This document shows, piece by piece, positions 1 through 64,000 of a DNA stretch of 64,000 nt (position 1 is the first letter of the stretch; every line of letters starts with the position of its first letter). A program made the translations under genes and the position numbers. Under the pieces are notes generated by a model. It did no database searches, was not told the origin of the DNA, and saw only the letters and a program-made list of their open reading frames with translations. The DNA lies in assembly GCA_913055605.1 (NCBI GenBank), contig CAJXKJ010000002.1, positions 62,001 to 126,000 on the forward strand, read 5' to 3'. The DNA comes from an uncultured Euryhalocaulis sp. GTDB lineage: Bacteria > Pseudomonadota > Alphaproteobacteria > Caulobacterales > Maricaulaceae.

Positions 1-408
1 ATGGAAATCGTGGGACAGCCACAGGCGCGTATTCTCGTGCGCGACGATATTGCCGCCGGCCGCGCCGACGGTCTCGTTGCTGCCGGTCTGTTCCAGGTGC
101 CAGTGGGTGTTGAACAGCGTCTTCACCCGGTCCTGCCCCGTCTCGCGCGCCAGATACTCCAGCAGCGCCACGGAATGTTCCTTTGCGCCGCCATCGACCA
201 GGACCAGCCCGTCCGCCTCGGCGCCCGCGACCACCGCGCCGCCCGCGCCGCGCACGGCGATCAGCCCGCCCGGCAGCTGCTCGGCGCTCAGCGCCGCGCC
301 CGCGGCCTCCTGCGCGAACGCGCCCCACGGCGCGCCAAGGGGCGCGGCCAGGGCCGCGCCGCCGGCGGCGGCTTTCAGAATGTCCCTGCGGCGGGGTCGG
401 TCGGTCAC
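1..408 (-). CDS. MBL-fold metallo-hydrolase-like exported protein, partial (C-terminus beyond left edge)
   Basis: This gene is not in the ORF track. Reading the minus strand from a GTG at 408 gives 136 codons without a stop to the window edge. It starts with a twin-arginine-like export signal (RRRDILKAAAGGAALAAP). A beta-lactamase-fold N-terminus follows, with LVLVDGG and a metal-site-like stretch THWHLEQTGSN. The usual HxHxDH motif is changed to HWHLEQ, so the metal site looks altered. A good Shine-Dalgarno (AGGAG) lies 5 bases before the GTG. It resembles the protein encoded at 9802-10731. It lies about 200 bp downstream of the flavoprotein-cytochrome operon and may have its own promoter. 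The rest of the fold lies outside the window, so activity cannot be judged. Confidence 0.75.
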   Translation of the reverse strand, partial: MTDRPRRRDILKAAAGGAALAAPLGAPWGAFAQEAAGAALSAEQLPGGLIAVRGAGGAVVAGAEADGLVLVDGGAKEHSVALLEYLARETGQDRVKTLFNTHWHLEQTGSNETVGAAGGNIVAHENTRLWLSHDFH

Positions 409-443
409 GTCAACTCCTACGTAAGTCTATATTTTTCTTTATC

Positions 444-474
444 TTTATATGGGGTCTGCGGGATCGTTATGCAA
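444..474 (-). promoter_or_regulatory. candidate promoter for the left-edge MBL gene
   Basis: In the 200-bp gap between the MBL gene and its upstream neighbour there is a conspicuously AT-rich stretch. On the minus strand it offers a TTGCAT -35-like hexamer and a TATAAA -10-like hexamer separated by 19 bases. The spacing is long, so this is only a candidate. Confidence 0.3.
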
Positions 475-608
475 TCGTTCCAGCGCCCGCCCGGTCCTCG
501 CCCTAAACGCCTGCGGGCATTGCCGGATTTCGGAAAAAGCTAGCACGAACCGGCCCACCGGGCAGGTTAAACCCCTGTCATCGGTTCAAATTTCGGGGAG
601 TTGGCGTC

Positions 609-1100
609 TCAGGCCAGAATCCAGCCGATCCGCCCCGCCGCGTCGCGCTGCGCGGCCTCCACCACGGCGCGCAGGGCGCTTTCATGGTCCGACTGGCCAC
701 TCGCGGCCCCCTCGCGGATCTCGAACCGGGCGCGCAGCCCGGATTCCGCCGCCGCCCCGCGCAGGATCAGATAATCCGCCCAGCGCGTCAGGCCGATCAC
801 CGGCGCGCCCCCCGTTTGCAGGCCCTGCAGGCGCGGCAGCAGCGCCCCGGTCCAGAAGCGCAGCGTATCGGCGCGCTCCGGGATCGCGGCCAGATGCGCC
901 CCGGCCAGATGCGCCATGCGGCGGGCCCGCGCCCCCTCGATCCCGGAATCGGTGACCAGCAGGGCCGCCGCGCCGCCGCGTCCCGCCCGTTCGGCGTCGC
1001 AGGCCTGCGCCGCGCCGGCCGAGGCCGCGGTCAGCGCCGCCCCCGCCGCCATCATCTGGCGGCGCGTCCATATCAGGCGCGGGTCGAAATCGGCGCTCAT
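609..1100 (-). CDS. hypothetical protein with twin-arginine signal
   Basis: A 163-residue protein whose N-terminus carries a twin-arginine-like signal (WTRRQMMAAGAALTAASAGAAQA), so it is probably exported folded. The mature part is rich in Ala, Gly and Arg and matches no family I recognise. Its start overlaps the stop of the upstream cytochrome c gene (ATGA), so it is the third gene of an operon of VAO-type flavoprotein, cytochrome c and this protein. A periplasmic accessory role for the flavocytochrome is an inference from position only. Confidence 0.65.
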   Translation of the reverse strand: MSADFDPRLIWTRRQMMAAGAALTAASAGAAQACDAERAGRGGAAALLVTDSGIEGARARRMAHLAGAHLAAIPERADTLRFWTGALLPRLQGLQTGGAPVIGLTRWADYLILRGAAAESGLRARFEIREGAASGQSDHESALRAVVEAAQRDAAGRIGWILA

Positions 1101-1465
1101 TCGGAGTCCTCCTCAGCAGCGGCGGCGACCAGATAGTCGGAGATCGCGGCCAGCTGCGCGTCCGACACCTCGCCCCGGCTGATGCGCGGCATGTTGCCGA
1201 TGCCGTTACGGATCGCCGCCTCGATATAGTCCGGGGTCAGGATGTCGCGGTTTTCCAGCATCGGGCTGTTGGTCTGGTCGCGCTTGGCGATCAGGAACGT
1301 CCCCATGCCGGTCACCATGTTCGCCTCGCGGTGGCACATGGCGCATTTCTCGTCGAACAGCGCCCGGCCGCTCTCCTCTGCGGGCGTGCCCTGAAGGTCC
1401 TGACCCTGCGCGGCGCCGGCCAGCGCCAGCACGATCATGGCCGGAAGGAATCGTTTCGCGCTCAT
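1097..1465 (-). CDS. c-type cytochrome, probable electron acceptor subunit of the VAO/PCMH-type dehydrogenase
   Basis: A 122-residue protein with a cleavable signal peptide (LPAMIVLALAGAAQG) and one heme c motif, CAMCH at residues 41-45. A candidate axial Met lies in GNMPRISR near residue 92. It is a small single-heme periplasmic cytochrome. Its start overlaps the stop of the flavoprotein gene by ATGA. In 4-cresol dehydrogenase and eugenol hydroxylase a flavoprotein pairs with just such a cytochrome, which carries electrons from FAD to the respiratory chain. The pairing here makes the same role very likely. Confidence 0.85.
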   Translation of the reverse strand: MSAKRFLPAMIVLALAGAAQGQDLQGTPAEESGRALFDEKCAMCHREANMVTGMGTFLIAKRDQTNSPMLENRDILTPDYIEAAIRNGIGNMPRISRGEVSDAQLAAISDYLVAAAAEEDSE

Positions 1466-3018
1466 GTGCGGCTGCTCCGGCGCTCGGCGGCCCAGACCCC
1501 GCTCTTGCCCGGCGACAGCACGCCATTGGGGTCCAGCGCGTCCTTCACCTTCTCGTTCAGGCGGCGCAGGGCGTGATCGTTGAAATCATAGGTGTCGGCG
1601 ATCAGGTCCATGTATTCGATATGGGCGCGGTACTCGCCATAGCCCTCGGCATGGGCGTCGGCGACCAGGGCGCGGAACATAGCGGTCACCCGCTCCACCA
1701 TCGCCGGGTCGTCCTTGTTGAACTGGATCGCGTTGACGTTGGTGATGTGGCGCTCCGCCATCGCGAAACTGCCCTGATAGTCGTGGTCGAACTCGTCGTA
1801 TCGCGCCTTGGTGCGCCGGAACTGGGCCATGGCCAGGTCGCCGCTGGCCGGCAGCGCGGGCGAATAGCCGATATGGCCGCCGCGCCCGCCGTGCCAGTTC
1901 ACGCTCTGCAGCGGCATGGTCATCGGCGCGCCGACCCAGGCGTCGCGCGTCATTTCCTGCCCCCGCGTCCAGGCCGGCGCCTCCAGCGACAGCAAATCGT
2001 GCTTCTCGAACTCGGCGCGGATGCGGTTGATGGCGGCCAGATTGATGTCCTCATAGCCGTAGACCCGCATCGACAGGCCCCACCAGCCCAGGCCGAACTG
2101 GGCGCGGATCTGGTCGATCACGTCGTCGGGCACCCGGCCCGGCCCGTCATACCATTCGTCGCGCCGCGTCAGGGCGGCGGCCACGCGCATCCAGTTGCCG
2201 AAACTGGGCGCCTGCTGCAGCAGGCCCTCGCGGCGGAATTTCGCCACCAGATCGACCGCCCAGCCGAGGTCGTCCGGGTTCGGCAGCTCCAGGTTCAGGC
2301 CGTGCATCGCCTCGGGCTCCGGCATCAGCCAGACGCCCGCCTTGGTCACCACGCCGAAATTGGACTGGAAGAACATCCCGTCCCAGGACGGGCCATAGCC
2401 ATAGGGGTGCAGCGTCCAGTTGGGGGAGCCGGCCATCGCGCCCATGCCGGTGCGCACCAGCTCGCCGTCCGGCAGCACCACCTCCAGCCCGTGCACCTTG
2501 GAGGCGTGATCGCCATAGGTCGTGTAGCCGACGCCGCGGTCCAGCGCGTTGCCGATCACGCTGCCCCAGCTGTTTCCCGGCACCGACAGCCAGAACGGCA
2601 GATTGTTCGCCTGCACATGATCGTAGAGGTCGAAGAAGCCGACGCCCGGCTCCAGCAGCGCGGTGCCGAACTCCTCGTCGATCTCGATCTTCTTCATGCG
2701 GGAAAGATCCAGGACGATGGTCCCGGACATCACCGGCGCCGCGCCGCCATAGCCGAAATTCTTGCCCCGGCTGATCACCCAGAGCGGCGTCTTGTGCACA
2801 TTCGCCGCGCGCACCACCGCCTGCACTTCCTCGGCGGTTTGCGGCGCCACGGCGGCGGCCGGCGCGTGCGCGTCCTGGTCCCAGGCGAACTGGTCCAGAT
2901 ACGTATCGCGGTCCAGATCGGTGGCCAGCACCCAGTCGTCGCCGACGATCCCGGCGAAGTCCTTCAGCGCCGCGTCGAACTGCGCGGCCGACAGGCCATC
3001 GGGCAGCACAAGTCTCAT
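1462..3018 (-). CDS. FAD-linked oxidase of the vanillyl-alcohol oxidase / 4-cresol dehydrogenase family
   Basis: A 518-residue flavoprotein. Residues about 55-240 form the FAD-binding PCMH-type domain, including the sequence SVPGNSWGSVIGNALDRGVGY that typifies the VAO/4-cresol dehydrogenase/eugenol hydroxylase branch. The C-terminal cap domain has a Tyr-Arg pair (GEYRAHIEYMD) and ends with the family's LSPGKSGVW motif. Enzymes of this branch hydroxylate or oxidise para-alkyl phenols through a quinone methide, using water as the oxygen source. A His in GGHIGYSP sits where I would expect the covalent flavin ligand of VAO, but this alignment is from memory. No signal peptide is visible although its partner cytochrome is exported. 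A strong ribosome site (GGGGAGGA) fixes the start. The substrate is unknown. Confidence 0.88.
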   Translation of the reverse strand: MRLVLPDGLSAAQFDAALKDFAGIVGDDWVLATDLDRDTYLDQFAWDQDAHAPAAAVAPQTAEEVQAVVRAANVHKTPLWVISRGKNFGYGGAAPVMSGTIVLDLSRMKKIEIDEEFGTALLEPGVGFFDLYDHVQANNLPFWLSVPGNSWGSVIGNALDRGVGYTTYGDHASKVHGLEVVLPDGELVRTGMGAMAGSPNWTLHPYGYGPSWDGMFFQSNFGVVTKAGVWLMPEPEAMHGLNLELPNPDDLGWAVDLVAKFRREGLLQQAPSFGNWMRVAAALTRRDEWYDGPGRVPDDVIDQIRAQFGLGWWGLSMRVYGYEDINLAAINRIRAEFEKHDLLSLEAPAWTRGQEMTRDAWVGAPMTMPLQSVNWHGGRGGHIGYSPALPASGDLAMAQFRRTKARYDEFDHDYQGSFAMAERHITNVNAIQFNKDDPAMVERVTAMFRALVADAHAEGYGEYRAHIEYMDLIADTYDFNDHALRRLNEKVKDALDPNGVLSPGKSGVWAAERRSSRT

Positions 3019-3098
3019 CGATTCCTCCCCGCGCCGAGCTTCTTGTCGGTCGCGCTGCAGGATGAGGTTACCGCCTTCGGGTCTGCGGCAAAACCGGC

Positions 3099-3404
3099 CT
3101 AGGCCGCGTTCAGGGTCGGGATCGCGGCAATCTCAGCGGCCAGGTCGGAATGCGCTTTCCGCAGGTCATACGTATCCTGCAAACGCAGCCAGATTTCAGG
3201 CCCGTTGCCGCACAGCTTTCCGATGCGCAGGGCCATCTGCGCGGTCACCGGCTGTTTCTCGTTGAGGATGTCGTAGAGCGACTGCCGGGAAATCCCCAGC
3301 AGGCTGGCAATCTCCGTCTTGGGGCGGCCAAGGGCCGGCAGCACATCCTCCCGCAGAATTTCACCCGGATGCACGGCCCGAAGGCCGGATTGGAGATCGG
3401 TCAT
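3099..3404 (-). CDS. higA: HigA-type antitoxin, HTH XRE family
   Basis: A 101-residue protein beginning with the HigA signature HPGEILREDVLPALG, followed by a helix-turn-helix (KTEIASLLGISRQSLYDILNEKQPVT). It lies directly downstream of the toxin gene with a gap of about 40 bp, the toxin-first order usual for higBA. The antitoxin should neutralise HigB by binding and repress the shared promoter through its HTH. A candidate palindromic operator lies upstream of higB. Confidence 0.9.
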   Translation of the reverse strand: MTDLQSGLRAVHPGEILREDVLPALGRPKTEIASLLGISRQSLYDILNEKQPVTAQMALRIGKLCGNGPEIWLRLQDTYDLRKAHSDLAAEIAAIPTLNAA

Positions 3405-3445
3405 CTAGGCCTCCTGCCTCTCACGCCCGGCCAGTCCGCGCGCGT

Positions 3446-3724
3446 TCAGTGATAGTCCTCCAGATCGACATCCACGGCGTCTTCGCCGTCCCAGCCGAAT
3501 GTAATCCGCCAGTTGCCGCTGGCGTCGACCGCATAACGCCCCTTCGCCTCGCCTTTCAGCCCGTGAAAGCGATAACCGGGAAAGTTCATGTCTTCGGGCC
3601 GTCTGGCGGCGCCCAGCGCCGCCAGAATACGCTCGACGCGCGCGACATTCGGAACGGACAGTTTCGACGGATCGCCCTTCTGGACAAGCCGGCGCAACGC
3701 CTTGCTCCGGATCGAACGGATCAT
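3446..3724 (-). CDS. higB: HigB-type toxin (RelE/ParE superfamily)
   Basis: The ORF track starts this frame far upstream, but the family start is MIRSIRSKALRRL, an ATG at 3724 that gives 92 residues. The sequence follows the HigB pattern, with VERILAALGAARRPEDMNFPGYRFHGLKGEAKGRYAVDASGNWRITFGWDG. HigB toxins are ribosome-associated mRNA endonucleases. The C-terminus (DGEDAVDVDLEDYH) matches full-length members. higA follows on the same strand. Confidence 0.9.
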   Translation of the reverse strand: MIRSIRSKALRRLVQKGDPSKLSVPNVARVERILAALGAARRPEDMNFPGYRFHGLKGEAKGRYAVDASGNWRITFGWDGEDAVDVDLEDYH

Positions 3725-3731
3725 CGCGTAA

Positions 3732-3760
3732 ATGTATGCCGATGCCTGACAAAATGTCAA
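3732..3760 (-). promoter_or_regulatory. higBA promoter with palindromic operator
   Basis: Just upstream of higB on the minus strand lies a perfect TTGACA -35 element. A TACATT-like -10 follows after 18 bases. Overlapping the -35 is the perfect palindrome TGACA-TTT-TGTCA (3747-3759), a suitable site for autorepression by HigA. Promoter and operator assignment is inference from sequence pattern and position. Confidence 0.55.
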
Positions 3761-3821
3761 GTGGTAGTTGACACCCGTTGAACCGGCCGGAATAGTGGGC
3801 GCAAACATAAGGGGAAACGTT

Positions 3822-4322
3822 ATGGCCGACAGCGATCTGCCCAGCCCGCCGGGTCTCGAATTCGCGTTCGAGGTCCGCCTGAAATTCGAACGCCACGACA
3901 TGATCCCGGACACGCCCTTCGGCTTCGCCCGCGGCGCGGTCTATCTGGACGAGGGGGAGTTTGACGGCCCGCTCCTGCGCGGCACGGCGGTGCCGGCCTC
4001 CGGCGGCGACTGGGCGATCTTCCGCCCCGACGGCACGCTGCGGCTGGACGCCCGCTACATGCTGAAGGAAGCCGACGGCACGATCATCATGATCCACAAC
4101 CAGGGCTATCTCTGGGGCCGCCAGCCGGACACGATGGACAAGCTGCGCCGCTTCGGCTTCGAAAACGGGCCGGAGGTCGACCCTGACGAATATTATTTCC
4201 GCACCGCGCCGATCTTCGAGGCGCCGCAGGGCAAGCACGACTGGCTGACCCGGCACCTCTTCATCGGCGTCGGCCGGCGCGTCATCGGCGGCAACCAGAT
4301 CCGCTATTTCAAGGTTCTGTAA
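3822..4322 (+). CDS. DUF3237 domain-containing protein
   Basis: A 166-residue cytoplasmic protein, taken from the ATG at 3822 behind AAGGGGAA rather than the longer track start. The sequence (LEFAFEVRLKFERHDMIPDTPFGFARGAVYL, GGDWAIFRPDGTLRLDARYMLKEADGTIIMIHNQGYLWG, ending IGVGRRVIGGNQIRYFKVL) fits DUF3237. This is a small beta-barrel-like family common in degradative gene neighbourhoods of Proteobacteria, with no settled function. It is a single gene read away from higBA and closed by a strong terminator. Confidence 0.8.
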   Translation: MADSDLPSPPGLEFAFEVRLKFERHDMIPDTPFGFARGAVYLDEGEFDGPLLRGTAVPASGGDWAIFRPDGTLRLDARYMLKEADGTIIMIHNQGYLWGRQPDTMDKLRRFGFENGPEVDPDEYYFRTAPIFEAPQGKHDWLTRHLFIGVGRRVIGGNQIRYFKVL

Positions 4323-4341
4323 GCGCCATCCTCGCCGAATG

Positions 4342-4372
4342 AAAAAAGCCCGGGCTTTCGGCCCGGGCTTTT
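4342..4372. terminator. bidirectional intrinsic terminator
   Basis: Perfect 12-base inverted repeat AAAAGCCCGGGC / GCCCGGGCTTTT with a 5-base loop. It sits between the DUF3237 gene and the convergent ankyrin gene. The A-run and T-run flanks let it work in both directions. Confidence 0.9.
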
Positions 4373-4406
4373 CTGTTTGCGGATGGCGGTGCCTATTGCG
4401 CCAAGC

Positions 4407-5978
4407 CTATTGCGACAGCCCCGCCGTCACCTCGCCGCGGCCCGCGGCGATCAGTTCTTCGGTGGTCAGCGGCGCCTGACGCTCGGGCACGGGAATGCCC
4501 TGTTCGCGCATCGCCGCCTCGATCAGGTCCGCCATTTCGGGCAGCAGGCCGACGACATTATTGCCGCCAAAGCCCAGCCGGTCGGCGCGGCCCGTCGCAT
4601 AGTCGCGCGGGATCAGACCGCGGTCGTCCTCGGCCGTCAGGTCGGCGCCCTGGTCGATCAGGAATTGCGCGACCTTCAGGCGGTTGGCGCGCGCGGCCGA
4701 ATGCAGCGGCGCCTGGCCGCCCTGTCCGGCCTCGTTCACGTCCGCGCCGCCGTCCAGCAGGATGCCCATCGCCTCCACGACCGTATCCTCGGTCTTCATG
4801 CTGCCGCGCGTGCCGCCGGATCCGGCCGCCGCCGCGAAGGGCGTCAGGCCATAGCCGTTCGGAATGTCGATCCGCGCGCCCCGGTCGATCAGCAGCTGCA
4901 GCATCTCCAGATCGCCGCCATAGGCCGCGCGCAGAAGCGGCGTCGCCCCGGTGGTCAGCGCCTGATCGTCGGCGCCGCGGTCATAGACGATATTGCGCGG
5001 CGGCGGCGTGTTCTTCAGGCGGATATTCGGATCGGCGCCCCGGTCCAGCAGCATCGTCGCGATGTCCAGCCCGGTCGTCTCGTCCATGGACGGCAGGTCG
5101 GGACGGGCGCCCTGCGGCACCACGTTCATGTCAGCCGCGGCGTAGAGCGGGGTGCGGCCCCACCAGTCCCATTTGTTCACGTCGGCGCCGGCTTCGATCA
5201 GCGCCTTCGCCGCGTCGAACTTGAAATTCAGCAGCGCCGCGATCAGCGGCGTCGCGCCGTCCGGATCGGTGATGTCGGGATCGGCCCCGCCCGCGATCAG
5301 ATGGTCGATGCACGCCACGCAGCCTTCGCGCGCGGCGTAGAGCAGCGGCGACAGGCCGCCGGAGAACATTTCCTTGATGCGCGGTTCTGAGGTCAGGCGG
5401 CGCTCCCAGTCGCGAGCCGTGGCGCGGGCGTTCGGATCGGCCCCGGCCTCCAGCAGCACGTCGATCATCTCCGGCTGGCCCTGCGCGGCGGCCCACATCA
5501 GGGCGGTCTGGCCACCCCATTGCTCGCGCGCGTTCACGTCCGCGCCGGCGTCCAGCAGCAGCTCCGCCGCCGCGACATTGCCGGTGCGCGCCACCGCCAT
5601 CAGGGCGGTCTGGCCTTCGGGATTGGGGGATTCCGGATCGGCGCCGGCGTCCAGCAGCAGCTCGATGATGCCGGTATTGCCGACCGCCGCGGCTTCCTGC
5701 AGCGGCGTCACGCCATAATCGTTGGCGGCGTTCACGTCGGCCCGCTTGCGGATCAGCTGGCGCACCAGCTCCGCGTCCTCATAGTGCGCGGCCCACAGCA
5801 AAGCGGTGGAGCCGTCCGGCTCCGCCGCGTTGACGTCGACGCCGCGCTTCTTGGCCAGATCCATCGCCGCGTCGACATCGCGGCTCTTCACCGCGCCGAT
5901 CAGCGACGGGTCGTCGGCCGCGAGGGCGGCGGCCGGGGCGGCCGCCGTCAACAGCAGGGCAGCCGCCCAGGCTTTCAT
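4407..5978 (-). CDS. exported ankyrin-repeat protein
   Basis: A 523-residue protein with signal peptide MKAWAAALLLTAAAPAAALA, followed almost entirely by ankyrin repeats (for example DGSTALLWAAHYEDAELVRQLI and YGVTPLQEAAAVGNTGIIELLLDAGAD). I count roughly ten units. The track begins at a GTG at 5984, but that codon abuts the GGAGGT ribosome site. The ATG at 5978 has proper spacing and lies 2 bases after the DUF1552 stop. It is the last gene of the minus-strand set MBL, DUF1592, DUF1552, ankyrin. Ankyrin repeats mediate protein-protein contact, so it may scaffold the other exported proteins. Confidence 0.88.
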   Translation of the reverse strand: MKAWAAALLLTAAAPAAALAADDPSLIGAVKSRDVDAAMDLAKKRGVDVNAAEPDGSTALLWAAHYEDAELVRQLIRKRADVNAANDYGVTPLQEAAAVGNTGIIELLLDAGADPESPNPEGQTALMAVARTGNVAAAELLLDAGADVNAREQWGGQTALMWAAAQGQPEMIDVLLEAGADPNARATARDWERRLTSEPRIKEMFSGGLSPLLYAAREGCVACIDHLIAGGADPDITDPDGATPLIAALLNFKFDAAKALIEAGADVNKWDWWGRTPLYAAADMNVVPQGARPDLPSMDETTGLDIATMLLDRGADPNIRLKNTPPPRNIVYDRGADDQALTTGATPLLRAAYGGDLEMLQLLIDRGARIDIPNGYGLTPFAAAAGSGGTRGSMKTEDTVVEAMGILLDGGADVNEAGQGGQAPLHSAARANRLKVAQFLIDQGADLTAEDDRGLIPRDYATGRADRLGFGGNNVVGLLPEMADLIEAAMREQGIPVPERQAPLTTEELIAAGRGEVTAGLSQ

Positions 5979-5980
5979 GA

Positions 5981-7279
5981 TCACACCTCCGCCAGCACGC
6001 CGGTGGAGTCGCCGTGATGGTCTTTCTCCACCCCGGCGCGGTCCAGCATGGTCAGCATCAGGTTCGCCAGCGGCGTGTCCTGCGGATAGTTGACGTGCTG
6101 TCCGCCCTTCACCGCGCCGCCGGCCTTGCCGACCAGAACCGACGGGATCGGGTCGTTATTGTGCAGGTTCGAATTGGCCATGCCGGACCCGTACAGGACC
6201 AGCGAATTGTCCAGCAGCATGCCGTCCCCGTCCGGGGTTTCGGCCAGCTTGCCGGTGAACCGGGCGAAGGTGGACAGCAGCCATTGCTGCACGTTCGACA
6301 GACGCTCCTTCTTCGCCGGGTCGTCCTGGTGGTGCGACAGCGGGTGGAAGGCGTCGGACACGCCGATATTGTTGAACGTGCGCATCGACACTTCGCGGTC
6401 GGTCATGAAGGTGACCACGCGCGTCAGGTCCGCCTGATAGGCCAGCGCCCACAAATCGTACATCATGTTCAGGTGCTGCTCGAAATCGCTCGGGATGCCC
6501 ACCGGGGCTTCCGGGATGTCGAGGCCCGACATGTCCTGCGCCTGCAGCTTCTGCAGCTGGCTTTCGATCTCGCGCACGGAGTCCAGATAGTTCTCCATGG
6601 AGACCTTGTCGGCCTTGCCCAGGCTCGCTTTCAGCGAGGAGGCGTCCTCGGCCACCAGGTCCAGCAGGCTGCCGGTCTCGGCGACGATCGCCTCGCGCTC
6701 CTCGGCCGTGTCGCCTTGGCCGAACAGGCGGTAGAACAGCTTCCGCGGATTGGCTTCCATCGGCAGCCGCTGGCTCGGCGTGCGGAACGCGATCGTCGAG
6801 GCGTAGGAGCCGCTATTGGTGCCGCTCGCGGCGGTCGCCAGCTCCAGCGACGGGAACGGCGTTTCCTGGCCGATCCGCTGCGCGGCGATCTGGTCGACGG
6901 ACACGCCGTCTTCCGGATTACCGTTGCCTTCCGGCGCCACGTTCCGCAGCCAGGTGCCGGCCTTGATGCCGTGCGGGTCCGGGCTTTCGCCGGGCCTGTT
7001 GCGCAGGCCGCTGACCACGGTGACGTGGTCGCGATAGGGCTCCAGCGGCTTCAGAATCTTCGAGAATTCGAAGCCCGCGCCGGTCGCCCCGGGGCGCCAG
7101 TATTCCTGCACCGCGCCGTGCGGCACATAGACGAAGCCCAGCCGCTTCTTCGGCGCGGCGGCGGTCTGCGCCAGCGCCGTGGAGGCGGGAACCATCGCGT
7201 CCAGCAGCGGCAGCGCGATCGAGGCGCCGGCCCCGCGCAGCACGGTCCGCCGCGACAGATGGAGTTTGCGAATGTTCAT
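5981..7279 (-). CDS. DUF1552 domain-containing exported protein
   Basis: A 432-residue protein with a twin-arginine signal (SRRTVLRGAGASIALPLLDAM) preceded by a near-perfect ribosome site AAAGGAGG. The body carries DUF1552 features: RLGFVYVPHGAVQEYWRPGATG near the start, a central helical segment, DLTRVVTFMTDREVSMRTFNNIGVSDAFHPLSHHQDDPAKKERLS, and a C-terminal LYGSGMANSNLHNNDPIPSVLVG. DUF1552 proteins look distantly sulfatase/phosphatase-like and usually sit beside DUF1592 cytochrome-like proteins, as here. The substrate is unknown. Confidence 0.88.
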   Translation of the reverse strand: MNIRKLHLSRRTVLRGAGASIALPLLDAMVPASTALAQTAAAPKKRLGFVYVPHGAVQEYWRPGATGAGFEFSKILKPLEPYRDHVTVVSGLRNRPGESPDPHGIKAGTWLRNVAPEGNGNPEDGVSVDQIAAQRIGQETPFPSLELATAASGTNSGSYASTIAFRTPSQRLPMEANPRKLFYRLFGQGDTAEEREAIVAETGSLLDLVAEDASSLKASLGKADKVSMENYLDSVREIESQLQKLQAQDMSGLDIPEAPVGIPSDFEQHLNMMYDLWALAYQADLTRVVTFMTDREVSMRTFNNIGVSDAFHPLSHHQDDPAKKERLSNVQQWLLSTFARFTGKLAETPDGDGMLLDNSLVLYGSGMANSNLHNNDPIPSVLVGKAGGAVKGGQHVNYPQDTPLANLMLTMLDRAGVEKDHHGDSTGVLAEV

Positions 7280-7330
7280 CTGATTCCTCCTTTGGAATCT
7301 CTTCCCCTAATAGATTGGTATCGTTGGCCT

Positions 7331-9787
7331 TTATTGCAAGGACGCTTCTTGAACCTCTTCGGCGTCGGCCGCGGCTTTCATCGTGAACTGATCGCTGTTC
7401 ACCACGCCCAGGATGACGGACGAGAAGTGATAGTCGTCCTCCGCCGCCGCGTGCACGATCTCGCGGACGCGCGGCATGTCGCGATAGTCCAGAACCCGGC
7501 CGGTGGCGTACATCATCAGCTTCTGCGTGATGGTCTGCACGAACTGGTCGGGACGCTCCATCAGCGCCTCGCGCAGCTGGATCGGATCGGCCAGCGGATC
7601 GCCGTTCGGCATCACCGCGGAGCTGTCGATCGCGGTCCGCGCGAAGCGGTCCATTTCCCGCCAGCGCCCCGTGGCGTCGAAATTCTCCAGCACGAAGCCC
7701 AGCGGGTCCATGATGCCGTGGCAGGAATTGCACGACGGGTTGGCGCGGTGGGCGACCAGGCGCTCGCGCACGGTCAGCGGCTTTTCGCCTTCCTTGGTTT
7801 CGGGGAACGCCTCCACGTTCGGCGGCGGCGCCGCCGGCGGGGTGCCCATGATGTTTTCCAGCACATAGGCGCCGCGCAGCACCGGCGAGGTCCGGTTCGG
7901 ATAGGCCGCGCTCATCAGGATCGCGCCCTTGCCCAGCAGGCCGTAGCGCGCCGGATTGTCCAGCGTCACCTTGCGGAACCGGTCGCCCTTCACGTCGGTC
8001 ATGTCGTAGTGCAGGGCCAGGTCCTCGTTCGCGAAGGTGTAGTCCGCGGTCAGCAGGTCGGTGACCGGCTGGTCGTTGCGGAACACGTCGTCCACGAACA
8101 TGTGGATTTCCTGCACGAACAGCTCGCGGATATTGCCCGGCACGTCGGCGAAGATCATCGGGTCGGGATCGACCTCGCCCAGATGCGGGATATGCAGCCA
8201 CTGGTGCGCGAAATTGCTGGCCAGCGTTTCCGATTTCGGATCGGCCAGCATCCGGCGCACCTGCGCCTCCAGCACTTTCGGCTCGGTCAGGCGGCCCTCT
8301 TCGGCGACGCTCAGCAGCTCGTCGTCGGGAAGCGTCGACCACAGGAAGAAAGACAGGCGCGAGGCCAGCTCAAGATCGGTCAGCGGATAGGCCGCGCCCG
8401 GCTCCGCGTCGGCCGGGGTCGGCTCGGTGCGGTACAGGAATTTCGGGCTGGCCAGGATCGCGGTCAGCGCGCGGCGGATCGACAGGTCGAAGCCTTCGCT
8501 GGCGCTCGCCTGCTCCCACACGCCCATCAGCTCTTCCATGTCGCCGTCGGTGACGTCGCCGCGGAAGGCCAGGCGCGCGGTGTCGTGGATGATCTCCCGC
8601 GCGCAGTCCGCCTCCTGCGACGCGTCCTCCGGATAGCAGGTGAAGATCTTGTTGCGCGCCGGCGTCGGCGAAACCCCGGTCGGGTCGTACGGGCCCAGGA
8701 TTTCGAAGCTGTTCAGGCGGATGATGTTGTTGTTGCCGCCGCCCGGACGGATCGGGGAGAGCAGGCCCTCATGCTCCGCGAAGCTGCGGTGCAGGAAGGT
8801 CACCGCGACGGTGTGCGGGCCGGCTTCGGCGTCGAAACGGATGTCCTTCAGGCGCTGGTTGATCATGTCGACCGCCGGGTCGCCGATCTGGTCGATGGCG
8901 CGCAGGTCTTCGCCGCCGCCGATATCCAGCTCGAAGATTTTCTCGCCGTCATAGGTGGCGATGACGGTGTGCGTGAACTCCTGGTTCGCCACCCACAGGC
9001 GCTGCGCCAGATTGCCGATATTCAGGACGTACTCGCCGTCCGCCGGGAAATAGTGCTCGACCGCCATGCCGCCGCGCGTGCCCAGGGGCAGGCCCTCGAC
9101 ATGGGTCTCCTGGTCGCCGCTGTCGCCGGTGACGTTGTAGACCGCGCCGCCGGTGCGGGCGTTCGGGTCGCCGATCGCCTGCGCCGCGACGGTGCGGGCG
9201 GCGTTCAGCGACTGCTCCAGGAAGGACGGGGAGACGTTCAGCGCCTCGGCGATATTGTCGAAGCCGTCGGCGGAGGCGTCCTGCGGCAGCAGCGCCTCGG
9301 CCTCGACCTCGATGCCCAGCAGGTCGCGGATCGCGTTGGCGTATTCCTTCCGGTTCAGCCGGTGCAGCGGGACGTGGCCGACCCATTCCTGCATGCCGCC
9401 GACATGGTCCAGATAGGATTCCATCCAGCCGACGAATTCATAGCGCGCGGCGTCGTCGGGCATCGCCTCGGCGCTGATCGGCGGCATCAGGGAGCCGCGC
9501 AGCTTCTCCACCGCGTGCTCCCAGACGGCCGCGTCCTCGGCGACCATGTCCATCGACATGGTGTCGAACGCGATCCCGCCGGCCCAGTCGGTGAAGTTGT
9601 GACACTCCACGCAATACTGGTTCACGAATTCGAATTTTTCGTCGCCCTGGTCGATCGCGTCGAAGGTCGCGGCGGCTTCCTCCGCGTCGATCTCGGCCGG
9701 GTGCGTTTCGTCGCCGTGCGCAAGGGCTGGCGCGGCGGCCAGCAGCGCGGGGACGGCGGCGAAGGCGAACAGGGAATTACGGCGCAT
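7331..9787 (-). CDS. DUF1592-type multi-domain exported c-type cytochrome-like protein (DUF1587/1592/1588/1585)
   Basis: About 818 residues from the ATG at 9787, which has GAAGAG eight bases upstream. The in-frame ATG at 9793 is less well spaced, and the track start is too early. A signal peptide (SLFAFAAVPALLAAAPALA) precedes a heme-like CVECH at residues 59-63. The order typical of the family follows: DUF1587 (HRLNRKEYANAIRDLLGIEVE), a carbohydrate-binding-like section, DUF1592 (ASRLSFFLWSTLPDDELLSVA), DUF1588 (RTSPVLRGAYVLENIMGTPP) and DUF1585. A second CxxCH lies in NPSCNSCHGIMDPLGF. These proteins are abundant in Planctomycetes and found in some Proteobacteria. An electron-transfer or oxidative role is suspected but unproved. 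Confidence 0.88.
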   Translation of the reverse strand: MRRNSLFAFAAVPALLAAAPALAHGDETHPAEIDAEEAAATFDAIDQGDEKFEFVNQYCVECHNFTDWAGGIAFDTMSMDMVAEDAAVWEHAVEKLRGSLMPPISAEAMPDDAARYEFVGWMESYLDHVGGMQEWVGHVPLHRLNRKEYANAIRDLLGIEVEAEALLPQDASADGFDNIAEALNVSPSFLEQSLNAARTVAAQAIGDPNARTGGAVYNVTGDSGDQETHVEGLPLGTRGGMAVEHYFPADGEYVLNIGNLAQRLWVANQEFTHTVIATYDGEKIFELDIGGGEDLRAIDQIGDPAVDMINQRLKDIRFDAEAGPHTVAVTFLHRSFAEHEGLLSPIRPGGGNNNIIRLNSFEILGPYDPTGVSPTPARNKIFTCYPEDASQEADCAREIIHDTARLAFRGDVTDGDMEELMGVWEQASASEGFDLSIRRALTAILASPKFLYRTEPTPADAEPGAAYPLTDLELASRLSFFLWSTLPDDELLSVAEEGRLTEPKVLEAQVRRMLADPKSETLASNFAHQWLHIPHLGEVDPDPMIFADVPGNIRELFVQEIHMFVDDVFRNDQPVTDLLTADYTFANEDLALHYDMTDVKGDRFRKVTLDNPARYGLLGKGAILMSAAYPNRTSPVLRGAYVLENIMGTPPAAPPPNVEAFPETKEGEKPLTVRERLVAHRANPSCNSCHGIMDPLGFVLENFDATGRWREMDRFARTAIDSSAVMPNGDPLADPIQLREALMERPDQFVQTITQKLMMYATGRVLDYRDMPRVREIVHAAAEDDYHFSSVILGVVNSDQFTMKAAADAEEVQEASLQ

Positions 9788-9801
9788 GGTCATAACTCTT
9801 C

Positions 9802-10731
9802 TCACGGTATCGCGCCCAGGCGGGGATTGCCCCGCAGGTGCGCGTAAAAGGAATGATAGGCGAGGTCCGCGAAGCGGTCGGCGTCCGCCCATTCGGGGTG
9901 ATAGTCCCCGGTCGGGTCCGCCGCGATCGCCTCTTCCGGGCTGAACGAGCTCTTCAGGGAGGTCGCCAGCCGGTCGTAAATCTCGCTGTACATGTCGAAC
10001 TGGGCCTGCAGATCGGCCTTGGTCATCAGCGGGCCGCTGCCCGGCACGATGACGGTGTCGTCGTCCGCGACCTCCAGCAGGATTTCATAGGAATCCAGCG
10101 CGCCGCCCAGATATCCGGCGCTGCGCCAGTCCATCATGTTCCAGCCGTCATTGATCACCGCCCCGCCGGCCGCCAGCACATTGGCGCCCGGGAAATAGGC
10201 GTAGACGTCGCCGTCGGTGTGGGCCTGGGGCAGATAGCCGACGCGGATTTCGTCCTCGCCGAAGGGCAGGACGCCGCCCTCGTCGTAATACTGCACGTTC
10301 GGCACGGCGGCCGCCGGCAGCGGCGCCAGGTCGCCCACGATCTCGTTGTCCGTCCCGTGCTTCAGATATTGCAGGGTGAAGTCATGGGCGGCGATCTGCG
10401 CACCCTGCTCGCCCGCCGTTTCGTTCAGCCCGATCCGGTCGGGGTGCCAGTGCGTGACGACCAGCTGTGCGATATTATCCTGGCCGGTCTCGGCCCGGAT
10501 AAAGTCCAGCAGCGCGTCAGCGTTTTCGGCGGAGCCGCCGTCGACCAGCGTCAGCCCGGCCGCGTCGGCGCCGACCAGCACATTGCCGTCGGGGCCGCTG
10601 ACGACCGTCAGATCGTCGGTCAGGTCCTGCGCGGTGAAATCGGCGGCGGAGGCGGGCGCGGCGATGGCGGCCAGCGCCAGCCCCGCGGCGACCGCCGCGC
10701 AGACCGTCAGGCTGTTTTTCCGCATCGTCAT
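9802..10731 (-). CDS. MBL-fold metallo-hydrolase-like periplasmic protein
   Basis: About 309 residues with a signal peptide (LTVCAAVAAGLALAAIAAPASA). Of three clustered ATGs, the one at 10731 has the best spacing from AGGCAGG. The metallo-beta-lactamase fold is seen in GLTLVDGG, VVTHWHPDRIGLNE, PQAHTDGDVYAYFPGANVLAAGG and DTVIVPGSGP. The first two His and the Asp of HxHxDH are present, but the final His is Arg. The later GD motif has also become GG. Metal binding is therefore probably partial. It is the first gene of the MBL, DUF1592, DUF1552, ankyrin set, 14 bases before DUF1592, and resembles the partial gene at the left edge. Confidence 0.82.
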   Translation of the reverse strand: MTMRKNSLTVCAAVAAGLALAAIAAPASAADFTAQDLTDDLTVVSGPDGNVLVGADAAGLTLVDGGSAENADALLDFIRAETGQDNIAQLVVTHWHPDRIGLNETAGEQGAQIAAHDFTLQYLKHGTDNEIVGDLAPLPAAAVPNVQYYDEGGVLPFGEDEIRVGYLPQAHTDGDVYAYFPGANVLAAGGAVINDGWNMMDWRSAGYLGGALDSYEILLEVADDDTVIVPGSGPLMTKADLQAQFDMYSEIYDRLATSLKSSFSPEEAIAADPTGDYHPEWADADRFADLAYHSFYAHLRGNPRLGAIP

Positions 10732-11090
10732 CGTCATCCTGCCTATCGTTCGTAATGACCGGTTCGGACCGGCTCTTTCCGGCTTTCTGCCTATCATCAC
10801 ATGGGTTCAAACTCCACAAACCGCAATTAACGCGCCCCCACCGCGGGGTTAAATATACTTAATCGCCAGAACGGTTTCCGGCCCGTCCGGGTCCGGAAAA
10901 ACCGCACCTTTCCGGGCGTTTCCGGGGCCCGCTGAACGCCGGTTCACATCGCCCGCATACCCCTCTGCGCCGATCTGCCGCGCCCGTCCCGCCGCCCCGG
11001 GCGCCGCCTTCGGGCCGCCGCCTTGGCGCCGCGCCGGAACGGGGCGACAATTCCGCCAAAGGCCGGACACACGGCCCGGGGAGGAATGCC

Positions 11091-13250
11091 ATGATCCACG
11101 CTGTGCGCCGCCGCGCGGCTCTGCTTGCCCATACGGGCCTCGTTCTGGGCGTCTCGGGCGCCGCTTTCGCCCAATCGGCCGGCGCCCAGTCGGCCGATGC
11201 TCAGTCCGCGCCGGAATTCACCGCCGATCAGGCCGCGGCCGGCGAGGCCGCCTATGTCCAGAACTGCGCGCTCTGCCACGGCCCGGCGATGGGCGGCGGG
11301 CCGTTCGGCCCGGCCCTGAAGGGCGAGGCGTTCCAGGCCCGCTGGGGCGCCGCGCCGCTGTCGGACCTCGCCGAATACATCCACAATTCCATGCCGCCGG
11401 CCGCGCCGGGCAGCCTGCCCGATCAGCTCTATGCCGACGTGCTGGCCTATCAGATGCAGCAGAACGGCGCGGAGCCCGGCGCCGGCGCCCTGCCCGCGGA
11501 CGTCACGCAACTGGCCGCCATGATCGTGCCGGGGGAGGCGACCGCCAGCGGCGATCCGGAGGCCCGCTCCTTCGCCAGCATGACCACGCGCGGCCGCATC
11601 CCCGAATGGCCCGCCGCGCCGGACCGCTTCGCGGACTACACGCCGGTGACCGAGGAGATGCTGTCCAGCCCGCCCGACGGCGACTGGCTCAGCTGGCGGC
11701 GCAGCCACCGCGCCCAGGGTTTCTCGCCCCTCGAAGAGATCGACCGGGACAATGTCGGCGATCTGCGCCTGGCCTGGTCGCTGGCCCTGCCCGCCGGCCC
11801 GAACCTGAACGAGCCGCTGGTGCGGGGCGGCGTGATGTACGTCTTCTCTTACGGCGACGAGGTCTATGCGCTCGACGCCGCCACCGGAGACCAGCTCTGG
11901 CGCTACAAGCGGCATCTGCCGGAAACCGGCGTCCAGCTCGCCTCGAAAAAGACCATGGCGCTGTATGGCGACAAGCTGTTCGTCGCCACCTCCGACCTGC
12001 ACATGCTGGCGCTGGACGCGCGCACGGGCCGGATGGTCTGGGATCGCGCGATCACCGACCGGGCGAATTTCCGCATCACCGGCGGGCCGCTGGCGGCCGA
12101 CGGCGTGGTCATGCAGGGCATTGTCGGCCAGGGCGCCGGCGGCGGCCTGATCGCCGGCTTCGACGCCGAAACCGGGGAGCGGATGTGGACCTTCAACACC
12201 GTGGCCCAAGGCGACGACCCCAACGCCGACACCTGGAACGGCCAGCCGGAGGAGGAGCGCAGCGGCGGCTCGGTCTGGACCTCCGGCTCCTACGACGCCG
12301 AAACCGGCCTCGCCTTTTTCGGCCCCGCCCCGACCTATGACACCGCGCCTCTGCGCTGGCGGCGGGAGGGGGAGAATAACGACGCCCTCTATACCGACAC
12401 CACGCTCGCCCTCGACCCGAAGACCGGCGAATTGCGCTGGTATTTCCAGCACATGAAGAACGACCAGTGGGACATGGACTGGGCGTTCGAGCGGGTGATC
12501 GCCGATCTCGGCATGGACGGCGGAACCCGCAAGGTGATCATGACCTCCGGCAAGGAGGGCCTGTTCGACGTGCTGGACGCCGAAACCGGCGCCTATCTGA
12601 AGACCATCGACATGGGCCTGCAGAACTTCGTCACCGCCATCGACCCCGAAACGGGCGACAAGACGATCGACCCGGACATGCTGCCCGGCCGGCGCGACGA
12701 CACCTTCGTGCTCTGCCCCTATGGCGGCGGCGGGCGCAACTGGCTCGCCACGTCGTTCGATAGCGCCGCCTCCACCCTCTATGTCGTCGCCCAGGATTTC
12801 TGCACCGACGTCACCCCCGCGCCGGAGGGCGAGGGCTTCCTGACCGCCGGCGCAAACATGGAAATCACGCCCCGGCCGGACAGCGACGGCCGCTACGGCC
12901 TCGTTCAGGCGATGGACATGCAGACCGGCGAGGTGCTGTGGCAAGCCCGCCAGCGGGCGCCGCAGACCACCGGCGTCCTGTCCACCGCCGGGGGCCTGGT
13001 CTTCGCCGGCGCCATCGACCGCAATTTCACCGCCTATGACGGCGACACCGGCGACATATTGTGGCGCGCCGGCCTGACCGACGTACCGAACGGCGCCCCG
13101 GTCAGCTACGCGGTCGACGGCAAACAATATGTCGCGATGGGCGTCGGCTACGGCAGCTCCGTCACCGCCGCCTTCTCCGGCACGGTGCCGGAGATCGACA
13201 TGCCCCCGGTGCGCTCCAGCGCCGTCTATGTCTTCGCCCTGCCGGACTAG
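11091..13250 (+). CDS. PQQ-dependent dehydrogenase with N-terminal cytochrome c domain
   Basis: 719 residues, start fixed by CGGGGAGGAATGCC before the ATG. After a signal peptide (AHTGLVLGVSGAAFAQ) comes a cytochrome c domain with CALCHG near residue 60. From about residue 190 an eight-bladed quinoprotein propeller follows, with Trp-docking-type repeats (VYALDAATGDQLWRYKRH, GQPEEERSGGSVWTSGSYDAETGLAFFG). The catalytic region reads QWDMDWAFER near residue 458. The Asp after Trp is the expected base. A second Asp two residues on recalls the lanthanide-binding DxD of XoxF/ExaF enzymes. The cytochrome domain is N-terminal, unlike classical type II alcohol dehydrogenases. It should oxidise an alcohol in the periplasm. 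The polyvinyl-alcohol dehydrogenase type is an alternative. Confidence 0.85.
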   Translation: MIHAVRRRAALLAHTGLVLGVSGAAFAQSAGAQSADAQSAPEFTADQAAAGEAAYVQNCALCHGPAMGGGPFGPALKGEAFQARWGAAPLSDLAEYIHNSMPPAAPGSLPDQLYADVLAYQMQQNGAEPGAGALPADVTQLAAMIVPGEATASGDPEARSFASMTTRGRIPEWPAAPDRFADYTPVTEEMLSSPPDGDWLSWRRSHRAQGFSPLEEIDRDNVGDLRLAWSLALPAGPNLNEPLVRGGVMYVFSYGDEVYALDAATGDQLWRYKRHLPETGVQLASKKTMALYGDKLFVATSDLHMLALDARTGRMVWDRAITDRANFRITGGPLAADGVVMQGIVGQGAGGGLIAGFDAETGERMWTFNTVAQGDDPNADTWNGQPEEERSGGSVWTSGSYDAETGLAFFGPAPTYDTAPLRWRREGENNDALYTDTTLALDPKTGELRWYFQHMKNDQWDMDWAFERVIADLGMDGGTRKVIMTSGKEGLFDVLDAETGAYLKTIDMGLQNFVTAIDPETGDKTIDPDMLPGRRDDTFVLCPYGGGGRNWLATSFDSAASTLYVVAQDFCTDVTPAPEGEGFLTAGANMEITPRPDSDGRYGLVQAMDMQTGEVLWQARQRAPQTTGVLSTAGGLVFAGAIDRNFTAYDGDTGDILWRAGLTDVPNGAPVSYAVDGKQYVAMGVGYGSSVTAAFSGTVPEIDMPPVRSSAVYVFALPD

Positions 13251-13254
13251 CTTT

Positions 13255-13322
13255 CCCTTCCCCCCTCGTGGGGGAAGGGCAGCCGGCTCCGGGACGCCTC
13301 CGGCGTCCCGCGTCGAGCCGGC
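13255..13322. repeat. nested palindromic intergenic element
   Basis: Two hairpins follow the quinoprotein stop. The first is CCCTTCCCCC-CTCGT-GGGGGAAGGG (13255-13279). The second has GGGACGCC-TCC-GGCGTCCC (13291-13309) nested inside outer arms GCCGGCTC / GAGCCGGC (13282-13322). This layout resembles the short dispersed palindromic elements found between genes in alphaproteobacteria. It may also act as an mRNA 3' stabiliser. Whether it is repeated in this genome cannot be seen from one window. Confidence 0.6.
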
Positions 13323-13355
13323 GGGATGAGGTGGCCTCCAGCACCCGCTAACGAA

Positions 13356-13383
13356 AACGGCCGCGCCCTAGAGCGCGGCCGTT
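13356..13383. terminator. intrinsic terminator between convergent genes
   Basis: Perfect 11-base stem AACGGCCGCGC / GCGCGGCCGTT with a 6-base loop, between the quinoprotein (+) and the alpha/beta hydrolase (-). The minus direction ends in TTTCGT, so it suits the hydrolase gene best. Confidence 0.75.
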
Positions 13384-13404
13384 CCGTTCGCGGATGACGA
13401 TCCG

Positions 13405-14502
13405 CTATTCGATGGACGACAGGAACGGGATGAACACTTCGGTGGCGATCTCGCCGTTGTTCAGTTCCTCGTTCATGAAGTGGCCGTTGCCCTCGATGCC
13501 GTAATCCACCAGCCGCGCCAGCTCGGCGTCCGCGCCCAGCTGGTTCAGCGTATGGACCGAGCAATGCACGCTCGGCGTGAACATCGGGAAGGATTTCGGC
13601 GACACCACGAACAGCACCTTCTTGTCGGCGTATGCCGGCACGGTGCGCACGCTGTCTTCCGGCTGCAGGCTGCACGGGGCCAGGCCTTCGCCTTCCGGCG
13701 CCTGCGCCTCGGTCGCGACGGCCTCGCCCTCGGCCAGCGGCGGCTCGAAGCCGATCAGCGGGCTGAGGTTCTCCGTGATCCCCATCGCCGGCTCGATGGC
13801 CAGAACGCCCTTCACCAGGTCCGGGCGCGCCGCCATGGCCAGCCAGCCCGAAGGCCCGCCGGCGCTGTGCGTGACGATGATCGCCGGGCCGATCCGGTCC
13901 AGCAGCTCGGCCAGGTTCTCCTGCAGCACGGCCATGGAGACGGTCGGGCCGGGCTCGGAGCTGGCGGTGTGCTGGATCAGCTCCTCGCTGTCCGCCGCGC
14001 CGCCGCCCGGATACTGCTCGGACTGGACGGTGAAGGTATTGGCGATGAACTGGGTCGTCGCCGGCGCGCCGAGGTCTCCGTAGAACTGGGAGTTCGGCGA
14101 GCGGCCATGCGCCGGCCGGTCGACGAAATAGACGTCGAACCCGTCGGCCAGGAAATAGTCCAGCCAGCCGTCGCGGCCGTCCGGCGTGCCCATATAGTCG
14201 GTCGCCTGACCGCCGCCGCCATGCACCAGCACCAGCGGATAGGGGTGGCGCGGCTCGGCCGCCAGCTGGAAACCGACATACATCTGGCCGTCTACGGCCG
14301 TGCCCGGCCCCGGCGGCACGCCCAGGCCCAGCATGCCGTTCTCGACCTCGGTCGCGCGCGCGCCGACCCAGAAGAAGCCCTGGTCGCGCAGGCTGATCGG
14401 CCCGGCTTCGCCGCCCGCCGCTGCGGGCTGGGACGCCAGCATCGCGCCGGCGGCCAGCGCCCCGGCGGCCGCGAACGTCCGCAAATGGTGTTTCAACGTC
14501 AT
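13405..14502 (-). CDS. exported alpha/beta hydrolase (esterase-like)
   Basis: 365 residues with a signal peptide ending near ASQPAAA (residue 29). Alpha/beta hydrolase elements: oxyanion loop VLVHGGGG (92-98), the strand motif FVDRPAHGRS, nucleophile elbow THSAGG with Ser213, and a C-terminal catalytic His in GNGHFMNE (His341). It has a long insertion between the core and the C-terminal strands that includes Cys residues (PCSLQPED, SVHCSVHT) able to form a disulfide. It is probably a periplasmic esterase or lactonase releasing alcohols or phenols for the neighbouring quinoproteins. The substrate is not evident. It reads with DUF6152 and the next gene on the minus strand. Confidence 0.85.
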   Translation of the reverse strand: MTLKHHLRTFAAAGALAAGAMLASQPAAAGGEAGPISLRDQGFFWVGARATEVENGMLGLGVPPGPGTAVDGQMYVGFQLAAEPRHPYPLVLVHGGGGQATDYMGTPDGRDGWLDYFLADGFDVYFVDRPAHGRSPNSQFYGDLGAPATTQFIANTFTVQSEQYPGGGAADSEELIQHTASSEPGPTVSMAVLQENLAELLDRIGPAIIVTHSAGGPSGWLAMAARPDLVKGVLAIEPAMGITENLSPLIGFEPPLAEGEAVATEAQAPEGEGLAPCSLQPEDSVRTVPAYADKKVLFVVSPKSFPMFTPSVHCSVHTLNQLGADAELARLVDYGIEGNGHFMNEELNNGEIATEVFIPFLSSIE

Positions 14503-14562
14503 GGACTGTTCTCCCGTCCTGGTAATTTTGTCTGCGTTTCGTCTGGTTGTCTGAGCAGGATC

Positions 14563-14925
14563 CTACGGATCCATCACCGTTCCGTCTGGCAGGGTCGCAT
14601 CGACCCACGCCGCCGCCGGGCGGCCGTCCACATGCGGCCGGCCGCGCACGGTCACTTCCATGCCCGGCGGGAAGGTGTTCCGGCCGATCCCCTTGCGCAT
14701 CAGCGTGCCCGGGCCTTCGGCCTCGAAGCCCCAGTTCGTGGTCGTGCCGTCCTCGTTCTCGACCTCGATGATCAGCCAGCTGTGCGGGTTGGTGTACTGA
14801 AACTCCACCACCGTGCCCTTGTACTCATTGACGATTTCGCGCTCGAACATCGCCACCGAATGGTGCGCCGCCGCGGCGCCGGCCGTCGCGGCCAGAACCG
14901 CCCCGGCGATCAGAACATGTTTCAT
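14563..14925 (-). CDS. DUF6152 family small exported protein
   Basis: A 120-residue protein from the ATG at 14925 (GGGAGGG upstream), with a signal peptide ending at AGAAAAHH. The mature N-terminus HHSVAMFEREIVNEYKGTVVEFQYTNPHSWLIIEV and the later RPAAAWVDATLPDGT are the hallmark of DUF6152. This small beta-rich periplasmic family commonly accompanies quinoproteins and exported catabolic proteins. Its function is unknown. It is separated by 31 bases from the next minus-strand gene upstream and probably cotranscribed with it. Confidence 0.82.
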   Translation of the reverse strand: MKHVLIAGAVLAATAGAAAAHHSVAMFEREIVNEYKGTVVEFQYTNPHSWLIIEVENEDGTTTNWGFEAEGPGTLMRKGIGRNTFPPGMEVTVRGRPHVDGRPAAAWVDATLPDGTVMDP

Positions 14926-14956
14926 TGCGTTTGCCCTCCCTTGCATCCGCACGCGC

Positions 14957-15916
14957 CTATTCCTCGATCAGGCCTTCTTCCGCGGCCTCGTCGAACATCA
15001 GCCAGGTTTCCGGGTCGGTCAGGTCCGTCGCCCCGTCCTGTCCGGGCAGCGCGCCGAAATCCGATCCGCCCTCTGCGGTGCGCACCACCGGCTGGTTCTC
15101 CGCGCACGACCACTGGGCCAGGCGCAGATCGCCGCCCATGTCGTCCACCTTCTGGTACCAGCGGATGAAATGATGCGGCTCCAGCAGCGCCTCGGAGTCG
15201 TACAGGCTCGCCTTCACCTGCATCAGCCCGTCGTCCAGCATGGTCCACTCTTCATAGAGTTCGGCCTCTTCGCTGATCGCCGGCTGCTCCCGCTGCAGCA
15301 GATTGTGCTTCATATTGTTGGTGTGGATGACCAGCGTGCCGTCATCCCAGAAGCCGATGGAGTCCCCCTCCCACAGCGGATAGGCGAAATCCTCGGAGAT
15401 ATGGCCGCGCCCGTCGGTATAGATCCGGCGGACCTCGTTCATCATCTCGTTGATCAGCAGCGTCTTGTCCGGCATCGGATAGAATTCGCGCATGAACGGC
15501 TCGACCAGCCAGCGCGGCATCCCCGCCGGCAGGCAATAGGTCAGCGGGTCGAAATCGTTGCCCGCCTCGCCCTGCCGGATGCGCATCTCATGCTCGGCGG
15601 CATAGCGCGGGGTCAGCTTCATCGTCGTGGTGGTGGCGAAGCCGCGCCCGCTCATCTGCTCGCCCGGCCGCAGGGAGAAATAGAAGCCCTGGCCGGAGGC
15701 CTGCTCCCAGATCCCGGACCAGTCCGGCAGATTGTCTTCGTCGGATTCGCCGCCCGCCGCCTCGAACCGCGCCTGATACTGCGCCCAGGCGGAATCGTAT
15801 TGCCCCGGGTCCCAGGTCGTCTCCAGCGTCGGCGGCGCGCCGAACTGGGCCAATGCGGGCGACGCGATCAGCATCGCGCCCGCGGCCGCCGCGGCGGCCT
15901 TCCAAATTCCGGCCAT
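14957..15916 (-). CDS. conserved exported protein of unknown function, DUF6152-associated
   Basis: 319 residues from the ATG at 15916 behind AAGGGGAGGACA. The track start is too long. The signal peptide is AAAAAAGAMLIASPALA. The body contains LTPRYAAEHE, a Cys-containing segment TYCLPAGMPRWLVEPFMREFYPMPDKTLLINE, RRIYTDGRGH and WEGDSIGFWDDGTLVIHTNNM. I recognise this pattern from proteins that neighbour DUF6152 in catabolic clusters but know no activity for it. It probably works in the periplasm with DUF6152 and the adjacent quinoprotein (divergent, 237 bp away). Confidence 0.75.
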   Translation of the reverse strand: MAGIWKAAAAAAGAMLIASPALAQFGAPPTLETTWDPGQYDSAWAQYQARFEAAGGESDEDNLPDWSGIWEQASGQGFYFSLRPGEQMSGRGFATTTTMKLTPRYAAEHEMRIRQGEAGNDFDPLTYCLPAGMPRWLVEPFMREFYPMPDKTLLINEMMNEVRRIYTDGRGHISEDFAYPLWEGDSIGFWDDGTLVIHTNNMKHNLLQREQPAISEEAELYEEWTMLDDGLMQVKASLYDSEALLEPHHFIRWYQKVDDMGGDLRLAQWSCAENQPVVRTAEGGSDFGALPGQDGATDLTDPETWLMFDEAAEEGLIEE

Positions 15917-16153
15917 TGTCCTCCCCTTACGCTCTTTTATCGGTGCGCTTTTGCGCTTGCCGGAAACACTACACCAGTTCCGCACGCCTGCGCCATGTCA
16001 GCCGTGAGGGCGCGCCCGCCCGCGCCCGATGCAAACGCGGACGCGCGCACGCATTGCCGAAACCCGCGTTCTGCGCAAAGCTCCGCCGGTCTACAGAGGC
16101 CGCCCGGCCGCGCGATGCGGTCAGAGGACAGGCCCGGAGATGGGGAGGATCGT

Positions 16154-17938
16154 ATGGGCCATGGTCTCGCATGGGCGGCGTCTGCCGCCATCATCGCACT
16201 CGCATCCGCGGCCTATGGCCAGGACGCGCCGCTTATCCCGCAGGACCCCTCGGCGATCGAGCCGGTCCCGGTGCGCGACACCGCCACGGGCCTGACGCCG
16301 GTCACCGACGCCATGCTGCTGGAACCCGATCCGGCCGACTGGCTGATGTGGCGCCGCACGCTGGACTCCCTCGGCTATTCGCCGCTGGACCAGATCAACC
16401 GGGGCAATGTCGACGATCTGCGCATGAGCTGGACGCGCGGCCTGCCCGAAGGCTCCATGGAAGGCACGCCGCTGGTGCATGACGGCGTCTTGTTCTTCCC
16501 CAACGCGTTCGACGTGATCCAGGCCATCGACGCGGTCACCGGGGACCTGATCTGGGAATATCGCGGCGACGTGCCGGAGGACTGGAACACCTATTTCCCG
16601 GCCTCCGACATCAACCGCAACATCGCCATCTATGACGGCCTGATCATCGCATCCAGCATGGACAGCCAGATGTACGCGCTGTCCGCCGAGACCGGCGAGC
16701 TGGTCTGGAAAACCCCGGTCCGCGACTATCGCCAGGGCTCGCAACAGAGCTCCGGCCCCATCGTCGCCGACGGCAAGGTCTTCTCCAGCCGCGGCTGCGA
16801 GCCGGAAGGCGGGCCTGAAGCCTGCGTCATCACCGCCCATGACGCCCTGACGGGAACGGAGCTGTGGCGCACCCAGACCATCCCGAAACCCGGCGAGCCC
16901 GGCGACGAGACCTGGGGCGGCGTGCCCTACGAGGACCGCATCCATGTCGGCGCATGGATGGTGCCCAGCTTCGATCCGGAGCTGAACCTGATCTTCGTCG
17001 GCACATCGGTCACCGCGCCGACGCCGAAATTCGAGCTGGCGGGCAACGAATACACATATCTCTATCACAACTCGACGCTGGCGCTGGACGCCGACACCGG
17101 CGCCATCGTCTGGCACTACCAGCACGTCGTCGACCACTGGGACATCGACCACCCGTTCGAGCGGCTGGTGCTGGAGACCGAACTGGCGCCCGATCCGGAC
17201 GCGGTCGACTGGATCAATCCGGACATCGACCCGGGCGAGACGCGCAAGGTCATCACCGGCATCCCCGGCAAGACCGGCATCGTCTACACGCTGGACGCGG
17301 CCACCGGCGAATTCCTCTGGGCCCGTCCGACCGTCTATCAGAACCTGGTGTCGGACATCGACGGGGCGACCGGCGCGGTGACCAACAACCCGGACGCGGT
17401 GATGCACGAATATGGCGGCCGGGTGACCGCCTGCCCCAGCGCCCAGGGCGGCAAGAACTGGCAGGCCGGCGCCTACAGCCCCGACAGCGGCATGATGTAT
17501 TTCCCGCTGCAGAACACCTGTTCGGAAGTCACCGCCGTTCCGGCGGATCCGGACAATTTCGGCCTGTACGGCATCCGCACGCGCGCCCAGCCCTCCCCGG
17601 CCGGAAACAATATCGGCTCGATCCACGCCATCGACGTGAAGACCGGGCGCACCGGCTGGACGTTCCAGAACCGCGCCCCGGCCATGTCGCTGCTGACCAC
17701 CGGCGGCGGCCTGCTGTTCGGCGGCGACGGCGCAGGCCGTTTCCGCGCCTTCGACCAGTCCAGCGGCGAGGTGTTGTGGGAAATCAATCTGGGCTCCGCC
17801 GTCACCGGCTATCCGGTCACCTATTCGGTGGACGGACAGCAATATGTGGCCGTGGCCACCGGCACGGCGCGCACCGCGCTCGCCCCCGACATCCGCCCGT
17901 CCCAGACCAACAATCTGTTCGTGTTCGAGCTGCCATGA
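16154..17938 (+). CDS. PQQ-dependent dehydrogenase without fused cytochrome
   Basis: 594 residues. The long track ORF is cut to the ATG at 16154 by GGGGAGGATCGT and the signal peptide LAWAASAAIIALASAAYG. A quinoprotein propeller fills the rest: PADWLMWRRTLDSLGYSPLDQINRGNVDDLRMSW, VIQAIDAVTGDLIWEYRGD, TLALDADTGAIVWHYQHV. The active-site stretch is HWDIDHPFER near residue 328, with Asp-Ile-Asp where lanthanide-type enzymes have DxD. It lacks the vicinal Cys-Cys of classical alcohol dehydrogenases. Its stop overlaps the start of a cytochrome c gene, which is probably its electron acceptor. It shares more with the 11091 enzyme than with the 30669 enzyme. Confidence 0.87.
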   Translation: MGHGLAWAASAAIIALASAAYGQDAPLIPQDPSAIEPVPVRDTATGLTPVTDAMLLEPDPADWLMWRRTLDSLGYSPLDQINRGNVDDLRMSWTRGLPEGSMEGTPLVHDGVLFFPNAFDVIQAIDAVTGDLIWEYRGDVPEDWNTYFPASDINRNIAIYDGLIIASSMDSQMYALSAETGELVWKTPVRDYRQGSQQSSGPIVADGKVFSSRGCEPEGGPEACVITAHDALTGTELWRTQTIPKPGEPGDETWGGVPYEDRIHVGAWMVPSFDPELNLIFVGTSVTAPTPKFELAGNEYTYLYHNSTLALDADTGAIVWHYQHVVDHWDIDHPFERLVLETELAPDPDAVDWINPDIDPGETRKVITGIPGKTGIVYTLDAATGEFLWARPTVYQNLVSDIDGATGAVTNNPDAVMHEYGGRVTACPSAQGGKNWQAGAYSPDSGMMYFPLQNTCSEVTAVPADPDNFGLYGIRTRAQPSPAGNNIGSIHAIDVKTGRTGWTFQNRAPAMSLLTTGGGLLFGGDGAGRFRAFDQSSGEVLWEINLGSAVTGYPVTYSVDGQQYVAVATGTARTALAPDIRPSQTNNLFVFELP

Positions 17939-18345
17939 GACCAGCCCTCGCCGCGCTCGCCTTTCTGACGGCCGCGTCCGGGGCGTCCGCCGCCACGGTG
18001 CAGGACGGCGTGTTCAGCGCCGGCCAGGCCGAGCGCGGCCGGGCGGTCTATGCCGACCGCTGCGTCCTCTGCCATGGCGAGCGGATGGAGGGCACGATGA
18101 ACGCCCCGCCGTTGGCCGATATCGGCTTCGTCTTCGTCTGGGACGGACGGCCGCTGAGCGAGCTGTTCGATTTCACCAAGACGATGATGCCGCCGGCCGA
18201 GATCGGCTCGCTGAAGGACCAGGAAATCGCCGACATCACCGCCGCGATTCTGGACGCCAACGGCTTCCCGCAGGGGCCGGAGGCCACTGAGCTGCCCGGC
18301 GACGCGGCGGCCCTTGCGGCGATCACCATCGTCCGCGGCGAATAG
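17935..18345 (+). CDS. cytochrome c, partner of upstream quinoprotein
   Basis: A 136-residue exported single-heme cytochrome. The ATGA overlap with the quinoprotein stop sets the start at 17935. The signal peptide (LAALAFLTAASGASA) is followed by CVLCHGERMEG and a Met-containing distal segment (TKTMMPPAEIGSLKDQEIADITAAIL). Translational coupling with the quinoprotein makes it the likely acceptor from PQQH2. This replaces the cytochrome domain fused in the two other quinoproteins of the window. Confidence 0.87.
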   Translation: MRPALAALAFLTAASGASAATVQDGVFSAGQAERGRAVYADRCVLCHGERMEGTMNAPPLADIGFVFVWDGRPLSELFDFTKTMMPPAEIGSLKDQEIADITAAILDANGFPQGPEATELPGDAAALAAITIVRGE

Positions 18346-18517
18346 ACGGATATTGCCGCGGCATTACGGCGCTGCGCCCGCCCGGCCGGTTGCATTGACT
18401 CGCGCCGCAGCCGCGCTCTACTTCTTTTTCACAAGAAAATGCGCTCCGGCTGCTTTGCCGGCGCCGCCGTTGCGCGAATGCAGGCAGTGACGGCAGTCAA
18501 TTGGGGAGAGACTTCAG

Positions 18518-19480
18518 ATGTCGGATTCGGAACGGATCAAAGGACTTCATCACGTTACCCTCTGCACCGGCAGCGCGCAGGGCGACGTGGACCTGTTTTA
18601 CAAGGTGCTGGGCATGAGCCTGGTGAAGCGCACGCTTCTCTATGACGGCGCGGCCCCCATCCTTCACCTGTATTTCGGCAACGAAACCGGCGACGCCGGC
18701 ACGCTGACAACGGTCTTCCCGTTCCGTCAGACCGGCAAGAAGGCCAAGCGCGGCGCCGGCCAGCTCAGCGCCATCTCCTATTCGATCCCGCCGGGCTCGA
18801 TCGACGCTTTCTGGAAAGAGCATCTGGAAAAGCACGACATCCCGGGCATCGAGAAGGCGGAGCGTTTCGGCCAGAAGCTGCTGAAATTCGTCCACCCCGA
18901 TTGCGGCGTGGAGTTCGAGCTGGTCGAGGAAGAAAACGACGACCGCAAGGCCTTCAAGTCCGACGTGGTGCCGGAGCAATACGCCATCCGCGGCTTCCAT
19001 TCCTGGACCGTCATGGCGCGCGAGCTGGACGACATGCACGCCTTCATGAACGAGGCCTGGAACTACAAGAAGCTGGGCTCCGACGGCGACTACACCCGCT
19101 ATGTCGTCGGCAAGGGCGACGCCGCGCACATCATCGACCTGCACCAGCAGAAAGAGGCGCCGACCGGCTCCTGGTTCTATGGCGAAGGCATGATCCACCA
19201 CGGCGCCTTCCATGTGGACGACTATGACGTGCAGGAGCAGGTGAAATTCGATGTCGAGGGTCTGGGCTTCACCGACTTCTCCGACCGCAAGCACCGCGGC
19301 TATTTCGAATCCATCTATGTCCGCACGCCGGGCGGCGCCCTGTTCGAGGCGACCGTGAGCCTCGGCTTCACCTCCGACGAGCCGGCCGACAAGCTGGGAC
19401 GCGAATTCATCGTCTCCCCGCAATTCGAGGAGCAGAAGGAAGAGCTTCTGCGCCGCGTGAACGAGCCGATCGATATGTAA
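18518..19480 (+). CDS. ring-cleaving dioxygenase, VOC superfamily (hydroquinone dioxygenase-like)
   Basis: 320 residues, ribosome site GGGGAGAG before the ATG. Two tandem glyoxalase/VOC modules: module 1 begins IKGLHHVTLCTGSAQGDVDLFYKVLGMSLVKRT, module 2 begins AIRGFHSWTVMA. Later come MIHHGAFHV and the acidic segment GALFEATVSLGF expected to complete a metal site. This is the LinE/MhqO-type branch that cleaves (chloro)hydroquinones or similar diols with Fe(II) in the cytoplasm. The nearby maleylacetate reductase fits a hydroquinone route. The semialdehyde dehydrogenase between the two steps is not in the window. The exact substrate is uncertain. Confidence 0.82.
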   Translation: MSDSERIKGLHHVTLCTGSAQGDVDLFYKVLGMSLVKRTLLYDGAAPILHLYFGNETGDAGTLTTVFPFRQTGKKAKRGAGQLSAISYSIPPGSIDAFWKEHLEKHDIPGIEKAERFGQKLLKFVHPDCGVEFELVEEENDDRKAFKSDVVPEQYAIRGFHSWTVMARELDDMHAFMNEAWNYKKLGSDGDYTRYVVGKGDAAHIIDLHQQKEAPTGSWFYGEGMIHHGAFHVDDYDVQEQVKFDVEGLGFTDFSDRKHRGYFESIYVRTPGGALFEATVSLGFTSDEPADKLGREFIVSPQFEEQKEELLRRVNEPIDM

Positions 19481-19506
19481 TCGCTGGCATACAGCGAAAT
19501 GTTCGG

Positions 19507-19533
19507 AACGGGGGCGCATCGCGCCCCCGTTTT
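19507..19533 (+). terminator. intrinsic terminator after the ring-cleaving dioxygenase
   Basis: Perfect 11-base stem AACGGGGGCGC / GCGCCCCCGTT with a 3-base loop, continuing into T residues (GTTTTG), 26 bases after the dioxygenase stop. Confidence 0.85.
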
Positions 19534-19591
19534 GATTCAGCCCCTTACCGCCCGCGTGCTATATCCGCCCCGCAATCAGGGGGAGGATGCG

Positions 19592-20551
19592 ATGACCCGC
19601 AAGATCTGTCTCATGGCGGCCGGCGCGCTGGCGCTGGCGGCCTGCGGCGACCGGACAGCCGCAGAGGCCGAGGCCCCTTCCGCTCCGGAGCCGGAAATGG
19701 CCGAAACGGACATGGCGGCGGCGGACATGGCCGCTCCCGTCGATTGCGCCCGGGACTGCCTGACCAGCCTGATCGACCAGTATCTGGCGGCGCTCACCGC
19801 CGGCGACCCGGCCGTCCTGCCGCTGGCCTCCCATGTCCGCTTCACCGAGGACCAGACCGACATGGAGATCGGCGAAGGGCTCTGGGCCGGCGACGTCGCC
19901 CTCACCGACTACCGCTTCGACATCATCGACGTGCAGGAGGAGATCGCGGCCTCCCTGGTGACGGCCCAGGAAAACGGAAACCCCGTCCTGCTTGCCTTGC
20001 GCCTGATCACCCAGGACGGCGTGATCGAGGGGGTGGAGACCTTGGTCGTGCGCTCCGCCGAGGAAGGCATGATCTTCAATATCGACGCCATCCAGACCCT
20101 CAGCGACGCGATGGCCTATACGCCCACGGCCGGGGAGCGGATGGACCGTCAGGCCATGCTGGACGCCGCCATCCGCTATCCCCGCGGGCTGCAGGTCGGC
20201 AGTTTCGTGGAATCCGACGTGCCCTTCAGCGCGGACGCCTACCGGTTCGAGAACGGCATGCTGATGGCCGGTCCGGGCTGCACGTTTTTCCCCGGCTGCG
20301 AGGCCATCAAGGAACAGAGCATCCCGACCCTCGCCGGCCTCGCCTATCACACGAGCGCCATCGACGAGGAACAGGGCGTCGTCCTGATCCGCATGGATTT
20401 CGGCCCCGGCTCGATCATGCCGGCCCCCGGCCGGGACGAGAACACGTCGCTGTCGGTGTTCGAGGCGTTCAAGGTCTGGGGCGGCGAAGTCCACGCCGTG
20501 GAGGCCTTCATGGAGATCAAACCCGCCGACCAGCCCCTCGGCTGGCGCTAG
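19592..20551 (+). CDS. lipoprotein of unknown function
   Basis: 319 residues from the ATG at 19592 behind GGGGGAGGATGC. The N-terminus KICLMAAGALALAACGD has a lipobox (LAAC), so the protein is probably acylated. A Met/Ala/Glu-rich linker follows, then a domain starting CARDCLTSLIDQYLAALTAGDPAVLPLASHVRFTEDQ, which has the look of an NTF2/SnoaL-like cone fold. The C-terminal half includes a Cys pair in GPGCTFFPGCEAI and DFGPGSIMPAPGRDENTSLSVFEAFKVWGGEVHAVEAFM. It sits alone between two terminators. NTF2-like membership would agree with the other NTF2 proteins of the island, but it is tentative. Confidence 0.72.
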   Translation: MTRKICLMAAGALALAACGDRTAAEAEAPSAPEPEMAETDMAAADMAAPVDCARDCLTSLIDQYLAALTAGDPAVLPLASHVRFTEDQTDMEIGEGLWAGDVALTDYRFDIIDVQEEIAASLVTAQENGNPVLLALRLITQDGVIEGVETLVVRSAEEGMIFNIDAIQTLSDAMAYTPTAGERMDRQAMLDAAIRYPRGLQVGSFVESDVPFSADAYRFENGMLMAGPGCTFFPGCEAIKEQSIPTLAGLAYHTSAIDEEQGVVLIRMDFGPGSIMPAPGRDENTSLSVFEAFKVWGGEVHAVEAFMEIKPADQPLGWR

Positions 20552-20570
20552 GCGCTTTCCTCCGCCAAGA

Positions 20571-20602
20571 AAAAAGGGCGGGCCGCACGGCCCGCCCTTT
20601 TT
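20571..20602. terminator. bidirectional intrinsic terminator
   Basis: Stem GGGCGGGCCG / CGGCCCGCCC with a CA loop, flanked by AAAAA on the left and TTTTT on the right. It lies between the lipoprotein gene (+) and the convergent MetE-like gene (-) and can serve both. Confidence 0.9.
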
Positions 20603-20620
20603 GTTCGATCCGGCCCGGCC

Positions 20621-21772
20621 CTACGCCGCCTTGGGCCAGTATTTCTTGGTGGCGATCGCCGCGCCGTCGGCCAGCGCCTTCAGCTTGGCGTAGACCACGT
20701 CGATATCGACCCCGCCCATGCCGACATGGATGGAGAAGCCGCAATCGACGCCGGCCACCACGTTCTCGCGCCCGACCAGATCGGCATAGCGGCCGATGCG
20801 CTGGGCGATCAGCTCGGGGTGCTCGATATAGGTGGATTGCGGCTCGATCATGCCGGGCACCAGAACCTTGCCCTCGGGCAGCTTCACGTCCTCGAACAGC
20901 GCCCATTCATGGGCGTGGCGCGGATTGGCCGCCTCGATCAGATAGGCGTGCGGCTTGGCCTGCCAGGCCAGGTCGATGATGTCCTTCAGCGGGATGTCGC
21001 AATGGTGCGGGCCCGGATAATTGCCCCAGCAGAAATGCATGCGCAGCTGCTCGGCCGGGATGTTCCGCACCGAATGGTTCAGCGCCTCGATATGCAGCTG
21101 GAAGATCTTCCGGAATTCCTCGGTCGACATGTCCTGATAGTGGACGTGCCGCCCCATCGCGAGGTCGGGACAGTCCAGCTGCACGATGGCGCCGGCGTTC
21201 GCGATCGCCTCGTATTCGTGCTGCATCGCGTCGGCGATGGCGTACACGTATTCCTCGTGGGATTTGTAATATTCGTTCTTGAAGAAGAACGAGATCACGC
21301 CCGGGCTGGCGGCGCTGGTGAAGATGCCGTGCGCGCCGTATTTCTTCGCTTTCTCGGCCAGCCGGTCCATGTCGTGCTTGGCGGCGTCGAAATCGGCGAC
21401 GCTGATTTCCGCGTTACAGCCCGGCGTGCGGCGGTGCTTGCGGCCCGGGTCGTCGGTGACCTTGGCCATGGTGCGCGGGAAATCCTGAAGGTCCTGGAAC
21501 GGATAGGAATTGCCCGATCCGCCAAACCCGTTCAGCCGCTGCAACACATAGGTGGCGTAGGACGGCTTGGACAGTTCGCCGTCATTGACGATATCGATCC
21601 CGGCCTCGACCTGCCGGCGCACCGAGTCGTCGATGGATTCGGTGATCTTGGCTTCCAGCGCGTCCTTGTCGACCTCTTCGCCCTTCTGGGTGGCGATGAC
21701 CATTTCGATCAGGTCGTCGGGCCGCGGCAGACTGCCGGTATGGGTGGTCAGGAAACGGTCGACGCTATGCAT
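20621..21772 (-). CDS. MetE C-terminal-like zinc methyltransferase (cobalamin-independent methionine synthase II family)
   Basis: 383 residues from the ATG at 21772 (GGGGAGAG upstream). It is a lone UROD/MetE-type catalytic barrel without the folate-binding N-terminal half of MetE. Start motif FLTTHTGSLPRPDDL and DGELSKPSYATYV are family-typical. Putative zinc ligands are His and Cys in RMHFCWGNY, Glu in YLIEAANPRHAHE and Cys in VAGVDCGFS, so it should move a methyl group to a thiol. Such short homologues appear in many catabolic clusters with unknown methyl donors. Here it lies back to back with maleylacetate reductase, so a role in handling methyl groups from methoxylated or methylated substrates is conceivable but unproved. 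Confidence 0.8.
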   Translation of the reverse strand: MHSVDRFLTTHTGSLPRPDDLIEMVIATQKGEEVDKDALEAKITESIDDSVRRQVEAGIDIVNDGELSKPSYATYVLQRLNGFGGSGNSYPFQDLQDFPRTMAKVTDDPGRKHRRTPGCNAEISVADFDAAKHDMDRLAEKAKKYGAHGIFTSAASPGVISFFFKNEYYKSHEEYVYAIADAMQHEYEAIANAGAIVQLDCPDLAMGRHVHYQDMSTEEFRKIFQLHIEALNHSVRNIPAEQLRMHFCWGNYPGPHHCDIPLKDIIDLAWQAKPHAYLIEAANPRHAHEWALFEDVKLPEGKVLVPGMIEPQSTYIEHPELIAQRIGRYADLVGRENVVAGVDCGFSIHVGMGGVDIDVVYAKLKALADGAAIATKKYWPKAA

Positions 21773-21911
21773 GGTCTGTCTCTCCCCGGGGTGGACGCTT
21801 TTTCTGCCTGTGTAGCTAACGCAAATGCGCCCCAGCGCCAATCGCCGCCCCGCGCATGAGTTACCGGTCCGGGCTTGATGCCGGGGCGCGCGCCGGGTCA
21901 CATGCGCGCCC

Positions 21912-22973
21912 ATGATCGCCCCGTTCGTCCATAACGGCCTGCCCGGCCGCGTCGTTTTCGGCCCCGGCCGGCTCGCCGCCGCCGGTGAAGAGGTCGAAGC
22001 CCTCGGCAAATCCGCCCTCGTCCTGTCCACGCCCGGTCAGGAACAGATGGGCCGGGATCTGGCCGCACAGCTGGGATCGCTGGCCGCCGGCGTCTTCCCC
22101 GGCGCCGCCATGCACACGCCGACGGACGTGACGGCCAAGGCGATGGCGGCGCTGAAGGAATCCGGCGCCGACGTGCTGGTCTCCATCGGCGGCGGCTCCA
22201 CGGTCGGCCTCGGCAAGGCGCTGGCCCTGCGCACAGACCTGCCGCATCTGGCCATCGCCACCACCTATGCCGGCTCGGAAATGACCCCGATCATCGGCCA
22301 GACCGAAAACGGCGTGAAAACCACCCAGCGGGACATGAAGATCCTGCCCGAAACCGTGATCTACGACCCGGACCTGACGCACGGCCTGCCGGTGGACGTG
22401 TCGGCCGCCAGCGGCCTGAACGCCATCGCCCATTCGGTGGAGGGCCTGTATTCGCGCGACGGCAATCCGGTGATCTCCCTGATGGCGGAGGAAGGCGTGC
22501 GCGCCCTCGCCGCCGCCCTGCCCGGCATCGCCGCCGACCCGACGGACCCAGAGGCGCGGACCGGGGCGCTGTACGGCGCCTGGCTGTGCGGCGTCGTGCT
22601 GTCGCTGGCCGGCATGGCCCTGCACCACAAGCTCTGTCACACGCTGGGCGGCAGCTTCAACCTGCCCCACGCCCAGACCCACGCCATCGTCCTGCCCTAT
22701 GCGCTCGCCTATAACGCCCCCGGCGCGCCGGACGCGGTAGCCGCCCTGCGTCGCGCTTTGGGCGCCAACGACCCCGCTTTGCGCCTGTGGGAGATCGGGC
22801 GCCAGACCGGCGTTCCGCACGGGCTGAAGGCGCTCGGCATGCAGCAGGCGGACGTGGCGAAAGCCGCCGACATCGCCGCGCAGAACCCATACTGGAATCC
22901 CGTGCCGGTGGAGCGCGAGGCGATCGAGATCCTGATCGCGCGCGCCTGGGAGGGCTCGCCCCCGCAATCCTGA
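21912..22973 (+). CDS. maleylacetate reductase
   Basis: 353-residue iron-containing alcohol dehydrogenase family member. NAD(P)-binding GGGS lies in DVLVSIGGGSTVGLGKALAL, TTYAGSEMTPI follows, and metal-site histidines lie in ASGLNAIAHSVEGLYS and HHKLCHTLGGSFNLPHAQTHAIVLPY. The spacing and length match maleylacetate reductases, which reduce maleylacetate to 3-oxoadipate at the end of hydroquinone, hydroxyquinol and chloroaromatic pathways in the cytoplasm. It is divergent from the MetE-like gene and precedes the TAXI-TRAP genes. The ring-cleaving dioxygenase 2.4 kb upstream could provide the precursor through a semialdehyde dehydrogenase encoded elsewhere. Confidence 0.9.
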   Translation: MIAPFVHNGLPGRVVFGPGRLAAAGEEVEALGKSALVLSTPGQEQMGRDLAAQLGSLAAGVFPGAAMHTPTDVTAKAMAALKESGADVLVSIGGGSTVGLGKALALRTDLPHLAIATTYAGSEMTPIIGQTENGVKTTQRDMKILPETVIYDPDLTHGLPVDVSAASGLNAIAHSVEGLYSRDGNPVISLMAEEGVRALAAALPGIAADPTDPEARTGALYGAWLCGVVLSLAGMALHHKLCHTLGGSFNLPHAQTHAIVLPYALAYNAPGAPDAVAALRRALGANDPALRLWEIGRQTGVPHGLKALGMQQADVAKAADIAAQNPYWNPVPVEREAIEILIARAWEGSPPQS

Positions 22974-22984
22974 TCCGGCGCGCA

Positions 22985-23035
22985 CAGCGTCGCCGGTTTC
23001 CGCCCCGGGCGGCGCGCAGCGTCGCCGGTTTCCGC
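22985..23035 (+). repeat. 19-bp perfect direct repeat with 32-bp period upstream of TAXI-TRAP operon
   Basis: CAGCGTCGCCGGTTTCCGC occurs at 22985-23003 and again at 23017-23035. GGCGCGCA-like bases precede the second copy and, less exactly, the first. The 32-bp period is about three helical turns. It fills the short gap between maleylacetate reductase and the transporter start, so it may be a regulator site or a tandem duplication. Confidence 0.6.
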
Positions 23036-23092
23036 TTTGCCCCCGCGCGCCTAAGATGGCGCAAAGACCGCAGCGTCTTTGGGGGAGGACAT

Positions 23093-24118
23093 ATGCGCGG
23101 GGCCCGCGGCGGACGCACGATCCGCCCCATTCTGTCCGCAATGCTGACCATGGCGCTCTGCGCAGCCGGCGCGGCCGCGCCGGCGCACGCCGCCGACATG
23201 CTGGGCATCGCGACCTCCAGCCCCGGCTCGGTCTATCACTCCGCCGGCACCGCCATCGCCACGGTCGCTAATCATGAGGCCGGCCTGCAGATGACGGTGC
23301 AGGCCTTCGCCAGCCCCAATGTCTATCTGGCCGGCGTGAACACGGGCCAGGTCGCCTTCGGCGTCTCCAATTCCGGCGACGCCCAGCTCGCCTCCGCCGG
23401 GGAGCAGCATTTCGCCGGCCGCCAGATGCCCAAGCTGCGCGCCGTCGCCGTGCTCTTCCCGCTGCGCCAGGCGATCTATGTGCGGAAGGATTCCCCGATC
23501 CGCTCCATCGCGGATTTGCGCGGCCGGCGCTTGCCCACCGGCTTCGCCGGGCAGAAGACCATCGTGCCCCTGTTCGACGCGGTGCTGGCGACGGACGGCC
23601 TGACGGTCGCCGATCTGGACGAGGTGCGCGTGCCCAATATCGTCGGCGGCGCCAACGCCTTCATGGAAGGCAGCGCCGACGCCTTCTTCTTCGCCCTCGG
23701 CGCGGCGAAAGTGCGGGAGGCCGACGCCTCCGTCGGCGGCATCCGCGCTCTGCCCCTGACCAACACGCCCGAAAGCCTCGCCGCGCTGCAGGCGATCTGG
23801 CCCGCCGGCTATCTCAGCGAGGCGCGGCCCGGACCTGCCAATACCGGCGTGCTGGAGCCGGTCTTCATGATGACCCACGACGCCATCATCATGACCGGCG
23901 CCGACACGCCGGACGCGGCCGTCTACGCCCTGGTCCGCGCCCTGCACGAAAACCCGGACGCGCTCGCCGGCGCCTTCGCCCCGTTCCGCAATTTCGCGCC
24001 GGACCGGATGATTTCCGACATTCCCGGCGTCCAGTGGCACCCCGGCGCGCTCGCCTATTACCGGGAGATCGGCCAGGACTCCGCCCTCGCACCGGAGGGC
24101 GGCGATGCAGCGCGATGA
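23093..24118 (+). CDS. TAXI family TRAP transporter solute-binding protein
   Basis: 341 residues from the ATG at 23093 behind GGGGGAGGACAT. The long track ORF is trimmed. The signal peptide MLTMALCAAGAAAPAHA is followed by the TAXI-type opening MLGIATSSPGSVYHSAGTAIATVAN. Further motifs are VAFGVSNSGDA, IRSIADLRGRRLPTGFAGQKT and ADAFFFALGAAKV. It should capture an organic anion in the periplasm and hand it to the fused permease, whose gene overlaps by 14 bases. TAXI ligands are poorly known. Neighbouring aromatic catabolic genes suggest an aromatic or dicarboxylate ligand, which is inference. Confidence 0.9.
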   Translation: MRGARGGRTIRPILSAMLTMALCAAGAAAPAHAADMLGIATSSPGSVYHSAGTAIATVANHEAGLQMTVQAFASPNVYLAGVNTGQVAFGVSNSGDAQLASAGEQHFAGRQMPKLRAVAVLFPLRQAIYVRKDSPIRSIADLRGRRLPTGFAGQKTIVPLFDAVLATDGLTVADLDEVRVPNIVGGANAFMEGSADAFFFALGAAKVREADASVGGIRALPLTNTPESLAALQAIWPAGYLSEARPGPANTGVLEPVFMMTHDAIIMTGADTPDAAVYALVRALHENPDALAGAFAPFRNFAPDRMISDIPGVQWHPGALAYYREIGQDSALAPEGGDAAR

Positions 24119-26090
24119 TCCCGTCTCGCCGGTCGAGACCCACGAACCGCCGCTGAAATCCCCCGCCTCGCGCTGGGCGGAAACCGTGCTCGCCTCGGCC
24201 CTGACGCTGGCCGCCATCGCTTGGGCGCTGGATCTGGTCACCGGCGTGGGGATCGAGCTGTACGACGCCCAGTTCTACGGCCTGATGATGACGCTGGCTT
24301 TACCGCTGGCCTTCATCGCTTTGCCGGCGAAGCGCCGCACGATGCGCACCGCGACGCCCTGGTACGACTGGATTCTGGCCGCCGCCGCCTTCGCCGCCAG
24401 CGCCTGGCTGATCGTCCGCTACGACTCGCTGGTCGATCTGGTCCTGACTCCGCCGGCCGAGGCGGTGATCCCCAGCGTCGTCCTGATCGCCCTGGCGCTG
24501 GAGGGGCTGCGCCGCGCCACCGGCTGGACGCTGCTGATCGTCAGCCTGGTCTTCATCGCCTATGCGCTGGTCGGCGGCGCCATTCCCGGCCGCGCGGGCG
24601 CCCAGCCGATCTATTGGGACCAACTCGCCGCCTATGTGACGCTGGACATCAACGGCATCCTCGGCTCTGCCCTCGCGGTGGCCACGACCATCGTCATCAT
24701 CTTCGTCTTTTTCGGCCATATCCTGACCCGCTCCGGCGGCTCGGCCTTCTTCACCGACGCCGCTTTGCTCGGCCTCGGCCGCATGCGCGGCGGCCCCGCC
24801 AAGGTGGCGGTCGTGGGCTCCGGCCTGATGGGCTCCATCTCCGGCAGCGCGGTCGCCAATGTCGTGGCGACCGGCACGGTCACCATCCCGATGATCCGCC
24901 GCGGCGGCTATCCCGCGCACAAGGCCGCGGCGATCGAGGCGGTGTCCTCCACCGGCGGCCAGCTGATGCCGCCGGTCATGGGCGCCTCCGCCTTCCTGAT
25001 GGCCGAATTCCTGGCCATTCCGTATTCGACGGTGATCGCCGCCGCCCTGATCCCGGGCGTGCTCTATTACATGGCCCTGTTCATCCAGGCCGATCTGGAT
25101 GCCGGGCGGCGCGGCGTCGGCGGCGTGGCTAAGGAGGCGCTGCCCCGGCGCGCCACCGTGGCGCGCGGGGTCTATTTCATCCTGCCCTTTGCGGTCCTGC
25201 TGCTGGCCATGGTCGTCCTGAACATGACGCCGCAAAAGGCCGCGCTGCTCGCCTGCGTCTTCACGGTCCTGCCCGCGCTGGTGTTCGGCTATGGCGGGGA
25301 GCGGCCGTCTTTGCGCCAGCTCGCCAGCTCCGTGCGCACCGCCGGCATGGCCTCGCTGGAGATCATCCTGATCTGCGTGGCGGCGGGCATCGTGATCGGC
25401 GTGCTGTCGGTCAGCGGGCTCAGCTTCAATCTCACCTATTCGCTGGTGGAGGTCGGGGGCGGATCGCTGCTGCTGCTTCTGCTGCTGGCCGGCGCGGTCA
25501 GCATCGTGCTCGGCATGGGCCTGCCCACGGTCGGCGTCTATGTGCTGCTGGCCGCCCTGGTCGCCCCGGCGCTGGTCAGCGCGGGCGTGGAGCCGATCGC
25601 CGCGCATCTCTACGTGATCTATTTCGGCATGATGTCGATGATCACCCCGCCCATCGCCATCGCCGCCTTCGCCGCCGCCGGTCTTGCAAAAGCCGACCCG
25701 ATGAGCACGGCCTGGTCCTCGGTCAGCTTCGGCTGGATCGCCTATCTGGTGCCGGTCCTGTTCGTGCTGTCCCCGACCCTGCTGCTGATCGGGGAGCCGC
25801 TGGACATCCTGATCGCGATCGTCACTGCGGGGACCGGCGTCTGGCTGGTCTCCATCGCCATCGCCGGCTTCTTCGTCCGAATCCTGCCGCCGCCGATGCG
25901 CATCGCCTTCGCCGCCGCCGGTCTGGCCGCGCTGGTGCCCGCCGGCGCCTTCCCGGGCGCCGGCCTGACCGACATCGCCGGCGTGCTGGCCGGCGCGGCG
26001 CTGATCGTCTGGGAGTTGCGCGCCCGCGCCGGCGCCGCCCCGGAAACCCGGACGGACCCGCAGCCCGAACCGCAATCGGAGCAGACATGA
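24105..26090 (+). CDS. TRAP transporter fused permease (DctQM type, TAXI system)
   Basis: 661 residues, with many hydrophobic segments. The N-terminal four helices correspond to the small DctQ-like unit (SRWAETVLASALTLAAIAWALDLVTGV and on). The large DctM-like part from about residue 150 includes GSGLMGSISGSAVANVVATGTVTIPMIRRGGYPAHKAAAIEAVSSTGGQLMPPVMGASAFLMAEFL, the substrate-channel signature of this family. Translation is coupled to the binding protein by a 14-base overlap, and the next gene overlaps by ATGA. It drives sodium-coupled uptake of the ligand brought by the TAXI protein. Confidence 0.92.
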   Translation: MQRDDPVSPVETHEPPLKSPASRWAETVLASALTLAAIAWALDLVTGVGIELYDAQFYGLMMTLALPLAFIALPAKRRTMRTATPWYDWILAAAAFAASAWLIVRYDSLVDLVLTPPAEAVIPSVVLIALALEGLRRATGWTLLIVSLVFIAYALVGGAIPGRAGAQPIYWDQLAAYVTLDINGILGSALAVATTIVIIFVFFGHILTRSGGSAFFTDAALLGLGRMRGGPAKVAVVGSGLMGSISGSAVANVVATGTVTIPMIRRGGYPAHKAAAIEAVSSTGGQLMPPVMGASAFLMAEFLAIPYSTVIAAALIPGVLYYMALFIQADLDAGRRGVGGVAKEALPRRATVARGVYFILPFAVLLLAMVVLNMTPQKAALLACVFTVLPALVFGYGGERPSLRQLASSVRTAGMASLEIILICVAAGIVIGVLSVSGLSFNLTYSLVEVGGGSLLLLLLLAGAVSIVLGMGLPTVGVYVLLAALVAPALVSAGVEPIAAHLYVIYFGMMSMITPPIAIAAFAAAGLAKADPMSTAWSSVSFGWIAYLVPVLFVLSPTLLLIGEPLDILIAIVTAGTGVWLVSIAIAGFFVRILPPPMRIAFAAAGLAALVPAGAFPGAGLTDIAGVLAGAALIVWELRARAGAAPETRTDPQPEPQSEQT

Positions 26091-26455
26091 CCGACATTCC
26101 AGAAGAGATCGCCCGGCCGGTGGAGGACTATCTCCGCGGCGCCTATCACGGCGACGCGAACCGGCTGACCCGCGCCTTCCATCCGGAGGCGCATATCGTC
26201 GGCTTCCTGGGCGAGATGTATCTGGACGAGCCCGCGCCGGACTTCACCGCCCGCCTCGCCGCCGAGGAAAGCGAGGAGGCCGCCGGCCATGCCTATGACA
26301 AGCGCATCCTCAGCGCCGAGTGGACGGAGAACACCGCGATGGTCGCGGCGGAGAACAACGTCCATGGCCGCCGCTTCATCGACTATCTGCTGCTGATGAA
26401 AATCGACGGGCGCTGGGTCATCCGCAACAAGATCTACACGACGCCCCCGAAATGA
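26087..26455 (+). CDS. NTF2-like protein (lumazine-binding/SnoaL type)
   Basis: 122 residues without a signal peptide. The pattern (IARPVEDYLRGAYHGDANRLTRAFHPEAHIVGFLGEMYLDEP ... NNVHGRRFIDYLLLMKIDGRWVIRNKIYTTPP) is that of short NTF2-fold proteins of the putative lumazine-binding type. It starts inside the permease stop (ATGA) and ends inside the start of the next NTF2-like gene (ATGA), so it belongs to the transporter operon. It may be a small isomerase, hydrolase or binding protein for the imported compound. The active site is not obvious. Confidence 0.83.
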   Translation: MTDIPEEIARPVEDYLRGAYHGDANRLTRAFHPEAHIVGFLGEMYLDEPAPDFTARLAAEESEEAAGHAYDKRILSAEWTENTAMVAAENNVHGRRFIDYLLLMKIDGRWVIRNKIYTTPPK

Positions 26456-26979
26456 GACGCGCCCTCCTCGCCTTCGCCATCCTGCTGACGCCGCTCGCCG
26501 CCGCCGCGCAGGACGCTTCGGCCATGGCGGCGCTGGAGCGGCTGGAGGCCGAGCGCGCCATCGAACGCGCGCTGATCGAATACGGCCGCGCCACCGACGA
26601 GGGCGATTTCGACGCCTATGTCGGCCTGTTCGCGGAGGACGGCGCCTGGATCGGCGGCATGGGCGTGTTCGAGGGTCGCGCCGCCATCCGCCGGATGCTG
26701 GAGGATTTCCTGACCCCCGGCCCGCGCGAACGGCTGACGACCTTTCACCTGATGACCAACCCGCAGATCGAGATCGCGCCCGACGGCGCACACGCAACCT
26801 CCGTCAGCCGCTGGACCTTCTTCATGACCGGGCCGGACGGCGCGCCCCGCCCCGCCATGGCCGGGCGCTATTTCGACGACTGGGTGCGCGTCGACGGCCA
26901 ATGGCTGATCGCCCGGCGCGAGGCCCCGGCGGACATCCCGTTCGACGACCTTTCCGGCGACCGGAACCAGGCCCCCTAA
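26452..26979 (+). CDS. exported NTF2-like (SnoaL) protein
   Basis: 175 residues with a signal peptide (LLAFAILLTPLAAAAQ), start set by the ATGA overlap. The NTF2 cone fold is recognisable: AIERALIEYGRATDEGDFDAYVGLFAEDGAWIGGMGVFEGRAAIRRMLEDFL, then HLMTNPQIEIAPDGAHATSVSRWTFFM and GRYFDDWVRVDGQWLIARREAPADI. It is closely similar in layout to the protein at 30130-30672. Last gene of the TAXI-TRAP operon. It probably binds or transforms a small hydrophobic molecule in the periplasm. Confidence 0.84.
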   Translation: MRRALLAFAILLTPLAAAAQDASAMAALERLEAERAIERALIEYGRATDEGDFDAYVGLFAEDGAWIGGMGVFEGRAAIRRMLEDFLTPGPRERLTTFHLMTNPQIEIAPDGAHATSVSRWTFFMTGPDGAPRPAMAGRYFDDWVRVDGQWLIARREAPADIPFDDLSGDRNQAP

Positions 26980-27079
26980 GGCCCGCTTCCGCTTCATACC
27001 GGCGCGCCCTGCGTGTAGGCTCCCCGCCAATGAGAGAAATGCGGACCGCCCCGGCGGCCCGTACGGGGAGGACAGGCGA

Positions 27080-29152
27080 ATGGATTTTCGCGCATTTCGC
27101 ATCGCCGCGGCCGCCGCCGCGCTGACGGCTATCGCCGCGCCGGCGCTGGCCCAAAGTGACGCCGCGCGCATCGACGCGCTGGGCGCGCGGGTCGAGCGGC
27201 TCGGCGCCGAGGCCCAGCGGGTCGAGGACATCAACGACATCGCCCGCATCGTCCGGGCCTATGGCTATTATCTGGACAAGGGCTTCTGGGCGGAGGCCGC
27301 CGGCCTGTTCGCCGAGGACGGCGCGCTGGAGGTCGGGGTCGACGGCGTCTATCGCGGCCGGGACCGCATCCATGAGGCCATCGCCGGCTATAATCGCGGG
27401 ATCGCGGGGGCGGAGCCCGGCCTGCCCTTCGGCCAGTTCAACCACCATATGCAGCTCCAGCCCGTCGTCACCATCGCCCCCGACGGCATGACGGCCAAGG
27501 CGCGCTCGCGCGAATGGGCCCTGCTTGGCCAGTACGAGGACTTCGCCGCCTGGAGCACGGCGGTCATGGAGACCGATTTCCGCAAGGAAAACGGCGTCTG
27601 GAAGATTGCGTATCGCCGCATCTTCACCGAGTTCGAGGCCCCCTATCAGGGCGGTTGGGCCTCGCTGACGCCGAAACGGCCCAGCGACTGGCAGAGCGAT
27701 GTCGGCGAGCGGTTCCCGCCGGACGAGCCGCCGACCGAAATGTACGCGCCCTTCCCGGACGTCTTCGTCCCGCCCTTCCACTATGAGCCGGGCGAGATCG
27801 GCCGCACCGCCGTTCTGCAAACCGCGTCTTCGGACGCCGGCGGCGAGATCGGCGCGCTGGAGGCCGCGGCGGACCAAGTGGCCGCCCGCATCGCCATCGC
27901 GGCATCGGAGCGCGCCATCGAAAACCTTCAGGGCGCCTATGGCTATTATGTCGACAAGGGCATGTGGACCGAGGCCGCCAGCCTGTTCTCCGCCGACGGC
28001 ACCTATGAGTTCGGCCAGAGCGGCGTTTATGTCGGCCGGGACCGGGTGAAGGACGGCCTGTCCTTGATGGGGCCGGAGGGCCTGGAGCAAGGCCAGCTCA
28101 ACAACTACCCGATGCTCCAGCCCATCGTGACCGTCGCGCCGGACAACAGGACCGCCCGCGCCCGCTGGCGCAGCGACGTCCAGCTGTCCCGCGGCGGCGA
28201 AGGCCGCTGGGGCGGCGGCCTCTACGACATGGAATATGTCAACGAGGGCGGCGTCTGGCGCATCTCCAAGCTCCATTATTACGTCGTGATGTGGGGCGAT
28301 TATGACGAGGGCTGGACGCGCAAGCCGATCCCGATGGATCCGCCCAGCGCGGAAAACCCGCCCGACCGTCCGCCGACGCTGGAATACGAGTCCCTGCCGA
28401 AGGCGATCTTCGTCCCCTACCACTACGACCATCCGGTGCGCGAAGGCACGCCGATCCACGACATCGCCGTGCCGCAGGCCGAAGGCGCGCTCGGCGAAAT
28501 CGCCGAGCGGCTGACGGCGCTGGAGGACCGCGCCACGCATCTGGTGGACGTCACCGCCGTGGAGCGGCTGCAGCGCGCCTATGGCTATTATGTCGACCAG
28601 GCCCAGTGGCACGACGTCGCCGATCTGTGGACCGAGGACGGCACGCTGGAAATCGGCGGCCGCGGCGTCTTCCTCGGCCGCGAGCGCGTGCGCGAATACA
28701 TGCTGAAGGCGTTCGGCGACCCGGGCCGCGGCGACGGCCTGCTGATCGACCACCAGCAATTCCAGGTGCTCGCCACCGTGAACCCCGACGGCCGCACGGC
28801 GGAGGCCCGCGCCACCGCCTTCGTGATGTCGTCCGGCGGCTGGGGCGACTGCTATTACGAGAACGATTATGTGAAGGAAGACGGCATCTGGAAGATGAAG
28901 GTGCTGCACGGCCCCTTCAACATGTATTCCGGATACGCCATCGGCTGGGTCGACGACGTGATCCTGAACACCTATCCGGAAAAATTCCCGCCGCCGCCCG
29001 ACCTTCCGCCCTCGGTCGTCTATCTGGCCTATCCCAGTTACTACGCCGAGCCGTTCCACTATCCGAACCCGGTGACGGGCGAGATGGCCCCTCCGCCGCA
29101 TCCCGCGGCGGGCGGCGAGGCCTTCTTCCGGATCGCCGCCGGCGGCGAGTAA
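27080..29152 (+). CDS. exported protein with three tandem NTF2-like domains
   Basis: 690 residues with a signal peptide (RIAAAAAALTAIAAPALAQ), ribosome site GGGGAGGAC. Three SnoaL-like domains start with nearly the same line: AYGYYLDKGFWAEAAGLFAEDG (about residue 58), AYGYYVDKGMWTEAASLFSADG (about 280) and AYGYYVDQAQWHDVADLWTEDG (about 495). Each also has a GVYxGRDR/ERV-like turn and an ENGVWKI-like strand. Between domains lie Pro-rich linkers with a recurrent PF/PYHYxxP motif (VPPFHYEPGE, VPYHYDHPV, AEPFHYPNPV). Triplication of this fold in one exported chain is unusual. Function unknown, and the domains may form an internal trimer. Confidence 0.85.
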   Translation: MDFRAFRIAAAAAALTAIAAPALAQSDAARIDALGARVERLGAEAQRVEDINDIARIVRAYGYYLDKGFWAEAAGLFAEDGALEVGVDGVYRGRDRIHEAIAGYNRGIAGAEPGLPFGQFNHHMQLQPVVTIAPDGMTAKARSREWALLGQYEDFAAWSTAVMETDFRKENGVWKIAYRRIFTEFEAPYQGGWASLTPKRPSDWQSDVGERFPPDEPPTEMYAPFPDVFVPPFHYEPGEIGRTAVLQTASSDAGGEIGALEAAADQVAARIAIAASERAIENLQGAYGYYVDKGMWTEAASLFSADGTYEFGQSGVYVGRDRVKDGLSLMGPEGLEQGQLNNYPMLQPIVTVAPDNRTARARWRSDVQLSRGGEGRWGGGLYDMEYVNEGGVWRISKLHYYVVMWGDYDEGWTRKPIPMDPPSAENPPDRPPTLEYESLPKAIFVPYHYDHPVREGTPIHDIAVPQAEGALGEIAERLTALEDRATHLVDVTAVERLQRAYGYYVDQAQWHDVADLWTEDGTLEIGGRGVFLGRERVREYMLKAFGDPGRGDGLLIDHQQFQVLATVNPDGRTAEARATAFVMSSGGWGDCYYENDYVKEDGIWKMKVLHGPFNMYSGYAIGWVDDVILNTYPEKFPPPPDLPPSVVYLAYPSYYAEPFHYPNPVTGEMAPPPHPAAGGEAFFRIAAGGE

Positions 29153-29158
29153 GCGGGA

Positions 29159-30052
29159 TCAGTCGCCGAGCGGCAGCAGCGTGATCGCGTTCTGCTGAAG
29201 CTGGGGGACCAGCACGACATTGCGCGTGTCGTCGTATCCCAGCGAGGCCGGCTGCTCGATCGTGTCGCTGATCAGCGTGGATTCGCCGTCCAGCCCGACG
29301 CGATAGATGCCCGGCCCGAACGGATCGGACACGATATAACCGTCGTCCAGAATGACGACGCCGTCATAGCCGCCGTCGGGCAGGGTGATGGTCTGCTCCA
29401 CCTCGCCGCTGTCGGGCGACAGCATGACCAGCATCGGCGCGGCCACCGCGCCCAGCACGATGCGCCCGTCATTGTCGATCTCCAGCCCGTTCGGCCGCTG
29501 CAGCGCCTCGCCCTCGGCAAACACGCTGACCGTCCCGTCCGGCGAGATCTGGATGACGCGCCAGCTCTCCGGCTCCTCGCTGCCCATGTCGCTGACATAG
29601 ACCGTGCCGTCCGCCGCGACTTCCAGATCGTTCAGGAAGCCGGCGTTCTCCACCATATGGGCGGCCACCGGCTCGCGGCTCTCCAGGTCGAAGACGCGCA
29701 CATAGGGGCTGTCGGCGACATACAGCATGCCGTCATGCACCCCGGTGCCCAGCGCATTGGCCAGCGGCGCGTCGTCGCTGCCCTCGATGAAGCGCAGCTC
29801 CGCGATCGTGCCGTCCGGATTCACCGCGCTGATAAAGCCGTCATTGTCCGGCCCGAACCCGCCGACATTGCCGACCAGATAGCGGTCGCCCTCGGGGTCG
29901 TAGACCACGCTTTCGGGGTTGGAGAATCCGGTCACCTGCACCGCCTCGGCGGGCGCGGCGGCCCCGGCATCCGCGCTCGGTGCGTCCGCATCCTGTCCGC
30001 AGGCGCCGATCAGCGCCGCCGCGGCCAGCGGCAAAATCCGTGTCGTCTTCAT
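29159..30052 (-). CDS. SMP-30/gluconolactonase-like lipoprotein
   Basis: 297 residues from the ATG at 30052 (GGGGAGGATCAT). It is a lipoprotein with signal LPLAAAALIGACGQ. The mature chain is a six-bladed propeller of the SMP-30/NHL-type: NPESVVYDPEGDRYLVGNVGG, GMLYVADSPYVRVFDLES, LNDLEVAADGTVYVSDMGS, RPNGLEIDNDGRIVLGAVAAP, YDGVVILDDGYIVSDPFGPGIYRV. The Asn/Asp residues in LNDLEV, RPNGLEI and VSDP are placed as metal ligands in SMP-30 lactonases. It may hydrolyse a lactone or act as a ligand-binding propeller. It converges on the triple-NTF2 gene with a gap of only 6 bases. Confidence 0.82.
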   Translation of the reverse strand: MKTTRILPLAAAALIGACGQDADAPSADAGAAAPAEAVQVTGFSNPESVVYDPEGDRYLVGNVGGFGPDNDGFISAVNPDGTIAELRFIEGSDDAPLANALGTGVHDGMLYVADSPYVRVFDLESREPVAAHMVENAGFLNDLEVAADGTVYVSDMGSEEPESWRVIQISPDGTVSVFAEGEALQRPNGLEIDNDGRIVLGAVAAPMLVMLSPDSGEVEQTITLPDGGYDGVVILDDGYIVSDPFGPGIYRVGLDGESTLISDTIEQPASLGYDDTRNVVLVPQLQQNAITLLPLGD

Positions 30053-30129
30053 ATGATCCTCCCCGTGCGCGCCGCGATCCGGCGGCCCGCCTGTCCCGTT
30101 CCCCAACATACAGCAAGCGCCCCGTTCAA

Positions 30130-30672
30130 CTAGGGCGCGCCATTTTCCCAGTCCGCGCGCACGGCCGGAAAGCCCTGCATCGCCATGTCGTTGACCAGGC
30201 GGCGGACGGCGAAGCGCCATCCCGCCTCGGTCCGCGTGAATTCGTCGACATAGCGCCCGGCCAGCACCGGCTTGGGCGCGCCGTCAGGGCCGGGGCTGAC
30301 GAAGATCCAGCGCGACACGGCGCTGGCCGCGTCGCCGTCCAGGGTCACCGCGATATTGCCGACGATATGGAAATCGCTGGTCCAGACCGCGCCGGAGCCC
30401 TCGCCGAAGCTGGCCACCATCGCCGCCTCGATCGCCTCCGGCCCCACGACCGGCGCGCCGCCGCCGCCATGCCATTCCCCGTCTTCGGCGAACAGCGCGG
30501 CAAAGGCGTCATACTCCTTGGCGTCCAGATGGCGGCCATAGTCCAGGATCAGCCGCTCGATCGCCGCCTCGTCGGCCAGCGCCTGCACCCGCGCCGCGAC
30601 GTCCCCCTGCTGCGCCGCACCCGCACAGGGCGCGGCGGCGATCAGCAGCGCTGCAGCCAGCACGCGCCTCAT
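30130..30672 (-). CDS. exported NTF2-like (SnoaL) protein
   Basis: 180 residues. The long track ORF is cut to the ATG at 30672, which overlaps the quinoprotein stop (ATGA). The signal peptide is LAAALLIAAAPCAGAAQ. NTF2 pattern: AIERLILDYGRHLDAKEYDAFAALFAEDGEWHGGGGAPVVGPEAIEAAMVASF, then DFHIVGNIAVTLDGDAASAVSRWIFVSPGPDGAPKPVLAGRYVDEFTRTEAGWRFAVRR. It is coupled to the quinohemoprotein at 30669-32816 and matches the protein at 26452-26979 in layout. This ties NTF2 proteins to both the transporter and the dehydrogenase. Confidence 0.84.
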   Translation of the reverse strand: MRRVLAAALLIAAAPCAGAAQQGDVAARVQALADEAAIERLILDYGRHLDAKEYDAFAALFAEDGEWHGGGGAPVVGPEAIEAAMVASFGEGSGAVWTSDFHIVGNIAVTLDGDAASAVSRWIFVSPGPDGAPKPVLAGRYVDEFTRTEAGWRFAVRRLVNDMAMQGFPAVRADWENGAP

Positions 30673-32816
30673 TGCGGGTCGGGCACGACCGGCACCGGCG
30701 CGTTCGCGGCGGCCTCTTCGCGCGCTGCCGCCTCGGCCTGGCTGATGTCCAGAAAGTCCTCGTTGGCGCGGGCGATGATATAGGCGTGCACCGCCTCGAT
30801 CTCGTCCTCGCTCAGCACGTCCTCGAAATCCGGCATGCCCTGCTCCAGACGCGCGCCCGTCACGATCTCCGCGAACTGGGCGTGCTCCTCCGGCGTCAGG
30901 ATGCGCAGATCGCGGTCGGACCCGCGTACCTCCACCCCGTGGCACAGCCGGCAATTATCGGCATAGACCTGCCGCCCGTGCTCGATCGTGTCTTCGGACG
31001 CCATGATCGGCGGCGGCGCGGCGATCACGAACTCGGCCTCTTTCAACTCCGGCAGCGTTTCTGTCGCGCCCAGCTTGAACACCAGCAGGCGCGCCGCGGC
31101 GCGCTGGGTGTTGCGGGACTCGTTGCGGCTTTCCACCGCCGCCTGACCGCCGCCCCAGCCCGCCGGCAGCGCGATATATTGCTCGCCCCCGGCCAGATAG
31201 GTCATCGGCGCGGCGATCGGCGTGGTCTGGACCGGCATTTCCCACAGCTTTTCGCCGGTGTCGGCCGTATAGGCGGCGAAGGTCTGGTCGGGCGTGCCCT
31301 CGAGCACCAGATTGCCGGCGGTCGACAGCACCCCGGTCATGCCCAGGCGCGAATGCTGGACGCGCCAGCGCTCTTCCTGCGCCACCGGGTCCCATGCCGT
31401 CAGCCAGCCATTGGCGCGCTCGGCCGCGTACTCGTTCATTTCCTGGATCGCGTGCGGGTCGCCCGCGCCGCCGAAGGACAGGCCCGCGTTCGGGCGCAGC
31501 CGCCGCGGCTCGAAACTGTCCGCCAGGCCGACGATGAAATGCTGTTCCTGCGCGGCGAAATACACCAGGCCCGTGTCGGGATTGAAGGACATGGGCGTCC
31601 AGTTATGACCGCCCCCCGGCCCCGGCGTCATCAGATAGGGCGTGTCGCTGGGGAAGGCGTCCGGAACGATGTCCGGCCGCCCGGTCTCCATGTCGATCCC
31701 GGTCGCCCAGGTGTTCGGCACGAAGGTCTCGGCGGAGATCAGCTCCCCCGTCGCCCGGTCCAGCACATAGAAGAAGCCGTTCTTCGGCGCCTGCATGATC
31801 ACCTGACGCTCTTCGCCCGCGATCTCCAGATCGGCCAGGATGAAGGGCGCGGTGGCGGTGTAGTCCCAGGTCTCGTGCGGCGCGGTCTGGTAGTGCCAGG
31901 CGTATTCGCCGGTGTCGGCGTCGACCGCCACGATCGAGGCCAGGAACAGATTGTCCCCCTTGCCCTCGCTGCGATATTCCCAGGCCAGCGGCGATCCGTT
32001 GCCGGTGCCGATATAGACGAGGTTCAGCTCCGGGTCGTAGGCCAGCCCGTCCCAGGCCGTGCCGCCTCCGCCCAGCGTCCACCATTCGCCGGACCAGGTC
32101 TCCGCCGCCATCTCCATCGCGGCGTTCTCGAACCCCTCCGCCGGATTGCCGGGCACGGTATAGAACCGCCACAGGAATTCGCCGGTCTCCGCGTCATAGG
32201 CGCCGACATAGCCGCGCACGCCCAGATCCGCCCCGCCGTTGCCGATCACCACCTTGCCGTCGAACACGCGCGGCGCCCCGGTGATGGAATAGGGCCAGTC
32301 CATATTGTCGAAGGTCTGGGTCTCCCACACCGGCTCGCCGGTCGCGGCGTCCAGCGCGATCAGCCGCCCGTCCAGCGTGGCGATAATGATCTTGCCGTTC
32401 CAGGCCGCCAGCCCCCGGCTGACCGGCTCGCAACAGGCATAGCGGCCCCATTCCCGCGCCACTTCGGGATCGTATTTCCACAACAGCTCGCCCGTCGCCC
32501 CGTCGAAGGCGTAGGTGACGTTCCAGGCGCTGGGCAGGTACAGCACGCCATCAATGGCCAGGGGCGTGGCCTCCACGCCCCGGAACGTCTCCAGATCGTG
32601 GAACCAGGCCAGGCCCAGCTCGCCGACATTCTCGTCGTCGATGCCGTCCAGCGGGGAATAATAGGTCTCGTCATAGGTCCGGCCGACGGTCAGCCAGTCG
32701 CCCGGCGTCTGGTCCGCCGCGGCGATCCGCGCGGAATCCACGTCCGCCGGCTGGGCCAGCGCCGCCCCGGCGCACGCCAGGCTCGCGGCCAGCGCCGCTG
32801 CAATCCGGGTGTTCAT
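30669..32816 (-). CDS. PQQ-dependent type II quinohemoprotein alcohol dehydrogenase (C-terminal cytochrome c)
   Basis: 715 residues from the ATG at 32816 (GGGGGAGGAC). Signal peptide AAALAASLACAGAALAQ. The propeller has the classical alcohol dehydrogenase marks: vicinal disulfide YACCEPVSRG (about residue 126), GNGGADLGVRGYVGAYDAETGEFLWRFYTVPG, GTGNGSPLAWEYRS, and the active-site line APHETWDYTATAPFILADL (about 312). The catalytic Asp is present, and the residue two further is Thr, as in calcium-type enzymes. A cytochrome c domain with CRLCHGVEVRG (about 622) closes the protein. It should oxidise an alcohol in the periplasm and pass electrons through its own heme. Confidence 0.92.
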   Translation of the reverse strand: MNTRIAAALAASLACAGAALAQPADVDSARIAAADQTPGDWLTVGRTYDETYYSPLDGIDDENVGELGLAWFHDLETFRGVEATPLAIDGVLYLPSAWNVTYAFDGATGELLWKYDPEVAREWGRYACCEPVSRGLAAWNGKIIIATLDGRLIALDAATGEPVWETQTFDNMDWPYSITGAPRVFDGKVVIGNGGADLGVRGYVGAYDAETGEFLWRFYTVPGNPAEGFENAAMEMAAETWSGEWWTLGGGGTAWDGLAYDPELNLVYIGTGNGSPLAWEYRSEGKGDNLFLASIVAVDADTGEYAWHYQTAPHETWDYTATAPFILADLEIAGEERQVIMQAPKNGFFYVLDRATGELISAETFVPNTWATGIDMETGRPDIVPDAFPSDTPYLMTPGPGGGHNWTPMSFNPDTGLVYFAAQEQHFIVGLADSFEPRRLRPNAGLSFGGAGDPHAIQEMNEYAAERANGWLTAWDPVAQEERWRVQHSRLGMTGVLSTAGNLVLEGTPDQTFAAYTADTGEKLWEMPVQTTPIAAPMTYLAGGEQYIALPAGWGGGQAAVESRNESRNTQRAAARLLVFKLGATETLPELKEAEFVIAAPPPIMASEDTIEHGRQVYADNCRLCHGVEVRGSDRDLRILTPEEHAQFAEIVTGARLEQGMPDFEDVLSEDEIEAVHAYIIARANEDFLDISQAEAAAREEAAANAPVPVVPDPQ

Positions 32817-32944
32817 GTCCTCCCCCACTTTCAGTCCAGTGGCTGTATTGCCTGACGAAATACGCCATCGGCCGGGTTTTCTCCAACCCCGCCGCGATCT
32901 TTCACCGGCAGCGGCCGCCATTGATGCCGGACGGCGGCGGGACT

Positions 32945-34261
32945 ATGGAATCAAAGGCAAGCAGGCGACGTTACATGACCGTTACTGAATCCGATCCCGA
33001 TCCGGCCCTCGCCGCCGCCACGGCGCGCGAGATCGACCGGGTGCGCCGCGAGGGCGGGCTGGGCGAATCCGGCCGCCTGCGGGAGCTGTTCGACTTCCTT
33101 GTCGAACGGTCCGGGGATCCCTTGCCGCCAAAGGAAGTGGAGATCGCGGTCGCCGTCTTCGGCAAGCCGGAAACCGACACGCTGAAGGACGATCCGGTCG
33201 CCCGCGTCTATGTCCACCGGCTGCGCAAGCGGCTGGACGAATTCTACCGACGGGAAGGCGCGCCGGACGGCGTGCGCCTGGACGTGCCGAAGGGCCAGTA
33301 CCGCGTCGTGGGCCAGCGCGTGGGCGGGGACGCGCCCGCCGCCTCCGCCGGGTCCGGCCCGGATTTCGGCCGCCTGCGCCCCGGCGCATGGCGCCTGCTG
33401 GCCGCCGGGGCGGCGGCGCTGGTGCTGCTCAATATCGCGGCCTGGGCCGTTCTGGGCGGCCGGGACGCGGAGCCCGTGTCCGCGCATCCGATCTGGGCGC
33501 CGATGGCCAATACCGGCCGGCCGCTCGTGATCGTCGCCGGCGACTATTACATGTTCGGCGATTACGGGGATTCCCCATTCCTGCGCCGCCTGGTCCGCGA
33601 CTTCACCATCAATTCGCGCGAGGAGCTTCTGCGCCGCCGGATGGAGAATGCGGAGGACTATGACCGCTATACCGACGTCAATCTGCAATACCTGCCGGTC
33701 TCGGTCGCCTATGCGATGGCGCGGATCATGCCCGGCGCGCCGGACAAGCCGACCCGCACGGTTCTGGCCTCCGACCTGACGCCGGAAATGCTGCGCGATT
33801 ACGACGTGCTCTATATCGGCCTGCTGTCCGGCCTCGGCATGCTGCGCGACCCGGTCTTCGCCCGCTCCCGCTTCGCGGTCGGCGATTCCTATGACGAGAT
33901 GGTCGATACGGAGACCGACACCGCCTATTTCAGCGAGGGCTTCGCCACGGACTCCTATGACGGGATGTACCGGGACTACGGCTTCTTCTCCAGTTTCGAC
34001 GGCCCGGCCGGCAACCGCATCGTGGTGATCGCCGGCGCCCGCGACGCCGGCGTCAGCGGCGTGGCGGAGCGGCTGTCCAGCCCGGCGGCCTACGCCGCGC
34101 TCCAGGACGCGGCGGGCGATTCCGGCGCCTTCGAGGCCCTGTACGAGGTCGAGGGCCAGCAGAATGTCAGCCTGGACGCCCGGCTGCTGGCCGCCGCGCC
34201 GGTGGACAGCGGCGCCATCTGGGCGTTCGACGGCCCGGCCCGCGAATTCCCGGCGGAATAA
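32945..34261 (+). CDS. membrane-anchored winged-helix regulator with periplasmic domain
   Basis: About 438 residues. The start is uncertain (ATG 32945 chosen, 32924 and 32975 also possible). Residues about 20-130 form a winged-helix domain seen in ToxR/CadC-like membrane regulators and some signalling proteins: LRELFDFLVERSGDPLPPKEVEIAVAVFGKPETDTLKDDPVARVYVHRLRKRLDEFYRREG ... LDVPKGQYRVV. A linker leads to one transmembrane helix (WRLLAAGAAALVLLNIAAWAVLG) and a periplasmic domain of about 250 residues with LVIVAGDYYMFGDYGDSPFLRRLVRDFTINSREEL. I do not recognise this last part. It is divergent from the quinohemoprotein gene with 128 bp between them. It probably senses a periplasmic signal and controls neighbouring genes. 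Confidence 0.7.
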   Translation: MESKASRRRYMTVTESDPDPALAAATAREIDRVRREGGLGESGRLRELFDFLVERSGDPLPPKEVEIAVAVFGKPETDTLKDDPVARVYVHRLRKRLDEFYRREGAPDGVRLDVPKGQYRVVGQRVGGDAPAASAGSGPDFGRLRPGAWRLLAAGAAALVLLNIAAWAVLGGRDAEPVSAHPIWAPMANTGRPLVIVAGDYYMFGDYGDSPFLRRLVRDFTINSREELLRRRMENAEDYDRYTDVNLQYLPVSVAYAMARIMPGAPDKPTRTVLASDLTPEMLRDYDVLYIGLLSGLGMLRDPVFARSRFAVGDSYDEMVDTETDTAYFSEGFATDSYDGMYRDYGFFSSFDGPAGNRIVVIAGARDAGVSGVAERLSSPAAYAALQDAAGDSGAFEALYEVEGQQNVSLDARLLAAAPVDSGAIWAFDGPAREFPAE

Positions 34262-34289
34262 GGCGCCGCGGCCGTCATGGCTAACGGGG

Positions 34290-34319
34290 CGTAAATGCCC
34301 GGAATTGCTGGCATTTACG
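34290..34319. promoter_or_regulatory. perfect inverted repeat between the regulator and pilin genes
   Basis: CGTAAATGCC and GGCATTTACG form a perfect 10-base inverted repeat with a 10-base spacer, 55 bases upstream of the first minor pilin gene. No T-run follows, so an operator is more likely than a terminator. The 20-bp arm spacing would put both halves on one face of the helix. Confidence 0.5.
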
Positions 34320-34373
34320 TGATTTCAATGCCTTCCAACCCATAAAGACGCTCAAACAAAAGCGTTCGGGTGG

Positions 34374-35012
34374 ATGGATATGAGCAGGCGGCAGCGGGGC
34401 TTTACCCTCGTGGAGCTGATGATCGTCGTCACGATCATCGGCATCCTGTCGGCGATCGCGGCGCCGATGTTCCTGGGCTATCTGCGCGAGGCCCATCTGA
34501 ACGAGGCGCGCCCCTATCTTCTCGAAATCGCGACCAAGCAGCGCGCCTATAAATACCGCAACGGCGCCTATTGCTGCGACGGCGAAAGCGGGCTGGACGA
34601 GTCCGATTACGCGCCCGAACTGGGCGTCGACCTGAACGAGGTCGGCAATTTCTGTTTCGCCGTGATCTGCCGCGATTCCTCGCTCTGCGAAAACCCGACA
34701 TCGACCAGCTTCATCGCCGCCTCGGAATCCGGAGACCCGACTGTGGAGTTCGAGGTCTGGGCCATCCTGCGGGACACCGCGACGGCCAGCGTTTCCGGTC
34801 CGAACAACGCCACCTGCCGGATGGACAGCGACAAGCAGGACCCGACCGGCTGGGTCGCCGCCGCCAATTCCGGACAGGCCGGGCGTCAGGGCCGCGCCAT
34901 CGTCTACCGCTATCCCGCCCCGCCCAACGGCCGGGACGCGGTGAACGGCGCCGACGGCGTGCGCATGAACTGGGTGGAGGGCGTCAGTGTCGCGCACGCC
35001 CTCACCCCGTAA
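34374..35012 (+). CDS. type IV pilin-like protein (prepilin, class III methylation site)
   Basis: 212 residues. Short leader RRQRG then FTLVELMIVVTIIGILSAIAAPMFLGYLREA, a textbook prepilin cleavage site (G/F) with Glu at +5. The globular part contains Cys residues in AYCCDGES, CFAVICRDSSLCEN and NATCRMD, so disulfides are likely after export. First gene of a six-gene unit of prepilins, PilZ and prepilin peptidase. It is probably a minor or alternative major subunit of the pilus made by the minus-strand operon. Confidence 0.9.
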   Translation: MDMSRRQRGFTLVELMIVVTIIGILSAIAAPMFLGYLREAHLNEARPYLLEIATKQRAYKYRNGAYCCDGESGLDESDYAPELGVDLNEVGNFCFAVICRDSSLCENPTSTSFIAASESGDPTVEFEVWAILRDTATASVSGPNNATCRMDSDKQDPTGWVAAANSGQAGRQGRAIVYRYPAPPNGRDAVNGADGVRMNWVEGVSVAHALTP

Positions 35013-35685
35013 GACGCGCGCCCGGCGGGCGCAGCGCGGTTTCACCCTTGTCGAGGTGATGGCGGCGGGCGTGATCCTGTCGATCTTCGTGCTGGGCGTC
35101 AGCGGCCTGTGGCGCGCCTCGACCAACCAGGTCTCCGACCTGATGGTCCGCCAGAAGGCCGTCTTCGCCCTGAACGCGGAGATGGAGCGCCTGACCGCGC
35201 TCTACAGCTACACGACGTTCGGCGTGAACGGCCCGGTCAGCACGACCAATTATTCCGGCGGCCTGCTGCCGACCCACCGCCTGATCTATCCGCTCGACAT
35301 GGACGATTACATGGACGGGGACGACGACAACGATTTCGTCACCAGCTCCTTCTCGTCGTTCCGCGACGATTCCGAATTCCTCGTCTATGTCGACCGCAGC
35401 TACTGGACCTACAACAACCGCGCCTATGTCTGGCTCGACCGCGACAGGAACGTCGCCGCGCGCCTGTCCTGGATCACCAATGACATCAATGTCGTGTTCT
35501 GCATCGGGGCGGACAATTGCTCCTGCCACGATTTCGACGGCTCCAGCAGTCCGCTGTTCAAGGATTATTGCCGCTATCTGACCCTGTATCTGGAATATCC
35601 GTACCGCTCGGATTCCGACGGCGACATGACCGCCGGCCCGGGTCTGCAGTCGCTCTCGCTCAAGACCATCGTGGGCCGCCTGTGA
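34987..35685 (+). CDS. minor prepilin (PilV/PulJ-like)
   Basis: 232 residues from a GTG start at 34987 inside the end of the preceding gene (26-base overlap). No better start precedes the cleavage site. Leader RRAQRG then FTLVEVMAAGVILSIFVLGVSGLWRASTNQVSDLMVRQKA, with Glu at +5. The C-terminal part has Asp-rich segments (YPLDMDDYMDGDDDNDFV) and a Cys group in CIGADNCSCHDFDG. Acidic clusters could bind calcium. It is probably part of the priming tip complex. Confidence 0.86.
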   Translation: MSRTPSPRKTRARRAQRGFTLVEVMAAGVILSIFVLGVSGLWRASTNQVSDLMVRQKAVFALNAEMERLTALYSYTTFGVNGPVSTTNYSGGLLPTHRLIYPLDMDDYMDGDDDNDFVTSSFSSFRDDSEFLVYVDRSYWTYNNRAYVWLDRDRNVAARLSWITNDINVVFCIGADNCSCHDFDGSSSPLFKDYCRYLTLYLEYPYRSDSDGDMTAGPGLQSLSLKTIVGRL

Positions 35686-36281
35686 GCCGCCGCGCCGCCC
35701 CCCGCGCCCAGCGCGGCTTTACGCTGTTCGAGCTGATGGCCGCTGTGACGATCAGCGCCGCGGTGCTGGCCCCCGCGATGGCGCTAATGTTCGCGGCCAT
35801 GGAATGGTCGACCCAGTCCGCCAGCCAGATCCGGCTGAACCAGCAGGCGCGCCTGATGCAGAGCGCGCTGATGGACGGCATGGCCACCACCTCCTCCGGC
35901 AAGGACGGCGTCAATTACGCCTACGGCCTGCGCGGCCGCGAAGAGGCGCCCAGCGGCAAGTGGAGCAACGGCTACACGCTGCGCTATCGCAGCAACAATA
36001 TCTGGGTCGAGGGCGACACGTTCACGACCATGACCGTGTCCTGCACCGATGTCGCCGATCCGCTGCCGGCCTGCTCCGGCCCCGGCGTCCAGCAGGTCGA
36101 CGGCTATCTGGCGCTGGAGCCCGAGGTGGAGGACGACGAGCGCAGCGTCGACGACCGCACGGTGGAGGTCACCCTCACCATCGTCGACCCGTTCGAGGCC
36201 CAGCGCCTGGAGAACCCGCGCGAGGTCACGGAGACCTATCGCCTGATCGCCACCATGATGCGCGACGAGAACGATCCATGA
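35682..36281 (+). CDS. minor prepilin (PilW/PulG-like)
   Basis: 199 residues from a GTG at 35682 overlapping the previous stop (GTGA). The longer track start is in another gene. Leader RRAAPRAQRG then FTLFELMAAVTISAAVLAPAMALMFAAMEWSTQSASQIRLNQQARLMQSAL, the N-terminal helix of a minor pilin with Glu at +5. The body includes YTLRYRSNNIWVEGDTFTTMTVSC and an acidic tail region. Tight coupling on both sides shows it is made together with the other minor pilins. Confidence 0.86.
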   Translation: MSRRAAPRAQRGFTLFELMAAVTISAAVLAPAMALMFAAMEWSTQSASQIRLNQQARLMQSALMDGMATTSSGKDGVNYAYGLRGREEAPSGKWSNGYTLRYRSNNIWVEGDTFTTMTVSCTDVADPLPACSGPGVQQVDGYLALEPEVEDDERSVDDRTVEVTLTIVDPFEAQRLENPREVTETYRLIATMMRDENDP

Positions 36282-36883
36282 GCCGGCAATCCGAACGCGG
36301 CAACGTGATCGCGGCGGTGACGGTGATCGGCGCCGCCAGCACGCTGGCTTTGTCCGCCCTGATGAACAATTCGGTGGGGATCGAGGCCCGCGCCATCGAA
36401 CAGAATCTGGCCGAGACCCGCGCCTATTGGGCGTCGATGGGCCATTTCCGCTACGCCATGGCCCGCACGCGCTACAGCGCGGCCTGCGGCCAGTGGTGGG
36501 GATGCGTGGAAAGCGAAACCGCGACCGACGCGATGAAGGCCGCGACGCTGAATTCCTATCTGGGCGAAATCTCGTCCCTGCGGACCTTCACCTATCCGGA
36601 GGAGGACAGCGACTATTTCCTGCGCCTGACCTTCACCGCCGCGCCGGACGAGGACCCCTCGCGCAAGGATTATAGCGGCTGGCTGAAAATCCGCAGCGCG
36701 CTGAACGGCGCGCAGGGCGACGTGCCGGTGCTGAACGATCTGGGCGACTCCATCCCCATGTACGAAATCCGCTTCTGCCTGGGCGAGGATCCGGGCGACG
36801 AGTGCGAAAAGATCAACAAGGACAATGGCGGGCGCTTCAAAAAAGGCGTCCAGGTGAACCGGTTCAGCCGCCTGCCGGGATAG
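36278..36883 (+). CDS. PilX/MshP-like pilus assembly protein
   Basis: 201 residues, ATG at 36278 overlapping the preceding stop. The N-terminus RQSERGNVIAAVTVIGAASTLALSALMNNSVGIEARAIEQNLAETRAYWASMGHFRYAMAR follows the PilX/MshP plan: a short leader ending in Gly, a hydrophobic helix and a conserved amphipathic stretch, without Glu at +5. Two Cys (AACGQWWGC) and two more (FCLGEDPGDEC) may form disulfides. It completes the four-gene set of minor pilus subunits. Confidence 0.8.
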   Translation: MSRQSERGNVIAAVTVIGAASTLALSALMNNSVGIEARAIEQNLAETRAYWASMGHFRYAMARTRYSAACGQWWGCVESETATDAMKAATLNSYLGEISSLRTFTYPEEDSDYFLRLTFTAAPDEDPSRKDYSGWLKIRSALNGAQGDVPVLNDLGDSIPMYEIRFCLGEDPGDECEKINKDNGGRFKKGVQVNRFSRLPG

Positions 36884-36982
36884 GGCGGGTTCACCCTGCC
36901 GATTAAGCCGGTCTTAAGCGGCGCGGACCAATCTGGCGCGCGCGGCCCCTGTGCCGGCCGCAGGAGGACCCCGGTCACGCCC

Positions 36983-37342
36983 ATGACGCCGGAAACCGCC
37001 ACGCCCGAAGGGGCCGAACAGCGCCGCGAACGCCGCTACAAGGTCGATCTGTGGGGGGAAATCCGCTTCGAGGACGGAGCGATCCCCGTCCGGATCGGCG
37101 ATCTGTCGGCCTCCGGCGCCTTTCTCTATATGGAAAATCCGCCCCCGCGCGGCTGCGTCGTCACCCTGCACATCCAGGACTACGGCGATATCGAGGTGGA
37201 GATCATGCACGCCTCGGATTCCTATTGCGGCGTGGCGATGAAGAATCCGGCGGCCCATCGCGGCCCGCTGCTGGAATGGCTGCGCCAGGAAGTGCTGGTC
37301 GACGCCGAAACCGGATGGGCGGCCCAGGCCGGACCCCGGTGA
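36983..37342 (+). CDS. PilZ domain protein (c-di-GMP receptor)
   Basis: A 119-residue single PilZ domain with both binding motifs: an RxxxR-type RRERR near residue 15 and DLSASG (D/NxSxxG) near residue 41. This predicts c-di-GMP binding. It lies between the minor pilins and the prepilin peptidase, whose GTG start overlaps its stop. With the EAL protein of the opposite operon it makes c-di-GMP a likely input to this pilus. Confidence 0.9.
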   Translation: MTPETATPEGAEQRRERRYKVDLWGEIRFEDGAIPVRIGDLSASGAFLYMENPPPRGCVVTLHIQDYGDIEVEIMHASDSYCGVAMKNPAAHRGPLLEWLRQEVLVDAETGWAAQAGPR

Positions 37343-38163
37343 GCGAAGCGGCGCTTCTGACGGCGATCGTCCTGACATTCGCGGGCCTGACGGGCCTCGC
37401 GATCGGCAGTTTCCTGAACGTCCTGATCGCGCGCACCCCGCGCCTGATCGACGCCGCCGATGGCGGCGGCCCCGCCTATGTCCTGCGCGGCCTTGCCTGG
37501 CCGCCTTCGCAATGCGGCCATTGCGGCCAGCGCCTGTCCTGGCGCGACAATATCCCCGCCGCCTCCTGGCTGATCCTGCGCGGCCGCTGCCGCAACTGCG
37601 GGACCGCCTATGGCGCGCGCTATCTGTTTGTCGAACTGGCCGGGGCGGCCATCGCAATCACCGCCGCCGCCGCCTTCGGCCCGACCGGCCAGGCCGTGCT
37701 GATCGCTTTGTTCGGCATGGGGCTGCTGGCCCTGATCCTGATCGATCTGGAAGAACAATTGCTGCCGGACGTGATCGTCGCCCCGCTGCTGGCCCTCGGC
37801 CTTTTGTGGCAGGCGCTTTATGGCGCGGGTCTGGTCGACGGCCTGCTCGGCGCGGCGGCGGCCTTCGCCGTGCTGTGGGCGATCCGCGCGGCCTATAAGC
37901 TCTATGCGGGCGTCGAGGGGATGGGGTTCGGCGATCTGAAATTCGCCGCCATGCTGGGCGCCTGGACCGGCCTCGCCGCGATCCCGGCGGCGCTGTTCAT
38001 CGCCTTCGCCGCCGGCGCGGTGGTCAGCCTGACTTTGATGGTGCTTGGAAAGATGCGGCGCGATACGCCCGCCCCGTTCGGTCCGTTCCTGGCCGCTGGC
38101 GCGCTCGCCGTCCTGGCCGTTCCGGCCCTGCCCGCCGCGCTCGCGCGCCTCTCGGGCTTCTAG
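37339..38163 (+). CDS. pilD: prepilin peptidase (PilD/GspO family)
   Basis: 274 residues from the GTG at 37339 (GTGA overlap with PilZ). The track ORF begins too early. Zinc-binding tetra-Cys CGHC ... CRNC sits in the N-terminal cytoplasmic loop (SQCGHCGQRLSWRDNIPAASWLILRGRCRNC). The two aspartates of the aspartic peptidase site lie in ILIDLEEQLLPD and EGMGFGDLKF. Multiple membrane segments fill the rest. It cleaves and N-methylates the prepilins of this locus in the inner membrane. Confidence 0.93.
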   Translation: MSEAALLTAIVLTFAGLTGLAIGSFLNVLIARTPRLIDAADGGGPAYVLRGLAWPPSQCGHCGQRLSWRDNIPAASWLILRGRCRNCGTAYGARYLFVELAGAAIAITAAAAFGPTGQAVLIALFGMGLLALILIDLEEQLLPDVIVAPLLALGLLWQALYGAGLVDGLLGAAAAFAVLWAIRAAYKLYAGVEGMGFGDLKFAAMLGAWTGLAAIPAALFIAFAAGAVVSLTLMVLGKMRRDTPAPFGPFLAAGALAVLAVPALPAALARLSGF

Positions 38164-38170
38164 GCGGCGT

Positions 38171-39034
38171 CTAGTCCAGCGCGGCGGAGCGGCGCGGACC
38201 GTCCTCCAGCGGCGGCAGCGGAAAGACCTCCACCGGAATCGGCAGCAGCAGGCCCGACCACAACAGGCCGTCCTCCTCTCCGATTCCCGCCGTGTCGCGC
38301 AGATGGATCCCGTCCTCCGGCGCGGCTTCGGACACCACAACCGGCGCGGCGGGCGCGGGCGACGGCGCCAGGTCGTAATGCATCAGCACGCGCGACTGCG
38401 CGGCCATCGCCCCGTATTTATATTCCATGCGCACGTAATTCCGCGCCTCGGGGCTGTACCACCAGCGTTCGAAACCGGTCCAGTTGGAGTCCAGGCTGCG
38501 CGTGCGCCAGACGATGACCCAGCAATCGAACGTGCCCGCCGGCACGGTGATCTGGTCCCGCCCCTCCACCGACCAGGACGTGGCGTGCACCACCGTCTCG
38601 CCGTTCTTCAGATATTCGCGCTGGAAGGTCAGCGGCCGCTCCAGGCTCAGCTCCGTCCCCTCATAGGGGGAGATGGTGCGGTAGATCGACTGGCGGATGC
38701 CGTCCGGCCCCACCGAATCCTGCCGCAGGAACCCGAAGCGGGAGAACCACTGCCCCGGCGCGTCCAGCCGCTCGAACACGGTCAGCAGCCCGTTCGTCGA
38801 CGACACGCGGATATTATAGCCGTCGCTGTAGCGCCACTCGGAGCCCTCGCGCCATTGCGGCGCGGGCAGCACTTCCAGAGACGGTTCGGCCGCCGCCTGC
38901 GGCGTGATCGTGATGACCGGGAATTCCGTTTCCTGCGCCAGCGCCCCGGCCGCCGACAGGACCAGCACGGCGCCCGCCAGCAATCCGGTCCGCAGGCTGC
39001 GAGGCTTTCGGCTCTGGCGTGTGGTGCGGGTCAT
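38171..39034 (-). CDS. exported protein of unknown function (DUF3108-like features)
   Basis: 287 residues with a signal peptide (GLLAGAVLVLSAAGALAQ). The central part WREGSEWRYSDGYNIRVSSTNG ... VPAGTFDCWVIVWRTRSLDS resembles the beta-rich DUF3108/TapB-type periplasmic proteins, where AGTFDC is a recurring line. The C-terminal 70 residues are Pro/Ala-rich. Last gene of the minus-strand pilus operon, 12 bases after the small membrane protein gene. It may help periplasmic or outer-membrane steps of pilus assembly. Confidence 0.65.
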   Translation of the reverse strand: MTRTTRQSRKPRSLRTGLLAGAVLVLSAAGALAQETEFPVITITPQAAAEPSLEVLPAPQWREGSEWRYSDGYNIRVSSTNGLLTVFERLDAPGQWFSRFGFLRQDSVGPDGIRQSIYRTISPYEGTELSLERPLTFQREYLKNGETVVHATSWSVEGRDQITVPAGTFDCWVIVWRTRSLDSNWTGFERWWYSPEARNYVRMEYKYGAMAAQSRVLMHYDLAPSPAPAAPVVVSEAAPEDGIHLRDTAGIGEEDGLLWSGLLLPIPVEVFPLPPLEDGPRRSAALD

Positions 39035-39046
39035 CGTCGGCTCGTC

Positions 39047-39475
39047 CTATCGCCCTTCCGGCTGCCAGCCGGCGGCCAGAATCTCGCCGCCGGGCGCGAT
39101 TTCGGCGACATAGAATTGCGGCGCGGCGTCCAGATCCTGCACCGATTCCGGGCGCGGCGCGGCGCGCACGCGCAGATTGCCGGAGGGCAGCGGCTCGGCC
39201 TCGAACACATAGTCGCCGATCGGAAAGCCCCGCCAGGGCAGGTCCAGATAATTCCGGTCCTGCTCGATATCGGCCGGGGCGATCGGCGCGAACGCGCCGC
39301 TTTCCGCATGCACGGCCGCCTCGCGTTCCACGATCTGGCGCACCGCCTCCTCCACCCGTCCCTGCCGCTCGGCCTGCTCGGCCCTGTCGCCCGCCGGCAT
39401 CACGAAGGCCGCGACGGCCAGGCCCGCCGCCAGGATCAGGGCTGCGGCCGCGGCTGCCAGAACGACCCGGCCCAT
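39047..39475 (-). CDS. small single-pass membrane protein of the pilus operon
   Basis: 142 residues from the ATG at 39475, just after the secretin stop. One N-terminal transmembrane helix (VVLAAAAAALILAAGLAVAAFVM) precedes a periplasmic segment with a charged helix (AEQAERQGRVEEAVRQIVEREAAVHAESGAF) and a small beta-rich end. The pattern recalls pilin-like or MshF/MshM-neighbour accessory proteins, but no prepilin site is present. Function unknown, position implies a role in the pilus machine. Confidence 0.65.
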   Translation of the reverse strand: MGRVVLAAAAAALILAAGLAVAAFVMPAGDRAEQAERQGRVEEAVRQIVEREAAVHAESGAFAPIAPADIEQDRNYLDLPWRGFPIGDYVFEAEPLPSGNLRVRAAPRPESVQDLDAAPQFYVAEIAPGGEILAAGWQPEGR

Positions 39476-39479
39476 CGCG

Positions 39480-41429
39480 TCACTCGTCTTCCGACATGAC
39501 GGTGACATCGACCGGCGTGGTCGCCCGGCGCATGTCCGGCGCGTCGGGGCCGTATTGCGTGGCCAGCACGCGCCGCTGCTGGTCGATATAGTCCTGCGAG
39601 CCGATGCGCACCGCGATGTCGTCCTGCAGCACGGCCTGCTCTGTCACCACGTGCGGGGTGATGAAGAAGATCGTCTCGCGCATCGATTCCGACTCGCTGG
39701 TCGTGCGGAACAGCGCGCCCAGGACCGGAATCTCCTTCAGGCCCGGAACCCCGCTTTCGCTGTCGATCCGCGTGCCGTCGAACAGGCCGCCGACCACATA
39801 GGTCGCCCCGTTCGGCACCAGCACATTGGTCTGCACTTCCTGCGAGGACACGTCGATCTGGCCGAACGAGCCGCTGCCCGGCGCGGAATTCTCCGCCCGC
39901 AGATCCAGCCGCACCAGCGATTCCGACTGCGCGGTCTCCGCTGGCACGATGGACGGCGTGATCTCCAGCGTCAGCCCGGTCTGGATTTCCTGCAGGCCCA
40001 CCCCGCCGGTGCCGCCGCCCTCCAGCCGCGTGTCGACCTGCACATAGATGTTCTGCGCCCGCGTGATGCGCGCGGTGATGTTGTCCAGCGTCACCAGGCG
40101 CGGCGCCGACAGGATGCGCACCCGGTCCTCGCTCGCCAGCGCGGTCAGCGAGGCCTGCAGCGCCGCCTCCTGCCCGCGCACGATGAAGGAGGCCGACGGC
40201 GCGAAATCGGGCAGCAGGTTCAGCGCGTCCAGCCCGTTGCTGTCGAACCGGTCGCTGCCGTCGGTCGGATTTCCGATCGGGCTGCCGGTCACCCCGCTGT
40301 CGAACCCGATACTGCCGGGCGTGGAGCCCGGATTGAGCAGCGAGCCGCGCAGCGCCAGGCCCAGCTGCCGCCCCACCCCGATATCGGCGTTGGCGATGAT
40401 GACCTCGATCTGGACCATCTGCAGCGGCCGGTCGAGCTGCAGGATCAGGCTGCGCACCTGTTCGATCTGCTCGCGCGAGCCCTGCACCACGACCGAATTG
40501 GTGCGCTGGTCGATGGAGATGCGCGGCGGCGGCTCATAGGCCGCGACCCACATGTTCGGATCGTCGCCCGAGCGCGCGCCCTGCACCATCGGCTCCTGCC
40601 CCATCAGCGCGTAGAGCGTGTCGGCGATGCCCGGCACCGTGACCTCCCGGCCCTGGAAGGTCCGGGTCGACGGGCCGACATTGGCGAAGCGCAGCGGGAT
40701 CACCTCGACCTCCTGCGGCGCCAGCACGACCGGCGGCGGGGCCGGCGCGGGCGGCGGCGCGGCGGCGGCGACCGGCTCGGGTCCGCCCTGCGGCCCGTCT
40801 TCCTGATCGGCCAGCGCCATCAGCAGGTCCGGCCGCATCGTGGTCAGCAGGCCGGTAATCCGGTTCACCCGCGCCCGGTCGCCGGAAATCGTGATGGTCT
40901 CGCCGAATGCGTCATAGGACACCCCGCCCAGACCGAGGCCCAGGCTGATCAGCGCCTCGCTCAGCTGGTCGTAGGATTCCTGGTCCAGCGGCAGCGACAC
41001 CTGCTGCTGCGCGAAATCGGCGGGCCCGGAGCGCGAGGTGACCATCACCGTCCGCGTCGTCGGGTCGTAGGTATAGGCCAGGTCGTATTGCTGGATCAGC
41101 TGGTCGAACGCGGTGGCGATCGGCACCCGGTCCAGCTGGAACGAGATCGGCCCCTGCACGTCCGGCCCGAACACGACCGACAGGCCGTTCGCCTGCAAAA
41201 TGCTGCGCAGCACGTTGCGGATGTCGTCGTTCGACGAGGTGCGGCTGATCACCAGCGTCGCGTTCCAGGGAATGTCGGAGCTCTGGGCCGGCGCGGCGGC
41301 CGGAACGGCCAGCGCCGTCGCCGCCAGCAGGGCGGCGGCCAGCGCCGCACGCGCCGCGCGTCCGCCTCTGTCCGCAGGGCGCAGCGCCCGTGCTGAACTA
41401 CGGTCCCCGCGCGCGCCCATGCGAATCAT
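39480..41429 (-). CDS. type IV pilus/MSHA-type secretin
   Basis: About 649 residues. The ATG at 41429 is chosen among several N-terminal candidates. A signal segment (RAALAAALLAATALAVPAAAPAQ) leads to a secretin/TonB short domain (IRNVLRSILQANGLSVVFGPDVQGPISFQLDRVPIATAFDQLI) and N domains with NSVVVQGSREQIEQVRSLILQLDRPLQMVQIEVIIANADIG. The C-terminal gate includes GLKEIPVLGALFRTTSESESMRETIFFITPHVV. This is the MshL/PilQ plan. It forms the outer-membrane channel through which the pilus grows. Confidence 0.92.
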   Translation of the reverse strand: MIRMGARGDRSSARALRPADRGGRAARAALAAALLAATALAVPAAAPAQSSDIPWNATLVISRTSSNDDIRNVLRSILQANGLSVVFGPDVQGPISFQLDRVPIATAFDQLIQQYDLAYTYDPTTRTVMVTSRSGPADFAQQQVSLPLDQESYDQLSEALISLGLGLGGVSYDAFGETITISGDRARVNRITGLLTTMRPDLLMALADQEDGPQGGPEPVAAAAPPPAPAPPPVVLAPQEVEVIPLRFANVGPSTRTFQGREVTVPGIADTLYALMGQEPMVQGARSGDDPNMWVAAYEPPPRISIDQRTNSVVVQGSREQIEQVRSLILQLDRPLQMVQIEVIIANADIGVGRQLGLALRGSLLNPGSTPGSIGFDSGVTGSPIGNPTDGSDRFDSNGLDALNLLPDFAPSASFIVRGQEAALQASLTALASEDRVRILSAPRLVTLDNITARITRAQNIYVQVDTRLEGGGTGGVGLQEIQTGLTLEITPSIVPAETAQSESLVRLDLRAENSAPGSGSFGQIDVSSQEVQTNVLVPNGATYVVGGLFDGTRIDSESGVPGLKEIPVLGALFRTTSESESMRETIFFITPHVVTEQAVLQDDIAVRIGSQDYIDQQRRVLATQYGPDAPDMRRATTPVDVTVMSEDE

Positions 41430-41502
41430 CCCCCCGCCAGTCAGGCTGGAAGAATACCGCATTTTGTGGCGCCGCAGGAAAAGACCGGCTGATTTAGTGC
41501 AG

Positions 41503-42306
41503 TTAGCTGTGGAGTTCGCAGAGCACGGCAGTGAGATTGTCGCGCCCGCCGCGCTCCAGCCCCAGCGAGATCAGCGCATCGCCCGCCGCCTCCATGGAGG
41601 CGCGATGATCGGCCAGCACGGTCTCGATCTCTTCATTGTCCATTTCGCCGCACACCCCGTCGGTGCAGATCAGCAGACGGTCGCCGGTGTCGGGGAAGAA
41701 GCTGTGCAGGTCGGGCTTCACCCGTTCGGACACGCCCAGCGCCTGCAGGATATATTTCTGCGACGGCGCCTCGCCGATCTCGCCGCCGCGGCGCCATTCC
41801 TCATAGGCCGAATGGTCCCGCGTCATCTGCAGCAGGCGATAGCCGCGCACGCGGTACACCCGGCTGTCGCCGACATGGAAGACCGTGGCGAAGGAGTCCG
41901 CGCCCAGCGGCGCCCAGACCCCGGCGATGGTCGCGCCGCTGCGCAGGCGCCGCTCGACCCGCCCGACATTGTGCGCCCGGATCCGGTCGTGCGCCGCCGC
42001 GATGGCGCGCCGCACATGGTTTTCGCGCGCCAGCCGCGCGGCGGCGTCGATGCCGTCCTGCAGGCCGTGCGTCATCGCGTCGTTCAGGCATTCGGCGAGA
42101 CACGCCACCGCCTCGCGGCTCGCCTGCCCGCCGCCCAGATGGCCGCCGACCCCGTCGGCGACGACCGCAAGCCCGATCTCGCCATGGACCAGCCAGGAAT
42201 CCTGGTTTTCCTTCTGCACGCGCCCGGCGTGCGTGACGCCGTAGGCGGTGAACCGCGCCGCCGGAACGATCTCGCCAAGCGTCAGTGTCTTGTCCATGAC
42301 AGTCAT
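41503..42306 (-). CDS. PP2C-type Ser/Thr protein phosphatase
   Basis: 267 residues with all PP2C metal-site motifs: VTHAGRVQKENQDSW, VVADGVGGHLGGGQAS, FHVGDSRVYRVR, CTDGVCGEMDNEEI and GGRDNLTAVL. Cytoplasmic, no membrane segment. Its start overlaps the stop of the PilO-P-like gene (ATGA-type), so it is made together with the pilus inner-membrane proteins. It is the natural antagonist of the Ser/Thr kinase encoded at the head of the same operon. Likely substrates are the kinase itself and threonines of operon proteins (inference). Confidence 0.92.
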   Translation of the reverse strand: MTVMDKTLTLGEIVPAARFTAYGVTHAGRVQKENQDSWLVHGEIGLAVVADGVGGHLGGGQASREAVACLAECLNDAMTHGLQDGIDAAARLARENHVRRAIAAAHDRIRAHNVGRVERRLRSGATIAGVWAPLGADSFATVFHVGDSRVYRVRGYRLLQMTRDHSAYEEWRRGGEIGEAPSQKYILQALGVSERVKPDLHSFFPDTGDRLLICTDGVCGEMDNEEIETVLADHRASMEAAGDALISLGLERGGRDNLTAVLCELHS

Positions 42307-43100
42307 CCGCGGTCCGCCAGCGTGTAGCGGAAGCCGACCGTGTATTGCCGCTCGCCGTCGGGGCCGGTTTCGCCCAGCGTCACGGTGTCCTCGTCGATCG
42401 TCTGCACCACGCGGCCGTCGATCCGGTCGCCGACGCGATAGTCGCGGTTGTCGATCGTCGCGATGCGCATGTCGCCGATCTGCGACACGCCCGTCAGGTG
42501 ATGCACCCAGGTGAGGTCGGCTGAGCCCGCTTCCGGGCGCCAGGACACCATGCCATTCCAGGCGCCGAACGGGTTGCGCGGCGGCTGTTCGCGCAGCGCC
42601 GCCTCGAACTGCACCGCATCGGCAAAGCTGTGCGCCGGCGGCAGATCGCTTTCGCGGAACGCCAGGGACAGGGGCAGCAGGCCGTTCGGCCCGGGCCCGC
42701 CCAGCTCCATCTCCACGATCTCCACCGACAGGCTCTCGAACCGGGCCAGGAAGCGGATCAGGTCGGAATAGGAGCCTTCAAGGCTCAGGCGGAACGTCTC
42801 GGACCCCGGCGCCAGCGGCGCCAGCTCGGTCAGGCGCACCTGAACGTTCACCGCGATCTCCTGCGCCCGCGCCATCAATTGGGGGACGGTCAGGTCGATC
42901 GCCCGGCCGGAAATCTCTTCGGTCGCGCCGGCCGCCGCCGCCGCGTTCTCGCGCTCGGCGCGCAGCGCCGCCATCATCTGCGACAGCTCGCGCGCGGCCT
43001 CTTTCTTCGGCGCCACATGGGCGGCCCAGACATAGCCCTGCGCCGCGATGGCCAGCACGGCCAGCGCAACGCCCAGAACGATTGCGTGAATCCGGGTCAT
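42303..43100 (-). CDS. PilO-like protein with C-terminal PilP-like domain
   Basis: 265 residues. One N-terminal transmembrane helix (IVLGVALAVLAIAAQGYVWAAHV), then a coiled coil (KKEAARELSQMMAALRAERENAAAAAG) and a ferredoxin-like PilO/MshJ domain (LSLEGSYSDLIRFLARFESLSVEIVEMEL). After RNPFGAWNG, a line like the start of PilP homology regions, comes a small beta domain LTGVSQIGDMRIATIDNRDYRVGDRIDGRVVQTIDEDTVTLGE as in PilP/GspC/MshK. So one chain seems to unite PilO and PilP functions, linking the inner-membrane platform to the secretin. Coupled by ATGA to the PilM-N gene. Confidence 0.78.
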   Translation of the reverse strand: MTRIHAIVLGVALAVLAIAAQGYVWAAHVAPKKEAARELSQMMAALRAERENAAAAAGATEEISGRAIDLTVPQLMARAQEIAVNVQVRLTELAPLAPGSETFRLSLEGSYSDLIRFLARFESLSVEIVEMELGGPGPNGLLPLSLAFRESDLPPAHSFADAVQFEAALREQPPRNPFGAWNGMVSWRPEAGSADLTWVHHLTGVSQIGDMRIATIDNRDYRVGDRIDGRVVQTIDEDTVTLGETGPDGERQYTVGFRYTLADRG

Positions 43101-44914
43101 TCGCCGTCCTCCCGGATCGCCAGCACGGTGAAGCGCGCGCCCGCCACATCCTGTTCGTCCGGCGCGCCGACGCCGCCGAACTCCACGCGCGGGAAGGCGG
43201 TGGCGAAGACGCTGTCCTTGTCCAGCCGGTCGATAAAGCCCGCGACCAGGCGCAGATCGCCCCCGGCCTCCTCGGGCAGCAGCCCGTCCAGCTGCAGCAC
43301 GCGCTGGCCGCTGTTGGTGTCCTCGCCGCTGTTCAGCGTCATGCCGGTCAGCCGCATGCCGGGCAGCATCGCCCCGCCGATCGACACCATGTTCTGCGCC
43401 CAGGACGCGCCGCGCGCGCCGGCCAGCGTCGGTCCGGCGGTCTCGGTGGCGTCCGATTGCGCGGACAGTTCGGCGACCAGCGTTCCATAGGCCGCGCTGC
43501 GCCGGTCCAGCGTCTTTTGCGCCGGGCCGATCACGTAATTGACGTTCAGGATCACGGCCAGCACCGCCGCGGCGGCCACGAAGAAGGCCGGCGCGATCCA
43601 GGCCGGCCGGCCCGGCGCGTCGTCGCCGTCACTGTCCTTGCGCAGCGCGGAGAATTTGCTCATCAGGCCGCCCTCCTCTTCTGCGCGCGCGGTCTTCTGA
43701 TCGGCACCGTTGCGGCGGTTGGCGGCGCGCCGGTTGCGCGGCGGGTCGGCCCGGCGGAACGCGCCGTTTTCGAACTGATAGGGCTCGTTGCCGGCCTTCA
43801 ACAGGCCGGACCGGACGCCTTCCAGAAGGTTCAGCGCGTGGGCGGACTCCATCGCCCCGTCCAGCACCGGCTCGCGCGCGTCGACCGGCAGGCCCAGCGC
43901 GTCGGACAGGAACTGGTCCAGCCCGGCCAGCGGCGGCCCGGTGAACTCCAGGTCCAGCTTCGCGGGCCGGTCGGCATAGCGTTCGAACTGGTAGTATTCG
44001 AGCGTCGCGGCCACTTCCGAATAAAGCTCGCGCTGGAACGGCGCCAGCGCCGTCAGACCCAGCGTGCGGTGCTCGGGCGGCAGTTCGGGCGACAGCACGG
44101 CCTCCACCGGCGCGAAGCGCACCCGTTCGGACAGCGCCGTGCAGGCCCGGTCCAGCGGCAGGCCGAACGCCCGCGCATAGCGCGATGCGGCGGTCAGCGC
44201 CCCCACCGGCACCTGGCGGGACGTGATCACTCCGCTTTGCGGCGTGTACAGCGTAATCGTCGAGAAATAGCCGTGGACGCGGACCGACATCGCGGCCTCG
44301 TCGCCGGCGTCCAGCGCCGGCGCGCCGGCCGGGGCGACCAGTTTCAGCGCCGTGGCCTTCGCGCCCAGCGGGAAGAACAGCGCCTCCATCCGCTCTTCGG
44401 GCAGATAGGCGATGGCGCGCCGCTCCAGCTCCTTCGCCCCGGTCTCGCCATAGGGGCGGGAGCTGAACACGACGGGCCGGCCGCCGCTCTGCTGCACGCC
44501 GAACTGGCGCAGGGCGCGCGGCTCGAAATTCGACAGCTTCGCGGCGCGGTGATCGGTCAGATACAGGTCCGGATCGTCCACCAACATCAGCACGCTGGTG
44601 ATGTTTTCCTCCAGCAGCGGCGTCCCCATCGGGGCCGACGCCGCGGCATGGGCCAGCGCGTGGGTCGGGTCGGCGCCGTCGCGGTCGACGCACAGGAAGC
44701 GGTGCGCCTGCGCCTTCACCTGTCCGGCGCGGTCCAGCAGCGCCAGGCGGTAGCCGACATCGCTGACGCTGATGACCAGCGCCAGCTCCTCGCCGGAATG
44801 GCCGTCATTCGAATTGCGCGCGCCCTCGCCGGAGAACGCGCCGATCAGCCGGGCGCCCAGCGAGCCCAGATCCTGGTTCGCCCAGGCCGGAAGGATGTGT
44901 TCGAGCTTGCGCAT
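43097..44914 (-). CDS. PilM-PilN fusion protein
   Basis: 605 residues. Residues 1 to about 400 are a PilM/MshI-type actin-like domain (ELALVISVSDVGYRLALLDRAG, YFSTITLYTPQSGVITSRQVPVGALTAA). A charged linker (NRRAANRRNGADQKTARAEEEGG) leads to a PilN part from Met418 with a transmembrane helix (WIAPAFFVAAAAVLAVILNVNYVI), a coiled coil and a ferredoxin-like domain ending VEFGGVGAPDEQDVAGARFTVLAI. The frame is open throughout, so a fusion is encoded. An internal ATG with its own ribosome site could also give free PilN. The protein would tie the cytoplasmic PilM ring directly to the membrane. Confidence 0.87.
   Translation of the reverse strand: MRKLEHILPAWANQDLGSLGARLIGAFSGEGARNSNDGHSGEELALVISVSDVGYRLALLDRAGQVKAQAHRFLCVDRDGADPTHALAHAAASAPMGTPLLEENITSVLMLVDDPDLYLTDHRAAKLSNFEPRALRQFGVQQSGGRPVVFSSRPYGETGAKELERRAIAYLPEERMEALFFPLGAKATALKLVAPAGAPALDAGDEAAMSVRVHGYFSTITLYTPQSGVITSRQVPVGALTAASRYARAFGLPLDRACTALSERVRFAPVEAVLSPELPPEHRTLGLTALAPFQRELYSEVAATLEYYQFERYADRPAKLDLEFTGPPLAGLDQFLSDALGLPVDAREPVLDGAMESAHALNLLEGVRSGLLKAGNEPYQFENGAFRRADPPRNRRAANRRNGADQKTARAEEEGGLMSKFSALRKDSDGDDAPGRPAWIAPAFFVAAAAVLAVILNVNYVIGPAQKTLDRRSAAYGTLVAELSAQSDATETAGPTLAGARGASWAQNMVSIGGAMLPGMRLTGMTLNSGEDTNSGQRVLQLDGLLPEEAGGDLRLVAGFIDRLDKDSVFATAFPRVEFGGVGAPDEQDVAGARFTVLAIREDGE
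43661..43676 (-). promoter_or_regulatory. internal ribosome site and ATG for free PilN
   Basis: Within the fusion gene, GGAGG (43672-43676) lies 8 bases before an in-frame ATG at 43663 that begins MSKFSALRKDSDG, exactly where a separate PilN would start. Spacing and position fit a functional internal start or a relic of formerly separate genes. Confidence 0.6.
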
Positions 44915-44923
44915 CGGCGGCCC

Positions 44924-47146
44924 CTAAGCGCTCGAGACCAGCGGAACGCGCGGCTTTCCGGACGCGGCGCTGGCGCCCGGCGGCGGCGGGCACGCGGTGA
45001 ACCGCACGCCGCCCACCTCGATCTGCACGTTCACCGGCATCGGCGCGCGGCGATGGAACGCCAGGCCGCCGATCATCGCCGGACCGGCGCCGTCCGGCGT
45101 GATCCAGTAGCCGCCTTCGTCATATTCGATATGCGCGACCGAATCCGCCGTCGCGCTGTCGGCCTGCAGCGCGCAGTCCGGCGCGGCGCCCAGTGTGATG
45201 CGCGAGCCCAGCACGATCCAGCGGCGGCGGGTCTCCTCCGCCCAGCTCGACCAGCGGATTTCCGCCGCGGCCTTCTCGATCTTCGCCTCGTCCACCGTGA
45301 AGCGCGCCAGCACCGCGTCCGGGTCGCGCTTGCCGCGGATCAGGCGCAGCGCCACCGGCGGACAGGAGTCCGGGTCGCGCCCGATGCGCAGCTCGCTGGT
45401 CCCCTCGGGCAGCAGCTCGGCCTGGCCGGCCTCCAGCGGGACGCCGTTCATCAGATTGCCGTTGGTGCTGCCCAGATCCTCGACCAGCCAGTCGCCGTTG
45501 CGGGCATAGACGCTCAGATTGCGTTCGCCGCGGGAGAACCAGCGGCAATTGGTGGCGATGTCGACCGCCCCGCCGGCCGCGCCGCGGCCCACGACTGCGG
45601 GTTTTCCGGCGATCAGGCGTACCGGGTCGCCGCCCTCGATATCCAGATCGACCGGGCTGGCGGCCAGAAGCTCGCGCTCCAGCAGCCGCTCCAGCTGGGC
45701 CAGACGGTCCGCCACGGTCGGGCTGGACGCCTTGCTCTCCAGGCACAGCCGCGCCTCGTGACAGGCGGCCAGCGCCTCCAGCGGCTTGCCCTTCATCACC
45801 AGGCTGGGGATGCGGCGCACGACTTCGTGCACCGGGTCCAGCGACGGATCGGGGAAGGACGCGTCCGGGTCGATCACCAGCGTCTCGTCGGCTTCCGGCG
45901 CCGCGGCGATGATCTCGGACAGCAGCGCCTGGATGACGCCGATCTTGGAGTTGGACGGGGCGACCACGGCCTGGGTCCGGTCGGTCAGCGACCCAGCCCG
46001 CCGCGACCATTCCTCGAAAAAGGCCGGGATGCGGTCGGCCGTCATCGGACGGCTGATGAAATAGCCCTGGGCGTAATCGCAGCCGAAAGAGCGCAGCTGT
46101 TCGAACGCCTGCTCGGTCTCCACGCCCTCGGCCACGACCTTCAGCCCGATGCGCCGCGCCATCGACGCGGTCGTCTCGATCAGGGCGCGCGCCTCCTCGC
46201 TGTCGGCGAGGTCCATGACGAAGCTCTTGTCCAGCTTCAGCTCCCCGAAGGGCAGCTTGTAGAGATTGGCCAGCGACGAGAAGCCGGTGCCGAAATCGTC
46301 GATGCTGAGCGTGAAGCCCTTCAGCCGCAGCCGGGTCAGCACGTCCAGCGCCGCGCTGTTCTCCGCGCCCATCGAGCTTTCGGTGATCTCCAGCGTCACG
46401 TCTTCGGGCGAAACGCCGAATTCCTCGCAGCGCTCCAGGAACTGCGTGCTCCAGACATTGTCGTTCAGCAGCAGCGGCGAAACATTGATCGCGGCGACCA
46501 GATGCAGGCCCGCGGCGCGCCAGGCGGCGAGGTCCGCGAACACCTGACGGGTGACGGAGTCGGTCAGCTGCTGGATCAGGCCGCTATTCTCGGCGACCGA
46601 AATGAACTGGTCGGGATAGACGTCGCCCAGCTCCGGATGGCGCAGACGCACCAGCGCCTCGACGGAATAGCGGGGCTCCGACGGCGGATCGAACGGCACC
46701 TTGGGCTGGTATTCCACGCGCAGGAAATTCTGCTCGATACTGTCCTGCAGATTGGTCGCGGTGATGTCCGTCCGGTCCTTCGGCGCCTCGGCCAGGCAGG
46801 CTTTCAGCGTGTCCTCGTCGAACTTGTCGTTGCGCACGACCCGGACGTTGAATTGTTTGGATCGGGCCAGCCGCTCGGTCGACTGGGCGGTCTTGGCGTC
46901 CAGCCCGGTGACGATCAGCACCGCCGCCTCCGGCGCCGCCGTGCACAGCTTTTCGATCAGCTCGAAACCGCCGCCGGCGCGGCCGACCACGTCCACGACA
47001 ACCGCCTTCACGTCGCCCTTGGCCAGCGCCTCGTCCAGCGCGGCCGGCGAATCCAGGCGCAGCGCGTCCATCTTCATGCGCGCGGCGCACGCCGCAGCGG
47101 TATCCGCGACGCCAGAATCGTCGTGCAGGATCGCAATCTTAGGCAT
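44924..47146 (-). CDS. REC-like / EAL phosphodiesterase / tandem FHA protein
   Basis: 740 residues. Residues 1-120 resemble a receiver domain (acceptor candidate Asp52 in AVVVDVVGRAGGGFELIEKL). Residues 130-385 are an EAL domain with catalytic marks intact: EALVRLRHP (163), TLEITESS (251), SIDDFGTGFSSL (281), LKLDKSFV, VAEGVET and QGYFISRP. It should therefore hydrolyse c-di-GMP. A helical linker with a TPR-like segment (450-495) leads to an FHA domain (505-590) with AVVGRG, FSRGERN and DLGSTNGNLMNG, so the phosphothreonine-binding Arg, Ser and Asn are in place. A weaker second FHA-like domain follows (645-718, RITLGAAPDCAL). It lies inside the pilus operon. Confidence 0.88.
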   Translation of the reverse strand: MPKIAILHDDSGVADTAAACAARMKMDALRLDSPAALDEALAKGDVKAVVVDVVGRAGGGFELIEKLCTAAPEAAVLIVTGLDAKTAQSTERLARSKQFNVRVVRNDKFDEDTLKACLAEAPKDRTDITATNLQDSIEQNFLRVEYQPKVPFDPPSEPRYSVEALVRLRHPELGDVYPDQFISVAENSGLIQQLTDSVTRQVFADLAAWRAAGLHLVAAINVSPLLLNDNVWSTQFLERCEEFGVSPEDVTLEITESSMGAENSAALDVLTRLRLKGFTLSIDDFGTGFSSLANLYKLPFGELKLDKSFVMDLADSEEARALIETTASMARRIGLKVVAEGVETEQAFEQLRSFGCDYAQGYFISRPMTADRIPAFFEEWSRRAGSLTDRTQAVVAPSNSKIGVIQALLSEIIAAAPEADETLVIDPDASFPDPSLDPVHEVVRRIPSLVMKGKPLEALAACHEARLCLESKASSPTVADRLAQLERLLERELLAASPVDLDIEGGDPVRLIAGKPAVVGRGAAGGAVDIATNCRWFSRGERNLSVYARNGDWLVEDLGSTNGNLMNGVPLEAGQAELLPEGTSELRIGRDPDSCPPVALRLIRGKRDPDAVLARFTVDEAKIEKAAAEIRWSSWAEETRRRWIVLGSRITLGAAPDCALQADSATADSVAHIEYDEGGYWITPDGAGPAMIGGLAFHRRAPMPVNVQIEVGGVRFTACPPPPGASAASGKPRVPLVSSA

Positions 47147-47259
47147 TTCGGCGTTTTCGCCTTTTTAACCCCACCAAGGGGCGGGATCATGCGCCCGCAC
47201 CGGGAAACACCGGGTTAAAATCGCTGCACAGCGGGCGCCCGCAGGCGCCGGAAACAGCG

Positions 47260-48303
47260 TCAGGTGGAGACGCCGGAAATCTCGAAAACCGGCAGGAACG
47301 CGGCGATCAGCATGCCGGCGATCAGCGCCCCGATCACCGACGTCATGATCGGGTTCATCAGGGAGATCGCGGCGTCCAGACGCTGCACCCACAGGCTCTC
47401 GAAATAGTTCGCGACAGAGCGCAGCGGCTCGGACAGCTCGCCGGTCTTTTCCCCGGCGGAGATCATCTGCTGCACCACGCCCTGGAACAGTTTGTGGCGG
47501 GCGAAGGCCTGGGCGATGCCCTTGCCGTTCTCGATCTCGTCGGCGACCGCGTACAGGCTCTGCTCGACGAATTTATTGTTGCTGGCCGGCGCGGCGACGC
47601 GGATCGCGTCGATCAGCGAAACCGCGTTCTGCACCTGAATGCTCAGCGTGTGGGCGAAGCGCGCCAGCGCCTCCAGCCGCCACAGCGAACCCAGAACCGG
47701 CACCTTCAGCTTCCAGGTGTCGATCGTCATGCGCCCGGATTCGGTGCGCGACCACAGGATCCAGCCCAGCACCGCCAGGCCGATCCCGCCGAAAATGTAT
47801 TGCCAGGACGAGGAATACAGGTCGCCCAGCCCCAGCACCGCGCGCGTCGGCGCCGGCAGCGGCCGGTCGAACTGGCTGAACAGCTTCTCGAACCGGGGCA
47901 GGATGCCGAACACCATGGCGTGGAACACGCCGACCAGCGCCATTAGCAGCACGCCCGGATACAGCATCGCGGTGCGCACTTTTTTGCGCACATGGTCCAG
48001 CCCGGTCAGATAGTTGCCGATCTCGTGCAGCGCCTGTTCCAGCTGGCCGGTCTGCATGCCGGCGCGCACCACGCCCACATAGGTGGAGTTGAAGATGCGC
48101 GGGTGGTCGGCCAGCGCCCGGTCGAACTCCAGCCCGGTGCGCACCTTGTCCAGGATGTCGCTGATGGCGTTGCGGAACCGGCCTTTCGGCGCCTCGCGCG
48201 ACAGGCTTTCCAGCGCCTGCACCAGCGGCAGGTTGGACCGCACCATGGCGGAAAACTGCTTGGTGAAGATCAGCAGTTCGGAACTGGAGGCGCCGCCTAT
48301 CAT
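47260..48303 (-). CDS. pilC: type IV pilus platform protein (PilC/MshG/GspF)
   Basis: 347 residues with two T2SF domains: LLIFTKQFSAMVRSNLPLVQALESLSREAPKGRFRNAISDILDKVRTGLEFDRAL and ARFAHTLSIQVQNAVSLIDAIRVAAPASNNKFVEQSL ... MISAGEKTGELSEPLRSVANYFE. Membrane helices lie at VLLMALVGVFHAMVFGIL, YIFGGIGLAVLGWILW and the C-terminus. The N-terminal extension of some PilC proteins is missing, giving the shorter MshG-like size. It is the inner-membrane rotor turned by the assembly ATPase, whose gene ends 10 bases upstream. Confidence 0.93.
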   Translation of the reverse strand: MIGGASSSELLIFTKQFSAMVRSNLPLVQALESLSREAPKGRFRNAISDILDKVRTGLEFDRALADHPRIFNSTYVGVVRAGMQTGQLEQALHEIGNYLTGLDHVRKKVRTAMLYPGVLLMALVGVFHAMVFGILPRFEKLFSQFDRPLPAPTRAVLGLGDLYSSSWQYIFGGIGLAVLGWILWSRTESGRMTIDTWKLKVPVLGSLWRLEALARFAHTLSIQVQNAVSLIDAIRVAAPASNNKFVEQSLYAVADEIENGKGIAQAFARHKLFQGVVQQMISAGEKTGELSEPLRSVANYFESLWVQRLDAAISLMNPIMTSVIGALIAGMLIAAFLPVFEISGVST

Positions 48304-48313
48304 GGCTCCGCCC

Positions 48314-50494
48314 TCACGCGTCCCCGAACACGCGGATCAGCTCGGAGAAGGTCGTGCGGCCTTCCTCGACCAGCGCCATGCCGTTCTGGATCATCGTGGT
48401 GAAGCCGGCCTGGTGGGCCAGCTTGCGCAGCTCGTCGCTGTCGAAATGCTCCGACACGATCAGCTTGCGCATGTCGGTGCTGACCGGGACCATTTCGAAC
48501 ACCGGCTGGCGGCCGGAATAGCCGGTATGGCGGCAGTGCGGACAGCCGGTCGGCTGCACCACCGGCATGTTGTCGTCGATCTCGATGCCCATGCGCTCCA
48601 GCTTTTCCAGGCTGACGCCCTCGTTGCGGAGCTTGCGCATGATCTCGCGCCCCTCGACCAGCGTGGAGCACTGGTTGCAGGTCACCCGCACCAGGCGCTG
48701 CGACAGGGTCAGGGACAGCGCCGCGGCGACCAGATACGGGTCGATCTTCATGTCCAGCAGGCGCGTGATGACGCTCAGGCAGTCATTGGCGTGGATCGTG
48801 GAGAACACGACGTGGCCGGTCAGGGCGGCCTGAACCGCCATGTGGCCGGTCTCGCGGTCGCGGCACTCCCCGACCATGATGACGTCCGGGTCCTGACGCA
48901 GCACGGTGCGCAGGCCGGCGGCGAAGGTCAGGTTGATCTTGTCGTTCACCTGCATCTGGTGAACGCCGTTCAGCCGGTATTCGACCGGATCCTCGATGGT
49001 CACGACATTGCGCTGCACGCGGTCGACCGCGGTCAGGAAGGAATACAGCGTCGTGGTCTTGCCGGAGCCGGTCGGCCCGCCGATCAGGATCAGGCCGTGC
49101 GGCGCGTTGATCTTGTCCAGGATGGTGCGCAGGTTCGAGTCGCGCAGGCCGAGCTGTTCCGGGCTCGGGCGCAGCGCCGTCTCGTCCAGCAGGCGCATCA
49201 CGACCTTCTCGCCCAGCACCGTCGGCAGGGTGGAGACGCGGACGTCCAGCGGCGATTTGCGGATCATCACGCTGATGCGGCCGTCCTGCGGGCGGCGGCG
49301 CTCGGCCACGTCCATCTGGGCCAGCACCTTGATGCGCGACACCACCGCCGAATGCAGCTCCAGCGGCATCCGGCTTTCCTCGTGCATCAGGCCGTCGATC
49401 CGGGCGCGGATCAGCATCCCGTCCTCGGTCGGCTCGATATGGATGTCGGAGGCTTTCTGGTTCTGGCAGCGCTGCAGGATGTAATCCACGATCAGCGGCA
49501 CGTCGGCCGTAAGCGGCTGGTCCAGCAACATGTTTTCCTGCTGCCAGGACACGTCGATCGGCACGAAATTCTCGTCGCCCCGGCGCGGCGCCTCGACCCG
49601 TGTCTTCAGCCCCGCCAGCACCTCGTAGAACACTTCGGGCAGCACCACGACCGGCTCCACCGGCCGGCCGGTCTGGCCGCGCAGCCAGTCGCGCAGCACC
49701 AGGTCGAACGGGTCCAGCATGGCGCAGGGCGCGCGCTCGGCCCCGGCCTCGGATTTCAGCAGCAGCACGCCGCGCGTGTCGGCGCATTTGGCGTCCAGCC
49801 ACTCCACTTCCTCGATGGCGGAGGCCAACTCGTCGCGCGTGGCGATGAAGCGCATGCCCTCCTGCTCGGCCAGCACCCGGTACAGGCTGGCGTCGGAGGC
49901 GGCGTGGCCGTCGGCGGCCAGCGCCTGGAAAAAGGTCACGCCCTGTTCGCGGGCGCGCAGGGCGATGGACACCGCGTCGCGCTCCAGCAGCGCGCTGGAG
50001 GCGACCAGCCGCCGCGCGACCGGACCCAGAACGCCGCCGCCATTGTCTTCGGGCCTGGCGGCCCCGGCGCCGCCCGCGGCGCCGCGCGCCTGGATTTCCT
50101 TCAGGTCGGACAGGCGGCGGATGACCGAGCCGTCCTCGGCCCAGGCCGCCGGCAGCGGCCGCTCGGTCTGCACCGGCGGCTGCGCCGCGTCCTCCACCGT
50201 GGTGATCTTCGGCGCCGGCGCCGGATCGCCCAGCGCGGAGCCCAGCGTCACGTCGTCGCCGACCACGACCGTCGCGTCGTCCTCGGCCTGCGAGGTCTGC
50301 GTCGTCTGCGTGGGCCGCGCCGGCGCGGGTTCGGCGCCGCCGTCCAGCACCACCGTGGCGTCGTCGCTCTCCGCCTGCGGCGCAGGCGCGTCATCGCCCA
50401 GAACGACCGTGGGGTCGTCTTCGGCGGCGGCCGATGCCTCGTCGCCGAGGACGATCGTGGCGTCGTCGTCGTTTTTGGGTTTGGGGGCGGCCAT
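48314..50494 (-). CDS. pilB: pilus assembly ATPase (PilB/MshE/GspE) with repeat-bearing N-terminal tail
   Basis: 726 residues. Residues 1-85 are an acidic disordered-looking tail with four DDxTVVLGD-type repeats. An MshEN-like domain follows (about 145-215, VARRLVASSALLERDAVSIALRAREQG), with poor agreement to the c-di-GMP motif. The catalytic core has Walker A GGPTGSGKTTTLYSFL, Walker B/His region DPDVIMVGECRDRETGHMAVQAALTGHVVFSTIHANDC and a zinc tetra-Cys CNQC ... CPHC. The usual GEIRD is GECRD. It powers pilin extraction and assembly. The kinase gene ends 10 bases upstream, so synthesis is coupled. Confidence 0.93.
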   Translation of the reverse strand: MAAPKPKNDDDATIVLGDEASAAAEDDPTVVLGDDAPAPQAESDDATVVLDGGAEPAPARPTQTTQTSQAEDDATVVVGDDVTLGSALGDPAPAPKITTVEDAAQPPVQTERPLPAAWAEDGSVIRRLSDLKEIQARGAAGGAGAARPEDNGGGVLGPVARRLVASSALLERDAVSIALRAREQGVTFFQALAADGHAASDASLYRVLAEQEGMRFIATRDELASAIEEVEWLDAKCADTRGVLLLKSEAGAERAPCAMLDPFDLVLRDWLRGQTGRPVEPVVVLPEVFYEVLAGLKTRVEAPRRGDENFVPIDVSWQQENMLLDQPLTADVPLIVDYILQRCQNQKASDIHIEPTEDGMLIRARIDGLMHEESRMPLELHSAVVSRIKVLAQMDVAERRRPQDGRISVMIRKSPLDVRVSTLPTVLGEKVVMRLLDETALRPSPEQLGLRDSNLRTILDKINAPHGLILIGGPTGSGKTTTLYSFLTAVDRVQRNVVTIEDPVEYRLNGVHQMQVNDKINLTFAAGLRTVLRQDPDVIMVGECRDRETGHMAVQAALTGHVVFSTIHANDCLSVITRLLDMKIDPYLVAAALSLTLSQRLVRVTCNQCSTLVEGREIMRKLRNEGVSLEKLERMGIEIDDNMPVVQPTGCPHCRHTGYSGRQPVFEMVPVSTDMRKLIVSEHFDSDELRKLAHQAGFTTMIQNGMALVEEGRTTFSELIRVFGDA
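50255..50470 (-). repeat. four DDxT(I/V)V(L/V) repeats coding region in the ATPase tail
   Basis: Residues 9-80 of the ATPase contain DDATIVLGD (Thr13), DDPTVVLGD (Thr29), DDATVVLDG (Thr47) and DDATVVVGD (Thr75), separated by Ala/Pro/Glu-rich spacers. Each gives an isolated Thr after acidic residues with an aliphatic residue at +3, a layout suited to phosphorylation and FHA binding. Phosphorylation is inference. Confidence 0.85.
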
Positions 50495-50504
50495 GGTCTG
50501 CGCC

Positions 50505-52094
50505 CTAGGCTTCGAACGCGATGCGGAAGCCGAGATCGGCGCGGCGCTCGCCGGCCGGGGCGCGATGGCGGAAGCCGCAGCGCCCGGTCATGGACGGGCT
50601 ATCGAAGCCGCCGCCGCGGATCGCGCGCATGTCCGGCCCGCCCTCGGCGACCGGGTCCTGCGCGTCCGCGGGCATGGATTTCAGATAGGCGTCGTCCCAC
50701 GGGTCGGCGCACCATTCCCAGACATTGCCGCAGAAATCGCTGAGGCCCCATCCGTTGTCGCCGGTGGGATAGGCGCCGACCGGCGTCGGCGCGGCGCATA
50801 CCCCGTCGATATTGGCCTGGCTGTTCAGCGGACGCGCCTCGCCCCAGGGCCAGGCGCTGTCGGCCGCCCCGGCGCGCGCGGCCGCTTCCCATTCCATTTC
50901 CGTGGGCAGGCGCCCGCCCGCCCATTTGGCGTAGGCGCTGGCGTCTTCCCAGCTGACCATGACGACCGGCTGGTCGTCGGCGGCGAAGCGCGGATGGCCC
51001 ATCAGGGCCGGCGCGGCGTAGCCGGTCGCCTGCAGGAAGGCGCGGTACTGGGCGTTGGTCACCGGCGTGCGCGCGATGCGGAAGGCCGACAGGCGCACCT
51101 TGCGGTGCGGCTGGTCGCAGGCGCGCAGCGCGCCGCCGCGCTCGCCCACGGGCCAGGCGCCTTCGGGAACCGCATAGGCGTCCTCGCGCAGATCGGCCGA
51201 CTTTTCGCCATGGGCAAACGGGTCGCGCAGGCGCACGCGGTCCAGGATCGCCCCGGCCTCGGCGGCGGTCTGGGGCCGCTTGTCCGGGTCGTGATCCAGC
51301 ATCTGCAGGACCAGCCGGTCCAGTTCGGGCGGCAGCGCGGCGCAGAAGGCGCTCGGCGGCGCGATGTCCTCGGGCCGGAAGACCGGCAGCGCGCCGGTGC
51401 GCGCGGCGTCCTTCAGGCTGCACGGCGGGATATGGCCGCCGGTCAGAAGCTCATAGGCGATCATGCCCATCGCATAGATGTCGGCGCGCCGGTCCACCTC
51501 GTCGGGGGTCAGCAGCTGCTCCGGCGCCATGTATTTCGGCGTGCCGCCCTGCAGCGCGGAGGCCGCGTCCTGCTCGGGCAGGGAGCTCAGGCCGAAATCC
51601 ATCACGATCGGCTGGGCGATGTCGTTGTTCTTGATGAAGACGTTGGCCGGCTTCAGGTCGCGGTGCGTGATCTGGGAGTGCGCGAAGTCCAGCGCCGCGG
51701 TCAGCTTGCGCAGCACCGTCATGCGCTGCTCGATGGTTTCCAGAAGGCGGCTGTCATGGGCCTGCATCCAGGCCTTCAGGTCGGACCCTTCGATCAGGTC
51801 CATCACGATGCCGACGCCCTGCGGGCCTTCGTACAGATCGTGGATCGCGCAGATATTCGGGTGGCGCAGCTTGCGGGAGATCAGGACTTCCCGGCGAAGC
51901 GAGGCGACATAGCGGGTGTCCCCGGCATGCACCTGTTTGAGGATTTTGATGGCGAGCGGAACGCCCAGCTCGCTGTCATAGACCTTGAAGACGTCGGCGG
52001 ACCCGCCGCGACCGATCAGGCTCCAGTCAGAGAAGCGATCGGCAGGCGCGCTGCGCCCGCCTGCCGATTCTGCCTCAACCCCTGTGCGCTGCAT
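50505..52094 (-). CDS. Ser/Thr protein kinase fused to a formylglycine-generating-enzyme-like domain
   Basis: 529 residues. Hanks-type kinase at about 22-290 with all key residues: GRGGSADVF loop, AIK Lys50, HRDLKPAN (144-151), DFG (166-168), APE (190-192), and an activation-loop Thr at 185. No transmembrane helix, so it is cytoplasmic. Residues 310-529 are a FGE/SUMF1 fold (FRIARTPVTNAQYRAFLQATGY, GGRLPTEMEWEAAARAG, GLSDFCGNVWEWCAD, ending FGFRHRAPAGERRADLGFRIAFE-like). At the catalytic Cys positions it has AIRGGGFDSPSMTGRC, so enzyme activity is unlikely and a binding role more so. It lies between the pilin and the assembly ATPase genes. Confidence 0.92.
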   Translation of the reverse strand: MQRTGVEAESAGGRSAPADRFSDWSLIGRGGSADVFKVYDSELGVPLAIKILKQVHAGDTRYVASLRREVLISRKLRHPNICAIHDLYEGPQGVGIVMDLIEGSDLKAWMQAHDSRLLETIEQRMTVLRKLTAALDFAHSQITHRDLKPANVFIKNNDIAQPIVMDFGLSSLPEQDAASALQGGTPKYMAPEQLLTPDEVDRRADIYAMGMIAYELLTGGHIPPCSLKDAARTGALPVFRPEDIAPPSAFCAALPPELDRLVLQMLDHDPDKRPQTAAEAGAILDRVRLRDPFAHGEKSADLREDAYAVPEGAWPVGERGGALRACDQPHRKVRLSAFRIARTPVTNAQYRAFLQATGYAAPALMGHPRFAADDQPVVMVSWEDASAYAKWAGGRLPTEMEWEAAARAGAADSAWPWGEARPLNSQANIDGVCAAPTPVGAYPTGDNGWGLSDFCGNVWEWCADPWDDAYLKSMPADAQDPVAEGGPDMRAIRGGGFDSPSMTGRCGFRHRAPAGERRADLGFRIAFEA

Positions 52095-52134
52095 GACGGC
52101 CCCGTATTCAAGCGTCAGCGGTCAGCCGCCCGTC

Positions 52135-52722
52135 CTATTCCTCGCCGGCGCAGGACGTACAGGTCGCGGTGGCCGCGCCCGCAGCGGAGCAATAGCCGCC
52201 GGCCGTCGCGCCGGTCAGGTCGGTTTCCCCGTTGATGTAGGGAATTCGGTTCATCTTGCCGTCCCAGCCAGCGGCGCTGGTGGAGGCGCTGGACCACAGG
52301 ACCATGCCGCCCTCGACGGACGCGCCGTCCAGGCCGGTGGCCGTGATGCAGTAGACCACCTCGCCGGTCAGCGGGCCGCCGGTGGCGACGATCGCGTCCA
52401 CTTCGTATTCGAAGCTGGAGCCCGGATTGGCTTCGATGGTCGGGATAAGGGCGGTCAGCGTGCCCGTGCCGTCCGGCTCGACGGTCAGACCGTCGACTTC
52501 GGCCTGCACATCGGCCGCCGACTTCAGCTGCGACTGCGCATAGCCGTCCAGGCCGGCGATGATCTTGCCGGCGGTCTGGGACACTTCAGCGGTCGAGCTG
52601 GTGCGGACATACGTGAAGAGGCGCGGAATACCCACCGCGGCCAGAATTCCGATGATGGTCACCGCGACCATCAGTTCAACGAGGGTGAAGCCTCGCTGCT
52701 TGCGCTTGGACGTCGGTTGCAT
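52135..52722 (-). CDS. type IV pilin, probable major subunit
   Basis: 195 residues. Leader MQPTSKRKQRG then FTLVELMVAVTIIGILAAVGIPRLFTYVRTSSTAEVSQTAGKI, the strict type IVa prepilin pattern with Glu at +5. The globular part ends with a Cys cluster (GGYCSAAGAATATCTSCAGEE) and another Cys in VVYCITATG, so two disulfides are possible. First gene of the minus-strand operon and preceded by the longest intergenic region of the locus, as expected of a strongly made major pilin. Confidence 0.92.
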   Translation of the reverse strand: MQPTSKRKQRGFTLVELMVAVTIIGILAAVGIPRLFTYVRTSSTAEVSQTAGKIIAGLDGYAQSQLKSAADVQAEVDGLTVEPDGTGTLTALIPTIEANPGSSFEYEVDAIVATGGPLTGEVVYCITATGLDGASVEGGMVLWSSASTSAAGWDGKMNRIPYINGETDLTGATAGGYCSAAGAATATCTSCAGEE

Positions 52723-53367
52723 GACGAATACTCCCCTAGAAAGCCGTGCAGCCCGGCAAACCTAGGGAAAAGGCCTTAATTTCAAGTTGATGCGCCCCGT
52801 GCGCCCGTTAGGAAGTCCTAAAATTGGACTAAGAAAACCCCCGGGCTTTTCAACGTGCTGGACCCGTTGCGGTTTTCCCCCGGAAGGGCCTCTCCAAGCC
52901 GCCGTTCCGCCCCTGCCGGATGGCGGAAGCGCCCCGGGCGCATAGGACCCCGTTAACGATCCGGACGAGGTGGATGGTTTATTGCGCGATTGTAATGATG
53001 GAATTTCAGCCGCCGGACGGTTGCGGCTGCAACTTCGATCAAGTTTTCGCCGCAACGCCTTAACATTTGTTGTTCTGCTGCGGTTTTTCGGCCCTTTCCC
53101 GCCCCTCCGCCGGAACTCCGCCGCCCGGCAATACGTATCTCCTGCGGGACAGTTGGAGCATCTCGAACAATCCGGGCGGGCGGACGCCGCGCCCAGGCGA
53201 TGATCCACGGCCCGGCGGGATTGGCGACCGGTTGGGACATGGCGGTGAAGGGCGAAAAACAGAAAAGCGCTGGCCCCCGCCCTTCGCAGGTGCAACATAT
53301 AGGGGCGCAGGCGCGGGACCGGTCGCAGGATGCGGCCGGACGCCGGGCCGGGATCATTCGGAGACTG
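52723..53367. other. 645-bp divergent intergenic region between pilin and otsA
   Basis: No supported gene. Both strands show only short ORFs with no ribosome site or family resemblance. The pilin-proximal 120 bases are AT-richer than the surroundings and should hold the pilin promoter. The region also separates the pilus locus from the trehalose cassette. Confidence 0.7.
52814..52830. promoter_or_regulatory. short inverted repeat upstream of the pilin gene
   Basis: AGTCC-TAAAATT-GGACT, a perfect 5-base inverted repeat with an AT-rich 7-base centre, lies about 90 bases upstream of the pilin ATG. On the pilin strand a TTGAAA hexamer lies between it and the gene. I found no convincing sigma-54 site. 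It may be an operator. Confidence 0.35.
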
Positions 53368-54852
53368 ATGACCGCAGAAGGTCCAGGATCGCGATTAGTG
53401 GTTGTGTCCAACCGGGTTCCCGCCGATGCGGACAACCCGGGCGGGCTGGCGGTGGCGCTGAAAGACGCGCTGTCGGGGCGGGAGAGCCTCTGGTTCGGGT
53501 GGAGCGGGGACATCTCCGCGGACACCGAAACGGTGCGCACCGTGACCCGCGGCCAGGCCGCCTTCGCCGTCACCGACCTCACCCAGGAAGAGCATGACGG
53601 CTATTACGCCGGCTATTCCAACCGCGCCCTGTGGCCGGCCTTCCATTACCGGCTCGACCTCAGCGAATTCGAAGAGTCCGATTTCCGCGCTTATATGGCC
53701 GTCAATGCGCGCTTCGCCCGCCAGATCGCGGAGCTGCTGCGCCCGGACGACATCATCTGGATCCACGACTACCACCTGATCCCGCTGGCCGAGGCGCTGC
53801 GCGCCCTCGGCGTGACCAACGCGATCGGCTTTTTCAGCCATATCCCCTTCCCGCCGCCCGAACTCTTCCAGGCCATCCCCCAGCACCGGGAGCTCGCGGC
53901 CGGCCTGATGGCCTGCAATCTGGTCGGCTTCCAGTCGCGCCGGGACCGCGCGAATTTCGAGCGCTACATGATCGAGAAGGCGAACGGCATCTGGATGCCG
54001 GACGGCCGCGTCGGCGCTTTCGGCTCGATCAGCCGCGCCATGGCCTTCCCCATCGCGATCGAGGTCGACAGCTTCGCCGAGACCGCCCGCGCGGGGGCGC
54101 AGATGGACACCGCCAGGCGCATGATGGCGGCCGCGCGCGGCCATGCCATCATCCTGGGCGTCGACCGGATGGACTATTCCAAGGGCCTGCCGGAGCGGCT
54201 GGGCGCAATCGGCGAACTCTTCGCCCGCCATCCGGAGCTGTGCGGCCACGCCACCCTGCTGCAGATCGCCCCGGTCAGCCGCGGCGGCGTGGAGGCCTAC
54301 GCCCATCTGCGCGAGGAGATCGAGGGCCTGGTCGGCCATATCAACGGCGAATACGCCCAGATCGACTGGGCGCCGATCCATTTCATGGCCCAGGGCCTGC
54401 CGCGGGAGGAACTGGCCGGCCTGCTGCGCCTGGCGCGCGTCGGCCTGGTGACGCCGCTGCGCGACGGCATGAATCTGGTGGCCAAGGAATATGTCGCCGC
54501 CCAGGACCCGGACGATCCGGGCGTCTTGGTGCTGTCCGAATTCGCCGGCGCGGCCGAACAGCTGACCGGCGCCCTGATCGTCAATCCGCACGACATGCGC
54601 GAACAAGCCGAGTCGATCCGCCGCGCGCTGGAGATGGATCTGACCGAACGGCGGGAGCGTCACGCCGCGATGATGGAGGTGCTGCACCAGTACGACTCGG
54701 CCTGGTGGTGCGCCAGCTTCCTCGACGCGCTGGAAAAGAGCCGCGAGGGCGGCGAGTCCGACGGCCTGCGCACCGCGTTCGGCGGCGACGGCTCGGGCGG
54801 CGGATCGGGCGCCTCCATGCACAGCGCCGCAGCCGGCCGCCTGACAGCCTGA
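53368..54852 (+). CDS. otsA: trehalose-6-phosphate synthase
   Basis: 494 residues from the ATG at 53368 (CGGAG upstream). The track ORF starts too early. GT20 motifs: LVVVSNRVP at the N-terminus, the GGLAVAL loop, WIHDYHLIPLAEALR, IGFFSHIPFPPPE, ILGVDRMDYSKGLPERL, and the sugar-nucleotide site TPLRDGMNLVAKEYVAAQ. It joins a nucleotide-activated glucose (UDP-glucose in most homologues) to glucose-6-phosphate in the cytoplasm. otsB and a GH15 enzyme follow after an oppositely oriented MscS gene. An osmotic and desiccation role is expected. Confidence 0.94.
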   Translation: MTAEGPGSRLVVVSNRVPADADNPGGLAVALKDALSGRESLWFGWSGDISADTETVRTVTRGQAAFAVTDLTQEEHDGYYAGYSNRALWPAFHYRLDLSEFEESDFRAYMAVNARFARQIAELLRPDDIIWIHDYHLIPLAEALRALGVTNAIGFFSHIPFPPPELFQAIPQHRELAAGLMACNLVGFQSRRDRANFERYMIEKANGIWMPDGRVGAFGSISRAMAFPIAIEVDSFAETARAGAQMDTARRMMAAARGHAIILGVDRMDYSKGLPERLGAIGELFARHPELCGHATLLQIAPVSRGGVEAYAHLREEIEGLVGHINGEYAQIDWAPIHFMAQGLPREELAGLLRLARVGLVTPLRDGMNLVAKEYVAAQDPDDPGVLVLSEFAGAAEQLTGALIVNPHDMREQAESIRRALEMDLTERRERHAAMMEVLHQYDSAWWCASFLDALEKSREGGESDGLRTAFGGDGSGGGSGASMHSAAAGRLTA

Positions 54853-54885
54853 CGACCTGGCGGCCTGACCCTCTCCCCGTTCTCC

Positions 54886-55929
54886 TCAGCCCTGCGGCGC
54901 CGGATTTTGCGGCGCCGGTTCCTGCAGAGAGGCGTCGCGCTGCGGCTCGTCCGGCGCGGCCGGATGGATCGGCGGCCCGGAGTCCGGCGGCGCGTCGCGC
55001 GAAATCTGCGCCTCGGCCCGCATCCGGGGCAGCGCCTCGGGCGCGTTTTCCTGCAGCCAGTCGATCATCTTCTCCCGCACGTAACAGCGCAGATCCCACG
55101 CCTCCGGCGATGTGCGCGAACTGGCCAGCGCGCGCAGCTGGATCGTGTGCTCGGTCGTCTCGGTGACCTGCAGCACCTTCACCTGTCCGTCCCACAGATC
55201 GGTGCTGTCCAGAATCCGGTCCAGCTCCTCGCGCATCGCGGCGACCGGCGCGCGATAATCGAGCGACCAGAAGATCGACCCGATGATGGTCGCCGACCGG
55301 TGGGTCCAGTTCTGGAACGGCGTGTCGATGAAATAGCGCAGCGGCACCACCAGCCGGCGCAGATCCCAGATGCGGATCACGACATGGAACAGGCCGATCT
55401 CCTCGATCCAGCCCCACTCGCCCTCCACCACCACCGCGTCCTCGATCCGCATCGGCTGGGTGAAGGCGATCTGCAGCCCGGCGATCAGATTGGACAGCAC
55501 CGGCTGCGCCGCGATGCCGATGGCGATGCCCGCGATCCCGGCGGAGGCGAAGATCGACACCCCGATCTGCCGCGCCCAGGGAATGGCGGTCAGCGCCGCG
55601 GCGAGCGTCAGCGTCACGATAACCACCGCCCACATCCGGCGCAGCACGCGCAGCCGGGTGGCGATCTGGCGCGCCTTCAGATTGTCCGCGACGTCCAGGT
55701 TCAGCTTTCTGAGCCGCCGGCCCAGGAACATGTCGCCGACCGCGTACACGCCCCATCCCACCGCCAGCACGATCAGGATGCGCGCCGCGATGCGCAGCGG
55801 ACCGGTGATCCGCTCGTCGACGGCGAAACTGTCCAGCGCGATGATCAGCGCGATAGCGAGCACCGCCAGAACCGCCGGCGAGCGCAGGCGCGCCAGAATG
55901 CGCCGGATGATGTCGCGTTTTTTCTCCAT
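54886..55929 (-). CDS. MscS family mechanosensitive channel
   Basis: 347 residues with N-terminal membrane helices (VLAVLAIALIIALDSFAV, ILIVLAVGWGVYAVGDMFL, MWAVVIVTLTLAAALTAIPWA). Then comes the pore helix with Gly/Ala pattern SIFASAGIAGIAIGIAAQPVLSNLIAGLQIAFTQPMRIEDAVVVEGEWGWIEEIGL, the signature of MscS TM3 and the beta domain. The C-terminus is a Pro/Gln-rich tail. It is inserted on the opposite strand between otsA and otsB. As a pressure-release valve it complements trehalose accumulation in osmotic stress. Confidence 0.92.
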   Translation of the reverse strand: MEKKRDIIRRILARLRSPAVLAVLAIALIIALDSFAVDERITGPLRIAARILIVLAVGWGVYAVGDMFLGRRLRKLNLDVADNLKARQIATRLRVLRRMWAVVIVTLTLAAALTAIPWARQIGVSIFASAGIAGIAIGIAAQPVLSNLIAGLQIAFTQPMRIEDAVVVEGEWGWIEEIGLFHVVIRIWDLRRLVVPLRYFIDTPFQNWTHRSATIIGSIFWSLDYRAPVAAMREELDRILDSTDLWDGQVKVLQVTETTEHTIQLRALASSRTSPEAWDLRCYVREKMIDWLQENAPEALPRMRAEAQISRDAPPDSGPPIHPAAPDEPQRDASLQEPAPQNPAPQG

Positions 55930-56033
55930 ACCCCTCGCCGGTCCCGTTTCTGTGCAAGCGGAACGCCGGGAAAAAGTTCCCCGCTCTCGACCTCGGCGTC
56001 CAAATGCTGAACCTTAGGCCAGAAACCGGCGGA

Positions 56034-56822
56034 ATGCGCACAGGCGGAGACGGCGTGGCGAACGTATCGGGACAGGCGGCGGAGGACGGGCTCGCGGCGC
56101 GCGGCGCGCCGGAGCTTTCCCCCGGGGGCGACGCGCTGTTCCTCGACTATGACGGCACGCTGACCGAGATCGTGGAAATCCCCGGCGACGCCATCCTCAG
56201 CGAGCCACGGCGCATCATCCTCGCCCGCGTGGCGGCGCGGATGAGCGGGGCCGTGGCGATCCTCAGCGGCCGCGCGGTGCTGGACCTGACGCGGCAGGTG
56301 TCGGCAGAGCTCTGGCGCGTGGGCAGCCACGGCGTCCACGCCGCCGCGCCCGGCGATCCGGGCGACGGGCCGCAGGACGCTCCGCCCCCCGCCCTGCTCG
56401 CCGCGGCCGAAGACGCCGCCCGCGCCCATCAGGGCGTGCTGGTGGAGATGAAACCGGGTGGCCTCGCGCTGCATTACCGCCAGAACCCCGAAGCGGGCCC
56501 GGCCTGCGACGCGGCGATGGAGGCGGCGATGAAGGACGCCCCCGGCCATATCCTGCAATACGGAAAGATGGTGGTGGAGGCGCGCCCGAAGGGCGCCGAC
56601 AAGGGCCATGCGCTGCGCCGGCTGATGGAGACCGATCCGTTCCGCGGCCGCCGCCCGGTCATGGTCGGCGACGACCTGACCGACGAGGCGGCGATGCGCG
56701 CCGCGCTCGATCTCGGCGGTGCGGCGGTGAAGGTCGGCGAGGGGGACAGCGTCGCGCCGCGCCGCTTGAAGAATCCCGCCGCCGTGTATGAATGGCTGGA
56801 GCGGACTCTCGAGGGGACATAA
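56034..56822 (+). CDS. otsB: trehalose-6-phosphate phosphatase
   Basis: About 262 residues from the ATG at 56034. A GTG at 56055 has the better ribosome site (GGAG, 5 bases) and may be the real start. HAD-type phosphatase: motif I FLDYDGTLTEIVE with both aspartates, SGRAVLDL, a cap region, then KGADKGHALRRLM and MVGDDLTDEAAM with the metal-binding Asp pair. It dephosphorylates the OtsA product to trehalose. It precedes the GH15 gene by 4 bases. Confidence 0.93.
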   Translation: MRTGGDGVANVSGQAAEDGLAARGAPELSPGGDALFLDYDGTLTEIVEIPGDAILSEPRRIILARVAARMSGAVAILSGRAVLDLTRQVSAELWRVGSHGVHAAAPGDPGDGPQDAPPPALLAAAEDAARAHQGVLVEMKPGGLALHYRQNPEAGPACDAAMEAAMKDAPGHILQYGKMVVEARPKGADKGHALRRLMETDPFRGRRPVMVGDDLTDEAAMRAALDLGGAAVKVGEGDSVAPRRLKNPAAVYEWLERTLEGT

Positions 56823-56826
56823 CGCG

Positions 56827-58599
56827 TTGACGCAGACTCTGGACCTGGCGGTGATCGGCAACGGCACGATCGCGGCGCTTATCGACCCCAAGGGGGAAAT
56901 CGTCTGGCACTGCCGCCCCCGCCTGGACGGCGACCCGGTGTTCAACTCCCTGGTCGGCGGCGAGGGCCGGTTCGGGATCGAGCTCGCCAATCTGGCCGAC
57001 TGCCGCCAGGCCTATGTGCCCAACACCGCCATCGTGCGCACCGTGCTGGAAGACGCCGAAGGCAACGCGCTGGAGATCGTGGACTACGCCCCGCGCTTCC
57101 AGGCGCGCGGCCGCTATTTCCGGCCCCAGACGCTGGTCCGCACCATCACCCCGATCAAGGGCTCGCCCACCGTCACCGTGCGGCTGAACCCGGTGGAGCT
57201 GTGGGGCTATCAGAAGATGCGCGCGGTGCGCGGGATCAGCCACGCCACGTTCGGCGACATGGGCTCGGGCTTCCGCGTCACCACCGACGCGCCGCTGTCC
57301 TATGTGATGGAGCAGCGCCCCTTCATCCTGACCCGCCCGATCAGCTTCGTGCTCGGCCCGGACGAGCCGCTTTCGGAATCCCCCTACACGATCGCGCGCG
57401 ACTGGATGGAGCGGACCGAGGCCTACTGGAAGCGCTGGACCCAGCGCCTCGGCCTGCCGCTGCAGCACCAGGACGCGGTGATCCGCGCCTCCATCACGCT
57501 GAAGATGTGCGTCTACGAGGAAACCGGCGGCGTCGTGGCGGCGCTGACCACCTCCATTCCCGAACACGCCGGCTCCCAGCGCAACTGGGACTACCGCCTG
57601 TGCTGGCTGCGCGACGCCTATTTCACCGTCGCGGCGCTGAACCGGCTCTCGGCCGTCGGCACGATGGAGCATTATCTGGAATGGCTCTCCAACGTCATGG
57701 CCCAGTCGCCGGACGGCTATGTCCAGCCGGTGCTGGGCGTGGGTCTGGAGACCAATCTGCAGGAATATATCGTCGACATGCTGCCCGGTTATCGCGGCAT
57801 GGGTCCGGTCCGCCGCGGCAACCAGGCCGCCGAGCAGATCCAGCACGACGTCTATGGCCACATGATCCTGGCCACCGCCCAGGCCTTTTTCGACCGCCGC
57901 CTGCTGCGCCCGCCGGGCAGTTTCGAGTTCGGCCTCTTGGAGCGGATGGGCGAGCGCGCCTTCGCCGTGCACGACCAGCCCGACGCCGGCATCTGGGAAT
58001 ACCGCACACGCGCGCGCGTCCACACCTCTTCGGCGCTGATGTGCTGGGCCGGCTGCGACCGGCTGGCCAAGATCGCCGCCCATATGGGCGAGGAGGCCAA
58101 GGCCACCGACTGGCGCGACAAGGCGAACAAGATCAAAGAGACGATCCTGGAGCGCGCCTGGAACGACAAGCTGAAATGCTTCGTCGGCGCCTATGAGGGC
58201 GACACGCTCGACGCCTCCGTCCTGCTGATGGCGGAGATCGGCTTCCTCGACCCGCTCGACCCCCGCTTCGTCGGCACGGTCGACGCGGTGGAGCGCGACC
58301 TGCGTCAGGGCAGCCACGTCTTCCGCTACGCCGAGCCGGACGATTTCGGCGCGCCGGAGACATCCTTCACCGTCTGCGCCTTCTGGCATGTCGACGCGCT
58401 GTATCGCGTCGGCCGCTATGACGAGGCGCGGGAGCTGCTGGACGGCGTGCTGGCGCGGCGCAATTCGCACGGCCTGCTGTCGGAGGATGCGGACATCAAG
58501 ACCGGCGAGCTGTGGGGCAATTTCCCCCAGACCTATTCGATGGTCGGCATCATCAACTCCGCCTCGCTCACCTCCCGCCCGTGGTCGAGCGTGGTCTGA
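56827..58599 (+). CDS. glycoside hydrolase family 15 protein (glucoamylase/trehalase-like)
   Basis: 590 residues. A TTG at 56827 directly before TQTLDLAVIGNGTIAALIDPKG fits the family N-terminus and follows GAGGGGAC. The ATG at 56788 would overlap otsB. A beta-sandwich N-terminal domain precedes the (alpha/alpha)6 barrel, with NWDYRLCWLRDAYFTVAALNRL, the GH15 signature with catalytic-site Arg and Asp. Toward the end come LLSEDADIKTGELWGNFPQTYSMVGIINSA, with the second acidic site. No signal peptide, so cytoplasmic. Adjacent to otsAB it may be a trehalase of the actinobacterial GH15 type that balances trehalose levels. Glucoamylase activity is the alternative. Confidence 0.88.
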   Translation: MTQTLDLAVIGNGTIAALIDPKGEIVWHCRPRLDGDPVFNSLVGGEGRFGIELANLADCRQAYVPNTAIVRTVLEDAEGNALEIVDYAPRFQARGRYFRPQTLVRTITPIKGSPTVTVRLNPVELWGYQKMRAVRGISHATFGDMGSGFRVTTDAPLSYVMEQRPFILTRPISFVLGPDEPLSESPYTIARDWMERTEAYWKRWTQRLGLPLQHQDAVIRASITLKMCVYEETGGVVAALTTSIPEHAGSQRNWDYRLCWLRDAYFTVAALNRLSAVGTMEHYLEWLSNVMAQSPDGYVQPVLGVGLETNLQEYIVDMLPGYRGMGPVRRGNQAAEQIQHDVYGHMILATAQAFFDRRLLRPPGSFEFGLLERMGERAFAVHDQPDAGIWEYRTRARVHTSSALMCWAGCDRLAKIAAHMGEEAKATDWRDKANKIKETILERAWNDKLKCFVGAYEGDTLDASVLLMAEIGFLDPLDPRFVGTVDAVERDLRQGSHVFRYAEPDDFGAPETSFTVCAFWHVDALYRVGRYDEARELLDGVLARRNSHGLLSEDADIKTGELWGNFPQTYSMVGIINSASLTSRPWSSVV

Positions 58600-58672
58600 A
58601 ACGGCGGGTCACGGTTAAGGCAGAGTCACAGGGCGCGGGAACCGCTTCCCTACAGGCGCCGTTTCCCGCCTT

Positions 58673-58978
58673 ATGACCGACCCGCGCAAACAGGCCCGAG
58701 AGAACGCCCGGCCGGCTGTGGATTTCCACGACCCGACCGCGCAAGGCGGCTATGTCCCGCACCGCGACAATCTCGTGATCGCGCCGGAGCGCGCCTATCA
58801 GTCGCCGCAGGCCGTGCTGGCGGATTCGCGCCTGTCGGCGACGCAGAAGCGCGCCGTCCTGGTGGCCTGGCGGGACAAGGAAATCCGCCTCGCCAATCCC
58901 CCGGGCGGGGAGGGCGTGGACACCGGCGGCGACACGCTGCGCGCGGTCGAGGACAGCCTGAAACGCCTCGCCGGCTGA
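58673..58978 (+). CDS. small conserved hypothetical protein
   Basis: 101 residues, charged, no signal peptide or membrane helix. The middle PERAYQSPQAVLADSRLSATQKRAVLVAWRDKEIRLANPPGGEG looks like the short alphaproteobacterial proteins with a helical LSxxQKxxxLxxWxxDE-type core. Function unknown. Follows the GH15 gene by 73 bases and converges on the cation transporter gene. Confidence 0.68.
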   Translation: MTDPRKQARENARPAVDFHDPTAQGGYVPHRDNLVIAPERAYQSPQAVLADSRLSATQKRAVLVAWRDKEIRLANPPGGEGVDTGGDTLRAVEDSLKRLAG

Positions 58979-58987
58979 GCGTTCCCC

Positions 58988-59899
58988 CTAGACCGCTTCG
59001 ATAAAGATGAATTCGGCCGCCGGCGCGCGGTCCTTGATCGCGGCCTCCAGCGTCCGCACCTCGCCGCGCATGCGCTCGGCGCTCCAGTCGTGCGGCGCGT
59101 TCACCTCCATCGCCACCAGCAGGCGCCGCGGCCCCAGATGGATGGTCATCAGCCGGCTCTGGGTGAACGGGCTGTCCTCCACCGCCGACTCGATCGCCTG
59201 CTGAACCTCGGGCCGCGCCGCCTCGCCGATCAGCAGCCCCTTGGTCTCGATCGCCAGCAGCACGGCGGTCAGCGCCAGGATCGCGCCGATGCCCAGCGAC
59301 CCCAGCGCGTCGAACATCATGTTGCCGGTGATCTGGCTGGCCAGCACGCCGCCCGCCGCCACCAGCAGGCCCAGCAGCGCCGCCGAATCCTCGAACAGCA
59401 CCACAAAGACCGACGGGTCTTTCGATTCCCGCACCGCGCGCATCAGGGAATGCCCCTTGATCCGCGTGCGGTTGAATTCCTTATAGGCGACCATCCAGGC
59501 GAACGCCTCGACCACGGCCGCGAAGCCCAGCACCAGATAGTTCACCCAGGGCCGCGACAACTCCTGCGGGTCGTGCAGCTTGTGCCAGCCCTCATAGAAG
59601 GACACCCCCGACCCCAGCGCGAACAGCAGCACCGCGACGACGAAGGCGTAGAAATAGATTTCCATGCCGTAGCCGAACGGGTGGCGCGCGCTGGCGGGCC
59701 GCGCCGCCTGTCCGAACCCGAACAGCATCAGCGCCTGATTGCCGGTGTCGACGAGCGAGTGGACGCCCTCGCTGAACATGGCGGAGCTTCCGGTCAGCGC
59801 CCCGGCCACGAATTTCGCGATGGCGATGGCCAGATTGCCCGCCCCGGCCGCCAGCACGACGCGAACCTGGCCGTGATTGTGCTCCGATCCCACGCGCAT
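58988..59899 (-). CDS. cation diffusion facilitator family transporter
   Basis: 303 residues. CDF/ZnT family: VVLAAGAGNLAIAIAKFVAGALTGSSAMFSEGVHSLVDTGNQALMLFGF holds the SxAMxxExxHSxxD metal-site pattern of TM2. Further helices are FYAFVVAVLLFALGSGVSFYEG and VNYLVLGFAAVVEAFAWMVAY. DPSVFVVLFEDSAALLGLLVA has the second acidic site in TM5. The C-terminal cytoplasmic domain follows. It should export divalent cations (Zn, Fe, Mn or Co) in exchange for protons. Metal specificity cannot be told. Divergent from topoisomerase IB. Confidence 0.92.
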   Translation of the reverse strand: MRVGSEHNHGQVRVVLAAGAGNLAIAIAKFVAGALTGSSAMFSEGVHSLVDTGNQALMLFGFGQAARPASARHPFGYGMEIYFYAFVVAVLLFALGSGVSFYEGWHKLHDPQELSRPWVNYLVLGFAAVVEAFAWMVAYKEFNRTRIKGHSLMRAVRESKDPSVFVVLFEDSAALLGLLVAAGGVLASQITGNMMFDALGSLGIGAILALTAVLLAIETKGLLIGEAARPEVQQAIESAVEDSPFTQSRLMTIHLGPRRLLVAMEVNAPHDWSAERMRGEVRTLEAAIKDRAPAAEFIFIEAV

Positions 59900-60056
59900 G
59901 CGCGTCTCCGTCTTGCCGCCCGTCTTGAACCGCGTGCCCTTTGAACAGCGCGGCGCACACAGGGTTCCGGAACCGGCGCGCCCGCCCGTTGTTCAATAGC
60001 GCGGACATCATGGGCGGCGAAATGCCAGACAAGGCCGGATCAGACAGGCTCGGACA

Positions 60057-61064
60057 ATGACGCCGGAAGAGGCGCAGGCGCGCGCCCGGGCCGCCGGCCT
60101 GCGCTATGTCGATCCGGACTCCCTGCCTCTGCAGCGCCAGAAACGCGGCCGCGGCTTTTCCTATCTCAACGGCGAACGGACGCCGCTTCGCGACCGGAGC
60201 CTTCGCGCGCGGCTGAACGGCCTCGCCGTCCCGCCGGCCTGGACGGAGGTGCGCCTGGCCCGCGATCCCCTCGCCCATATCCAGGCCGTGGGGCGCGACG
60301 CCGACGGAAGGCGGCAATACCGCTATCACCCGCTCTGGACCGAAAGCGGCGCGGCGGTGAAGGCCGCGCGCCTGACCGCGCTCGGCGCCGCGCTCCACGA
60401 TCTGCGCGGCTCCGTCGCCGCGCAATTGCGCCGGCGCACGGTCGACCGCGACTTCGCCATGGGCTGCGCCCTCGCCTTGCTCGACCGCGCCGGCCTGCGC
60501 GTCGGCTACGCCGAATATTGCCGGGAGACCGGCGGCCGCGGGGCCATGACGCTGCAGCGCCGCCACGTGAAGATCGCGGACGGGGAACTGACCCTGTCCT
60601 TCTTCGGCAAGAGCGGAAAACGCATCCGCCGCACCATCGCGGACCCCGACCTCGCCGCTGCGCTCGCGCGGCTGCGGGAGGCCGGCGGGTCCGACCTGTT
60701 CAGCTGGGGCCGCGGCGGCGATGCGCTGCTGACCGCGGACGACGTCAACGCGCATCTGCACGCAGCCGCCGGCGGCCAGACCAGCGCGCGCGATTTCCGC
60801 ACCCTGCGCGCCAGCGCCCATGTCGCCGGCGCGATGCAGGGCGCCGGCGGCGACCCGGCGCGCGATTTGCGCGCGGCGATCGGTCAGGCCGCGGACTATC
60901 TGGCCAATACCCGGGCGGTCTGCCGCGCCTCCTATGTCCATCCGGCGGTTCAGGCGGCGTTTCTGGACGACGCGCTGGAGCGCGCGTCTTTGTTCGCCGG
61001 TCCCCCGCGACGGGGGCTGGACCGCGCCGAGACCGCCCTGATGCGGATTCTGGAGCGGACCTAG
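60057..61064 (+). CDS. DNA topoisomerase IB (poxvirus-type)
   Basis: 335 residues. N-terminal domain GLRYVDPDSLPLQRQKRGRGFSYLNGER ... VPPAWTEVRLARDPLAHIQAVGRDADGRRQYRYHPLW is the bacterial TopIB hallmark. The catalytic core has ALALLDRAGLRVGYAEYCRETGGRGAMTLQRRHV (first Arg), KSGKRIRRTI, SARDFRTLRASAHVAGAM (His/Arg) and the nucleophile Tyr in CRASYVHPAV. All residues of the tyrosine-recombinase-like site appear present. It relaxes supercoils by single-strand nicking. These genes are scattered in alphaproteobacteria and thought to be non-essential. Confidence 0.9.
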   Translation: MTPEEAQARARAAGLRYVDPDSLPLQRQKRGRGFSYLNGERTPLRDRSLRARLNGLAVPPAWTEVRLARDPLAHIQAVGRDADGRRQYRYHPLWTESGAAVKAARLTALGAALHDLRGSVAAQLRRRTVDRDFAMGCALALLDRAGLRVGYAEYCRETGGRGAMTLQRRHVKIADGELTLSFFGKSGKRIRRTIADPDLAAALARLREAGGSDLFSWGRGGDALLTADDVNAHLHAAAGGQTSARDFRTLRASAHVAGAMQGAGGDPARDLRAAIGQAADYLANTRAVCRASYVHPAVQAAFLDDALERASLFAGPPRRGLDRAETALMRILERT

Positions 61065-61144
61065 GGCCGGCCTGTTTCGCCCGCGCCGGTGTCGCGCCGC
61101 GACGGACGATGGCATCTTGGCCGGAACAGCTTAGACAAGGGGCC

Positions 61145-61975
61145 ATGACCGACCTGTCCGAACATTTGCTGGCGGAGATCGAGGACGAGGCCGCGCGCCT
61201 TGCCGCGCTCGCCGGGGCGGAGATCGCCTCCACCATCGGCCGCTCCCTGGCGGTCCGCTACAAGACCGGCGGCGAGGACGAGACCCAGATGCGCAACCCG
61301 GTCTCGGAGGTCGACCACCATGTCGAGTCGCTGATCCGCAGCGAGCTCGCCGGCCGCTTCCCCGACCACGACATTATCGGGGAGGAGATCGACGAGCGTC
61401 CGGGCGCAAACGACGATTTCATCTGGGTCATCGACCCGGTCGACGGCACGTCGAATTTCGTGAACGGCTTCCCGATCTATTCGGCGTCCATCGGCGTCCT
61501 GCACAAGGGCCGCCCGGTCGCCGGCGCGGTCTGGTGCTCGACCAGCCATGCGCTCCGCCCCGGCGTCTATCATGCGCGCGAGGGCGGGAATCTGCGCTTC
61601 GACGCCCAGACCCTGCACCGCCCCGGCAAGGATCAGGTCAAGCGCCGCCTGGTCAGCGTGCCGCCCACCGTGCGCGGGCTGAAGCGCTGGGACGTGCGCA
61701 AGACCGGCTCGGCCGCCATCGACTGCGTCTTCGCCGCCGCCGGGATGCTGGAGGTCGCGCGCTTCGACCGGCTCAGCCTGTGGGACGTCGCGGGCGGCGC
61801 GGCGCTCGGCCGCGCGGCCGGCTGCACCGTGATGACGCGCGGAAAAAACGGCTGGGAGCCGCTGGAGCGCTTCGCCGCGCCGGACGGCGACACCGGCCCG
61901 GGCGACCTGAAGCATTGGCGCGGCGCCATCCTGATCGGACAGCCCGACGCCATCGCCTCCGGCGCCTTTGACTGA
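61145..61975 (+). CDS. inositol monophosphatase family protein
   Basis: 276 residues from the ATG at 61145. The long track ORF overlaps topoisomerase. Metal and phosphate motifs: NPVSEVDHHVESLI, DIIGEEI, WVIDPVDGTSNFVNGFP and LWDVAGGAALGRAAG. These match the IMPase/SuhB superfamily of Mg-dependent sugar-phosphate phosphatases. Substrate may be inositol phosphate, a histidinol phosphate or another sugar phosphate. It converges on eda. Confidence 0.88.
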   Translation: MTDLSEHLLAEIEDEAARLAALAGAEIASTIGRSLAVRYKTGGEDETQMRNPVSEVDHHVESLIRSELAGRFPDHDIIGEEIDERPGANDDFIWVIDPVDGTSNFVNGFPIYSASIGVLHKGRPVAGAVWCSTSHALRPGVYHAREGGNLRFDAQTLHRPGKDQVKRRLVSVPPTVRGLKRWDVRKTGSAAIDCVFAAAGMLEVARFDRLSLWDVAGGAALGRAAGCTVMTRGKNGWEPLERFAAPDGDTGPGDLKHWRGAILIGQPDAIASGAFD

Positions 61976-61996
61976 AATTTCGGCCGGAAGAAGCCT

Positions 61997-62632
61997 CTAG
62001 GACGCCAGCGCCATCGCGGCGCGCGCATTCTCCGTGATCGTGGCCCAGTCGCGCGCCTCGATCGCCTTGGCCGGCGCCACCCAGGACCCGCCGACGCAGG
62101 CCACATTGGGCAGTTTCAGATAGTCCGGCGCCAGCTCCCGCGAGATCCCGCCCGTGGGGCAGAACACCGCGTCCGGGAACGGCCCGGCCATCGCCGCCAG
62201 CCAGGCCGCCCCGCCGGATTGCTCAGCCGGGAAAAATTTCAGCCGCGTCATGCCCCGCGCCAGCATGCCGGACACTTCGGAGGGCGTGGCCACCCCCGGC
62301 AGGCACGCCATGCGCAGCGTGAACAGCGCCTCCAGCAGCGGCCCGTTAATCCCCGGCGTGACCAGGAATTCGGCGCCGGCGTCCGCCGCCCGGCCGACAT
62401 CGCGCGGGGTCAGCACCGTGCCGGCTCCCACCGACATCTCCGGCGCGGCCTTCTTGATCTCCCGGATCGCGTCCAGCGCCGCGGGCGTGCGCAGCGTCAC
62501 CTCGATCACCTTCACGCCGCCGGCCAGCAGCGCCTCGGCCAGCTCCCCCGCCGCGCCGGCGTCGTCGATCACCACGATCGGCATGACCGGCGACAGGGCC
62601 ATCGCCTCGTCCAGACTCCGCTTCTTGCTCAT
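61997..62632 (-). CDS. eda: 2-keto-3-deoxy-6-phosphogluconate aldolase
   Basis: 211 residues from the ATG at 62632. TIM-barrel class I aldolase: VMPIVVIDDAGAAGELAEALLAGGVKVIEVTLRTPAALDAI, VGAGTVLT, FLVTPGI, the Schiff-base Lys in MTRLKFFPAE and FCPTGGI. It splits KDPG into pyruvate and glyceraldehyde-3-phosphate, the last step of the Entner-Doudoroff pathway. Its start overlaps the edd stop (ATGA), so the two are translated in sequence. Confidence 0.94.
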   Translation of the reverse strand: MSKKRSLDEAMALSPVMPIVVIDDAGAAGELAEALLAGGVKVIEVTLRTPAALDAIREIKKAAPEMSVGAGTVLTPRDVGRAADAGAEFLVTPGINGPLLEALFTLRMACLPGVATPSEVSGMLARGMTRLKFFPAEQSGGAAWLAAMAGPFPDAVFCPTGGISRELAPDYLKLPNVACVGGSWVAPAKAIEARDWATITENARAAMALAS

Positions 62633-64000
62633 TGATCCCTCCCCCAGAACAGGCTGGCGCCGGATTCGGCGTCGCCCACGCCCCGGCGCAGCTCGGCGAA
62701 CAATTCGCGGCCCACGCCATGGTCGTTGCGTGCGAGATCGGGGACCGCGGGCTCTCGCGCCGCGAACTCGGCGGGATCGACCTTGATCTCCAGCCGGCCG
62801 GTCTCGGAATCGATACGGATCACGTCGCCGTCGCGCACCCGCGCGATGGCGCCGCCCGCCGCCCCCTCGGGCGACAGATGGATGGCGGCCGCGATCTTGC
62901 CGGACGCGCCGGACATGCGCCCGTCGGTCACCAGCCCCACCTTGCGCCCGCGCGCGCGCAGCCCGCTCAGCGCCGGGGTCAGGCCGTGCAGCTCCGGCAT
63001 GCCGTTGGCGCGGGGCCCCTGGAAGCGCACCACCGCCACCACGTCGCGGTCCAGCGCCCGCGTGCGGATCGCCTCGCGCAGCGTCTCCTGATCCTCGAAC
63101 ACCGCGGCGGGCGCCTCGATCACCCGGTCCTCCGGCGCCACCGCCGAAATCTTGATCACCGCCCGCCCCAGCGGCCCGTCCAGCACGCGCAAGCCCCCTT
63201 CGGCCTGGAACGGATCGTCCGCGGGGCGCAGCACGTCGCGGTCCAGCGTCTCGGCCGGCGGGTCGCGCCACACCAGCTCGCCGTCCTTCAGCACCGGCTC
63301 GCGCGCATAGGCGGCGAGCCCCTCGCCCGTCACCGTGGCGATGTCGGAATGGGCGAGCCCCGCCGCGATCAGCTCCCGCATCACGAAGGGCGTGCCGCCC
63401 GCCGCGTGGAAGTGGTTTATGTCGGCGTATCCGTTCGGATAGATCCGCGTCAGCTGCGGCGTCACCGCCGACAGGGCGGAAAAATCCTCCCACAGCACCG
63501 TATACCCCGCCGCCTTCGCAAAAGCCGGAATGTGGATCGTGTGATTGGTCGACCCGCCGGTCGCCAGCAGCGCCACCATCGCGTTGACGATTGCCCGCGC
63601 GTCAATCAGCCGCCCCATGGCGCGGGCATCGTCCCCCGCCGCCTCCAGCGCCAGTGACGTCGCCCGCCGCGTCAGCGCCGCGCGCAGCGGTCCGCCCGGA
63701 TTGACGAAGGCCGCCCCGGGCACGTGCAGCCCCATCGCCTCCATCATCATCTGGTTGGAGTTCGCGGTGCCGTAGAAGGTGCAGGTGCCCGCCGAGTGAT
63801 AGGACCGGCTCTCGGCCTGCATCAGCGCGTCGCGCCCGACCTTGCCCTCGGCGTATTCGGTGCGCACCCGCGCCTTTTCCTCGTTCGGCAGGCCGGTCGG
63901 CATCGGCCCCGCCGCCGCGAACACCACCGGCAGATGGCCGAAGGTCAGCGCCCCGATCAAAAGACCCGGCACGATCTTGTCGCATACGCCAAGGCAGATC
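62629..64000 (-). CDS. edd: 6-phosphogluconate dehydratase, partial (N-terminus beyond right edge)
   Basis: The ORF track begins at an internal GTG at 63972, but the frame stays open to the edge. The residues before it (ICLGVCDKIVPGLLIGAL) are the conserved IlvD/Edd line with an Fe-S cluster Cys. Other marks: TCTFYGTANSNQMMMEAMGLHVPGAAFVNP, ATGGSTNHTIHIPAFAKAAG, GRKVGLVTDGRMSGASGKIAAAIHLSPEG. About 457 residues are visible of roughly 600. It dehydrates 6-phosphogluconate to KDPG. The ATGA overlap with eda gives the usual edd-eda operon. Confidence 0.95.
   Translation of the reverse strand, partial: ICLGVCDKIVPGLLIGALTFGHLPVVFAAAGPMPTGLPNEEKARVRTEYAEGKVGRDALMQAESRSYHSAGTCTFYGTANSNQMMMEAMGLHVPGAAFVNPGGPLRAALTRRATSLALEAAGDDARAMGRLIDARAIVNAMVALLATGGSTNHTIHIPAFAKAAGYTVLWEDFSALSAVTPQLTRIYPNGYADINHFHAAGGTPFVMRELIAAGLAHSDIATVTGEGLAAYAREPVLKDGELVWRDPPAETLDRDVLRPADDPFQAEGGLRVLDGPLGRAVIKISAVAPEDRVIEAPAAVFEDQETLREAIRTRALDRDVVAVVRFQGPRANGMPELHGLTPALSGLRARGRKVGLVTDGRMSGASGKIAAAIHLSPEGAAGGAIARVRDGDVIRIDSETGRLEIKVDPAEFAAREPAVPDLARNDHGVGRELFAELRRGVGDAESGASLFWGRDQ

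Follow-up and report, generated by a model that had tools for sequence, protein, structure and literature searches.

The window, a stretch of 64,000 nucleotides from an uncultured Euryhalocaulis sp., contains on its minus strand an operon whose genes follow one another in the order prepilin-like protein, Hanks-type Ser/Thr kinase, assembly ATPase, platform protein, EAL-FHA protein, PilM/N-like protein, PilO/P-like protein, PP2C-type phosphatase, and secretin (Table 1). The PilO/P-like label is based on gene order and appearance, with a Pfam T2SSB match that is sub-threshold. Kinase, phosphatase and FHA protein share this one operon with the genes of the filament machine, and in a search of the whole 3.16-Mb assembly with Pfam profiles, the single FHA match, the single Pkinase match and the single PP2C_2 match all fell inside it; these counts hold at the Pfam level and for an assembly of 98 contigs, and divergent members, or PP2C proteins covered by another model, could escape them. 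The kinase is the probable writer and the phosphatase the probable eraser of a phosphorylation system, and the EAL-FHA protein is, as judged from its domains, probably both the reader and a c-di-GMP phosphodiesterase. Two plus-strand features were noted in addition: type IV prepilin-like N-termini (GFTLVE/GFTLFE) are encoded at 34374-36281, apart from the minus-strand operon, and a 1378-aa open frame at 43082-47218, which runs antisense to two genuine genes, is apparently an artefact of high GC content.

Table 1. Coordinates of the operon genes and of the motifs discussed (positions in the window)
Feature	Position	Strand	Evidence
Type IV prepilin-like protein	52135..52722	-	Pfam N_methyl 4e-11
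Hanks-type Ser/Thr kinase with FGE-sulfatase-like domain	50505..52094	-	Pfam Pkinase 1.5e-41, FGE-sulfatase 2e-51
PilB/GspE-type assembly ATPase, 726 aa	48314..50494	-	Pfam T2SSE 3e-121, MshEN 2e-6
Repeat 1, DDATIVLGD, ATPase residues 10-18, Thr13	50441..50467	-	translation
Repeat 2, DDPTVVLGD, ATPase residues 26-34, Thr29	50393..50419	-	translation
Repeat 3, DDATVVLDG, ATPase residues 44-52, Thr47	50339..50365	-	translation
Repeat 4, DDATVVVGD, ATPase residues 72-80, Thr75	50255..50281	-	translation
PilC/GspF-type platform protein	47260..48303	-	Pfam T2SSF 2.7e-49
REC-like/EAL/linker/helical/FHA/FHA-like C-terminal protein	44924..47146	-	Pfam EAL 2e-65, FHA 1.3e-4
Linker motif DETLVID, Thr422	45869..45889	-	disordered stretch before FHA domain
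FHA domain	45335..45661	-	Pfam; alignment
PilM/PilN-like protein	43097..44914	-	gene order and appearance; no Pfam match
PP2C-type phosphatase	41503..42306	-	Pfam PP2C_2 1e-12
Secretin	39480..41462	-	Pfam Secretin 1e-38

The assembly ATPase and its N-terminal tail

The ATPase is composed of a low-complexity tail (residues ~1-120), a degenerate MshEN-like region, and the T2SSE motor domain, in which an alignment with the orthologues confirmed the Walker A motif (GPTGSGKTTTLY) and the Cys4 site with its CxxC pairs. The MshEN match is weak and covers only a part of the profile, and in this weakly matching region, no RLG motif was spotted by eye across the orthologues, and a PDB sequence search gave no match. 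A preliminary description of the locus had stated that the N-terminal tail departs from the usual start of PilB/MshE proteins, and the comparison with relatives agrees with this: Walker A is found at residue 474, versus residues 193-304 in the 17 GspE/PilB-type ATPases that were read in relatives, and the tail motif is absent from all 17, so that the N-terminal extension must be regarded as unusual. In a charge-hydropathy test, only residues ~1-80 were called disordered. A predicted fold of the ATPase from a 3-row alignment was set aside because of its poor quality (mean pLDDT 37.5).

The translation bears out four Thr-centred repeats within the first 80 residues (50255-50467), and their strict consensus is DD[AP]T[IV]V. 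When residues 1-100 were shuffled 200,000 times with preservation of composition, each shuffled sequence held at most one strict motif, versus the four observed copies, and a looser [DE][DE]xT[IVLM][IVLM] pattern reached a maximum of two; a chance origin of the four repeats is excluded. The Ala, Val, and Leu codons differ between the copies and the linkers are mutually dissimilar, which also rules out a recent tandem duplication at the DNA level. A DNA pattern for DD[AP]T[IVM]V had four matches in the whole assembly, all of them in the ATPase tail, and its reversed control had none; paired motifs at short spacing were found in this ATPase gene alone among 385 genomes of the class. An abundance of the full motif in proteins without FHA or kinase partners, which would have spoken against the initial description, was not seen, either for the single motif in the genome or for the paired motif in the 385 genomes. 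The relaxed core D-x-T-hydrophobic is common, also in unrelated proteins: of its 56 sites in the assembly, five belong to the operon, namely the four tail repeats and one site at 45873-45889 in the linker before the FHA domain. The information therefore lies only in the full motif and in the clustering of its copies. A text search of the literature with the motif letters returned unrelated papers only.

With its upstream acidic residues and a hydrophobic residue at +3, the tail motif matches known preferences of writers and readers (PMC7164672, PMC5549992). Acidic residues upstream and Leu/Val at +3 are overrepresented at PknA-dependent sites (PMC7164672), FHA domains select on the pT+3 position, with pTxxV among the reported motifs (PMC5549992), and the self-binding tail of DgcB has Glu at -2 and hydrophobic residues at +2/+3 (PMC6733907).

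The EAL-FHA protein and its linker motif

The structure model of the putative reader (mean pLDDT 74.4) comprises an N-terminal alpha/beta domain, the EAL domain, a linker, helices, and two beta domains, and its best Foldseek match is RocR, a REC-EAL phosphodiesterase. The EAL motifs VEAL, INVSP, LEITE, IDDFGTG, LDK, EGVE, and QG were recognized by reading, and the domain thus appears to have the catalytic residues as well as the fold of an EAL domain. In the FHA domain, the pocket elements GR, SR, and STNG are invariant in six aligned sequences, and the His of the S-x-x-H motif is not kept, the sequence being SRGE instead. The label "FHA-like" for the C-terminal domain comes solely from its predicted beta fold and from reading, as an hhalign comparison with the first FHA domain gave no support.

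Linker residues 417-432, which include Thr422, have pLDDT values below 50 and are predicted to be disordered. The D-x-T-hydrophobic motif in front of the FHA domain is present in seven homologues in the variants DETLVI, DDHTVVL, DDATIVL, DSTVVL, DATLVL, and NETLML, with the Thr being invariant. This Thr is one of just 32 invariant columns in the alignment of the FHA proteins, and it lies in gap-rich surroundings.

Orthologous operons and loci without the ATPase

A search of 60 close relatives found no ATPase orthologue, and the ATPases of close relatives are ~45% identical and have no tail. With the FHA part as query, five homologues were obtained from a different family of the class, and at least one further contig, binned as Oxalobacteraceae (L052), came from a scan of named genomes; genome sets at class, family, and phylum level yielded few further FHA homologues. 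In three loci (L045, L046, and L052), kinase, ATPase, platform protein, and EAL-FHA protein are encoded in an order identical to that of the operon described here. The three orthologous ATPases are 63% identical to the ATPase of this operon, and their tails, which are otherwise diverged, contain two motif copies each (DDATVVL/SDATMVV, DDLTMVV/LDATLVV, and DDMTIVV/LDATLVV), versus four here. The four operons that encode both ATPase and reader all have the signature in the two proteins, a small sample, as only four ATPases are available and two of these are close to each other. The three orthologous tails share a third element after the two motifs, DPT[RH]VEFLRKVQARA, which reads DGSVIRRLSDLKEIQARG in the ATPase studied here. 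The L052 contig (Oxalobacteraceae bin, UBA5157) contains runs of N, and its operon is highly similar to that of an alphaproteobacterial MAG (L046/L051); the contig is possibly misbinned.

Three further loci (L042, L043, and L044) come from genomes in which an ATPase of the kind described here was not found. They have a gene for an EAL-FHA or an FHA-only protein, with a kinase gene near the FHA gene and a PP2C gene nearby, and apparently represent a free-standing version of the kinase/FHA/PP2C module. The L043 kinase has Cache and HAMP domains according to Pfam, the L042 and L044 kinases are its homologues, and this kinase type was found in three of the 28 genomes tested, which are exactly those with the ATPase-less FHA locus. 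All three kinases end with a degenerate C-terminal Thr motif (TNATLIVK in L043, DRTLVAK in L044, and DGATLLL in L042) that the kinase of our operon does not have. A distant homologue of the FHA region from elsewhere in the phylum (L048:124-2364) has a long membrane/helical N-terminal part in place of the EAL domain.

Discussion

The preliminary description had interpreted the repeats as docking motifs for an FHA domain, and our analyses support this well, if indirectly, by the presence of the motif both in the orthologous tails and in front of the FHA domain of the reader, and by the finding that the FHA, kinase, and PP2C_2 matches of the operon are the only ones in the assembly. As the only kinase, the matching phosphatase, and the pThr reader that were found share one cluster with the motor, the motor is probably switched by phosphorylation of its tail. 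We consider it rather probable that the repeats are phospho-Thr docking sites, with the kinase marking the tail, the FHA domain docking there together with the EAL enzyme, and the PP2C phosphatase resetting the system. The degenerate Thr motifs at the ends of the kinases in the ATPase-less loci also favour this reading; less favourable to it are the small set of orthologues, the unequal copy number of the repeats (four versus two), the lack of a C-terminal Thr motif in the kinase of this operon, and the frequency of the short core in unrelated proteins. Within the disordered tail of the ATPase, a hexamer, the kinase would phosphorylate the motif DDxT[IV]V[LV] at its Thr, and the FGE-like domain of the kinase probably tunes its activity. 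The FHA domain of the reader would then bind to the phosphorylated tail, and this docking would place the c-di-GMP phosphodiesterase, or the reader as a scaffold, at the motor and thereby switch filament assembly, until the phosphatase of the operon removes the phosphate. The Thr motif of the linker probably serves as a competitor in cis, causing autoinhibition, or as an oligomerisation site, in the manner of GarA, OdhI, and DgcB. Multivalent binding, which had been suggested from the repetition, is plausible, although the related tails have two copies; a hexamer would offer up to 24 sites, which could allow graded occupancy. More tentatively, the only kinase and the only FHA reader of the cell might serve a single filament machine, and the number of phospho-sites on the tails could set the number of phosphodiesterases per hexamer and in this way a graded local c-di-GMP level and assembly activity.

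The Thr sites of the tail might instead switch the ATPase directly by charge or conformation, in which case the FHA domain would read nothing but the linker of its own protein or the kinase. The linker Thr is indeed the best-conserved copy of the motif and is kept in homologues from genomes without the ATPase, and FHA proteins of the GarA/OdhI type work in cis (PMC6733907). However, the hydrophobic residues at +1 to +3, which fit an FHA ligand, are common to tail and linker, and wherever ATPase and reader occur in one operon both have the signature, so that we regard a direct switch as unlikely. Even less likely is that the tail functions independently of phosphorylation, as an array of acidic linear motifs that binds to the platform protein, the EAL protein, or another partner via beta-strand addition or charge. 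The motifs are strongly acidic and contain Val/Leu, and the FHA domain of DgcB also binds its unphosphorylated tail (PMC6733907), but the Thr is constant in every copy whereas the flanks vary, and the only kinase, PP2C_2, and FHA genes detected in the genome are together in one operon. That the repeats are a neutral expansion of a low-complexity linker is very improbable, as the motif, but not the linkers, persists in orthologues that have diverged and also recurs in another protein, and the codons differ among the copies, even though the copy number varies among orthologues and the acidic tail is Ala/Pro/Asp-rich with a GC-rich coding sequence.

If docking at the phosphorylated tail applies, Ser/Thr phosphorylation would be linked to c-di-GMP signalling at the motor of a filament. 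In the literature searched, which was mostly outside subscription journals, we found no case of a bacterial ATPase of the type IV pilus/T2SS type that acts as a phosphorylated docking partner; direct pThr-FHA control is known for the T6SS and has been proposed for T7SS variants. With one kinase, one PP2C_2 phosphatase, and one FHA protein at the Pfam level, and with four defined sites, the genome is a clean test bed.

The closest parallel is the threonine phosphorylation pathway of the T6SS (PpkA/PppA/Fha), in which pThr14 of Agrobacterium TssL recruits Fha (PMC3953482). As in that pathway, kinase and FHA reader are encoded with the machine that they control, and an N-terminal cytoplasmic pThr on a machine component, demonstrated there and proposed here, recruits the FHA protein (PMC3953482). 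Unlike in the T6SS, the target would be the assembly ATPase, whose tail has four repeated sites, and an EAL domain is part of the reader; moreover, prepilin, T2SSE, T2SSF, and secretin assign the machine to the type IV filament/T2SS type, and the operon is therefore not a member of the T6SS pathway. The T7SS variants c-j likewise have a kinase and a PPM phosphatase alongside the secretion system, with FHA domains often on the ATPase or else on an accessory protein (PMC11217815), whereas the ATPase described here bears the putative ligand motifs. With Bdellovibrio DgcB, an FHA-GGDEF protein, the reader has in common that an FHA domain is joined to a c-di-GMP enzyme and that this protein also has the pThr motif, known there and putative here, in a disordered segment (PMC6733907), but the enzyme is of the EAL and not the GGDEF type, and the motif of the reader occupies an internal linker and recurs on the ATPase.

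In mycobacterial and corynebacterial GarA/OdhI, an acidic-Thr-hydrophobic motif and an FHA domain likewise lie close together within one protein, but these are metabolic regulators without a filament machine as partner. The Xanthomonas FimX-PilZ-PilB system resembles our operon in that an EAL protein is tied to a pilus assembly ATPase, and EAL structures of FimX were among the structural matches of the reader. FimX works via PilZ. Unlike FimX, the reader has its best matches among catalytic phosphodiesterases such as RocR, MucR, and BifA.
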